Assembly: GCA_945904015.1 (NCBI GenBank)
Contig: CAMDPK010000070.1
Span: 1-36,484, forward strand
DNA: 36,484 bases
DNA from: Candidatus Kuenenia stuttgartensis
GTDB taxonomy: Bacteria; Planctomycetota; Planctomycetia; Planctomycetales; Planctomycetaceae
Direction: 5' to 3'
Shown here: positions 1-36,484 of the stretch, piece after piece
How the letters are laid out: every line of letters begins with the position of its first letter
Position numbering within the stretch: position 1 is the stretch's first letter
The notes under the pieces: generated by a model
The model's input: the letters and a program-made list of their open reading frames with translations, nothing else
Database searches by the model: none
What the model was told of the DNA's origin: nothing
Translations under genes and position numbers: made by a program

Positions 1-53
1 CGTCAGCCCCCGGACGAGATGCGAGCGATGCCGACGCAGTCCGGGGGCTGACG
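1..53. repeat. Dispersed palindrome inside the kinase gene (family of 15384-15480)
   Basis: The arms CGTCAGCCCCCGGAC (1-15) and its exact reverse complement (39-53) flank a 23-nt loop, and the right side continues with CCGCCCGGCTCGCC. The same arm sequence occurs inside the TolC-like gene at 15384-15480, where the arms are 29 nt long, so this copy probably extends left of the window. It is read through in frame by the kinase ORF. Confidence 0.85.
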
Positions 54-3032
54 CCGCCCGGCTCGCCTGATCACGACCCCGATCCCGACAATGCGCGTCT
101 GATCCAAGAGTTGGCGGCCACGCGCGAGTACTTGCAATCGCTGATCGAACAGCAAGAGGCCGCCAACGAAGAACTGCAATCCGCGAACGAAGAGGTTCAA
201 TCGGCTAACGAAGAACTGCAAAGCACCAACGAAGAGCTGGAAACCTCCAAAGAGGAAATTCAGTCGAGCAACGAAGAGCTGGCTACCGTCAATGACGAAC
301 TGCACAACCGCAACCTTGAGTTGAACCGGGGCAACAACGACCTCGTCAATCTGCTCGGCAGCATCCAGACGGCGATCGTCATGCTTGGGCCGGACCTGCG
401 CGTCCGGCGGTTCACTCCGAAGGCGGAGAAGCTGCTCAACCTGCTGCCGACCGACGTGGGCCGCCCGCTGGCCGAGATCAAACTCAACCTCGAAAACCTC
501 CCCGATCTGGAACCGCTCCTGGCGGAAGTGCTCGACACCGTCACCACCAGCGAATGCGAAGTCCAAGACCGGCACGGCCACTGGTATTCGCTGCGGCTCC
601 GTCCGTACAAAACTCTGGACAACAAGATCGACGGCGTGGTCGTGATGCTGGTCGATGTGGACGCGATGAAGCGGGCCCACACTTATACCGAGAGCATCGT
701 CGCCACGGTCCGCGAACCGCTGCTGGTGCTGGACAAGGATCTGCGCGTCCAGACCGCCAGCCGCTCGTTCTACGAGTTCTTTCTCGCCGGGCCTGAGAAC
801 ACGGTCAACCGGCCTCTGTTCGAGCTGGGTAACGGCCAATGGGACATCCCCGACTTGCGCCGGCTCTTGGAGGAGGTTGTGCCGCGCGACAATCAAGTCA
901 ACGACTTCGAGATGGAACGGGAGTTCGAACAGATCGGCCGAAAGACGATGCGGCTCAACGCCCGGCGTCTGCTCCAAGCGGCCGATCAAGACCCTCTGAT
1001 CCTGCTCGCCATCGAGGACGTCACCGAGAGCAAGCGGGCCGAGGAAGTGTTGCGACTGAGCGAGGAGCGGCTGCGGTTCATTATGGACTCGATGCCGCAG
1101 AAAATTTTCACCGCCAAGCCGAACGGTGACGTGAACTACTTCAATCCGCAGTGGGCTGAGTTCACCGGCCTGCCATCCGAGCAAATCAGGGATGCGGGTT
1201 GGACGCATTTCATTCATCCCGACGACGTGGACGAGAACGCCCGAGTCTGGCTGCGCTCGCTCGACACCGGCGAACCGCTCCAGTTCGAACACCGCTTCCG
1301 GCGTGCCGATGGCGAGTACCGCTGGCACATCAGCCGAGCGATGCCGATGCGGGACGAGGCGGGCCAGATCATCATGTGGGTCGGCTCGAACACCGACATC
1401 CATGACATCAAGCAGGCCGAAGCGGCGCTGCATGATTCCGAGTTGCGTTATCGGCGGCTCTTCGAGGCGGCCAAAGACGGCATCCTGATCCTCGACTTCA
1501 ACAGCGGGTTGATCATTGACGCCAACCCGTTCATGACCGAATTGCTGGGCTACTCGCACGAAGATTTCACCGGCAAGGAACTGTGGGAGATCGGCCTGTT
1601 CAGCGACAAGTCGGGGAACGAAGCCGCTGTGCGAGAACTGCAAGAGAACGGCTACATTCGTTACAAAAACTTGCCGCTCGAAACCAACCACGGGAAGCGG
1701 GTCGAGGTCGAAGTGGTCGCCAACGCCTACGAGGAGGACCACCACAGCGTCATCCAGTGCAACATTCGCGACATCACCGAACGCAGCCGCTTGCAAAAGC
1801 AATTGCAGGAGCAAGCGGCCGAGTTGGCGGACCTGTACCTCCGCAAGGACGAGTTCCTGGCAATGCTTAGTCACGAGCTGCGCAGTCCCCTCGCTCCCAT
1901 GTCCAACGCCGTGCAACTGCTAGGTCTCCAGCCGGAGGGCGAGAACGAGATCCAGCAGCAAGCTCGCGGCATCATCGAACGTCAAATGGGACAACTGCAG
2001 CATCTCGTCGATGACCTGCTCGAAGTCTCCCGCTTCACGACTGGACGAGTTCAGCTTCGCCGAGAACGAGTCGCCGTGAGCAGCATCGTGGAACTTGCGG
2101 TGGAGACCGTTCGCCCGCTGATCGTGCAACACCGGCACGAACTCACGGTGTCGGTACCGCCGGAACCAATCTGGCTGCACGCCGATGCTTCCCGGCTGGA
2201 ACAAGTGGTGACGAACTTGCTCACTAACGCCGCCAAGTACACCGAAGACGGCGGCCACATCGAATTAGTGGTGAGTGGTGAGTGGAGAGTGGCGAGTGGA
2301 GAACTGGAAGAGTTCGAACACGCCACTCCCGCTTCTCTTCTCGCCACTCACCACTCGCCACTCGCCACTCCTTGGGTCGTCATCCGCGTACGCGACACCG
2401 GTGTTGGCATCGCCCCGGAACTACTCCCGCACATCTTCGACCTGTTCACACAGGGAGAACGATCGTTGGACCGCTCACAAGGCGGGTTGGGCATCGGACT
2501 GGCTTTGGTGCAGCGGCTCACGGAACTGCACGGAGGAAAAGTTGAGGCCAACAGTGTTTTGGGGCAAGGAAGCGAGTTCGTCTTGCGACTGCCGGTGGCA
2601 CCGACTGACACACCGTCTTCGCCTGCGTCGGTCACAGAAACCGGCCTGTGGACCACACACCCGTTGCGAGTGCTGGTGGTGGATGACAACGTGGATGCGG
2701 CTCAGACATTGGGGATGCTGCTGCGCGCGTCGGGGCATGATGTGCGGACGGCTCACGACGGGCCGACAGCCGTGCAAGCGGCCAGCGATTACCGACCGGA
2801 CGTGGTGTTGTTGGACATCGGCTTGCCCGGCCTGGACGGCTACGAGGTCGCGAAGCGAATTCGCCAGCATCCAGATCTCAAGGACGTCATGCTGGTCGCG
2901 TTGACGGGTTATGGTCAGGAGGCAGACCGCCAAACGTCACTGGAAGCAGGCTTCAATCACCACTTGGTCAAGCCCGCTCGTTTAGATCAGTTGCAGAAAA
3001 TCCTGGCGACTGTTTCGGAGAAGGTAAGTTGA
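3..3032 (+). CDS. CheB/CheR-type PAS hybrid sensor histidine kinase, 5' end outside window
   Basis: The frame is open back to the window edge, so the TTG at 111 (used for numbering) is not the true start. Residues about 1-65 are a coiled coil of repeated NEEL units, the linker that normally follows the CheR methyltransferase domain in CheB-CheR-PAS proteins. The CheB/CheR part, if present, is upstream. Four PAS-like domains follow (about 75-190, 195-310, 318-437, 444-560), then HisKA with LSHELRSP (phospho-accepting His588), a HATPase domain with N box NAAKYTEDGG and G boxes DTGVGIAP and GLGIGLAL, and a C-terminal receiver with acceptor Asp902 in LLDIGLPG. It should autophosphorylate and pass phosphate to its own receiver. 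The ligand cannot be told. A palindrome inserts about 35 extra in-frame residues between the N and G1 boxes (about 720-755). The next gene is 350 nt away, so no operon is evident. Confidence 0.9.
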   Translation, partial: SAPGRDASDADAVRGLTPPGSPDHDPDPDNARLIQELAATREYLQSLIEQQEAANEELQSANEEVQSANEELQSTNEELETSKEEIQSSNEELATVNDELHNRNLELNRGNNDLVNLLGSIQTAIVMLGPDLRVRRFTPKAEKLLNLLPTDVGRPLAEIKLNLENLPDLEPLLAEVLDTVTTSECEVQDRHGHWYSLRLRPYKTLDNKIDGVVVMLVDVDAMKRAHTYTESIVATVREPLLVLDKDLRVQTASRSFYEFFLAGPENTVNRPLFELGNGQWDIPDLRRLLEEVVPRDNQVNDFEMEREFEQIGRKTMRLNARRLLQAADQDPLILLAIEDVTESKRAEEVLRLSEERLRFIMDSMPQKIFTAKPNGDVNYFNPQWAEFTGLPSEQIRDAGWTHFIHPDDVDENARVWLRSLDTGEPLQFEHRFRRADGEYRWHISRAMPMRDEAGQIIMWVGSNTDIHDIKQAEAALHDSELRYRRLFEAAKDGILILDFNSGLIIDANPFMTELLGYSHEDFTGKELWEIGLFSDKSGNEAAVRELQENGYIRYKNLPLETNHGKRVEVEVVANAYEEDHHSVIQCNIRDITERSRLQKQLQEQAAELADLYLRKDEFLAMLSHELRSPLAPMSNAVQLLGLQPEGENEIQQQARGIIERQMGQLQHLVDDLLEVSRFTTGRVQLRRERVAVSSIVELAVETVRPLIVQHRHELTVSVPPEPIWLHADASRLEQVVTNLLTNAAKYTEDGGHIELVVSGEWRVASGELEEFEHATPASLLATHHSPLATPWVVIRVRDTGVGIAPELLPHIFDLFTQGERSLDRSQGGLGIGLALVQRLTELHGGKVEANSVLGQGSEFVLRLPVAPTDTPSSPASVTETGLWTTHPLRVLVVDDNVDAAQTLGMLLRASGHDVRTAHDGPTAVQAASDYRPDVVLLDIGLPGLDGYEVAKRIRQHPDLKDVMLVALTGYGQEADRQTSLEAGFNHHLVKPARLDQLQKILATVSEKVS
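2267..2371. repeat. Degenerate GTGGAGAGTGG-type palindrome in frame in the kinase ATPase domain
   Basis: A left arm made of repeated GAGTGG/GAGAGTGGCGAGTGG units (about 2267-2301) is complemented by CTCGCCACTCACCACTCG-type units (about 2338-2371). It is translated as an in-frame insert between the N and G1 boxes of the HATPase domain, a region that tolerates loops in this fold. The insert itself has no recognisable protein function. Confidence 0.8.
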
Positions 3033-3042
3033 AGAGCAGGTA

Positions 3043-3107
3043 GCACGACGCGCAAGCGAGTGATTTTGATAGTGAATGATGTTGGACCACTCGCTTGCGC
3101 GTCGTGC
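3043..3107. repeat. Perfect 20-bp inverted repeat after the kinase gene
   Basis: GCACGACGCGCAAGCGAGTG (3043-3062) is perfectly complemented at 3088-3107 across a 25-nt loop. It lies 11 nt past the kinase stop and could end transcription, but there is no T-run. Related arms occur at 15151-15203 and as a single arm at 36145-36164, so it belongs to a dispersed family. Confidence 0.85.
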
Positions 3108-3160
3108 TGGTGGCGCAAGGCGAAACAAAATCAGAGATCATCAAACTTGAAAGCCCCCGA

Positions 3161-3189
3161 CTTACTTCTCCCGTTCCGAACGGTATGAT
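3161..3189 (+). promoter_or_regulatory. Candidate promoter of leader copy A
   Basis: TATGAT (3184-3189) is a good -10 box. CTTACT lies 17 nt upstream and is a poor -35, suggesting activator dependence. CATCAAACT at 3139-3147 recurs at the same 13-nt spacing from CTTACT in copy C (30422-30430) but not in copy B. The predicted start is near 3196. Confidence 0.5.
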
Positions 3190-3305
3190 GCTCGCCGCTA
3201 CGGAGCCTGTGTCAGTTCGGAATCAGCTCCGTCGGATCATTGAATTGAATTTCGGATGACTCCTTGAAAGGCAACCCGGCCGTGCCGGGGGGCTGGTTGA
3301 AGAGT

Positions 3306-3356
3306 AAGCCGACGTGGTCGAAGCCCTCGGGGGATTCGACCACGTCGGCTTTTTTT
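3306..3356 (+). terminator. Intrinsic terminator of leader copy A
   Basis: The arms 3306-3322 and 3334-3351 (AAGCCGACGTGGTCGAA and its complement) pair perfectly around a short loop and are followed by seven T. The stem lies upstream of the ATPase start, as in attenuators or at the end of a small RNA. Confidence 0.9.
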
Positions 3357-3381
3357 GTTTCGTCGAGGCGGCAGTCTTTGG

Positions 3382-6219
3382 ATGAAGGAATCGATTGTGT
3401 CAACGGACGTGATGACGAAGAATCGGCCAGTACGCACGCAGTCGAGTGACGGGCGTGGCTCTCCGCCGCAGACGGCAGCGTGGCACATGCTCCCGGTGGC
3501 TGAGGCCGTCGAGCGGCAGCAGAGTGATGTTGCGCAGGGGCTGACTCAGGCCGAGGCGGCTCGGAGACTCGTGCAGTTTGGTCCCAATGCGTTGGCTCAG
3601 GCGCGTCAGCGTTCGACTCTGTCCATCTTTGTGGTTCAGTTCCAGAGCCTCATTGTGGCTTTGCTGGTTGGGGCGACGGCGATCGCTTTTGCCTTGGGCG
3701 AAAACATTGAAGCGATTGCGATCCTGGTGGTCATCGTCCTGAATGCCGCTATCGGTTTCTTCACCGAATGGAAGGCGGCGCAGGCGCTGTCCGCATTGCA
3801 AAAACAGGCGGTGCGGGTCGCTCATGTGATCCGCGATGGCGTGCAGAGCGAGATTCCCGCGGTCGAGTTGGTGCCGGGCGATCTGATCGTCCTGGCTGCC
3901 GGGGCACGAGTTCCCGCTGATGGACGCATCGTCGAATGTGTCCGATTGCAAATTGAAGAATCGGCACTGACTGGTGAGTCAAACGCGGTTACCAAGACAG
4001 CCGATCCGCTTCCCGACGAGGATGCGGCACTTGGTGACCGTCTTAATATGGCCGTCCTGGGCACGACGATCACGGACGGCCGAGGCCGATTGCTGGTGAC
4101 GGACACCGGCGCGCAAACCGAGGTCGGCAAGATCGGCATCCTGATTGATGAGGCGACCACTCGCGCCACTCCGTTGGAGCAAAAGCTGGCGCAGCTCAGT
4201 CGTCTGCTGATCGTGATTGTGTTGGCGCTGTGTGCCGTCATTGTCGTGGCGGGCTGGTTGCGCGGCGTGACTGACTTCTGGCACATGCTGGAGATCGGCG
4301 TCTCTCTGGCGATCGCCGCAGTGCCGGAAGGTCTGCCCGCTGTGGCCACCATGACGCTGGCGCTGGGAATGCAACGGATGGCTCGGATGCGTGCGCTCGT
4401 CCGCCGACTTCCCGCTGTCGAGACACTGGGTTCCACCACCGTCATCTGCACCGACAAGACCGGGACACTGACGAAGAACGAAATGACCGCGTGCGTCTTC
4501 ATGCTGGACCAACGCCGCGTTGAAGTGACCGGCACGGGATACGCGCCGGTGGGCAAGTTTCAAGACGGCGACAAGCCTGTGGATCCGCGCGCTGACGAAC
4601 ATCTTGCTCTGGCGCTGCGCATCGGCATGTTGTGCAACGATGCCAAAGTGGAACGCGCCGATGGCCACGAAACCGTGCTGGGCGATCCCACCGAAGCGGC
4701 CTTGATCGTCGCGGCGGAAAAGGCCGGGATGAACCCAGCCGACTTGGCTCCCGAATTTCCGCGACTCAGCGAAGTCCCGTTCGACAGTACCAGCAAGCGC
4801 ATGGTGACGGTGCATCGCTCGCCGCAGGGTCCGACGCTGGCGTTCGTCAAAGGTGCGCCGGCGACAGTGATCGCGTCGAGCAGTTCACAGTTCCGAGCCA
4901 CGGGAGTGACGCCCCTCACGGACGATGACCGCCGGCGCTGGGACGAGACGAACGAAAAGTTGGCCGGTGCGGCGCTGCGCGTGCTTGGCCTGGCGTATCG
5001 CGAATTGCCGGAGGGCTACACCGAGCCCGACTTCGATCGCGAGTTGACCTTCGTCGGCTTGGTCGGCATGAGCGACCCGCTGCGCGACGAGGCGAAAGCG
5101 GCCATCACCACTTGTCGCGAGGCGGGCATTCGGACCGTGATGATCACCGGCGACCAGCAGACGACGGCTGCCGAGATCGCGCGGCAACTGGGGCTTGATC
5201 GCAATCTTGAAGGCGGGCCGTTAGTCACCGTTCACGGTCGCGAGCTGACCGACCTGGACGCTGAAGGCTGGAAGCGGATTGTGGCCGACGCCGCCGTGTT
5301 TGCCCGCGTCTCTCCCGAGCACAAGCTGCGAATCGTCGAAGCGCTGCAACAACAGGGTCACATCGTCGCCATGACGGGTGACGGAGTGAACGACGCTCCG
5401 GCCATGAAGAAGGCGGACATCGGTATCGCGATGGGCATCAAGGGGACCGAAGTCGCCAAAGAAAACGCCGACATGGTGGTCACCGACGATAACTTCGCCA
5501 GCATCGTCGGGGCCGTCGAGCAGGGGCGGATCATCTACGGGAACATTCTTCGGTTCCTGCATTACCTGCTGTCGTGCAACATCTCAGAAATCCTCACCGT
5601 GTTCGTCGCCCTGATGATTGGCTGGCCGCTGCCGCTGGTGGCGCTGCAGATTTTGTGGCTCAATTTGATTACCGACATCTTCCCTGCCTTCGCTCTCGCG
5701 TTGGAGCCGTCGGCACCGGACGTGATGAATCGCCCGCCACGCGATCCGCAGGAGTCTCTGCTCACTCCCCGTTTCGTCGGCCTGATTGTCTGGCAGGGAG
5801 TGCTGCTCACCGGAGTCACTCTCTTTGCCTTTGCCATCGGCATGCACTGGCACGGGACCGACGGCGAGGGCTTGCGACAGGCAACCACGATGGCCTTCAT
5901 GACGCTGGCTCTGGCTCAGGTCTTCCACGCCTTTAACGCGCGTTCGCAGAGACGATCAGCATTCACCAGCCGGCTGTTCACGAACGGCTGGCTCTGGGCG
6001 GCGACGGGGATGTGCCTGATCCTTCAAGCCGCCGCGGTGTACCTGCCGCTCTTGCAGAAGGTGCTTCATACTGTCCCGCCGACGGTCTCGGACTGGGGAG
6101 TAATTGCTGCTTGTTCTTTGCTGCCCGTGCTCGTGGTGGAGTTGGTCAAAGTGATCCAGCGAGTCGCGTTAGGCGTCCATCCATCATCAACCGGAACGCG
6201 TCATACTGAGCACGAGTAA
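3382..6219 (+). CDS. P2-type cation-transporting ATPase (calcium-ATPase-like)
   Basis: A full-length P2-type ATPase of 945 residues: N-terminal cation-ATPase domain, actuator with LTGES, PEGLP in M4 (315-319, Glu316), phosphorylated Asp358 in DKTGTLT, hinge TGDGVNDAP, and M6 N761-x-x-T764-D765. PEGLP plus NxxTD is the arrangement of the SERCA-type calcium site, so calcium export is the best guess; sodium, potassium or manganese is not excluded. The ATG at 3382 was chosen because the in-frame TTG at 3355 lies inside the terminator T-run; a weak GAGGCGG precedes it. ATG 3412 is an alternative. The gene follows leader copy A by 25 nt, so it is the first gene to be affected by that element. Phosphoketolase follows 272 nt later. 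Confidence 0.9.
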   Translation: MKESIVSTDVMTKNRPVRTQSSDGRGSPPQTAAWHMLPVAEAVERQQSDVAQGLTQAEAARRLVQFGPNALAQARQRSTLSIFVVQFQSLIVALLVGATAIAFALGENIEAIAILVVIVLNAAIGFFTEWKAAQALSALQKQAVRVAHVIRDGVQSEIPAVELVPGDLIVLAAGARVPADGRIVECVRLQIEESALTGESNAVTKTADPLPDEDAALGDRLNMAVLGTTITDGRGRLLVTDTGAQTEVGKIGILIDEATTRATPLEQKLAQLSRLLIVIVLALCAVIVVAGWLRGVTDFWHMLEIGVSLAIAAVPEGLPAVATMTLALGMQRMARMRALVRRLPAVETLGSTTVICTDKTGTLTKNEMTACVFMLDQRRVEVTGTGYAPVGKFQDGDKPVDPRADEHLALALRIGMLCNDAKVERADGHETVLGDPTEAALIVAAEKAGMNPADLAPEFPRLSEVPFDSTSKRMVTVHRSPQGPTLAFVKGAPATVIASSSSQFRATGVTPLTDDDRRRWDETNEKLAGAALRVLGLAYRELPEGYTEPDFDRELTFVGLVGMSDPLRDEAKAAITTCREAGIRTVMITGDQQTTAAEIARQLGLDRNLEGGPLVTVHGRELTDLDAEGWKRIVADAAVFARVSPEHKLRIVEALQQQGHIVAMTGDGVNDAPAMKKADIGIAMGIKGTEVAKENADMVVTDDNFASIVGAVEQGRIIYGNILRFLHYLLSCNISEILTVFVALMIGWPLPLVALQILWLNLITDIFPAFALALEPSAPDVMNRPPRDPQESLLTPRFVGLIVWQGVLLTGVTLFAFAIGMHWHGTDGEGLRQATTMAFMTLALAQVFHAFNARSQRRSAFTSRLFTNGWLWAATGMCLILQAAAVYLPLLQKVLHTVPPTVSDWGVIAACSLLPVLVVELVKVIQRVALGVHPSSTGTRHTEHE

Positions 6220-6317
6220 GGTTGGCACAAACCCCACCGAGCTTGTCTCATTGGACTCTACACCACTTACTGATCGAGACTCAGATCGCTGTCTTGCTTG
6301 TGCAAGAGCCAACTCTT

Positions 6318-6417
6318 CCCGATTCGCTGTCTCTCTCAATTCGCTGTCGAAACCTGTCCTGATTGCGGGTCCGACGACAAGTCATCGACAGCGAATTGAG
6401 AGAGACAGCGAATCGGG
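6318..6417. repeat. Perfect 33-bp inverted repeat between ATPase and phosphoketolase genes
   Basis: The arm 6318-6350 starting CCCGATTCGCTGTCTCTC is perfectly complemented by 6385-6417 across a 34-nt loop. It is the only structure in the 272-nt gap. It has no T-run, so it reads better as a dispersed repeat or processing hairpin than as a terminator. Confidence 0.85.
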
Positions 6418-6491
6418 ATCTTTGCAAACCGGACGCTATCGCGTTCCGGCTGATTCATAAGGTCAGTTCGTAAGGAAGAAAAATCGATTTC

Positions 6492-8912
6492 ATGACTGCT
6501 ACTCTCTCCGCTGAACTGCTGCGAAAAATGGATGCCTACTGGCGAGCCGCGAACTATTTGTCGGTCGGACAGATTTATCTGCTCGACAACCCGCTGCTGC
6601 GCGAGCCGCTCAAGCTGGAGCATGTGAAGCCTCGGCTTGTGGGGCACTGGGGGACGACGCCGGGATTGAATTTCATCTACGTGCATCTGAACCGAGTCAT
6701 CCAGGAGCATGACCTCAACGTGCTCTATGTCACCGGTCCTGGTCACGGTGGACCGGGCCTCGTTGCCAACACATATCTCGAAGGCACCTACACTGAGATT
6801 TATCACGACATCTCGCAGGACGAAGCGGGGATGCAGCGGCTGTTCAAGCAGTTCTCGTTTCCCGGCGGCATCCCCAGCCATGTCGCGCCGGAAACGCCCG
6901 GCTCGATTCACGAAGGGGGCGAACTCGGCTATGCCCTGTCGCACGCTTTCGGAGCGGTGTTCGATAACCCCGACCTGATCGTCGCCTGCGTGGTCGGTGA
7001 CGGAGAGGCAGAGACCGGGCCACTCGCGACCAGTTGGCACTCGAACAAATTCCTCAATCCCGTGCATGACGGCGCGGTGCTGCCGATCTTGCACTTGAAC
7101 GGCTACAAAATTGCTGGCCCGACGGTGCTCGCGCGCATCAGCCATGAAGAACTGGAGCAACTCTTTCGCGGTTACGGCTACACGCCGTACTTCGTCGAAG
7201 GGGATGACCCGCAGGCGATGCACCAGCTCATGGCCGAAACGCTCGACAAAGTCTTTGCTGAGATTCGGCTGATTCAACAAGACGCCCGAAACGTAGCCGG
7301 CTCTCGCCGAGAGCCGTTTCCCGCTCTCGGCGAGAGCGGGCTACGTTCGAGCGGCCCACAATTCAAACGCCCGCGTTGGCCGATGATCGTCTTGCGAACT
7401 CCCAAAGGTTGGACCGGGCCGAAGGAAGTGGATGGCAAGCAGGTCGTCGGCACCGTCCGTTCGCATCAAGTGCCGATGGGCGAGATGTCACATCCGAACC
7501 ACGTTCGCATCCTCGAAGAGTGGATGAAGAGCTATCGCCCGGAGGAACTGTTCGACGCGGCTGGCAAACTGAACGCCGAACTGGCGGAACTGGCTCCGCG
7601 CGGAACGCGACGCATGGGAGCGAACCCGCACGCGAACGGCGGCGAGTTGCTCCAAGACCTGCGCCTGCCGAATTTCCGCGACTATGCCGTCGAGGTGGCT
7701 CAACCCGGAGCAATCGACGCCGAGTCCACGCGGTTTCAAGGTCAGTTCATTCGGGATGTGCTCAAGCTCAACGCCGATGAAAAAAACTTCCGAGTCTTCA
7801 GCCCCGACGAGACGTCCTCCAACCGTTGGAACGCCGTCTTTGAAGTCACCGACCGAGCGACCACGGCGGACATCCTCCCTGGTGATGATCACCTCGCGCC
7901 CGACGGCCGCGTCATGGAAATGCTCAGCGAGCATCAGTGCCAAGGCTGGCTCGAAGGTTATCTGCTCACCGGCCGGCATGGGTTCTTCTCGTGCTATGAA
8001 GCCTTCATTCACATCATCGACTCGATGTTCAACCAACACGCCAAGTGGCTGAAGGTCACGCGGCAGATTCCGTGGCGGCGGCCGATCGCATCGCTCAACT
8101 ATTTGCTCAGTTCGCATGTCTGGCGGCAGGATCACAACGGATTCAGTCATCAAGACCCCGGCTTCATCGACCACGTCGTCAACAAGAAGGCCGAGATCAT
8201 TCGCGTCTACCTTCCGCCCGATGCCAACACGCTCCTGTGCGTGACCGACCATTGCCTGCGCAGCCGCCACTACGTCAACGTCATCGTGGCTGGGAAGCAA
8301 CCGGCTCCGCAGTGGCTGAACATGGACCAGGCGATCAAGCACTGCTCCGCCGGCATCGGCATCTGGGAGTGGGCCAGCAACGACAAGGGAGGCGAGCCGG
8401 ACGTCGTCATGGCGTGTTGCGGTGATGTGCCGACGCTGGAAACGCTCGCCGCCGTGGAACTGCTGCGTGGGTTCTTTCCCGACCTGAAGGTGCGAGTCAT
8501 CAACGTGGTGAACCTGATGAAGCTGCAACCTCCCCGCGAGCACCCGCATGGCCTGAGCGACCCTGACTTCGACTCGCTCTTCACAACCAACAAGCCGATC
8601 CTCTTCGCGTTCCACGGCTATCCCTGGCTGATTCATCGGCTCACCTACCGTCGGACCAATCACGAGAACTTGCACGTCCGGGGCTACAAGGAAGAAGGGA
8701 CGACAACGACACCTTTTGACATGGTGGTCCTGAACGATCTCGACCGCTTCCGTCTCGTCTCCGACGTGATCGACCGCGTGCCGAGCTTGGGAGCGCAAGC
8801 CGCCTACGCCAAGCAGGCGATTCGCGACAAGCTGATCGAACACAAGCAGTACATCACCGAGCATGGCGAGGACATGCCTGAGATTCGCGACTGGAAATGG
8901 CAGGGGACGTAG
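6492..8912 (+). CDS. xfp: Xylulose-5-phosphate/fructose-6-phosphate phosphoketolase
   Basis: A thiamine-diphosphate enzyme that splits xylulose 5-phosphate (and often fructose 6-phosphate) with phosphate to acetyl phosphate and a shorter sugar phosphate in the cytosol. The 806 residues match the family length. Visible marks are [10 protein letters not shown], the signature [14 protein letters not shown], the ThDP/Mg motif GDGEAETG (169-176), and the second signature [13 protein letters not shown] (546-558). An in-frame palindrome (7290-7347) adds about 20 residues near 267-285 in a linker before [10 protein letters not shown], probably a surface loop. The ATG at 6492 begins the conserved N-terminus; AAGGAAG lies about 15 nt upstream. 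The acetate kinase start is 2 nt past the stop, so the pair is one operon turning sugar phosphate into acetate and ATP. Confidence 0.96.
7290..7347. repeat. 25-bp palindrome inserted in frame in phosphoketolase
   Basis: The arms 7290-7314 and 7323-7347 (AACGTAGCC then GCTCTCGCCGAGAGC) pair with one mismatch around an 8-nt loop. The ORF stays open and reads residues not expected in phosphoketolases at this point. Confidence 0.9.
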
Positions 8913-8914
8913 CC

Positions 8915-10075
8915 ATGCACATCCTCTGCTTGAACAGCGGCTCGTCGTCCCTGAAGTTTGCCGTCTATCGTTGTGACAATGGCGACGACGTCGAGCTTGC
9001 GCGCGGGGCAGTGGAAGGCATCTCACAAGAGCACGGCCGACTCTGGATACAGCAGCCGAAAGACAGCCAGCGCCAAGAGAGCCAGCGTTCCTTCGTCTCA
9101 CATCAAGCCGCGTTTGAAGCGGCGATGGATTCGCTGGCGACGCTGGAGTTGCCGGCCTTCTCGGTCATCGGTCACCGAGTGGTGCATGGCGGCGATCAGT
9201 TCGATGGTCCCACGCGAATCGACCCGCAAGTTCTCGGCACGCTGCGAACGCTCGTGCGTTTCGCCCCGCTGCATCTGCCTCCGCAGATCGCCATGATCGA
9301 GTTGGCTCAACAACGATTCTCCGAACTGCCTCAAGTGGCCTGCTTCGACACGGCCTTCTTTCGGCACATGCCGGAGCTTGCGCAGCGCTACCCGTTGCCG
9401 AGATTCCTGTGGGACGCGGGAGTCCGCCGCTACGGCTTTCACGGCTTGTCGTACGAATCCATCCTGGCCTCGCACCACGCAGCGAGACTCGGACGCACGA
9501 TCATCGCCCACCTCGGCAACGGTTGCAGCATGACCGCAGTCCAAGACGGTCGGCCTGTCAACACCACGATGGGCTTCACGCCGGCGGGCGGCTTGATGAT
9601 GAGCACCCGCAGCGGCGACCTCGATCCCGGCGTTTTGATTTATCTGATGGATCATCAGGGATACGGCCCGCGCGACATCGAACGTCTGGTGCATCAGGAA
9701 TCCGGACTCAAAGGTGTGTCGGGGCTGAGCGGCGACATGCAGACGCTGCTTTCCGTTCGAGGCGACAATCCTCAAGCCGCGCTCGCCATCGACATGTTTT
9801 GTGACAGTATCCGCCAACAGATCGGAGCCTTCGCGGCAGTGTTGGGCGGACTCGATCGCTTGATCTTCACGGCCGGCATCGGCGAACGCGCCGTCTTGGT
9901 ACGTCGCGACATTTGTCACGGTCTGAATCATCTCGGCATCGCCTTGGACGAAGCCGCCAATGCCGCGAACTCTGGTCGAATCAGCACCGCGCAGAGCACC
10001 TGTGCTGTGGAAGTCGTCTCGACCAACGAAGAGCTGATGATCGCCCGGCACAGCGCCGCTTTCAGCGCAGCATGA
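8915..10075 (+). CDS. ackA: Acetate kinase
   Basis: Transfers phosphate from acetyl phosphate to ADP, giving acetate and ATP, and so uses the product of the phosphoketolase encoded 2 nt upstream. The 386 residues carry the whole ASKHA acetate kinase set: LNSGSSSLKF near the start, GHRVVHGG (substrate Arg), FDTAFF (catalytic Asp), GFHGLSYES (catalytic His), STRSGDLDPG (catalytic Arg), FTAGIGE and STNEE (metal-binding Glu). The ATG at 8915 was preferred over the in-frame ATG at 8897, because the family begins directly at HILCLNSGS and AGGGG sits 9 nt upstream. Length is slightly under the usual 395-405 with no motif missing. Confidence 0.96.
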   Translation: MHILCLNSGSSSLKFAVYRCDNGDDVELARGAVEGISQEHGRLWIQQPKDSQRQESQRSFVSHQAAFEAAMDSLATLELPAFSVIGHRVVHGGDQFDGPTRIDPQVLGTLRTLVRFAPLHLPPQIAMIELAQQRFSELPQVACFDTAFFRHMPELAQRYPLPRFLWDAGVRRYGFHGLSYESILASHHAARLGRTIIAHLGNGCSMTAVQDGRPVNTTMGFTPAGGLMMSTRSGDLDPGVLIYLMDHQGYGPRDIERLVHQESGLKGVSGLSGDMQTLLSVRGDNPQAALAIDMFCDSIRQQIGAFAAVLGGLDRLIFTAGIGERAVLVRRDICHGLNHLGIALDEAANAANSGRISTAQSTCAVEVVSTNEELMIARHSAAFSAA

Positions 10076-10131
10076 ATGTCACAAATACCCACTTGTATCA
10101 TTACCGCCGAAGGCGATGTTTTTTCTGCAAG

Positions 10132-10186
10132 ATTGTGGCGCGACGCTCCGCGTCGCGATTCACGACGCGGAGCGTCGTGCCACAAT
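10132..10186. repeat. 24-bp inverted repeat downstream of acetate kinase
   Basis: ATTGTGGCGCGACGCTCCGC and onward (10132-10155) pairs with 10163-10186 with one mismatch around a 7-nt loop. It lies between the converging ackA and nhaR-like genes and may end both transcripts, though no T-run follows. The small ORFs crossing it look accidental. Confidence 0.8.
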
Positions 10187-10270
10187 GCGGCTTCGCCGCG
10201 TAACTGCATTCCAAGAATTGATTGCGCGGTGAAGAAGAGTGGTCAACGAGATTCTGGCGTGAGCCGACAG

Positions 10271-11170
10271 CTACGCGAAAATGTCGCTGCGCGCGGACTC
10301 TGAAATGGCGACGACGGCCGGGTGTTTGAGGCGGCGTTCGGCGGAGATGGCGTAGTAGTGCTCACGCAGGGAAGGCAGCTCGCCGACGAGTTCCACTTCG
10401 TGTTGGCGGCGGATTTCGTCGTGGATGACGAACGGCGAAGCGAACAGGCCCTCGCCGGCTTGGCCGAAAACTTTGAGCAACGCGCTGTCATCGAACTCGC
10501 CGCGAATTAGCGGACGCAGGCCCTGCGCGTCGAACCAAGTCTCCAGCGATCGCCGCAATGTGCTGGCTCGGCCTTGCAACAGGAACGGTGCTCCGTCGAG
10601 CGACTTGGGGAATCCCTTGCGGTACTTGCGGGCCAGTTCTTTGGTTCCGAAGACCGCAACCGCCGATTCACCGAGCAGGTGGTTGTACGCTCGGAATTTC
10701 ATTGCTCCCGTGACCGGTGTTTCTGACAGCACGATATCCACGTTGTGCAACGCGAGTTCGGCGAGCAGACGTTCGAGTGAATCCTCCTTGCAAATCAACC
10801 GGAGCGGTTCGGGGAGTTGCAAGGCTGGTTCGAGCAGTCGTTTCGCGATCAGCTTCGGGACGACATCCACGATACCAACGACGAACCGCTGGGGCTTGCC
10901 GGTCGGCCGGCCTTTGAGCGCGTCGAGCATCTCGCGGCCCAGCGAAAAAATCTCGTCGGCGTAGCGATAGATCAGCCGGCCGGTCTCCGTCAGTTCCAAT
11001 GTGCGGCCGCTCTTTTGGAACAGCTTGTGGCCGAGCGACTCTTCCAACCGGCGCAACTGTGTGCTGATGGCGGGTTGTCCGAGATGCAGTTTTTCGCCCG
11101 CGCGGGCGATCGTCCCTTCGCGGACGACGGTCCAGAAATACAGAAGATGGTGATAGTTGAGCCAGTCCAT
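10271..11170 (-). CDS. nhaR: NhaR-like LysR-family transcriptional regulator
   Basis: A 299-residue LysR regulator. The start NYHHLLYFWTVVREG and helix-turn-helix LHLGQPAISTQLRRLEESLG, with GRLIYRYADEIFSLGREML, strongly resemble E. coli NhaR, the sodium-responsive activator of nhaA. The C-terminal effector domain with GEFDDSALLKVFG and HYYAISAERRLKHPAV also fits. It is divergent from the export set starting at 11363. The gap holds a perfect LysR-type T-N11-A palindrome (11193-11205) 22 nt before its start codon, consistent with autoregulation and control of the divergent genes. The first 17 or so codons and the promoter are duplicated at 16995-17150 before sulP. The sensed ion here is not known. 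Confidence 0.88.
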   Translation of the reverse strand: MDWLNYHHLLYFWTVVREGTIARAGEKLHLGQPAISTQLRRLEESLGHKLFQKSGRTLELTETGRLIYRYADEIFSLGREMLDALKGRPTGKPQRFVVGIVDVVPKLIAKRLLEPALQLPEPLRLICKEDSLERLLAELALHNVDIVLSETPVTGAMKFRAYNHLLGESAVAVFGTKELARKYRKGFPKSLDGAPFLLQGRASTLRRSLETWFDAQGLRPLIRGEFDDSALLKVFGQAGEGLFASPFVIHDEIRRQHEVELVGELPSLREHYYAISAERRLKHPAVVAISESARSDIFA

Positions 11171-11192
11171 GCCCGGACGTTACTTCATTTTA

Positions 11193-11205
11193 TTGAATGC
11201 TTCAA
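11193..11205. promoter_or_regulatory. Candidate NhaR/LysR operator (T-N11-A)
   Basis: TTGAATGCTTCAA is a perfect 5-3-5 palindrome fitting the LysR consensus T-N11-A. It lies in the intergenic region between nhaR and the export genes, and one arm is nearly kept in the duplicated region at 17073-17085. Confidence 0.6.
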
Positions 11206-11220
11206 CAAAACACTTTCAAA

Positions 11221-11249
11221 TTGTCGAACCTCAACTGACCGCGTAGGAT
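11221..11249 (+). promoter_or_regulatory. Candidate promoter of the export operon
   Basis: TTGTCG (11221-11226), 17 nt, TAGGAT (11244-11249). The -10 and its flank CTGACCGCGTAGGATTCGCC are identical in the copy before sulP. The operator lies just upstream of the -35, where LysR activators bind. Confidence 0.45.
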
Positions 11250-11362
11250 TCGCCGACTTAAAGAAACAAGCGAGCGGCCAGTCTGTGCTGGCGAGCGATG
11301 AGAACTGCCCACACGGGACGGACAAGAGTGGCCAGCCTCCAACACCAGCGAATGAATCGACG

Positions 11363-13579
11363 ATGACTCAGCCAGAGAGCAATGGACCCGCACCGCAGAT
11401 GGCGACGGCGGTGGATGGATTCGGAGAGATGGGGGCCGAAGCCATTCGGCTGTTGTGCGGGGAGCGGCGACGAGTGGACGTCTCCGCCATTCGCCGCTCG
11501 CTGGCCGATGCGATGCTGGCGTGGCCGGGGACGGCGGACGAGCGGTGGTGGAAGTGGCTGGTCGAGACGGGTCGCGGGCAGAGTTACGCCGCGCGGGTCA
11601 TTGATGCGTCGCCGCGCGAAGTGTTCGAGTTGCTGCGGCATGGCGTTGAGGCGGTCACGATTGGCGAAGGGAATGGCTCAAAGCTGCTCGTGCTGACGGG
11701 GGCCAAACGACAGAAGCTGCGGTTGTGTGAATTGCCGGGTGGTTCGGCGGGACGCTGGGTTTCGCAGCGCGAGTTGTCGGCGCTGCTGGGTGGGACGAAG
11801 GCGACGGTGGAACGGCGGTGGGTCATTCTCGATCCCATGTCGGATGACATGCCGCTGGCGGCGGGCAGTCACGGCGGCGATTCGCACGGCGGCAAAGCTG
11901 GGCACGCCGAGCACGCGCATCCGTCGCCGTGGTCGCCGTGGTCGCGGCTGCGGGAATTCATGCGACCGGAATGGTCGGACTTGTGGATCGTGCTGGTCTT
12001 CGCGTTATTCACGGGGATGCTGACCCTGGCGACGCCAATCGCCGTCGAAGCGCTCGTCAACACGGTCGCGTTCGGGACGTTGCTGCAACCGCTGATTGTA
12101 TTGTCGATCATCTTGCTGACGTTTCTGGGTTTCGCGGCGGCGTTGCGATTTTTGCAGCGGTTCGTGGTGGAGCTGATTCAGCAGCGACTGTTCGCGCGCG
12201 TCGTCGGGCGGTTGGCGTGGCAGTTGCCGAGGGTGCGATTGGATGCGGCTCACCAGTTCACGCCGGAGTTGCTCAATCGGTTCTTCGATGTCGTGACGAT
12301 GCAGAAGACCGTCGCGCAGTTGCTGCTCGACGGCCTGAGGGTCGTGCTGACGGTCAGCTTGGGCATGATCGTGCTGGCGTTTTATCACCCGTGGCTGCTG
12401 GCGTTCGACGCGGTGTTGCTCGTGATGCTGGCCTTCAACATCTTCGTGCTCGGTCGCGGAGCGGTGCGGACCAGCATCGCGGAATCGGCGAGCAAGTACG
12501 CGGTGGCCGGTTGGCTCGAAAACATCGCACTCTGCCCCACGACGTTCAAGGCGGTCGGCGCGGCCGAGTTCGCGCTCACACGAGCCGATCGGCTGACGAC
12601 CGATTATCTCGTGGCGCGGCAAGCTCACTATCGCGTGTTGATGCGGCAAATCATCAGCGGCTTGGCGCTCGAAGCGTTGGCCAGCGCGGTGCTGCTGGGA
12701 CTGGGTGGGTTCCTGGTGATTCAAGGGCAGATGACGCTCGGCCAGCTTGTCGCGGCGGAGCTGATTGTGACGTTGATCGTGGCGGCGGTGTCGAAGCTCG
12801 ATAAGCAGTTCGAGGGCTTCTACGACTTGCTCACGTCGATGGACAAGTTGGGGCACTTGTTCGATCTGCCGGTCGAGCCATCGTCGGGGTTGATCCACGT
12901 CGGACACAGCGGCCCGGCCCGCTTGTCGTTACGCGGTGTCGGCTTTTCGCACGGTGATGGTTCACGCGGGCTGAGCGAGGTCTCGTTCGATGTGGCTCCC
13001 GGTGAAGTGGTCGCGATCACCGGGCCGGCCGGCTGCGGCAAGAGCACGCTGCTGGATTTGTTGTTCCGGCTGCGTGAGCCGTCGTCGGGGCGCATCGTGC
13101 TGGACGATTTCGATCTGGGTGACCTGCGGCCGGACGTGTTGCGGCAAATCGTGTCGCTCGTGCGTGGCATCGAGGTGCTCGACGGAACGCTGGCCGAGAA
13201 CGTCCACATGGATCGACCGGAGATCACGACGACGGACGTTCGCGACGCGCTGCGGCGAATGGAGTTGGACGCTGTGGCCGATGCGTCTCGCACCACTTCG
13301 GGCGCGCGAGGCACTCATCACGATTGGAGCCTCGACACGCATCTCGCCCACGACGGCAAACCTTTGTCGGAGAGTCAGGCGCGGCGCTTGATGTTGGCGC
13401 GCGCCGTCGTTGGCAAGCCGCGGTTGTTGCTGATCGACGGCCTGCTTGATGCGCTGCCCGACGAGGACGGCGAACGGTTGCTGGATGAATTGAAACGCAC
13501 GCGGGCCGGCTGTTCGGTGGTGTTGGCGACGGGTCGCAAGTCGCTCGCGGCGAAATGCGACCGGGTTTGTGAGTTGTGA
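11363..13579 (+). CDS. ABC exporter (fused membrane and ATPase domains) with degenerate ATPase
   Basis: A 738-residue half-transporter of the type I secretion kind, without a recognisable C39 peptidase. About 190 N-terminal residues of unknown role, with a His-rich stretch HGGDSHGGKAGHAEHAH near 170, precede a membrane domain with about six segments (about 205-490). The nucleotide-binding domain has Walker A GPAGCGKST (554-562), but the rest is altered: the Q-loop Gln is replaced (SLVRG), the signature is LSESQ (668-672), the Walker B Glu is Gly (LLIDG, Asp692-Gly693), and the switch His is Gly724 (ATGRK). It may bind ATP but hydrolyse it poorly alone, or need a partner. The ATG at 11363 follows the divergent promoter; the longer open frame would run through nhaR. 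HlyD- and TolC-like genes follow on the same strand. Confidence 0.85.
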   Translation: MTQPESNGPAPQMATAVDGFGEMGAEAIRLLCGERRRVDVSAIRRSLADAMLAWPGTADERWWKWLVETGRGQSYAARVIDASPREVFELLRHGVEAVTIGEGNGSKLLVLTGAKRQKLRLCELPGGSAGRWVSQRELSALLGGTKATVERRWVILDPMSDDMPLAAGSHGGDSHGGKAGHAEHAHPSPWSPWSRLREFMRPEWSDLWIVLVFALFTGMLTLATPIAVEALVNTVAFGTLLQPLIVLSIILLTFLGFAAALRFLQRFVVELIQQRLFARVVGRLAWQLPRVRLDAAHQFTPELLNRFFDVVTMQKTVAQLLLDGLRVVLTVSLGMIVLAFYHPWLLAFDAVLLVMLAFNIFVLGRGAVRTSIAESASKYAVAGWLENIALCPTTFKAVGAAEFALTRADRLTTDYLVARQAHYRVLMRQIISGLALEALASAVLLGLGGFLVIQGQMTLGQLVAAELIVTLIVAAVSKLDKQFEGFYDLLTSMDKLGHLFDLPVEPSSGLIHVGHSGPARLSLRGVGFSHGDGSRGLSEVSFDVAPGEVVAITGPAGCGKSTLLDLLFRLREPSSGRIVLDDFDLGDLRPDVLRQIVSLVRGIEVLDGTLAENVHMDRPEITTTDVRDALRRMELDAVADASRTTSGARGTHHDWSLDTHLAHDGKPLSESQARRLMLARAVVGKPRLLLIDGLLDALPDEDGERLLDELKRTRAGCSVVLATGRKSLAAKCDRVCEL

Positions 13580-13585
13580 AGAATG

Positions 13586-13684
13586 CGGAGAGACAGGAGT
13601 AGCCGAACTCGTGAGAGTTCGGTTGTCGCCAAGCCATCCGAAGTCTCACGACTTCGGCTACGAATCGCCTCGGAGAGACAGGAG
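13586..13684. repeat. Palindromic insert flanked by a 14-bp direct repeat, before the HlyD-like gene
   Basis: The palindrome arms GTAGCCGAACTCGTGAGAG onward (13599-13622) and 13638-13661 pair imperfectly. The insert is bracketed by two exact copies of CGGAGAGACAGGAG (13586-13599 and 13671-13684). The direct repeat holds the AGGAG ribosome-binding site, and the right copy serves the HlyD-like start at 13691. It looks like a target-site duplication. Confidence 0.75.
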
Positions 13685-13690
13685 CTTGCG

Positions 13691-15037
13691 ATGTTAAATA
13701 CGCTGATTGGACTCGATGTCGAGCACGTTGGTTTTCCGGCGCTGCAGTTGGCGAAGTCGTCGCGAACCGCACGTCGCGTCGCGCGCGTGTTGCTAGTGTT
13801 GTTGGCGGGGGCGATCATGGCGTTGGGGTTTGCTCCGTGGCAGCAAACGGTCAGCGGGACGGGCCGGGTCGTCGCATACGCGCCGTTGCAGCGCCAGCAA
13901 ACGATTGAGGCTCCGATTTCCGGCCGCATCGTCCGCTGGGGCGATCAGGTTTTTGACGGCGTCCGGGTCAAGCAAGACCATTTCATTTTGGAGATTCAAG
14001 ACATCGACCCGAACTTTCAGCTTCGGCAGCAAGACCAGCTCGCGGCGACGATCCGCGAACTCGACGCGAACAAAATCGTCGTGCTGGCGTATGAAGCTCA
14101 GGTCGCGGCATTCGAGACGGTGAAGGAGCAATCGGTCGCGGCGGCGGACGAGTATGTGAAGATCGCCGGCGAGAAACTGCAGATCGAGGAACGGAACCTG
14201 GACGCCGAACAGGCGGGCGAACTGCAACAGCGGCTGGACTACGAACGGCAGAAGCTCCTCGCCAAAGACGGGCTGACCTCCACGCTCAAGGTGCAAGAGG
14301 CCGAACGCAAATGGAAAGAGTTGATCGCGAAAGTCGATAAGGCCGAGGCGTACATCCGCGCGGCCCGGAATGAACTCGCCGCCAAACGGAACGAGCGGAC
14401 GTCCAAGGAACGCGAGGCTCAGGCGAAAATCGACTCGTCGAAAGCCGTGCTGCAAAAAGCGCTCGGCGATGTCGCCAAGCTCGACAAAACAATCTCCGAG
14501 TTGCAGGTGAAGATCACTCAGCAGCAAAGCCAGATCGTGAAGGCTCCGCGCGACGGCACCATCATGCACCTGATGGCTCACTCCGGCGGCGAGATGGTCA
14601 AGCAGGGTGAGCCGTTGTTCGTGCTGATCCCCGATGCCGAAGATCGCGCGGCCGAGATTTGGGTCAGCGGCAACGACGCGCCATTGATCGGCGTCGGTCG
14701 CCAAGTGCGACTGCAATTCGAGGGCTGGCCCGCCGTGCAATTCACCGGCTGGCCGAGCGTCGCGGTCGGCACATTCGGCGGCACGGTCTCGAACGTCGAT
14801 GCCGCCGCCGGTAACAGCAAGAACCAGTTCCGAGTCCTCGTCGTCCCCGATGCCGACTCGCCGCCGTGGCCCAGCACCAAGTTCCTGCGGCAAGGCACAC
14901 GAGCCAACGGCTGGGTGCTGCTCGACCAAGTCGGCCTGGGCTACGAAGCCTGGCGCAGACTCAATGGATTCCCGCCGACGGTCGCATTTCCCGACGAGAA
15001 GTCGAAGGCCAGCGGTCAAACTGGGAAAGAGAAGTAA
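13691..15037 (+). CDS. HlyD-like membrane-fusion (periplasmic adaptor) protein
   Basis: 448 residues: a short cytoplasmic N-terminus, one membrane anchor (about 28-50, VLLVLLAGAIMALGF), a first lipoyl half (EAPISGRIVRWG), a long coiled-coil hairpin (about 115-275, rich in Lys/Glu/Gln), a second lipoyl half (KAPRDGTIMHLMAHSGG) and a beta-barrel region ending near 440. It would bridge the inner-membrane ABC protein and the TolC-like protein encoded on either side. The ATG at 13691 was chosen for AGGAG at a 6-nt spacing. An upstream in-frame extension to 13583 would run through the palindromic insert and is unlikely. The cargo cannot be inferred. Confidence 0.87.
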   Translation: MLNTLIGLDVEHVGFPALQLAKSSRTARRVARVLLVLLAGAIMALGFAPWQQTVSGTGRVVAYAPLQRQQTIEAPISGRIVRWGDQVFDGVRVKQDHFILEIQDIDPNFQLRQQDQLAATIRELDANKIVVLAYEAQVAAFETVKEQSVAAADEYVKIAGEKLQIEERNLDAEQAGELQQRLDYERQKLLAKDGLTSTLKVQEAERKWKELIAKVDKAEAYIRAARNELAAKRNERTSKEREAQAKIDSSKAVLQKALGDVAKLDKTISELQVKITQQQSQIVKAPRDGTIMHLMAHSGGEMVKQGEPLFVLIPDAEDRAAEIWVSGNDAPLIGVGRQVRLQFEGWPAVQFTGWPSVAVGTFGGTVSNVDAAAGNSKNQFRVLVVPDADSPPWPSTKFLRQGTRANGWVLLDQVGLGYEAWRRLNGFPPTVAFPDEKSKASGQTGKEK

Positions 15038-15110
15038 GCTGCGCTCAACCTGCCGGTCGTGGCTGATGGGCAAACCCTGCGGGTGCCGATCTTTGTCCCA
15101 TCGAGATGAA

Positions 15111-15240
15111 GCGATCGGCAGGTGAAAAGTGACCAATACAAGCCCGACGCGAGAGCGAGTGAATGCACCCAGGAGCCTTGGAATGCACTCGCTTGCGCGT
15201 CGGGCTTGTATTGACTGGCAAGTTTTCATCTGCCGATCGC
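15111..15240. repeat. Nested long inverted repeat between HlyD- and TolC-like genes
   Basis: The outer arms GCGATCGGCAG (15111-15121) and CTGCCGATCGC (15230-15240), with TGAAAA/TTTTCA inside, enclose inner arms 15135-15161 and 15186-15212 (AATACAAGCCCGACGCGAGA onward). The inner arms resemble the 3043-3107 family. The structure fills the 219-nt gap and probably folds in the operon mRNA. Confidence 0.8.
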
Positions 15241-15256
15241 CTAAAGCGCGGATCGA

Positions 15257-16969
15257 ATGAGCCAATCAATGACCCTATCACGGATGACGTTCGGGCTGGT
15301 GCTTTGCCTTGGCGCGGTGTTCATCGCGGGCGGCTGCGCGCAGACTCGCGGCCGAGTCGCGGCCAAACCCGTGCCAACGCAATGGCGAGCCGGAGGGCGT
15401 CAGCCCCCGGACGATCTGAACTCTGAAATCTCAAATACCAAATCTCAAACGGTCCGGGGGCTGACGCCCTCCGGCTCGCCAGATCAACCAGATCAAGAGG
15501 TCCGTCGCGCGGCAAATGCGGACTCGGCGATTCAACTTGTCAGCGACGAGCAGCCCGCATCAACAACCGCAGCGGATTCGCAGATCGTGCCGCCAGAGCC
15601 TGCGGAAGTCAGCCCGACTCCGAACGCGGAGCCTCTGCAACTCGATGACGTGATCGGCTCGGTCATCGCGAGCTATCCGTTGTTGCGATCGGCGATGTTC
15701 GGACGAAACATCGCGCAGGGGGACTTGCTCGCGGCGAATGGTGAGTTCGATCTGAAGCTCAAGGCCGACACGCTCAACATGCCGCTCGGTTTTTACGAGA
15801 ACTACCGGCAGGCGGTCGGGGCCGAGCAACCGTTGTTCGGCGGCGGCTCGGTGTTCGGCGGCTATCGCCTTGGGACCGGCAACTTCCCGGAGTGGTACGG
15901 CGATCGACGGACAAAACTCGGTGGCGAGTTCAAAGCGGGAGCCACGATCCCGCTGGCTCAGAACCGCAACATCGACGACCGCCGCGCGAGTCTCTGGCGA
16001 AACCAGTGGGAGGTCCAGTCGGTCGAGCCGGAAATTCAAGCGCAGCTCATTGCGTTCGTCCAAGCGGCGTCGATCACCTATTGGAATTGGGTCGCCGCCG
16101 GACAGAACGTGCGCATCACCGAAGAGCTGCTCAAGAACGCGACCGAACGCACGGACAATCTTCGCAAGCGAGTCGATCAAGGCGACGCTCCGCCCATCGA
16201 GTTGGTCGATAACGAACGCCTGATCGTGTCGCGGCGGACCAAGCTGATCGACGCCCGCCGCAAGTTTCAGCAATCGGCGTACAAGCTGTCGCTGTTCCTG
16301 CGCGATGAGTCCGGCCAACCGCGCGTCATCGACGAATCACACTTGCCGCCCGAATTCCCGCAGGCCGATGATCCGTCGCAACGCAACCTCGACGCCGACC
16401 TTCAATCCGCCGTCGCGAGTCGCCCGGAGTTGCGTGTACTCGCGATCCTGCGCGAGCAACTCAGCATCGACCTCGCCAACGCACAAAACATGTTCTTGCC
16501 GCAAGTCGATGCGGTGCTCGTCGGCTCGCAAGACGTCGGCAACCCGGCCGATCCCCAGAAGGACGACAAGTCACCGTTTGAGTTGGAAGGGGGCCTGATC
16601 GCCAGCGTCCCGCTGCAACGACGCAAGGCGCGGGGCAAGTCGCAGGCCGTCGAGGGCAAGTTGGCTCAACTGCAAGCCAAGACGCAGTTCACTCAGGAGA
16701 AGATCGTCGCCGAAGTGCAATCGGCGAGTGCCGCGCTGAATGCCGCGTACCAGCAGCTTGAGCAAGCTCATCAAGCCCTGGACCTCGCCCGCCAAATGGA
16801 AGTGGCCGAGCGTCGCAAATTCGACCTCGGTGACAGCAACCTGCTGCTGGTCAATCTGCGAGAACAAGCCACCGCCGATGCCGCCGCCACCGAAGTCGAA
16901 GCCCGCCTCAACTTCTTCGACGCCAAAGCCGACTACCGCGCCGCACTCGCCACCGATGTCGTCCCGTAG
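15257..16969 (+). CDS. TolC-family outer-membrane efflux lipoprotein
   Basis: 570 residues. The N-terminus has a signal peptide ending in the lipobox AGGC (Cys about 27), then a low-complexity Pro/Ala linker up to about 125, and two outer-membrane efflux repeats (about 130-340 and 375-565) rich in long Ala/Gln/Leu helices such as QLEQAHQALDLARQME. It should form the outer-membrane duct for the ABC/HlyD pair upstream. The linker holds an in-frame 29-bp palindrome (15384-15480), expected to be tolerated there. The ATG at 15257 starts the signal peptide directly. Nothing obvious terminates the operon after it. Confidence 0.87.
   Translation: MSQSMTLSRMTFGLVLCLGAVFIAGGCAQTRGRVAAKPVPTQWRAGGRQPPDDLNSEISNTKSQTVRGLTPSGSPDQPDQEVRRAANADSAIQLVSDEQPASTTAADSQIVPPEPAEVSPTPNAEPLQLDDVIGSVIASYPLLRSAMFGRNIAQGDLLAANGEFDLKLKADTLNMPLGFYENYRQAVGAEQPLFGGGSVFGGYRLGTGNFPEWYGDRRTKLGGEFKAGATIPLAQNRNIDDRRASLWRNQWEVQSVEPEIQAQLIAFVQAASITYWNWVAAGQNVRITEELLKNATERTDNLRKRVDQGDAPPIELVDNERLIVSRRTKLIDARRKFQQSAYKLSLFLRDESGQPRVIDESHLPPEFPQADDPSQRNLDADLQSAVASRPELRVLAILREQLSIDLANAQNMFLPQVDAVLVGSQDVGNPADPQKDDKSPFELEGGLIASVPLQRRKARGKSQAVEGKLAQLQAKTQFTQEKIVAEVQSASAALNAAYQQLEQAHQALDLARQMEVAERRKFDLGDSNLLLVNLREQATADAAATEVEARLNFFDAKADYRAALATDVVP
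15384..15480. repeat. Perfect 29-bp palindrome in frame in the TolC-like gene
   Basis: The arm 15384-15412 (GGCGAGCCGGAGGGCGTCAG onward) is perfectly complemented by 15452-15480 around a 39-nt AT-richer loop. A second copy is at the left window edge inside the kinase gene. The loop sequences differ between copies. Confidence 0.92.
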
Positions 16970-16994
16970 AGTGTGCCGCCCTCTCTTCCGGACT

Positions 16995-17050
16995 CGCTCG
17001 CGGATGACGGTCCAGAACGACAGACGATGTCGCTCGTTGAGCCAGTCCAT
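16995..17050 (-). pseudogene. Remnant of the start of an nhaR-like gene
   Basis: Read from the ATG at 17050 leftward the peptide begins MDWLNERHRLSFWTVIRER, matching the first 17 or so residues of the regulator at 11170 (MDWLNYHHLLYFWTVVREG). Homology then stops against the end of the TolC-like gene. It is attached to a copy of the same promoter region, so about 160 bp (16995-17150) duplicates 11115-11270. Confidence 0.8.
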
Positions 17051-17072
17051 GCCGCGCATTTACTTCAATTTA

Positions 17073-17085
17073 TTGAATGCTTCCA
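17073..17085. promoter_or_regulatory. Second candidate NhaR/LysR operator, before sulP
   Basis: TTGAATGCTTCCA differs from the perfect site at 11193-11205 by one base. A further palindrome TTCAATTCGTTGAA lies at 17095-17108. Both are upstream of the sulP promoter candidate, so the NhaR-like protein may also control sulP. Confidence 0.5.
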
Positions 17086-17100
17086 CAAAACACTTTCAAT

Positions 17101-17129
17101 TCGTTGAAGTTCAACTGACCGCGTAGGAT
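17101..17129 (+). promoter_or_regulatory. Candidate promoter of sulP
   Basis: TCGTTG, 17 nt, TAGGAT (17124-17129). The -10 and surrounding 20 bases are identical to the export-operon promoter at 11244-11249. Confidence 0.4.
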
Positions 17130-17183
17130 TCGCCGAACAAAGAGACAACGTTTGCAGAGCAGCGACTCAGAAGGAGGCCCATC

Positions 17184-18857
17184 TTGGAACCGATCAACCG
17201 ATCCTCGCACAAACCGGATTTATCGGCGAACCTCAAACAGGACGCCTTGGCGTCGGTCGTGGTTTTTCTGGTGGCGTTGCCGCTGTGCATGGGTGTCGCC
17301 ATTGCGTCGGGCGTACCGACGGAGAAAGCGGCGGCGGTCGGAATCATCACGGGGATCATCGGCGGTTTGGTGGTCGGATTCTTGGCCGGCAGTCCTCTAC
17401 AAGTCAGCGGACCGGCTGCAGGACTCGCCGTCATCGTCGGTCAATTGATTCAGGAGCACGGGTTTGAAAAGCTCGGCCTGATCGTGATGATCGCCGGCGG
17501 AATTCAATTTCTCGCCGGCTTGCTGCGCGCGGGGCAGTGGTTTCGAGCAGTCTCGCCAGCCGTGATTCAAGGCATGTTGGCCGGCATCGGCATCCTGATT
17601 CTGGCCGCTCAGTTTCATGTGATGGTGGATGACAAGCCGCCGGGCACGGGCAAAGAGTTCGGCGGAATCATGAATCTGGCGACACTGCCGCAGGCCGTTT
17701 GGAAAGGATTGTCCGAGACGGATCATCGTCCGGCGGCAATCCTGGGTGTGATCACCATCCTCGCCATCATTCTCTGGACGGCGTTCATTCCCAAGAAACT
17801 CAAATTCCTTCCTGCGCCGCTGTTTGGCGTGGTCGTGGCCACCGTCGCGGCCGCGATCTTTCAAGCCGACGCGAATTTTATCTCCGTTCCGAACAACCTG
17901 TTGGAAGCGGTGCAATTGCCAAAACTCGGCGATCTCGGCAGCGCTTTCGCCGGACCCAGCTTGATCGAAAACGTGGGTCCGATATTGCTCGCAGGCTTGG
18001 CACTGGCATTCGTTGCCAGTGCGGAGTCGCTGCTCACCGCCACGGCCGTGGACTCGATGCAGCAGCACGCGCCGCGGACCAAGTACGATCGCGAGTTGAT
18101 GGCTCAAGGGACCGGCAATCTGCTCTGCGGATTGGTCGGGGCGCTGCCGATGACCGGCGTCATCGTGCGGAGTTCCGCGAATGTCTTGGCCGGTGGCCGG
18201 ACACGGACCTCGACGATCTTGCACGGCGCTTGGCTGCTGGTGTTCGCCGTACTGTTGCCGCAGGCGCTGCGGTTGATTCCGATTGCGAGCCTCGCGGCCG
18301 TGCTGGTTTTTACCGGATACAAACTGATGAACCCGGCAGCCGTGCGCAAGCTGATAGTGTTTGGCAAAGGAGAAGTCGCGATCTATTGGGCGACTTTGGT
18401 CACGGTCGTGGTGGTCGATCTCCTGACCGGCATCGTCGTGGGGATCGGCTTGGCTTTCGGCAAGCTCCTGTACACGTTCTCGCACTTCATCGTCCGGCTG
18501 GAGCATGACCCGCAACGCACTCGCAGCGTGCTGCACCTGGAAGGTGCCGCCACCTTCATGGGATTGCCCAAGCTGGCTTCCGTGCTGGAACACGTCCCGC
18601 CCAACTCGGAACTGCATGTGCAATTCGAGGAGCTGAGCTACATCGATCACGCTTGCCTGGATCTGCTCATGAATTGGGAGAAGCAATACGAAGCGACTGG
18701 CGGCAGCCTGGTGATCGACTGGGAAAGTCTGACGGCGAAGTTTCGGCAACGTGGTTTGAGTAATGGCAAGAACGGAGGCCAAGTCGCTGCGACCACGGTC
18801 AGCGATGGGAACTATGCGGCGGCGAAGACGTTGGAAACAACTGGCTCACATGCTTGA
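17184..18857 (+). CDS. SulP-family inorganic anion transporter with STAS domain
   Basis: 557 residues. An N-terminal transmembrane part of 10-14 segments (about 20-410) with SulP marks such as ASVVVFLVALPLCMGVAIASG and SAESLLTATAVD is followed by a C-terminal STAS domain (about 435-530, RSVLHLEGAATFMGLPKL). SulP proteins carry sulfate, bicarbonate and other anions. In a context with an NhaR-like sodium-responsive regulator, sodium-driven bicarbonate uptake (BicA type) is attractive but only inferred. The start is a TTG with a full AAGGAGG (17171-17177) six bases upstream, which decides it over later ATGs. It is transcribed from a promoter that duplicates the nhaR-export region and stands alone, followed by leader copy B. 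Confidence 0.9.
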   Translation: MEPINRSSHKPDLSANLKQDALASVVVFLVALPLCMGVAIASGVPTEKAAAVGIITGIIGGLVVGFLAGSPLQVSGPAAGLAVIVGQLIQEHGFEKLGLIVMIAGGIQFLAGLLRAGQWFRAVSPAVIQGMLAGIGILILAAQFHVMVDDKPPGTGKEFGGIMNLATLPQAVWKGLSETDHRPAAILGVITILAIILWTAFIPKKLKFLPAPLFGVVVATVAAAIFQADANFISVPNNLLEAVQLPKLGDLGSAFAGPSLIENVGPILLAGLALAFVASAESLLTATAVDSMQQHAPRTKYDRELMAQGTGNLLCGLVGALPMTGVIVRSSANVLAGGRTRTSTILHGAWLLVFAVLLPQALRLIPIASLAAVLVFTGYKLMNPAAVRKLIVFGKGEVAIYWATLVTVVVVDLLTGIVVGIGLAFGKLLYTFSHFIVRLEHDPQRTRSVLHLEGAATFMGLPKLASVLEHVPPNSELHVQFEELSYIDHACLDLLMNWEKQYEATGGSLVIDWESLTAKFRQRGLSNGKNGGQVAATTVSDGNYAAAKTLETTGSHA

Positions 18858-18871
18858 GCCGAGGGACAGAG

Positions 18872-18911
18872 AAAGGGGACGCCGTGGACGCAGCTCAATT
18901 GCGTCCCCTTT
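18872..18911. terminator. Possible terminator hairpin after sulP
   Basis: AAAGGGGACGC (18872-18882) pairs perfectly with 18901-18911 around an 18-nt loop, followed by TTTGTTG only. It lies 15 nt after the sulP stop. It may instead be another dispersed palindrome. Confidence 0.45.
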
Positions 18912-18941
18912 GTTGCCGCCCAATCGAAAAAAAACACGGAC

Positions 18942-18970
18942 TGAACTTCTCCCGTTCCGATTGGTATGCT
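18942..18970 (+). promoter_or_regulatory. Candidate promoter of leader copy B
   Basis: TATGCT (18965-18970) with TGAACT 17 nt upstream. ACTTCTCCCGTTCCGA between the boxes is shared with copy A. The upstream CATCAAACT box of copies A and C is absent. Confidence 0.45.
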
Positions 18971-19087
18971 GCCCGCCGCATGGAGCCTGTGTCAGTTTGA
19001 AATCGGCTCCGTCGGATCATTAAATTGGATTTCGGATGACTCATTGAAAGGCAACCCGGCCGTGCCGGGGGGCTGGTTGAAGAGTAG

Positions 19088-19139
19088 GCCGACGTGGTCG
19101 AAGCCCTTCAGGGGATTCGGCCACGTCGGCTTTTTTTTT
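19088..19139 (+). terminator. Intrinsic terminator of leader copy B
   Basis: GCCGACGTGGTCGAA pairs with TTCGGCCACGTCGGC (one G-U pair) and is followed by nine T (19131-19139). Confidence 0.9.
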
Positions 19140-19198
19140 GCCCTCAAGGCATGGCATCTGCCCATGAGCCAGTGATCTCGGATGAAATGGAAACAACG

Positions 19199-19573
19199 AT
19201 GAAGGCGATTCAGGTGTACGACAAGCCGATGTGCTGTTCGACGGGTGTCTGCGGGCCGCAGGTTGATCCGGTGTTGCCGCGATTCGCGGCCGATCTGGCT
19301 TGGCTGAAATCGCAGGGACATCAGGTCGAGCGATTCAACTTGGCCCAGCAGCCGGCGGCGTTCGTTCAGAACTCTGAGGTTCAACAGCTCTTGGCCTCGC
19401 AAGGGACAGACTGTCTGCCGCTGATCACGGTGGATGGTCGCATTGTGAGTCGGAGCGAATATCCGTCGCGGGACATGCTTGCCATGTGGGTTGACTCAGA
19501 GACCGCAAGCGAGGCTTTGCAGATGGTCAGCGAAGGCGGCGCGTGTTGCAGTTCCTCCGAAGGCTGCGGCTGA
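19199..19573 (+). CDS. arsD: Arsenical metallochaperone ArsD
   Basis: 124 residues beginning MKAIQVYDKPMCCSTGVCG, the ArsD signature. Cys12, Cys13 and Cys18 fall at the positions known to bind As(III)/Sb(III) and hand it to ArsA in the cytosol. The C-terminus adds ACCSSSEGC (Cys116, 117, 123), similar to the extra Cys pairs of plasmid ArsD. The central ERFNLAQQPAAFVQN is also typical. The ATG at 19199 matches the family N-terminus; the in-frame ATGs at 19187 and 19151 would add unconserved residues. ArsA follows 115 nt later across a palindrome. It is the first gene after leader copy B. The order arsD-arsA is as in known ars operons, but no arsR, arsB or acr3 is near. Confidence 0.93.
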   Translation: MKAIQVYDKPMCCSTGVCGPQVDPVLPRFAADLAWLKSQGHQVERFNLAQQPAAFVQNSEVQQLLASQGTDCLPLITVDGRIVSRSEYPSRDMLAMWVDSETASEALQMVSEGGACCSSSEGCG

Positions 19574-19595
19574 GCAACCGCAGGACGTTCAATTT

Positions 19596-19660
19596 GTAGG
19601 ACGGGCACTCCTGCCCGTCTTCTCCGCCGAAACACAGACGGGCAAGAGTGCCCGTCCTAC
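19596..19660. repeat. 25-bp inverted repeat between arsD and arsA
   Basis: GTAGGACGGGCACTCCTGCC onward (19596-19620) pairs with 19636-19660 with one mismatch. A single related arm occurs at 35084-35105. It could shape the arsD-arsA mRNA but has no T-run. Confidence 0.85.
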
Positions 19661-19688
19661 GCAATCGACTTGCTGCTAAGGGCGTCCC

Positions 19689-21461
19689 ATGAAGTTCCTC
19701 GATCATCCCACTCGCAACCTGTTCTTTACCGGCAAAGGGGGCGTCGGCAAAACCTCGTTGGCGTGCGCTGCGGCGATTCGGCTGGTTGATGCGGGTAAGA
19801 AAGTGCTGCTCGTTTCAACGGACCCGGCCTCGAATCTCGATGAAGTGCTGGGGACGCCGCTGGGACATCATCCGACTCCGGTTCCCTCGGTGCCGGGGCT
19901 TTCGGCGATGAATCTCGACCCGGAGAAATCGGCGGCCGAGTATCGTGAGCGGATGGTCGGTCCATACCGGTCGCAGCTTCCGGCCACGGCGATTGCCAGC
20001 ATGGAAGAACAGTTCTCCGGCTCCTGCACGCTGGAGATCGCCGCGTTCGACGAGTTCTCTCGGCTCCTTGGTGATGCGAGTGCGACCTCGGTGTTCGACC
20101 ATGTGATTTTCGACACCGCGCCGACCGGGCACACGCTGCGGCTGCTGACCCTTCCGTCCGCGTGGTCGGGGTTCATGGAGAAGAACACCACCGGCACATC
20201 GTGCCTCGGACCATTGGCGGGGTTGCAAGCTCAGCAGCAGCTCTATCAGGACACCGTGCGTGCGCTGAGCGACCCTGCGGTCACAACACTCGTGCTGGTG
20301 ACTCGCCCGGAGGTGACGGCGTTACGCGAAGCGGCTCGCACCAGCGGCGAACTCGCGGCGCTCGGGATACAGAACCAGCACCTCGTGGTGAATGGCGTGT
20401 TTCAGGCCAGCGACCGGTCGGATCGCCTTGCAGTCGCCATGCAGCAGCGCGGTGAGGCCGCACTGTCAGCGATTCCCGACTCGTTGCGGGATCTTCCACG
20501 CAGCGCGATTCCGCTCACAACGGGCGGCGTGCTGGGCGTTACCGCACTTCGCGCCTTCGGAACTCAGCCAACAACGGTCGCCGACAAGAGCGCTTCACCA
20601 AAGCTGGACTTCACGATGCCATCGACGCTTGGTGCGCTGATGGATGGTCTGGCCGCTCCAGGCCACGGTGTGATTCTCGCGATGGGCAAAGGGGGCGTGG
20701 GCAAGACGACTGTCGCAGCGGCCGTCGCGGTGGGACTCGCCGAACTCGGCTTTCGCGTTCATCTTTCCACAACCGATCCTGCCGCGCACCTCGCCGCAAC
20801 GATTGCCAGCGACGCGCTGCCGAATCTTTCCGTGAGTCGAATCGATCCGGCGGTTGAAACGAAAAAGTACTCGGCGGAAGTGATGCAGTCGGCCGGGGCT
20901 GGGCTGGATGTTGCAGGCCAATCGTTGCTGGCTGAAGACCTGCGTTCTCCCTGCACCGAAGAGATCGCCGTCTTCCGTGCTTTCGCCGAAGCCGTTGCCG
21001 AAGGAACGGACCGATTCGTGGTTCTGGACACCGCCCCCACCGGACACACCATCTTGTTGCTCGATGCCGCGCTCGCCTATCACCGCGAAGTGCTGCGACA
21101 GTCGAGCGAGATGCCGGAATCCGTCGCACAACTTCTGCCTCGCTTGCGCGATCCCAACTTTTCGCGCGTGCTGATCGTCACGCTTTCCGAAGCGACTCCG
21201 GTTCACGAAGCGGCCCAGTTGCAGCGTGATCTGAGACGCGCCGAGATCGAACCGTATGCCTGGGTCATCAATCAGAGTCTGCTGCCGCTGAAGGTGACTG
21301 ATCCCGTGCTTCGCGGTCGCCAGAGTCACGAAGCAAAGTTCATCCGGGAAGTCATCACCGAGCATGCCCAGCGCACGGCGATCATTCCCTGGCAAATCGA
21401 CCCACTGGTCGGGCACCAAGCCTTGAAGCAGCTCGTTCGTGCTGCGACCGGTAATCACTAA
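19689..21461 (+). CDS. arsA: Arsenical pump-driving ATPase ArsA
   Basis: 590 residues in two homologous halves, each with a deviant Walker A GKGGVGKT (15-22 and 333-340) and the DTAPTGHT signal-transduction motif. Cys113, Cys172 and Cys422 fall at the same numbers as the metalloid-binding cysteines of the plasmid R773 enzyme, in SCTLEIAAFDEF, TSCLGPLAGLQ and PCTEEIAVFRAF. This is a complete bacterial double-domain ArsA, not a short Get3-like one. It should take As(III) from ArsD and energise a membrane pump, normally ArsB, which is not encoded in this window. The ATG at 19689 starts the conserved N-terminus. A rhodanese gene follows after 31 nt, so it is part of the same operon. Confidence 0.95.
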   Translation: MKFLDHPTRNLFFTGKGGVGKTSLACAAAIRLVDAGKKVLLVSTDPASNLDEVLGTPLGHHPTPVPSVPGLSAMNLDPEKSAAEYRERMVGPYRSQLPATAIASMEEQFSGSCTLEIAAFDEFSRLLGDASATSVFDHVIFDTAPTGHTLRLLTLPSAWSGFMEKNTTGTSCLGPLAGLQAQQQLYQDTVRALSDPAVTTLVLVTRPEVTALREAARTSGELAALGIQNQHLVVNGVFQASDRSDRLAVAMQQRGEAALSAIPDSLRDLPRSAIPLTTGGVLGVTALRAFGTQPTTVADKSASPKLDFTMPSTLGALMDGLAAPGHGVILAMGKGGVGKTTVAAAVAVGLAELGFRVHLSTTDPAAHLAATIASDALPNLSVSRIDPAVETKKYSAEVMQSAGAGLDVAGQSLLAEDLRSPCTEEIAVFRAFAEAVAEGTDRFVVLDTAPTGHTILLLDAALAYHREVLRQSSEMPESVAQLLPRLRDPNFSRVLIVTLSEATPVHEAAQLQRDLRRAEIEPYAWVINQSLLPLKVTDPVLRGRQSHEAKFIREVITEHAQRTAIIPWQIDPLVGHQALKQLVRAATGNH

Positions 21462-21492
21462 GTACGTACCCATTCTCTCACAGGAAAAGACC

Positions 21493-22098
21493 ATGAGCAT
21501 CGCAGTCATCAAACCGCAAGAGCTTGCCGAACGCTGCACGAAGGACAAGAAGATCGACCTCATCGACGTGCGCACGCCCGTTGAATTTCGGGAGGTCCAC
21601 GTCGAAGTCGCTCGGAACGTCCCGTTGGATCAACTCGATCCAGCGGCAGTGATGCAGGCTCGCAACGGCTCGGCCAACGAGCCGCTGTATGTCATCTGCC
21701 GTTCGGGAAGCCGAGGCCAACAGGCGTGCGAGAAGTTCCTCAAGGCGGGCTTCACGAACGTGGTCAACATTGAGGGGGGCACGCTGGCTTGCGTGGAAGC
21801 TGGTCTGCCGGTCGTTCGAGGCAAGAAGGCGATTTCATTGGAGCGGCAGGTACGCATCGCAGCCGGATTGTTGGTCTTTACTGGTTCGGCGCTCGGCTAC
21901 TTCGTGCATCCGTATTGGATCGGTCTCGCGGCCTTCGTCGGTGCGGGACTGACCTTTGCGGGAATCACCGACACCTGTGCGATGGGGATGATGTTGGCAC
22001 GGATGCCGTGGAACCAAGTTCCGAAAGCGTCACCCACAGGAACTGATCGCAGTAGCTCGACGTGTCCCCCCAATTCCTCCAACTCGTGCTGTAGCTAA
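21493..22098 (+). CDS. Rhodanese with C-terminal membrane domain (YgaP-like)
   Basis: 201 residues. An N-terminal rhodanese domain (about 5-105) with active-site Cys69 in ICRSGSRGQ, which would carry a persulfide, precedes two hydrophobic segments (about 118-155, GLLVFTGSALGYFVH and GLAAFVGAGLTFAG) of the DUF2892/YgaP type, and a tail ending NSSNSCCS. E. coli YgaP has the same order and is a membrane sulfurtransferase. The Cys pair at the C-terminus might bind metal or metalloid. The ATG at 21493 has AGGAAAAG upstream. It lies between arsA and the persulfide enzyme gene with short gaps. The physiological acceptor is unknown. Confidence 0.9.
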   Translation: MSIAVIKPQELAERCTKDKKIDLIDVRTPVEFREVHVEVARNVPLDQLDPAAVMQARNGSANEPLYVICRSGSRGQQACEKFLKAGFTNVVNIEGGTLACVEAGLPVVRGKKAISLERQVRIAAGLLVFTGSALGYFVHPYWIGLAAFVGAGLTFAGITDTCAMGMMLARMPWNQVPKASPTGTDRSSSTCPPNSSNSCCS

Positions 22099-22153
22099 AC
22101 CGCTACCGACCGTGAGTGGTTCAACAAGTCACCTTCAATGCAGGAAAGAAGCC

Positions 22154-23554
22154 ATGTTTCTCAAGTATTTTTATGACAAGTCGCTAGCGCATGCCTCCTA
22201 CCTTGTGGGTTGCCAGAAAAGTGGCGAGGCCATCGTGATCGATCCGAGCCGCAGCATTGATCAGTACCTTGATGCCGCTGCGTCTGAAGGGCTGCGGATT
22301 ACAGGCGCGGCGGAGACGCACATTCATGCCGACTTCGTTTCTGGCTCGCGAGAGCTGGCGGATCGCGTTGGTGCGAAGCTGTATCTGTCCGACGAAGGTC
22401 CGGCGGATTGGAAGTATCAATTCGCCGGTCAGCACGACTCGCAGTTGCTGAAAGACGGTGATGCGTTCTACGTCGGCAAGGTGAAGTTTGAAGTGCTGCA
22501 CACGCCGGGTCACACGCCGGAAAGCATCTCGTTCGTGCTGACCGACGCAGGCGGCGGAGCGAATGTGCCAATGGGAATCTTCACCGGCGACTTCGTGTTC
22601 GTCGGTTCGATCGGCAGACCGGACTTGCTGGAGACTGCTGCGGGAGTTGTCGGCAGCGCTGAAATCGGTGCTCGGCAGTTGTATCAGTCGGTGCGTCGAT
22701 TCCGGGAACTTCCCGGCCACTTGCAGGTCTGGCCCGCGCATGGGGCTGGCAGCGCGTGTGGCAAAGGTCTCGGAGCGATTCCGTCCAGCACCGTCGGCTA
22801 CGAAAAGCTCTTCAATCCCGCTTTGCAGTTCCACGACGAGCAGCAGTTCGTGGATTACATCCTGTCCGATCAGCCAGAGACGCCGTTTTATTTCGCGGTC
22901 ATGAAGCGGGTGAACAAGGTCGGCCCGGAGTTGATTCGCAATCTGTCTCCGGTGGATGCCGTCGCTCCGAACGAACTGGCGCGAGTCACGGGGCAACATC
23001 TGGTGATCGACATCACGCCTGCGGCCGAGTTCTCGAAAGCACACGTTCCCGGCACGATCAATGTTCCCTCCGGCACGCTGGTTCAATGGGCGGGATTCTT
23101 CGCCGACTACAACCAGCCGGTCTACCTGCTGACCGATCCGAAGTTGCTCACGGAAAATCTTCGTGGCCTCCGTTCGATCGGGATCGACAACGTCGGCGGC
23201 TACTTCGACACCGCTGCCGTTCGCGAAGCGGGCTTGCGCACCGAGTCGTATTCATCGGCAACTCCACAACAACTGCGACCCAGAATTGAAAGCGGCGAAG
23301 TGAAGCTGCTCGATGTGCGGGCCGCCACGGAGTTCCATCAGGGGCACATCGCCGGAGCCGAACATCGGTTTCTCGGCAAACTGCTGCGCGAGATCAAATG
23401 CATCCACAAGTCCCAACCGATTGTCGCTCAGTGTCTGGGAGGCGGACGTTCCGCCATCGCAACGAGCATCCTACAGCGTGCCGGATATGACGTGACCAAC
23501 ATGCAGGGTGGGTTCAAAGCTTGGGTGGAATCCCGTTTGCCCATTGCAAGCTGA
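22154..23554 (+). CDS. Metallo-beta-lactamase fold plus tandem rhodanese protein (persulfide dioxygenase/CstB-like)
   Basis: 466 residues. The N-terminal metallo-beta-lactamase domain (about 1-235) has THIHADF (His56, His58, Asp60), where the last His of HxHxDH is Phe, as is common in this rhodanese-fused subgroup; later ligands are in HTPGHTPES, FTGDFVFVG and WPAHGAGSACGK. Two rhodanese domains follow. The first (about 270-360) has no Cys at the active-site loop, and the second (about 370-465) has Cys427 in AQCLGGGRS. By analogy with ETHE1 and CstB it should oxidise glutathione- or CoA-type persulfides to sulfite or thiosulfate with Fe and oxygen. The TauE/SafE exporter gene downstream fits removal of those products. 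AGGAAAG precedes the chosen ATG. Confidence 0.88.
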   Translation: MFLKYFYDKSLAHASYLVGCQKSGEAIVIDPSRSIDQYLDAAASEGLRITGAAETHIHADFVSGSRELADRVGAKLYLSDEGPADWKYQFAGQHDSQLLKDGDAFYVGKVKFEVLHTPGHTPESISFVLTDAGGGANVPMGIFTGDFVFVGSIGRPDLLETAAGVVGSAEIGARQLYQSVRRFRELPGHLQVWPAHGAGSACGKGLGAIPSSTVGYEKLFNPALQFHDEQQFVDYILSDQPETPFYFAVMKRVNKVGPELIRNLSPVDAVAPNELARVTGQHLVIDITPAAEFSKAHVPGTINVPSGTLVQWAGFFADYNQPVYLLTDPKLLTENLRGLRSIGIDNVGGYFDTAAVREAGLRTESYSSATPQQLRPRIESGEVKLLDVRAATEFHQGHIAGAEHRFLGKLLREIKCIHKSQPIVAQCLGGGRSAIATSILQRAGYDVTNMQGGFKAWVESRLPIAS

Positions 23555-23716
23555 CGGAACAAAGCAACGACGCCTGTGTCAGTCGTGCTGTTTGGTTCCA
23601 CGGTCGGCTTCACGCTCTGGCTGACCGGCGGCAGACATGCATACGACGAACTGTGCCGGTCCTGCTTGTAACAAGTAACGAGCAATCGCTGAGTGTCTTA
23701 ATAAGGAGAATCACCA

Positions 23717-23806
23717 ATGAGAGATGTCCTGTACGTTGTCGGATTTCTTGTGTTTTGGATCGCCCTCAACCGCTGGGTTCTGCCACGGTTCGGAGTGCAG
23801 ACCTGA
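23717..23806 (+). CDS. 29-residue single-pass membrane peptide
   Basis: ATG at 23717 preceded by AAGGAGA at ideal spacing, ending TGA at 23806. The peptide (MRDVLYVVGFLVFWIALNRW then VLPRFGVQT) is one hydrophobic helix with charged ends. The strong ribosome-binding site and position in the operon between the persulfide enzyme and TauE/SafE genes support it as real. The 23555-23716 stretch before it holds only a doubtful GTG-started ORF of 31 codons (23576-23671, VVLFGSTVGFTLWLTGG) with no ribosome-binding site. Function is unknown; a small partner of a neighbouring membrane protein is possible. Confidence 0.6.
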   Translation: MRDVLYVVGFLVFWIALNRWVLPRFGVQT

Positions 23807-23907
23807 ATGAGCGGCGCATGCACGCGGGTTCCGCGTGACGAACAAATCGAAGGTCCGGACACCGCTGACAAGAGCGTCCATGAATCCTCTTTCCAGTCAA
23901 AGTAAAC

Positions 23908-24741
23908 ATGCTCTGGTTGTTGACGTTGGTGTTTGGCGGAATCGTCGGCTTCTCGCTGGGCCTGACGGGCGGTGGCGGAGCGATCTTCGCCGTGCCGCTG
24001 CTCGTGTACGGCCTGGGGGTGGCTCCGCGCGAAGCCGTGGGGATTTCGCTGGCAGCGGTTGGAGTGACATCGTTCGTTGGTTTTCTAGGACGCTGGCGTG
24101 CTCGAAAGGTTGAGATACGGACGGGGTTGGTCTTCGCCGTCGCGGGAATGCTCGGCGCTCCGGTTGGGTCGTGGTTGTCCGGCCTGATTCCAGAAACCGT
24201 TTTACTGGCGCTCTTCGCCATTCTGATGCTGATCGTGGCGCTGCGGATGTGGAGCAAGGCGTCGGAACCGGCGATCGCAGGATTGCCGGTTGCCTGCTCG
24301 ACGGAAGCCGCTGATGTGGATGGACCGGCCTGCCGCCGAGATATCAACGGCAATCTGCTGCTCACTTCGCGGTGCGCATGGTTGTTGGCAGCCGTCGGAA
24401 TTGTCACGGGCGTCCTGTCGGGATTGTTCGGCGTCGGTGGTGGCTTCGTGATTGTTCCGGCACTCGTCTTGTTCAGCGGCATGGCGATTCATCATGCGGT
24501 CGGCACGTCGTTGCTGGTGATCACACTGGTCAGCATTTCCGGGATCGCATCGCATCTCTTCGCGGGTCGGACGATCTCGATTGAAACAACGGCGTTGTTC
24601 GTCATGGGTGGTGTTGCGGGGCTGTTCCTGGGGAATCTCGCGGGGCGACGCTTGTCGGGGCCGGTTCTGCAAAAGGTCTTCGCCGTGGCCATTGTCGCCG
24701 TCGCGCTGTTCGTCATCGTTCGCAGCGCCTTCTTACAGTAA
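23908..24741 (+). CDS. TauE/SafE (TSUP) family sulfur-compound exporter
   Basis: 277 residues with seven to eight membrane segments in two related halves, each opening with a glycine-rich signature (FSLGLTGGGGAIFAVPLL near 10-30; SGLFGVGGGFVIVPALV near 170-190), the mark of TSUP/TauE/SafE permeases. A central loop (about 120-150) contains two Cys. Known members move sulfite, sulfoacetate, thiosulfate or sulfide. In this operon the likely cargo is sulfite or thiosulfate made from persulfides, though the family is broad. The ATG at 23908 lies about 100 nt after the 29-residue peptide and no strong ribosome-binding site is evident. Confidence 0.88.
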   Translation: MLWLLTLVFGGIVGFSLGLTGGGGAIFAVPLLVYGLGVAPREAVGISLAAVGVTSFVGFLGRWRARKVEIRTGLVFAVAGMLGAPVGSWLSGLIPETVLLALFAILMLIVALRMWSKASEPAIAGLPVACSTEAADVDGPACRRDINGNLLLTSRCAWLLAAVGIVTGVLSGLFGVGGGFVIVPALVLFSGMAIHHAVGTSLLVITLVSISGIASHLFAGRTISIETTALFVMGGVAGLFLGNLAGRRLSGPVLQKVFAVAIVAVALFVIVRSAFLQ

Positions 24742-24888
24742 AGAGCCGAGCAATGTCCGCATCGGTGCATCATCACGTCGTCAACGTCGTCGGCGGTTCT
24801 ACTGGCAACTCGACTTACCAAGGGACTCGATGTAGCGGTCATCGAGCCGTCGCTCAAACACCTGCAGCGAACCAATTGAGCGAAACAC

Positions 24889-27375
24889 ATGACTGAAAAG
24901 ACACGGATTGAAATTGCTCTTTTGTTGCCCGCGGTGCCGGATGCTCGTGATGCGTGCGTGCAGCGACTCGGCGACTTGCTGAGAGCGAACGAAGGCATCG
25001 AGGCCGCACACCTTCCGGACATGAACGGCAAGGAGCCCGGCCAAATCTGCATCCACTATGACCCCGCCCGACTGTCGATCGGTGAGGTTCGAGATCTGGC
25101 CCGCCGAGCTGGAGCGGAACTCGACAAGCGGTTCGGGCACTTGTTGCTCAAGTCGGAACCGATGCACGCTCGCCAGGCGCGCACGGTCGAATCGCGAGCG
25201 AAGCAAATCACTGGGGTGCTGGAAGCCGCGGCTTCTTCCGCTGGCGTACTGCGTATCGAGTTTGATCGCGAATCCGCCGACGAAGCGGCTGTCCGAGCGG
25301 CGGTGCAAAAGATCGGTGTGCGAATCCTCGAAGTGCAGAAGAAGCGGACGCCAGCCGAACCCTCCGAAGCGGAACGCAAGCCTGCCGGTAAAGAACACGA
25401 ACATGCGCATGGCGGACTGTTTGGCGAGCGGACAGAGCTGGTTTTCGCCACGCTCTGCGGCGGGCTGCTGCTCATCGGCTGGCTGCTGTCGGCGTTGACC
25501 GGCATCACGCCGTGGGTGCCGTGGGGTCTTTATCTGGCCGCGTATTTGTTCGGCGGCCTTTTCATGGTTCGCGATGCGATCGAGGATCTCCGCGCCGGTC
25601 GTTTTGACATTGATTTCCTGATGCTGGTGGCCGCCGTTGGTGCCGGCACGCTCGGCGAATGGGCCGAAGGCGCTCTGCTGCTCTTTCTATTCAGCCTTGG
25701 ACACGCGCTCGAACATTTTGCGATGGGCCGTGCCAAACGGGCGATCGAAGCCCTGGCAGAACTCGCACCCCAAACCGCGCTGGTTCGTCGTGAAAGCAAG
25801 ACCGAAGAAGTGCCGGTGGAACAACTCCGGGCTGGGGACGTGGTGATCGTCAAACCGAACGAGCGGATTCCGGCGGATGGGTTCGTGATCAAGGGAGAAG
25901 GGAGCGTCAATCAGGCCCCCATTACCGGTGAGAGCGTGCCCGTGGATAAGCGGCCCGTCGATGATCCGCAGAAGGCGGCGGCGAATCCCGAACGGCTCGA
26001 TCCGGAATATCGCGCTTTCGCCGGCACCATCAATGGCAGCGGCGCGCTGGAGATTCAGGTCACGAAACTCGCCAGTGAATCCACGCTCGCCCGCGTGGTC
26101 CAAATGGTGAGCGAGGCTGAAACGCAAAAGTCCCCCACGCAACGGTTCGCCGACAAGTTCGAGCGTTACTTCGTGCCTACGGTGCTGGCGTTTGTCGTCC
26201 TGCTGTTGTTCGCCTGGGCGGTCATCGACGAGCCGTTCAGCACATCGTTCTATCGCGCGATGGCGGTGCTCGTGGCAGCCAGTCCCTGTGCTTTGGCAAT
26301 CTCGACCCCGAGCGCCGTCTTGAGCGGCGTGGCTCGCGCGGCTCGTGGCGGAGTGCTTATTAAAGGTGGCGGGCCGCTGGAGAACTTGGGAACGGTCGGC
26401 GCGATCGCGTTCGATAAGACCGGCACATTGACCGAAGGCAAGCCACGTCTGACCGACGTCGTCACGTCAGACGGCGGCACCGAAGGCGAGCTACTACGCG
26501 TGGCCATTGCCGTTGAGAGTCTCAGCGACCATCCACTCGCTGCCGCCGTGGTGATGGGCGGCAAAGAACGGCTGAAGAGCGATTCGGCTTTACAAGCTCA
26601 CGACGTGCAAAGCATCACCGGCCGTGGAGTCAAAGCCACCGTTGACGGTCAGCCGGTTTACATCGGCAAAGAAAACCTTTTCGCCGAAGTCGAGGGTCCA
26701 CCGCTACCCGATGCGTTGCGCGCCTCTGTCGAGAAGCTGAAGACCAGCGGACGCACGACGATGATCGTCCGGCGTGGCGACACTTACCTCGGCGTGTTGG
26801 GCTTGATGGACACACCGCGCGAAGCGGCCAAGAACGTGATTGCTCGCTTACGAGAGCTTGGCATCCGGCGAATGATCATGCTCTCTGGTGACAATCAACA
26901 GGTTGCCAATGCGGTCGCCAAAGAAGTCGGTCTCGACGAAGCCTGGGGTGACTTAATGCCCGATGACAAAGTCGCGGCGATCAAGAAGCTCAGCGCACAA
27001 GAGGGTGTCGCGATGGTGGGCGACGGCGTGAACGACGCTCCCGCGATGGCCAATGCCACTGTCGGAATCGCGATGGGTGCGGCAGGTTCCGATGTTGCTC
27101 TGGAAACCGCCGATGTGGCGTTGATGGCCGACGACTTAAACCACCTCCCGTTCGTCGTCGGCCTGAGCCGACAAACGAGCCGGATCATTCGGCAGAATCT
27201 CTGGCTCAGCCTCGGCATGGTCGCCTTCCTCGTTCCCGCAAGCGTACTTGGACTGCGACTGGGGGCAGCCGTCGTGCTCCATGAAGGTTCGACGCTTCTG
27301 GTGGTCCTCAATGCCCTCCGGCTCCTGGCGTATCAAGCCAAGAACAATGGAGAATCGAAGACCCAAGCAGGTTGA
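24889..27375 (+). CDS. P1B-4-type heavy-metal-transporting ATPase
   Basis: 828 residues. The N-terminus has two ferredoxin-like HMA-type folds without CxxC (about 5-75 and 100-155) and a short His-rich stretch KEHEHAHGG near 165. The membrane and catalytic part has actuator ITGESVP, metal-site SPC (465-467) in place of the usual CPC, phosphorylated Asp509 in DKTGTLT, a SDHPLA nucleotide motif, GDGVNDAP, and HEGS in the last helix pair (His798-Glu799-Gly800). SPC plus HEG-x-T defines subgroup P1B-4, whose members export Co(II), Zn(II), Fe(II) or related ions. It is therefore not a typical ZntA/CadA. It shares the operon with ars and persulfide genes. The ATG at 24889 is the ORF start. Confidence 0.93.
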   Translation: MTEKTRIEIALLLPAVPDARDACVQRLGDLLRANEGIEAAHLPDMNGKEPGQICIHYDPARLSIGEVRDLARRAGAELDKRFGHLLLKSEPMHARQARTVESRAKQITGVLEAAASSAGVLRIEFDRESADEAAVRAAVQKIGVRILEVQKKRTPAEPSEAERKPAGKEHEHAHGGLFGERTELVFATLCGGLLLIGWLLSALTGITPWVPWGLYLAAYLFGGLFMVRDAIEDLRAGRFDIDFLMLVAAVGAGTLGEWAEGALLLFLFSLGHALEHFAMGRAKRAIEALAELAPQTALVRRESKTEEVPVEQLRAGDVVIVKPNERIPADGFVIKGEGSVNQAPITGESVPVDKRPVDDPQKAAANPERLDPEYRAFAGTINGSGALEIQVTKLASESTLARVVQMVSEAETQKSPTQRFADKFERYFVPTVLAFVVLLLFAWAVIDEPFSTSFYRAMAVLVAASPCALAISTPSAVLSGVARAARGGVLIKGGGPLENLGTVGAIAFDKTGTLTEGKPRLTDVVTSDGGTEGELLRVAIAVESLSDHPLAAAVVMGGKERLKSDSALQAHDVQSITGRGVKATVDGQPVYIGKENLFAEVEGPPLPDALRASVEKLKTSGRTTMIVRRGDTYLGVLGLMDTPREAAKNVIARLRELGIRRMIMLSGDNQQVANAVAKEVGLDEAWGDLMPDDKVAAIKKLSAQEGVAMVGDGVNDAPAMANATVGIAMGAAGSDVALETADVALMADDLNHLPFVVGLSRQTSRIIRQNLWLSLGMVAFLVPASVLGLRLGAAVVLHEGSTLLVVLNALRLLAYQAKNNGESKTQAG

Positions 27376-27456
27376 TTTCGATTAGGAAACACACGTTACG
27401 CCGCGTGCGTAATTCATTCCCGCCAGTTGTGGTCCACGTTTCAAGGAAACTGAGTG

Positions 27457-28632
27457 ATGTCCTCTCGCAAGTGTTTAGTCACGGTTATTCTCGCGACGTT
27501 CGTGTTGGCTTTTACCGCTGAAGCACAGGAGAAAAGCCTCAAGCCCGGAATCAACGACTCCTTCCGCGACCCCGACGTGAAGCAGTTTGTCGGGCGCTTT
27601 GAAATCGAGAGCCGCGAGGTCTTCGCGCTCCGCAAAGAGATCGTCGCCGCCTGCCAATTGAAACCTGGCCAAACCGTGGCCGACATCGGAGCTGGGACCG
27701 GTCTGTTCACGCGGATGTTCTCCGACGTTGTGGGCAAAGACGGCCGAGTCATCGCGGTGGATATCTCGCAGAAGTTTCTGGATCACATCCAGAAGTCCAG
27801 CCGCGAAGCCGGACAGCAGAACGTCGAGACGTTGCTCTGCAAAGCCGACTCGACCGAGTTGCCGGCCGAGTCAGTCGATGCCGCCTTCATCTGTGACACT
27901 TACCACCACTTCGAATTCCCGTTGAAGACAATGGCGTCGCTCCATCGAGCACTGAAGCCGGGTGGCCGAGTCATTCTCATCGACTTTCGGCGCGTCCCCG
28001 GCACGAGCACCGACTGGGTGCTGAACCATGTTCGCGCCGGCCAGGAAGTCTTCGAGAGCGAAGTGGTGCAATCCGGTTTTCGCAAGACGCGAGAAACCGA
28101 AGGCTTGCTCAAGGAGAATTACCTCGTCGAGTTCACCAAGAGCGCTTCCCCTGGCTTGAAGCCGTTGGAGTTTCCGATCATCGCGGGCTTTGGCGGAGTC
28201 GTGGTGTTGCCGAACGCCGTCGAGAGACCACGGTCGGGAGCGAAGATCGTCTTTGATGTCACCGCCGACGCGAAGCCGAGCGAAGTCAATAAAGGTCTCG
28301 ACCGAGCCGCTCGTCTGTTGAACCTCTACGGCGCGGCCGGCCTCAAAGCGTCCGACATCAAGATCGTGGTCGTTCTGCACGGCGAAGCGACCAAGTCCGC
28401 GTTGAGCGACGAGTTCTATCAACCACGCTTCGGCGTCGAACGAAATCCCAACCTGCCGCTCATCCGCGAACTGCAAAAAGCGGGAGTCGAGTTGTTCGTG
28501 TGCGGACAGGCCCTCAACTACAAGGGCTTCCCGGAGTCTGCCGTGGCGAAGGACTTTCCGATCGCGGACGCGGCGCTGACCGTGACCGTGAACCGACAAC
28601 AGGACGGCTATGGCTACCTCCCGGTTCCGTGA
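27457..28632 (+). CDS. Secreted methyltransferase-DsrE fusion protein
   Basis: 391 residues. A signal peptide (about 1-24, ending AEAQ) precedes a class I SAM-dependent methyltransferase domain (about 50-215; SAM motif DIGAGTG at 76-82, acidic AVD end of strand 2, ALKPGGRVILIDF post-motif) and a DsrE-type domain (about 265-380) with Cys349 in FVCGQAL, the position of the sulfur-carrying Cys in DsrE/TusD proteins. The pairing with a sulfur-carrier domain suggests methylation of a sulfur or metalloid compound, but SAM is not expected outside the cytoplasm, so either the leader is uncleaved or the methyltransferase part has another ligand. AAGGAAA precedes ATG 27457; the in-frame GTG at 27454 is an alternative. 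The gene fits between the metal ATPase and the CoA-disulfide reductase genes. Confidence 0.85.
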   Translation: MSSRKCLVTVILATFVLAFTAEAQEKSLKPGINDSFRDPDVKQFVGRFEIESREVFALRKEIVAACQLKPGQTVADIGAGTGLFTRMFSDVVGKDGRVIAVDISQKFLDHIQKSSREAGQQNVETLLCKADSTELPAESVDAAFICDTYHHFEFPLKTMASLHRALKPGGRVILIDFRRVPGTSTDWVLNHVRAGQEVFESEVVQSGFRKTRETEGLLKENYLVEFTKSASPGLKPLEFPIIAGFGGVVVLPNAVERPRSGAKIVFDVTADAKPSEVNKGLDRAARLLNLYGAAGLKASDIKIVVVLHGEATKSALSDEFYQPRFGVERNPNLPLIRELQKAGVELFVCGQALNYKGFPESAVAKDFPIADAALTVTVNRQQDGYGYLPVP

Positions 28633-28708
28633 TGCCGACGCGCGTCAGCAACTCTCACAACACCATCGGCAGGGTTGCCTAACGTCTCGAAGTGAAGGAG
28701 TTTCGATC

Positions 28709-30358
28709 ATGAATCTGTTGATTGTTGGTGGTGTGGCCGGTGGAGCTTCCGCCGCCGCTCGTGCCCGTCGCCTTTCCGAAGAGGCCCACATTGTTCTGTT
28801 TGAGCGTGGCCCGGATGTGTCGTTCGCCAACTGTGGCCTGCCGTATTACCTCGGTGGAGAAATCGCTGAACGAGAAAAACTGCTCGTCGCTAAGCCCGCG
28901 CTGTTGCGGTCACGTTTCAACCTCGATGTGCGGACCCAGTCGTCCGTCGAAGCGATCGACCGGACTAAGAAAACTGTTCGAGTTCGTGATCTCGCTTCGG
29001 GACGTGAGTACGAGGAACCCTACGACAAGCTGATCCTCGCCACCGGAGCGGCACCTTTTCGACCGGCGATTCCCGGCATCGACTTGGCCGGCGTGTACAC
29101 GTTGCGGAACTTGCAGGACACCGACGCGATCAAGGAGTGCGTGGATCGGGGCGTGAAGCAGACCGTTCTCTTGGGAGGCGGCTTCATCTGCCTGGAACTC
29201 GCGGAGAACTTCGTCCGACGTGGCATCGCGACAACGGTGGTCGAAAAGAACGGGCAGATTCTGACCCCCTTCGACAAGGAGATGACCACGCCTATCGTTC
29301 AAGAGTTGGCGGACAAAGGGGTCACGCTGCTGCTCGGCCAGACTGCCGAAGCGTTGGAGCAAACCGCCGATGGCTTGATCGTCTGCTTGAATTCTGGACA
29401 GCGACTGCCTGCCCAACTGGTGGTCTTCGGAGTGGGAGTGCGCCCCGAAAACAAGCTGGCATTCGATGCGGATTTGGAAGTCGGGCCGCGTGGCGGCATC
29501 CGGGTCAACGAGTTTCTTCAAACCAATGATCCAGACATCTATGCCGTCGGCGATGCCGTCGAGGTCAACGACTTTGTTTCTGGCGATCCAACTCAAGTGC
29601 CGTTGGCCGGACCCGCCAATCGGCAAGGCCGGATCGCTGCGGACAACATTTTCGGACGCGCCGTCCGATATCGAGGAACGCAGGGGACCGCCATCGTCGG
29701 CGTGTTCGACAAGACGGCCGCGATGACCGGGGCTTCGGAAAAGGCTCTGCGTCAAACCAATCGGCCGTTCCGCAAGATCTACATCCACCCGGTCCATCAC
29801 GCCGGCTACTACCCCGGTGCCGAGGGGATGTCGTTGAAACTCTTGTTCGATCCGCAGTCGGGACGCATTCTCGGTGCGCAGGCCGTCGGTGGAGCTGGTG
29901 TGGATAAGCGGATCGACGTGCTGGCCGTGGCCATCCAGGCGGGCATGACCGTCTTCGATTTGGAAGAGATGGAACTGGCTTACGCACCGCAATACGGATC
30001 AGCCAAAGACCCGATCAACATGGCGGGCTTCGTCGCTGGCGGATTGCTGCGTGGAGATCATCCGCAGGTCGATGTCGAGGCGGTCTTGGCAACTCCAACT
30101 GCCGACCGACCGTTTCTGTTGGACGTTCGCACGCCGCAGGAATTTGCATCCGGCCACATCCCCGGAGCCGTGAACATTCCCGTGGATGAGTTGCGGTCTC
30201 GCCTAAGCGAACTGCCCCGCGACCAAAAGATTGCCGCCTATTGCCAAGTGGGACAGCGCGGCTACCTGGCGACCCGCATTCTGCTGCAAGCCGGTTTCTC
30301 CGCAGCGAACGTGGGAGGCGGCTACAAGACGTACAAACTCTTTCAGCCGTCTGCCTGA
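28709..30358 (+). CDS. CoA-disulfide/persulfide reductase with C-terminal rhodanese
   Basis: 549 residues. An FAD- and NAD(P)H-dependent single-cysteine disulfide reductase (about 1-445) has FAD motif GGVAGGASAAARARR, redox Cys42 in NCGLPYYLGG, NAD motif LLGGGFICLELAENF, and FAD motif YAVGDAVEV. A rhodanese domain (about 460-548) with Cys512 in YCQVGQRG follows. This order is that of CoA-disulfide reductase-rhodanese fusions (NADH-dependent persulfide reductase, Npsr/CdrA type), which reduce CoA- or glutathione-persulfide or polysulfide to sulfide. It closes the arsenic/sulfur operon. AAGGAG nine bases before the ATG supports 28709; the longer frame to 28610 overlaps the preceding gene. Confidence 0.93.
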   Translation: MNLLIVGGVAGGASAAARARRLSEEAHIVLFERGPDVSFANCGLPYYLGGEIAEREKLLVAKPALLRSRFNLDVRTQSSVEAIDRTKKTVRVRDLASGREYEEPYDKLILATGAAPFRPAIPGIDLAGVYTLRNLQDTDAIKECVDRGVKQTVLLGGGFICLELAENFVRRGIATTVVEKNGQILTPFDKEMTTPIVQELADKGVTLLLGQTAEALEQTADGLIVCLNSGQRLPAQLVVFGVGVRPENKLAFDADLEVGPRGGIRVNEFLQTNDPDIYAVGDAVEVNDFVSGDPTQVPLAGPANRQGRIAADNIFGRAVRYRGTQGTAIVGVFDKTAAMTGASEKALRQTNRPFRKIYIHPVHHAGYYPGAEGMSLKLLFDPQSGRILGAQAVGGAGVDKRIDVLAVAIQAGMTVFDLEEMELAYAPQYGSAKDPINMAGFVAGGLLRGDHPQVDVEAVLATPTADRPFLLDVRTPQEFASGHIPGAVNIPVDELRSRLSELPRDQKIAAYCQVGQRGYLATRILLQAGFSAANVGGGYKTYKLFQPSA

Positions 30359-30443
30359 AGCGCTCTTTGGAAGGAGAAGGTCATTCGTCACATGTGGCTC
30401 AAAGAGAATCCTTGCAGAGTTCATCAAACTCGCGAATCTCCGA

Positions 30444-30473
30444 CTTACTTCTCTGATTCACCAACGGTACGAT
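30444..30473 (+). promoter_or_regulatory. Candidate promoter of leader copy C
   Basis: TACGAT (30468-30473) with CTTACT 18 nt upstream and CCGACTTACTTCTC shared with copy A. Confidence 0.45.
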
Positions 30474-30589
30474 GCCCGCCGATATGGAACCTGTGTCAAA
30501 CTGCAAACAGTTCCATCGAGACGCTGAATTGAATTTCGGATGACTACTTAAAAGGCAACCCGGCCGTGCCGGGGAGCTGGTTGAAGAGT

Positions 30590-30639
30590 AAGCCGACGTG
30601 ATCGGATCCCTCAGGGGGTTCGGCCACGTCGGCTTTTTT
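30590..30639 (+). terminator. Intrinsic terminator of leader copy C
   Basis: AAGCCGACGTG pairs with CACGTCGGCTT, with a weaker upper stem and CCCTCAGGGG apex, followed by six T. Confidence 0.88.
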
Positions 30640-30689
30640 ATTTGTCTCGGCGAGACGGAGCCGTGATTTTCAGCAGAGGGAGAACCCAG

Positions 30690-31175
30690 ATGATCGAAAC
30701 CCAATCAGCAATTGAGACCCCTTCAGAAAGAGCCGAACTCCCGTCAGAAATCGGAGCGGCGAAACAGTTGGCTGACGTGGTGCGTCAGTTTGAGAAGGAG
30801 CGGACGGGCCGCATGCCAGTATCTGTCACTGCGGAACTGGTGGATGTTTCGCTGGTGATCACTCTGCACGGTGAGTTGTCCCCCGCGGAGATAGACCTCG
30901 CCAAAACACCGGATGGGGCTGCTGAGGTCCAAGAGCTGCATCGACAACTTTTCCTCACCTCCTGCGGTTCACTGCTCAAGGAGATTGAGGTCATCACCGG
31001 AGTCGCCGTGCTGGAAGCCACCTCGGAAGTCACCACGGAGACCGGCACCGTGGTCCAGGTTTTCGTGCTGGCCGCCAGTGTCGCAGCCAGTACGTGGACC
31101 GAATTGTCGAGCGAACTGACTTCTGTGAATCCGTTATGCGGCAATAAGGAACGGGTCTTGGACGGCGAAGGCTAG
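30690..31175 (+). CDS. DUF2294-like protein
   Basis: 161 residues, cytoplasmic. The middle (about 25-130), with KERTGRMPVSVTAELVDVSL, LHGELSPAEIDLAKTPDG, LHRQLF and ETGTVVQVFVLA, follows the DUF2294 pattern seen in many bacteria and archaea. The biochemical role of that family is not established. It is the first gene after leader copy C and heads a compact set with a coiled-coil protein, a 2TM protein and a PP2C phosphatase. AGGGAG precedes the ATG at 30690; the longer frame from 30642 would begin inside the leader terminator. The 40 or so extra C-terminal residues are unlike the domain core. Confidence 0.75.
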   Translation: MIETQSAIETPSERAELPSEIGAAKQLADVVRQFEKERTGRMPVSVTAELVDVSLVITLHGELSPAEIDLAKTPDGAAEVQELHRQLFLTSCGSLLKEIEVITGVAVLEATSEVTTETGTVVQVFVLAASVAASTWTELSSELTSVNPLCGNKERVLDGEG

Positions 31176-31288
31176 TGCTTTGTCATCTCTTCAATTGGGG
31201 GTTCGATCACAATTCGGAATCTCAGTCGTGGAACGACTGAGCTACGTATAGGCCAGTCATCACTCAACAATGAGAAGGGGCAACCATC

Positions 31289-31576
31289 ATGGGACTGCGG
31301 GAAGCCTACGTGGAGGAGCACGAGGCTCAACTCAGTCTGTGGGATAAGGAGATCAAACAACTGGAGGCCAAGGCCGACATGGCCAGGGCGGAGCCGATGA
31401 TTCCGTACTACGACCATCTGCGGTCGTTGCACATCCAACGCATGACCGTTCAAGAAAGTCTGCGCGAAGTGCAGCAGGCCACCACTGAAAAGTGGGAAAG
31501 TTTCAAAATCAATTTGGAGAGTGACTGGCAAGCTTTAAGAGGCGGATTAATCAGAACCATTGCGAAATTTCAGTAG
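31289..31576 (+). CDS. Small coiled-coil protein (sll1863-like stress family)
   Basis: 95 residues, highly charged, with one long heptad-rich helix (about 1-80; EEHEAQLSLWDKEIKQLEAK, then a second run ending ATTEKWESFKINLES). The pattern of two coils with Trp in LWDKEI and KWESFK is that of the sll1863-type stress-response proteins described in cyanobacteria and found next to stress genes elsewhere. No catalytic motif is seen. The ATG at 31289 has AGAAGGGG upstream. It lies 113 nt after the DUF2294 gene and 65 nt before the 2TM gene. Confidence 0.7.
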   Translation: MGLREAYVEEHEAQLSLWDKEIKQLEAKADMARAEPMIPYYDHLRSLHIQRMTVQESLREVQQATTEKWESFKINLESDWQALRGGLIRTIAKFQ

Positions 31577-31640
31577 GGCGGAACTCAGCCAGTTCGCCGA
31601 CCCTCGTTCGCACAATTTTCCAAGAAAAAGGAGAGAGACG

Positions 31641-31952
31641 ATGACGACGATAACAGAGACAGAACGCCACCAGAGGGTTCGACAACAGGTGCAGAAACTG
31701 AAGGATTTTTGGATCCATGTCGCCATGTTCGTGATCGTGAACATAGCCATCACCACGTTTAATCTGATGAAGCAGCCAGACAAAATCTGGTTCCATTGGG
31801 TTCTCATGGGCTGGGGTGCTGGAATTTTGCTTCACTGTTTCCAGGTGTTTGGCGATGGAGTCGCCAGCGGCTGGGAGGAGAAAAAAATCAAAGAGCTCGA
31901 GAAACAGGACGAGGAGAAAGAGGCATCCCAGCCCAAATCTTCTGCCACCTGA
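31641..31952 (+). CDS. 2TM-domain membrane protein
   Basis: 103 residues: a charged N-terminus, two hydrophobic segments (about 25-43, FWIHVAMFVIVNIAITTFN; about 52-72, WFHWVLMGWGAGILLHCFQV) and a Lys/Glu-rich coiled tail. The FWIH and WVLMGWGAGIL-x-H motifs are those of the 2TM domain family, sometimes fused to histidine kinases or found alone. The role is not known. AAGGAG at good spacing supports the ATG at 31641, rather than the longer frame from 31560 that overlaps the coiled-coil gene. Confidence 0.8.
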   Translation: MTTITETERHQRVRQQVQKLKDFWIHVAMFVIVNIAITTFNLMKQPDKIWFHWVLMGWGAGILLHCFQVFGDGVASGWEEKKIKELEKQDEEKEASQPKSSAT

Positions 31953-32043
31953 CGGCATCAAACATTTTTAATCGTAGCTCGACCCCAATTGGTGCAGACG
32001 CACTTAACGGAGAATGGTTTCTCATGAATTGGAGTGAATCCTG

Positions 32044-32949
32044 ATGCCACTTCCCCCGACTGATCCTGAAATCAACTTGAGTCCGCCCGGTCAACCCGAT
32101 CCCGAATCTCAACCGATGAGCGTGCGCAGCTTCGGCATGACAGACCGCGGGCTTGTGCGCGAATCGAACGAAGATCAGTTCTTGATCGCGGTATTAACCA
32201 AGGCGCTAGAAATTCAGCAGTCCAGCTTGCCCCAGGCACAGGCTAAGTATGCGGATGACAAGGGACATATCTTCGTGGTCGCCGACGGGATCGGGGGATC
32301 TCCCGCCGGCGAAGAGGCCAGTGCTCTGGCGGTGAAGTCCATCGAAGATTTCCTGGTCAACACACTCAAATGGTTTTTTCAGCTCAGAGGGCCCGACAAA
32401 GAAAACGTGGTCGCCGAGTTTCAGGACGCGCTGCGGCGGGCTGATGCCAGTATTTTCAGAGAGGTCGCACAACATCCCGAACTCAACGGAATGGGCACGA
32501 CTCTGACGCTCGCTTATAGCTTGGGAGCAAACCTGTTCGTGGCCAACGCCGGAGACAGCCGCTGCTACTTGTTCCGCGATGGTAAACTCGTGCAATTGAC
32601 CTGCGACCATACTCTAGCCCAGGACATGCTCCGAAAAGGGATGGTCCCGCTGGCCCAATTAGACCGTCTCGATCGTCGCATCGGACATCTCATCACCAAC
32701 GCCATTGGTGGCTACACACCGGGTGTCTGGGCGGAAGCACATAAGGCCACGCTGAATCCCGGCGACGTCTTGCTGCTGGCGACTGACGGTCTGACGAGCG
32801 ACGTCCCAGACGAACGGATCGCAGACACATTGCGGGACGAGCCTGATCCCAAGCTTGCCTGCGAGCGACTCGTGGCTCAGTCGCTTGAGCAGGGTGGGCG
32901 CGACAATGTCACCGTCATTGTGGCACGCTACGAAACATTCGCTGAGTGA
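32044..32949 (+). CDS. PP2C-type serine/threonine protein phosphatase
   Basis: 301 residues with the PP2C metal-binding set in order: RESNEDQF (about 38-45), VADGIGG (about 79-85), GMGTTLTLAY, NAGDSRCYLFRDG, ATDGLTSDV and GGRDNVTVIVARY near the C-terminus. It should remove phosphate from Ser/Thr residues in the cytosol using two Mn/Mg ions. No regulatory domain is attached. It ends the set that starts after leader copy C, and its partner kinase is not in the window. The ATG at 32044 starts a short Pro-rich head; the domain itself begins near residue 27, where an internal ATG also exists. Confidence 0.92.
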   Translation: MPLPPTDPEINLSPPGQPDPESQPMSVRSFGMTDRGLVRESNEDQFLIAVLTKALEIQQSSLPQAQAKYADDKGHIFVVADGIGGSPAGEEASALAVKSIEDFLVNTLKWFFQLRGPDKENVVAEFQDALRRADASIFREVAQHPELNGMGTTLTLAYSLGANLFVANAGDSRCYLFRDGKLVQLTCDHTLAQDMLRKGMVPLAQLDRLDRRIGHLITNAIGGYTPGVWAEAHKATLNPGDVLLLATDGLTSDVPDERIADTLRDEPDPKLACERLVAQSLEQGGRDNVTVIVARYETFAE

Positions 32950-33113
32950 GGGATTGTTGCGGAAGCCATCGAGAATTCGGCCTCTGCCCCTTAAAAGAAC
33001 GAGTTGGAAATACCAGCCAGCGTCGGCATGTGATCGACAGTCACGCTTAGGCTGTTCGACGACGGAGGCGGTTCCACTGAGACATCGCTGGGGTGCCCGT
33101 TACACTGCCGCCC

Positions 33114-33512
33114 ATGACACCACAACAGTTCATCGCCAAGTGGCGGCTGGCGAATCTCTCGGAGCGAAGCGCCGCACAGCAGCACTTTCTCGATCTGTGC
33201 GAGTTGCTCAATCAGCCGAAGCCGGTGGAAGCGGACCCGGAGGGGGCGTGGTACACGTTTGAGCGAGGCGTCCACAAAGTTGGTGGCGGCGAGGGTTGGG
33301 CCGACGTCTGGAAGCGTGGGCATTTCGGTTGGGAATACAAAGGCAAGCGGAAAGACCTGAAGGCGGCCTACAACCAGTTGCTGCAATATCGCGAGGACTT
33401 GGAGAACCCGCCGCTGTTGGTGGTCTGCGATCTCGACCGGTTTGAGGTTCACACCAACTTCACGGGCACGGCGAAGAAGGTGTTCGATAGGCATTCGATC
33501 TGGAAGGGCTGA
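33114..33512 (+). pseudogene. N-terminal fragment of a type IIG-like DNA methyltransferase/restriction enzyme
   Basis: From ATG 33114 about 125 residues (MTPQQFIAKWRLANLSERSA, LDLCELLNQPKP, WYTFERG, GEGWADVWKRGHFGWEYKG, LENPPLLVVCDLDRFEVHTN) match the N-terminus of large MmeI-like proteins of about 900-1000 residues that combine endonuclease and methyltransferase. The match ends near 33488, and the frame stops at 33512. The matching C-terminal piece is at 34575-35087, so one gene was broken and its middle, with the SAM and catalytic motifs, lost. A short N-terminal peptide could still be made, but enzyme activity is not expected. Confidence 0.8.
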
Positions 33513-33660
33513 CCGAGCCTGCGAACCTGATCGTGAACGGGTCGCCGTAGCAGCGGCCACACGCTTCGAGGAACGGCAACGGCGAGTGGGAATAGCGGAG
33601 CAGTTGCCAAACGGCCGGCGTCTTCGGACCAGGCGGTAGTGGAGCCACTGCTTGGGCCAT
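33512..33660 (-). pseudogene. N-terminal fragment of a cytochrome P450
   Basis: On the minus strand from ATG 33660, with GGGAGGG before it, about 46 residues (MAQAVAPLPPGPKTPAVWQL, PLPFLEACGRCYGDPFTIRF) show the proline-rich start and first helix region of bacterial P450s. The match ends at the junction with the methyltransferase fragment near 33512, after which the frame only reads methyltransferase DNA backwards. All heme-binding parts are missing. Confidence 0.7.
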
Positions 33661-33709
33661 CGTCCCTCCCGTGTACGAACCCCACCGATCACGCGGCCGA
33701 TTCTTCGCC

Positions 33710-33815
33710 GCCTGACGCTAAAAATCAGCCGCCGGAAACCGCCCGGCAGACGACATTCCATCACTAACCAAGCCTCGCCGGGCGGTTTCCGGTCGGCTGC
33801 ATTTTTTTGTTAGGC
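33710..33815 (-). repeat. attC-like or terminator-like long palindrome
   Basis: Read on the minus strand: GCCTAAC (33815-33809), an A-run, a 21-bp stem with a single bulged A (AGCCGACCGGAAACCGCCCG onward), a 26-nt loop, the complementary arm, a T-run and GTCAGGC (33716-33710). The ends resemble the integron attC boxes R'' (RYYYAAC) and R' (GTTRRRY, one mismatch), the 106-bp span is in the attC range, and an extrahelical base is an attC trait. The T-runs on both strands equally allow a bidirectional terminator. Confidence 0.5.
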
Positions 33816-34400
33816 CCTTCGCGTGTAGAAGAAGACCACATCTTGGGCGATGGCCAGACCGCTTGCCACCTTGATCGCCTCCGTCGGAACACCGAGGGCG
33901 TCAGCGAGCTGCCCTCGCTTCGGTTCAATCCAGGGTTTTCCTGCCCGGTTGGTTTGGTGCTGGTAGAAGACGAATACATCGCCAGCCTTCATCGCATCCC
34001 AGATTGCGCGGGCTTCCGAAGCGAGAACGTGATCGAGGCTTGGTGTTCGGGATTCAAGTCCGGTGTCCGGATCGAGGAACACGATGCACCGTTCTTGAGC
34101 GAACGCTGGCAGGAGGGCGAGTACCGCTTTGAGGTAAGCCGCCCTGTCCTGGAATACAAAATCGAAAACCGTCACCCGAACCTTCGAGCCGAGGCTGCCG
34201 ATTGTCCGCAGGTTGCGGAAGTGGGCGATCACCTCCTCGGGGATCTCGTGTTCCTGACCGTCGATGACGAGCCGGCCAAATTCGCCAGGGCGGTAGAAGG
34301 CCAACTGTAGAACGCGCCCAACCTCGAAGATGCTGGCGAGTTGGAGCAAGACGCCCCATTTGATCAGGTCGCGGTTGTCGGCGTACCAGACGTCTCGCAC
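33810..34400 (-). CDS. Hypothetical protein in a cassette-like setting
   Basis: 196 residues from GTG 34400, preceded by AGGTG at short spacing and by GTTAGGC (34422-34416 on this strand). The stop TAA lies inside GCCTAAC of the attC-like palindrome. I do not recognise the family. Visible features are the start MRDVWYADNRDLIKWGVLLQ, the acidic stretch CIVFLDPDTGLESR in mid-protein, then FVFYQHQTN and a basic C-terminus. The soluble alpha/beta pattern and the LDPDTG motif suggest an enzyme, but no reaction can be named. The gene lies between the two halves of the broken methyltransferase gene, in the opposite orientation, consistent with acquisition as a unit. Confidence 0.65.
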   Translation of the reverse strand: MRDVWYADNRDLIKWGVLLQLASIFEVGRVLQLAFYRPGEFGRLVIDGQEHEIPEEVIAHFRNLRTIGSLGSKVRVTVFDFVFQDRAAYLKAVLALLPAFAQERCIVFLDPDTGLESRTPSLDHVLASEARAIWDAMKAGDVFVFYQHQTNRAGKPWIEPKRGQLADALGVPTEAIKVASGLAIAQDVVFFYTRRA

Positions 34401-34574
34401 GGTTCACCTCTGCGGGCCTAACAGTTGAGTCTCCCGCACGCGGGATCGCACGGGACGACGGTGGTTTGGTTTTGTTCGGGTTGGGTGACAAAGTGTCGTT
34501 GCGGGTTGAGTCTGTCAAGAAACATTCGCTTTGGCAGCGGGGGCGGTTGGCTTCCAAGGCCGCGTTCACAATCG

Positions 34575-35087
34575 TTCGCGTCGGCGTGCTTCGAGACGTT
34601 TGCGTTTCCGTCGGCGACGGAGGCTCAGCGGGAGGCGATTGGGGCGGCGGCGGGGGAGTTGGATCGGCTGCGGAACAACTGGCTCAACCCGCCGGAGTGG
34701 ACGCGGACCGAGACGCTCGAATTCCCCGGCTCCACCACCGGCCCGTGGGCACGCTACGTCGATCCGGCCGTAGGTCAGCCTTTCCAGGCTGACCCGAACG
34801 CTCCACACAACGTCGATCGCGCGACAGGTCAGCCTGGAAAGGCTGACCTACGGATCGGCACCGTCCGCTATCCACGCTTGGTCCCGCGCGACGCGGCGTG
34901 CGCGGAGCAACTCCAGAAACGGACGCTGACCAATCTCTACAATCAGCGTCCGACGTGGCTCGACCTGGCCCATCGGAAGCTCGATGCAGCGGTCTTCGCC
35001 GCCTATGGCTGGTCGCCAACGCTGTCCGACGACGAACTCCTCGCCGCACTGCTCCGCCTGAATCTGGAACGGGCCGGATCGACGTAG
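34575..35087 (+). pseudogene. C-terminal fragment of the type IIG-like DNA methyltransferase
   Basis: The frame ending at 35087 reads ACFETFAFP, ELDRLRNNWLNPPEWTRTET, LEFPGSTTGPWARYVDP, GTVRYPRLVPRD, LQKRTLTNLYNQRPTWLDLA and HRKLDAAVFAAYGW, the conserved C-terminus of the same MmeI-like proteins as the fragment at 33114. Homology begins about 34575; 34401-34574 upstream shows no recognisable coding. A palindrome (34768-34853) adds about 28 residues between VDP and GTVRYPRL. No start codon with a ribosome-binding site is seen. Confidence 0.8.
34768..34853. repeat. Perfect 27-bp palindrome in frame in the methyltransferase fragment
   Basis: CCGTAGGTCAGCCTTTCCAG onward (34768-34794) is perfectly complemented at 34827-34853 around a 32-nt loop. 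The reading frame is kept, as for the other palindromes inside genes here. Confidence 0.9.
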
Positions 35088-35105
35088 GATGGGCACTCCT
35101 GCCCG
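35084..35105. repeat. Single arm of the arsD-arsA palindrome family
   Basis: GTAGGATGGGCACTCCTGCC matches the left arm at 19596-19615 with two differences, without a second arm nearby. It overlaps the stop of the methyltransferase fragment. Confidence 0.6.
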
Positions 35106-35403
35106 CCCCTCTGCCGCCAGACTTCCGAAGTCTTTTTCCAAAATGTTGTGAATTTCCAACATGCCGCGCCACATCAACCGGCGAGTTCCCTCGGACAGAG
35201 AAATTCCGATTCCGTCGTCAGAAGATTCTGGCTGCGATGACTTCGCAAGCTATCGTTGGTTGACGGCCACAATTGCTCCTGTCGCCGATCCGAGTGAGTC
35301 CGCCCTCGCCTTTGGCTCACATCCCAAGGAAATTGCGGACGCGGTTGAACTGTGTCATGCCGACTGATAGTTTGCTGTTGCGGTGAACCGCCGCCTGTCA
35401 TGG

Positions 35404-35445
35404 TGTGAGCAATCACCGGTGAGCAATCACCGGTGAGCAATCACC
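35404..35445. repeat. Three tandem copies of a 14-bp palindrome
   Basis: GGTGAGCAATCACC is repeated at 35404, 35418 and 35432 (the first with TG for GG). Each unit is itself a GGTGA/TCACC hairpin. It lies 19 nt before the terminator at 35464. Confidence 0.9.
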
Positions 35446-35463
35446 ATGGTGGAGAGACTGAGG

Positions 35464-35494
35464 CCCCGGAGGGTGTTCCCCTCCGGGGTTTTTT
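35464..35494 (+). terminator. Strong intrinsic terminator
   Basis: CCCCGGAGGG pairs with CCCTCCGGGG around a four-base loop and is followed by six T. No gene is evident directly upstream, so an unannotated short transcript may end here. Confidence 0.85.
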
Positions 35495-35507
35495 CGTTGA
35501 TGAGCGA

Positions 35508-35541
35508 AGACTTCCGAAGTCTCCGCAGACTTCGGAAGTCT
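35508..35541. repeat. Paired AGACTTCCGAAGTCT palindromes
   Basis: AGACTTCCGAAGTCT (35508-35522) is followed by AGACTTCGGAAGTCT (35527-35541), and a third copy is at 35119-35133. They are palindromic words with no gene attached. Confidence 0.8.
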
Positions 35542-35648
35542 CCGCAATCGCTGGGATGTCGAATTGGCAGATTTGGTGGCTGGCATTGATGGTCGCCGCC
35601 TTGGGGAAGGCTCCTGGAGACGTGTGAACGCGGTCCAAATCGGTCGGT

Positions 35649-36119
35649 TTAACAGCCCACGGCTCCAGGATGGCCTCTCATCACTCCGGGATGATGACAG
35701 ATCGCTCCGGGATGATGACACATGACCCCAGGATGCCAACCCACGAGTCCAGGATGGCAGCCCACGGCCCCAGGATGCTGACTCATGGCCCCAGGATGCT
35801 GACTCATGGCCCCAGGATGCTTCCTCATGGCTCCAGGATGCTTTCTCATGGCTCCAGCCTGCCCCCTCATGAGTCCAGGCTGGCCACTCACGGGTCCAGG
35901 ATGGCAACCCACGGCTCCAGCACGCTCACTCATGGCCCCAGGCTGGTCACTCACGACTCCAGGATGCACCCGCATGAGTCCAGGAGGGTGACTCATGGCT
36001 CCAGGCTGCTGCCCCATGCGTCCGAGAGGGGGACTCACAAGTCCGGGCTGCTGGCGGACGACTCCAGGCATGGCCCTGCTGATCCCAGCCTGCTGACTGA
36101 CGGCCCACGGGATCGCCAT
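35649..36119 (-). CDS. Possible repeat protein read from the 21-bp array
   Basis: A minus-strand frame from ATG 36119 (GTG 36122 just before it) ends at 35649, almost exactly spanning the array, with AGGGA four bases upstream. It would give about 156 residues of a degenerate HPGAMSQ-type heptad repeat, uncharged to mildly basic, with no signal peptide. Competing frames are 35670-36236 on plus (188 residues, HGPRMLT repeat) and 35413-35907 on minus, which runs through the terminator. I favour this frame only because its ends fit the array; none may be translated. Confidence 0.25.
   Translation of the reverse strand: MAIPWAVSQQAGISRAMPGVVRQQPGLVSPPLGRMGQQPGAMSHPPGLMRVHPGVVSDQPGAMSERAGAVGCHPGPVSGQPGLMRGQAGAMRKHPGAMRKHPGAMSQHPGAMSQHPGAVGCHPGLVGWHPGVMCHHPGAICHHPGVMRGHPGAVGC
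35656..36117. repeat. Tandem array of about 22 units of 21 bp
   Basis: The units follow CTCATGGCTCCAGGATGC plus three variable bases, with no insertion or deletion across 462 bp although units differ from each other. The unit length is a multiple of three, so each open frame gives a seven-residue repeat: HGSRMLT on plus, and QHPGAMS or SASWSHE on minus. The period suggests either coding constraint or young unit-wise expansion. Confidence 0.9.
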
Positions 36120-36144
36120 CACGTCCCTGACTCTCCGGAAATTA

Positions 36145-36164
36145 GCACGACGCGCCAGCGAGTG
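36145..36164. repeat. Single arm of the 3043-3107 palindrome family
   Basis: GCACGACGCGCCAGCGAGTG matches the left arm at 3043-3062 with one difference. No second arm is close by. Confidence 0.7.
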
Positions 36165-36216
36165 GTCCGCCGCGACAGCCCTTGTTGGACTGCGAGCATT
36201 GGGGGGACTTCAAAGC

Positions 36217-36314
36217 AAGTGCAAAGTGCCGAGTGAAGAATGCAAAGTGCAAAGTGTCGGACACGGCCTTTTTGTCACTCTTCACTTTGCACTCTTCACT
36301 CTGCACTTTGCACT
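36217..36314. repeat. Degenerate GTGCAAAGTG-type palindrome
   Basis: Repeated AGTGCAAAGTG and GAGTGAAGAATGC units (36217-36256) are complemented by CACTCTTCACTTTGCACTC units (36276-36314). It is similar in style to the GAGTGG palindrome in the kinase gene. The minus-strand frame across it is a by-product. Confidence 0.8.
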
Positions 36315-36410
36315 GAGTGTTTTGGATGCGGCTCACCCGCGCTAGGAGACCTTCGGTCGGGCGGGGCGGCTCGGCCGGGAGCCGGGCCACAACAGCGCGG
36401 GGTTCGCCGA

Positions 36411-36458
36411 GTTAGGCGGCACGCCGTGCTAACGGAGTTAGGCAGCACGCTGCCTAAC
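36411..36458. repeat. Two adjacent GTTAGGC-ended palindromes
   Basis: GTTAGGCGGC/GCCGTGCTAAC (36411-36433) and GTTAGGCAGC/GCTGCCTAAC (36437-36458, perfect 10-bp arms, two-base loop) follow each other, each preceded by GA. The arms begin with the same GTTAGGC word that borders the cassette-like ORF. Confidence 0.8.
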
Positions 36459-36484
36459 ACGCGACCGGGATCAGCAACCTTCTC

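Follow-up and report, generated by a model that had tools for sequence, protein, structure and literature searches.

A terminator-bearing leader RNA that looks like an apparently undescribed switch before planctomycete stress-protection genes

Results

A leader module recurs three times in the window

The window (the whole 36,484-nt stretch of DNA analysed) contains three copies of a module of ~200 nt, at 3158-3357, 18937-19139, and 30440-30639, all on the plus strand. A first-pass annotation had placed three copies at these coordinates, and a repeat scan of the window recovers all of them as one family (D2) of three 177-nt copies, starting at 3179, 18959, and 30463. Copies 1 and 3 have further common sequence upstream of the 177-nt repeat (D16). 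Downstream of a promoter-like site, each copy has a 5′ hairpin, then a conserved core, and finally a strong intrinsic terminator. The features of the three loci are the following.

3162..3189, plus strand: promoter-like site of copy 1, by sequence (TTACTT 3162-3167, 16 nt, TATGAT 3184-3189)
3200..3232, plus strand: variable 5′ hairpin of copy 1 (P1), by folding and covariation among the three copies
3252..3255, plus strand: UCGG of copy 1, proposed antiterminator strand (with the near-invariant CGG)
3259..3305, plus strand: core hairpin of copy 1 with internal loops, closed by ACU/AGU, by covariation
3307..3356, plus strand: intrinsic terminator of copy 1, AAGCCGACGTGG..CCACGTCGGCTTTTTTT
3309-3312, plus strand: CCGA in the terminator of copy 1, proposed antiterminator partner
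3382..6219, plus strand: cation-transporting P-type ATPase, first gene behind copy 1 (Pfam)
18942..18970, plus strand: promoter-like site of copy 2, by sequence (weak TGAACT, 17 nt, TATGCT)
18980..19012, plus strand: 5′ hairpin of copy 2
19030..19139, plus strand: core and terminator of copy 2 (hairpin 19039-19085, terminator 19087-19139)
19199..19573, plus strand: ArsD, first gene behind copy 2 (Pfam)
30445..30473, plus strand: promoter-like site of copy 3, by sequence (TTACTT 30445-30450, 17 nt, TACGAT 30468-30473)
30484..30516, plus strand: 5′ hairpin of copy 3
30534..30639, plus strand: core and terminator of copy 3 (hairpin 30543-30589, terminator 30591-30639)
30690..31175, plus strand: MpsC (DUF2294) gene behind copy 3 (Pfam)
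32044-32949: PP2C gene of the copy 3 set

The covariation that had been claimed for P1 is correct: in the ACGGAGC..GCTCCGT stem, one pair reads C-G, T-G, and T-A in the three copies, and another changes from G-C to A-T. Folding of the 171-nt leader of copy 1 gives a z-score of −5.58, and none of 200 shuffled sequences is equally stable, so the fold is not a product of chance. From the end of the terminator to the likely ATG, the gap is ~25 nt for the Ca-type P-ATPase (3382), ~59 nt for ArsD (19199), and ~50 nt for MpsC/DUF2294 (30690), in agreement with the 25-60 nt given earlier; the ArsD start was chosen from the ArsD-like beginning of the protein, and another in-frame ATG lies at 19151.

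A distinct gene set stands behind each copy, again as first proposed, and Pfam identifies the leading members as Ca-type P-ATPase, ArsD-ArsA, and MpsC-PP2C. The P-type ATPase behind copy 1 is followed by phosphoketolase and acetate kinase genes (6492-10075). Behind copy 2, ArsD is followed by ArsA, rhodanese, MBL-rhodanese, TauE, and a P-type ATPase, that is, an ArsD-ArsA set with sulfur/persulfide-type genes.

The window holds some further features. ORFs at 33093-33512 and 34425-35087 match the N-terminal and C-terminal domains of an MmeI-type restriction-modification protein, the C-terminal match being below the curated cut-off, and the gene looks broken. At 35637-36098, 16 copies stand in a 21-nt register, a heptad-length repeat if coding. 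Long inverted repeats with arms of 27-44 nt (34768-34794/34827-34853, 36218-36314, 2267-2369, and 6317-6418) are unrelated to the element, and a GTCCGGGGGCTGACGCC repeat occurs in direct and inverted copies at 39-73, 15452-15486, and 15383-15419.

Thirteen copies in the host genome define a 104-nt unit

The host genome (7.43 Mb in 286 contigs, 91.7% complete) holds 13 copies of the element, ten beyond the three of the window. A DNA search returned 19 rows, six of which are the terminator palindrome on the other strand. A covariance model built from 12 host-genome copies (R1) recovers the same 13, all with at least 62 bits; copies 2 and 3 of the window score 117.8 and 115.9 bits, both being among the 12 rows that built the model.

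Six host copies have a long 5′ part in common, one is truncated where its contig ends (C133:5-115), and the remaining six have just a 104-nt core and terminator, which we therefore take as the family unit. It corresponds to the 3′ 104 nt of the module (3250-3353 in copy 1), and the sequence of P1 varies widely between copies of the wider family. On contig C133, two copies stand in tandem 19 nt apart with a terminator on each, and the second member has neither its own promoter nor its own 5′ hairpin. When both arms are required to be exact, the terminator motif GCCGACGTGG..CCACGTCGGC is found at nine sites of the host genome, all nine in element copies, which rules out a generic terminator.

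The core is a covarying hairpin

Our alignment of the family (A5) comprises 145 matches, 143 of them distinct rows, from which echoes of the terminator were excluded by a score cut. The core forms a long hairpin of ~55 nt with several internal loops, and the terminator follows directly. From the base upward, the hairpin consists of an ACU/AGU helix (10-12 with 54-56), a 3x3 loop, a URA/UUR helix (16-18 with 48-50), an NGC/GCN helix (21-23 with 43-45), an AA/GG loop, and a GC-rich tip.

Across the 143 distinct rows, 92.8% of the cells are paired (82.1% when shuffled), and changes on both sides are seen in 29 of 32 pairs, against 21.5 in shuffled alignments. Double-change cells number 468, compared with a shuffled mean of 124.7 (0/500 shuffles as high) and at most 91 when the partners are slid. 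The closing helices Pa and Pb (ACU/AGU and URA), which are absent from the model used to fit the alignment, contain 34 double-change cells versus 7.1 shuffled. Near-invariant positions are CGGA (4-7), AC (10-11), GUA (55-57), and CCG (60-62), with G5, G6, and A7 kept in 144, 143, and 142 of the 145 rows, respectively. The 5′ arm of the terminator is also part of the sequence consensus, and its sequence is unusually conserved. The 55-nt 5′ leaders of 157 copies have a mean folding z of −1.44.

Rfam 15 yields no match at the gathering threshold in the whole window and a single one in 14 homologous loci, an unrelated group II intron. With the limit relaxed to E ≤ 5, the best sub-threshold scores are 14.7-22.9 bits against thresholds of 45-67. 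The remark that the module resembles no known riboswitch class thus holds for Rfam 15, where we find no meaningful match.

Core positions 7-18 (3256-3267 in the window) can be read as AUG-NNN-NNN-stop, and an AUG with an in-frame stop is present in 60 of 145 rows. A minimal leader ORF (AUG-ACU-NNN-stop, as in copies 1-3) was considered and rejected. AUG is replaced by AAG or AAA in 39 rows, and the stop triplet is frequent both without AUG (59/77) and with it (60/68). Given this replacement, and a stop that is common without AUG too, we regard the three-codon ORF as a by-product of the helix.

A candidate antiterminator shares the terminator arm

Outside the ACU/AGU helix, the two strands contain three more bases each (AYG/AAG), followed by CGG/CCG complementarity. 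Since CCG is part of the terminator 5′ arm, the antiterminator and terminator folds would be mutually exclusive. In isolation, segment 1-65 folds into the longer hairpin in all six examples inspected, and over 147 copies its stability exceeds that of the core alone by a mean of 7.7 kcal/mol. The terminator, at about −33 kcal/mol, is far above this gain, so termination is the expected default and any switching would have to be kinetic.

In the CGG/CCG helix, 96.9% of cells are paired and two are double changes, a number reached in 129 of 500 shuffles; significant covariation is lacking because the strands scarcely vary. Of the 16 terminator pairs, 13 have between 4 and 55 double changes; only 60-99, 61-98, and 62-97 have none, and these three are exactly the pairs whose CCG strand is also used by the proposed antiterminator. 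The lack of double changes at CCG would be a telling sign: they are predicted by a double constraint, and likewise by protein contact. Among distant copies, the pair G6-C60 is replaced by A-U in one (L113), while pair 4-62 is C.A, A.A, and U-A in three AT-rich ones, so that support from the latter is mixed. One match (L120) retains the core and terminator and has no CGGAYGACU strand. An extension of the antiterminator through positions 1-2 found no support.

These comparisons make it probable that the element is a cis-acting transcription attenuator, an orphan riboswitch-like or protein-responsive leader RNA. Transcription would begin at a sigma70-type promoter ~50-70 nt upstream, and the transcript would present the variable 5′ hairpin first and the conserved core hairpin next. 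By default, transcription would stop at the built-in terminator, leaving the genes off. Alternatively, the core may extend outward through the 3x3 loop (AYG/AAG) and the CGG/CCG helix, capturing the 5′ arm of the terminator. A bound signal, either a small molecule or a protein, would lock this antiterminator and permit read-through into the stress operon. We lean slightly toward a small molecule over a CsrA-type protein.

Stress-type genes recur downstream

Among 146 downstream proteins, Pfam recognises MpsC (13), FKBP (6), PAS (6), BON (5), KaiC (4), E1-E2 (P-type) ATPase (4), ice-binding-like (4), sigma70 (3), CsbD (2), and CheB/CheR (2) families, and the 25 most frequent of the 80 families cover about one-third of the proteins. 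The tally took the longest ORF starting within 400 nt of the element, a choice that may take the wrong frame, and the family counts are therefore lower bounds. Behind the C133 tandem, a CsbD-like protein identified by eye lies in another frame than the longest ORF. An NCBIfam scan gave mostly overlapping kinase and ATPase models, with Csp1-like copper-storage proteins (six members) as a further family, and GlsB/YeaQ-like, DUF892-like, and acetate-kinase-like genes were also found downstream by eye.

The recognised targets are largely of the general-stress type (MpsC, BON, CsbD, KaiC, FKBP, and P-type ATPases), and taken together they resemble a general stress response. In Bythopirellula polymerisocia Pla144, which has at least two copies (on L092), a gene that appears by eye to be acetate-kinase-like (L092:4979-6214) is directly behind one of them. 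Together with the phosphoketolase and acetate kinase genes in the set behind copy 1, this raises the possibility that the regulon extends to fermentative metabolism.

An insertion-type csrA gene is linked to the element

A tblastn and HMM scan of the element loci revealed a CsrA gene behind the element, on the same strand, in ten loci. When aligned, these ten proteins all have ~6 extra residues behind their VVGG stretch, at the point where in ordinary CsrA the next strand follows; this insertion is absent from the nine ordinary host CsrA paralogs aligned. Examples are found at L022:8119-8295, L021:8049-7876, and L089:4050-3871. The last comes from a record titled Candidatus Kuenenia stuttgartiensis; since L180/G529, a genome of the host's family, contains an identical csrA stretch, this label may be wrong. 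Pseudomonas RsmN/RsmF, for which we obtained only weak matches, has an insertion in the same region.

A search of the family with this subfamily found at least 14 genes with at least 85 bits in 12 genomes; three lower-scoring CsrA matches among those listed, which align without a gap, bring this to at least 17 genes in 14 genomes. All 14 genomes with the insertion among the matches listed carry elements, against a background of 54 element-positive genomes in 170. One further match (G058) has a shorter insertion and is outside the genes checked for position.

We checked 16 insertion-type csrA genes, leaving out one (G125 C47). An element stands upstream on the same strand in 14 of them, and within the first 1.5 kb in 12. 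The 14 distances range from 62 nt to 3.4 kb, with other genes between in the farther cases. No element lies within 1.5 kb of the insertion-type csrA of L209 and L210, and none within 1.5 kb of ordinary csrA in 26 loci (10 in the host and 16 in other genomes, some of them element-free). Viewed from the elements, csrA is found within 1.3 kb in seven cases versus ~0.1 expected for the 137 elements with enough flank, an expectation that we estimated from the density of csrA in the host (12 genes in 7.43 Mb); the seven include two from related genomes (L077 and L151). A tandem locus with a shorter flank (L097) provides an eighth csrA neighbour. We regard it as very probable that the insertion-type CsrA belongs to the circuit.

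CsrA is present in all 170 family genomes, with 3 to 16 matches each and 12 in the host. For this large repertoire, we found no description of a division of labour among the papers listed by a literature search on the subject. CsrA copy number was rejected as a predictor of element number: a raw rho of 0.22 (p 0.003) falls to a partial rho of 0.08 (p 0.28) with genome size allowed for, and within genera rho is 0.10 (p 0.30). These correlations used raw match rows, including terminator echoes, and counted all CsrA paralogs.

As to the trans factor, CsrA itself, perhaps as the insertion-type paralog, might bind the GGA at positions 5-7, control the antiterminator, and autoregulate. The conserved GGA and the linkage to the insertion-type gene and to genomes that carry it speak for such a role, and the presence of CsrA throughout the family is compatible with it. 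RNA-binding proteins often autoregulate via their own leader, which also counts in its favor. Nevertheless, we consider this sub-hypothesis rather doubtful. Several of the most element-rich genomes (G034, G109, G118, G145, and G117) have ordinary CsrA as their best match, so the insertion-type protein is not an obligatory regulator; ordinary CsrA occurs in all 170 family genomes, and the number of CsrA copies does not track that of the elements when genome size is allowed for. In addition, GGA elsewhere in the leader is not clearly enriched (145 versus 132.5, sd 8.9), so that a second dimer site is lacking, and C4 before the GGA is atypical of CsrA sites.

Copies are patchy and clustered in planctomycete genomes

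The covariance-model search of planctomycete genomes proposed with the first-pass annotation finds further copies with covariation. Model R1 has matches at E ≤ 0.01 in 51 of 150 family genomes, and a model built from 145 rows (R2) has matches at E ≤ 0.001 in 54 of 170 family genomes and 23 of 58 genera. Across the phylum, R2 matches 18 of 392 sampled genomes, four of which belong to the host's family, and places the element in several families; the four weakest of these 18 matches (26.8-34.1 bits) are doubtful. In a scan for the exact pattern with one genome per species (84,980 bacterial and archaeal), 23 stretches were found, all in planctomycete-named records, L089 being the one with the Kuenenia label. 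Raw numbers of matches per genome are inflated by opposite-strand echoes of the palindromic terminator, and from the set used for flanks two weak echo rows were removed by hand (162 to 160 matches, 158 distinct).

The occurrence is patchy and clustered. A single-contig genome of 7.28 Mb (G001) has nine copies among the matches listed, four of them within ~20 kb and four within ~11 kb. This clustering suggests stress-gene islands and makes duplication together with such islands plausible. The very strong terminator and the clusters would suit a constitutive damper, that is, a terminator-leader that sets low expression and spread by duplication with the islands, with no switching. Such a damper needs neither the near-invariant CGGAYGACU, nor a covarying hairpin with internal loops, nor a CCG devoid of compensatory change, and the element extends to several families of the phylum; we judge this reading improbable next to that of a switchable attenuator.

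The element precedes genes in a fixed orientation

The nearest coding ORF downstream is on the same strand in 125 of the 146 copies with sufficient flank and on the opposite strand in two, with none called in 19. Upstream ORFs are mixed (62 same-strand, 42 opposite, and 31 none, of 135). The codon-usage score by which ORFs were called had been trained on 99 long ORFs from the element loci, and, as the copies are related to one another, these counts are not independent trials. Copies are thus not placed at random relative to genes. Among neighboring copies separated by less than 600 nt, seven pairs have both members on one strand (11-159 nt), nine are divergent, and none convergent, counts that include several related loci. 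Each member of the same-strand pairs has its own terminator.

In 156 copies, the positions of the best sigma70-like site cluster at 45-75 nt upstream of the core, and sites at 50-80 nt upstream are found in 50% of these, compared with 28% of shuffled sequences. Letter by letter, the consensus is TTGCCT and TATAAT with a spacing of 16-17 nt, part of which is due to the E. coli weights applied. The intrinsic terminator sits between this consensus-predicted promoter and the start codon. The element is most likely a cis-acting leader rather than a free sRNA or a transposon end: the downstream same-strand bias, the tandem and divergent arrangement, and the promoter-like sites fit a leader, and a free sRNA does not fit them.

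The first-pass annotation had left the choice between a shared attenuator and a small RNA family. In the latter case, short terminated transcripts would be trans-acting, with separate promoters for the genes downstream. A promoter-like site and a terminator do flank a conserved RNA of ~150-170 nt, and the unusual conservation of the terminator arm might be read in the same way. However, besides the strand bias of the downstream ORFs, 23 of the 125 called starts lie at most 52 nt from the terminator, which leaves little room for a separate promoter, and five tandem pairs are merely 11-21 nt apart, with no room for a second one. We therefore hold an independent sRNA family to be quite improbable, and that half of the proposal finds no support; the attenuator half is supported, with covariation, cis position, tandem terminators, and a candidate antiterminator on its side.

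A mobile repeat, transposon end, or REP-like DNA element, to which several copies per genome and a patchy occurrence might point, has a negligible chance in view of the compensatory changes across divergent copies, the fixed orientation to genes, and the lack of any match to the copy 1 sequence in plasmids and phages, to the exact pattern in viral contigs (0 matches), or of relevance in Rfam, so that no identity with a known repeat or transposon end emerged.

Discussion

Several known systems have features in common with the proposed attenuator. In ANTAR-controlled and LicT/BglG-type leaders, a protein stabilizes a hairpin that overlaps the 5′ arm of the terminator, as may be the case here. 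ANTAR sites consist of two small hairpins and RAT of one short hairpin, whereas the core of the element is ~55 nt long with several internal loops. ANTAR proteins were rejected as a general factor: the host genome has none (91.7% complete, 13 copies), and they are absent from 20 of the 27 genomes with at least six element matches. CsrA/RsmA-bound leaders and the CsrB/RsmZ RNAs share GGA with the element, which also has csrA paralog genes behind it; they contain many GGA motifs, whereas the element has one conserved GGA and overlaps an intrinsic terminator. T-box leaders also set an antiterminator against a terminator. The element differs from them in having no T-box match in our Rfam scans of the window and the homologous loci, and none of the 25 commonest families downstream is concerned with aminoacyl-tRNA or amino acids.

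The crcB and pfl motifs, as described in the available part of PMC2864571, are likewise structured 5′ leaders with a terminator overlapping the conserved part and with several gene classes behind them. There, the overlap was taken to mean that stabilization of the structure should turn the genes on (PMC2864571), and our reasoning for a default-off element with a signal for ON is the same. Unlike crcB and pfl, the element belongs to no Rfam family, includes the terminator 5′ arm in its consensus, and has stress genes and a csrA paralog as targets. The same part of PMC2864571 lists a Rhodopirellula-1 motif, a candidate cis-regulatory RNA of Proteobacteria and Planctomycetes with no Rfam accession and with a question mark in the first column of its table row; for want of an accession, the Rfam scan may not test it. 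Compared by description alone, the element differs in its strong covariation and in being found, by exact-pattern scan, in planctomycete-named records only. Identity with Rhodopirellula-1 is unlikely, as that motif is listed for Proteobacteria too.

The available part of PMC2864571 describes no such element, and neither planctomycete names nor csrA turned up in a word search of PMC8632094. Searches of the literature on the topic, on Rhodopirellula-1, and on CsrA autoregulation and termination brought up no description of the element among the papers listed, and those on DUF2294/MpsC gave only unrelated papers among the matches listed. What we describe looks like an apparently undescribed switch before the stress-protection genes of planctomycetes.

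Most known classes of riboswitch and attenuator are concerned with metabolism, and a multi-copy leader RNA gating a stress regulon would be unusual. The element would offer a concrete handle on how stress defence is activated in planctomycetes. With a common terminator arm and a near-invariant CGGAYGACU, the switch could be tested with few mutations; the linkage to a csrA paralog points to a candidate regulator, and the covariance model is a ready means to find the regulon in planctomycete genomes. More tentatively, it is possible that the general stress response of planctomycetes is run, in addition to sigma factors, by a dedicated class of leader RNA, in which one signal, conveyed by a small molecule or a CsrA-type protein, frees many operons and the insertion-type CsrA, itself a product of the circuit, feeds back. 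If this is true, operons for membrane, osmotic, metal, and redox defence, protein folding, and sensor kinases would be released together, and the element would define, as far as the literature was searched, the first regulon of intrinsic-terminator attenuators with a CsrA link.
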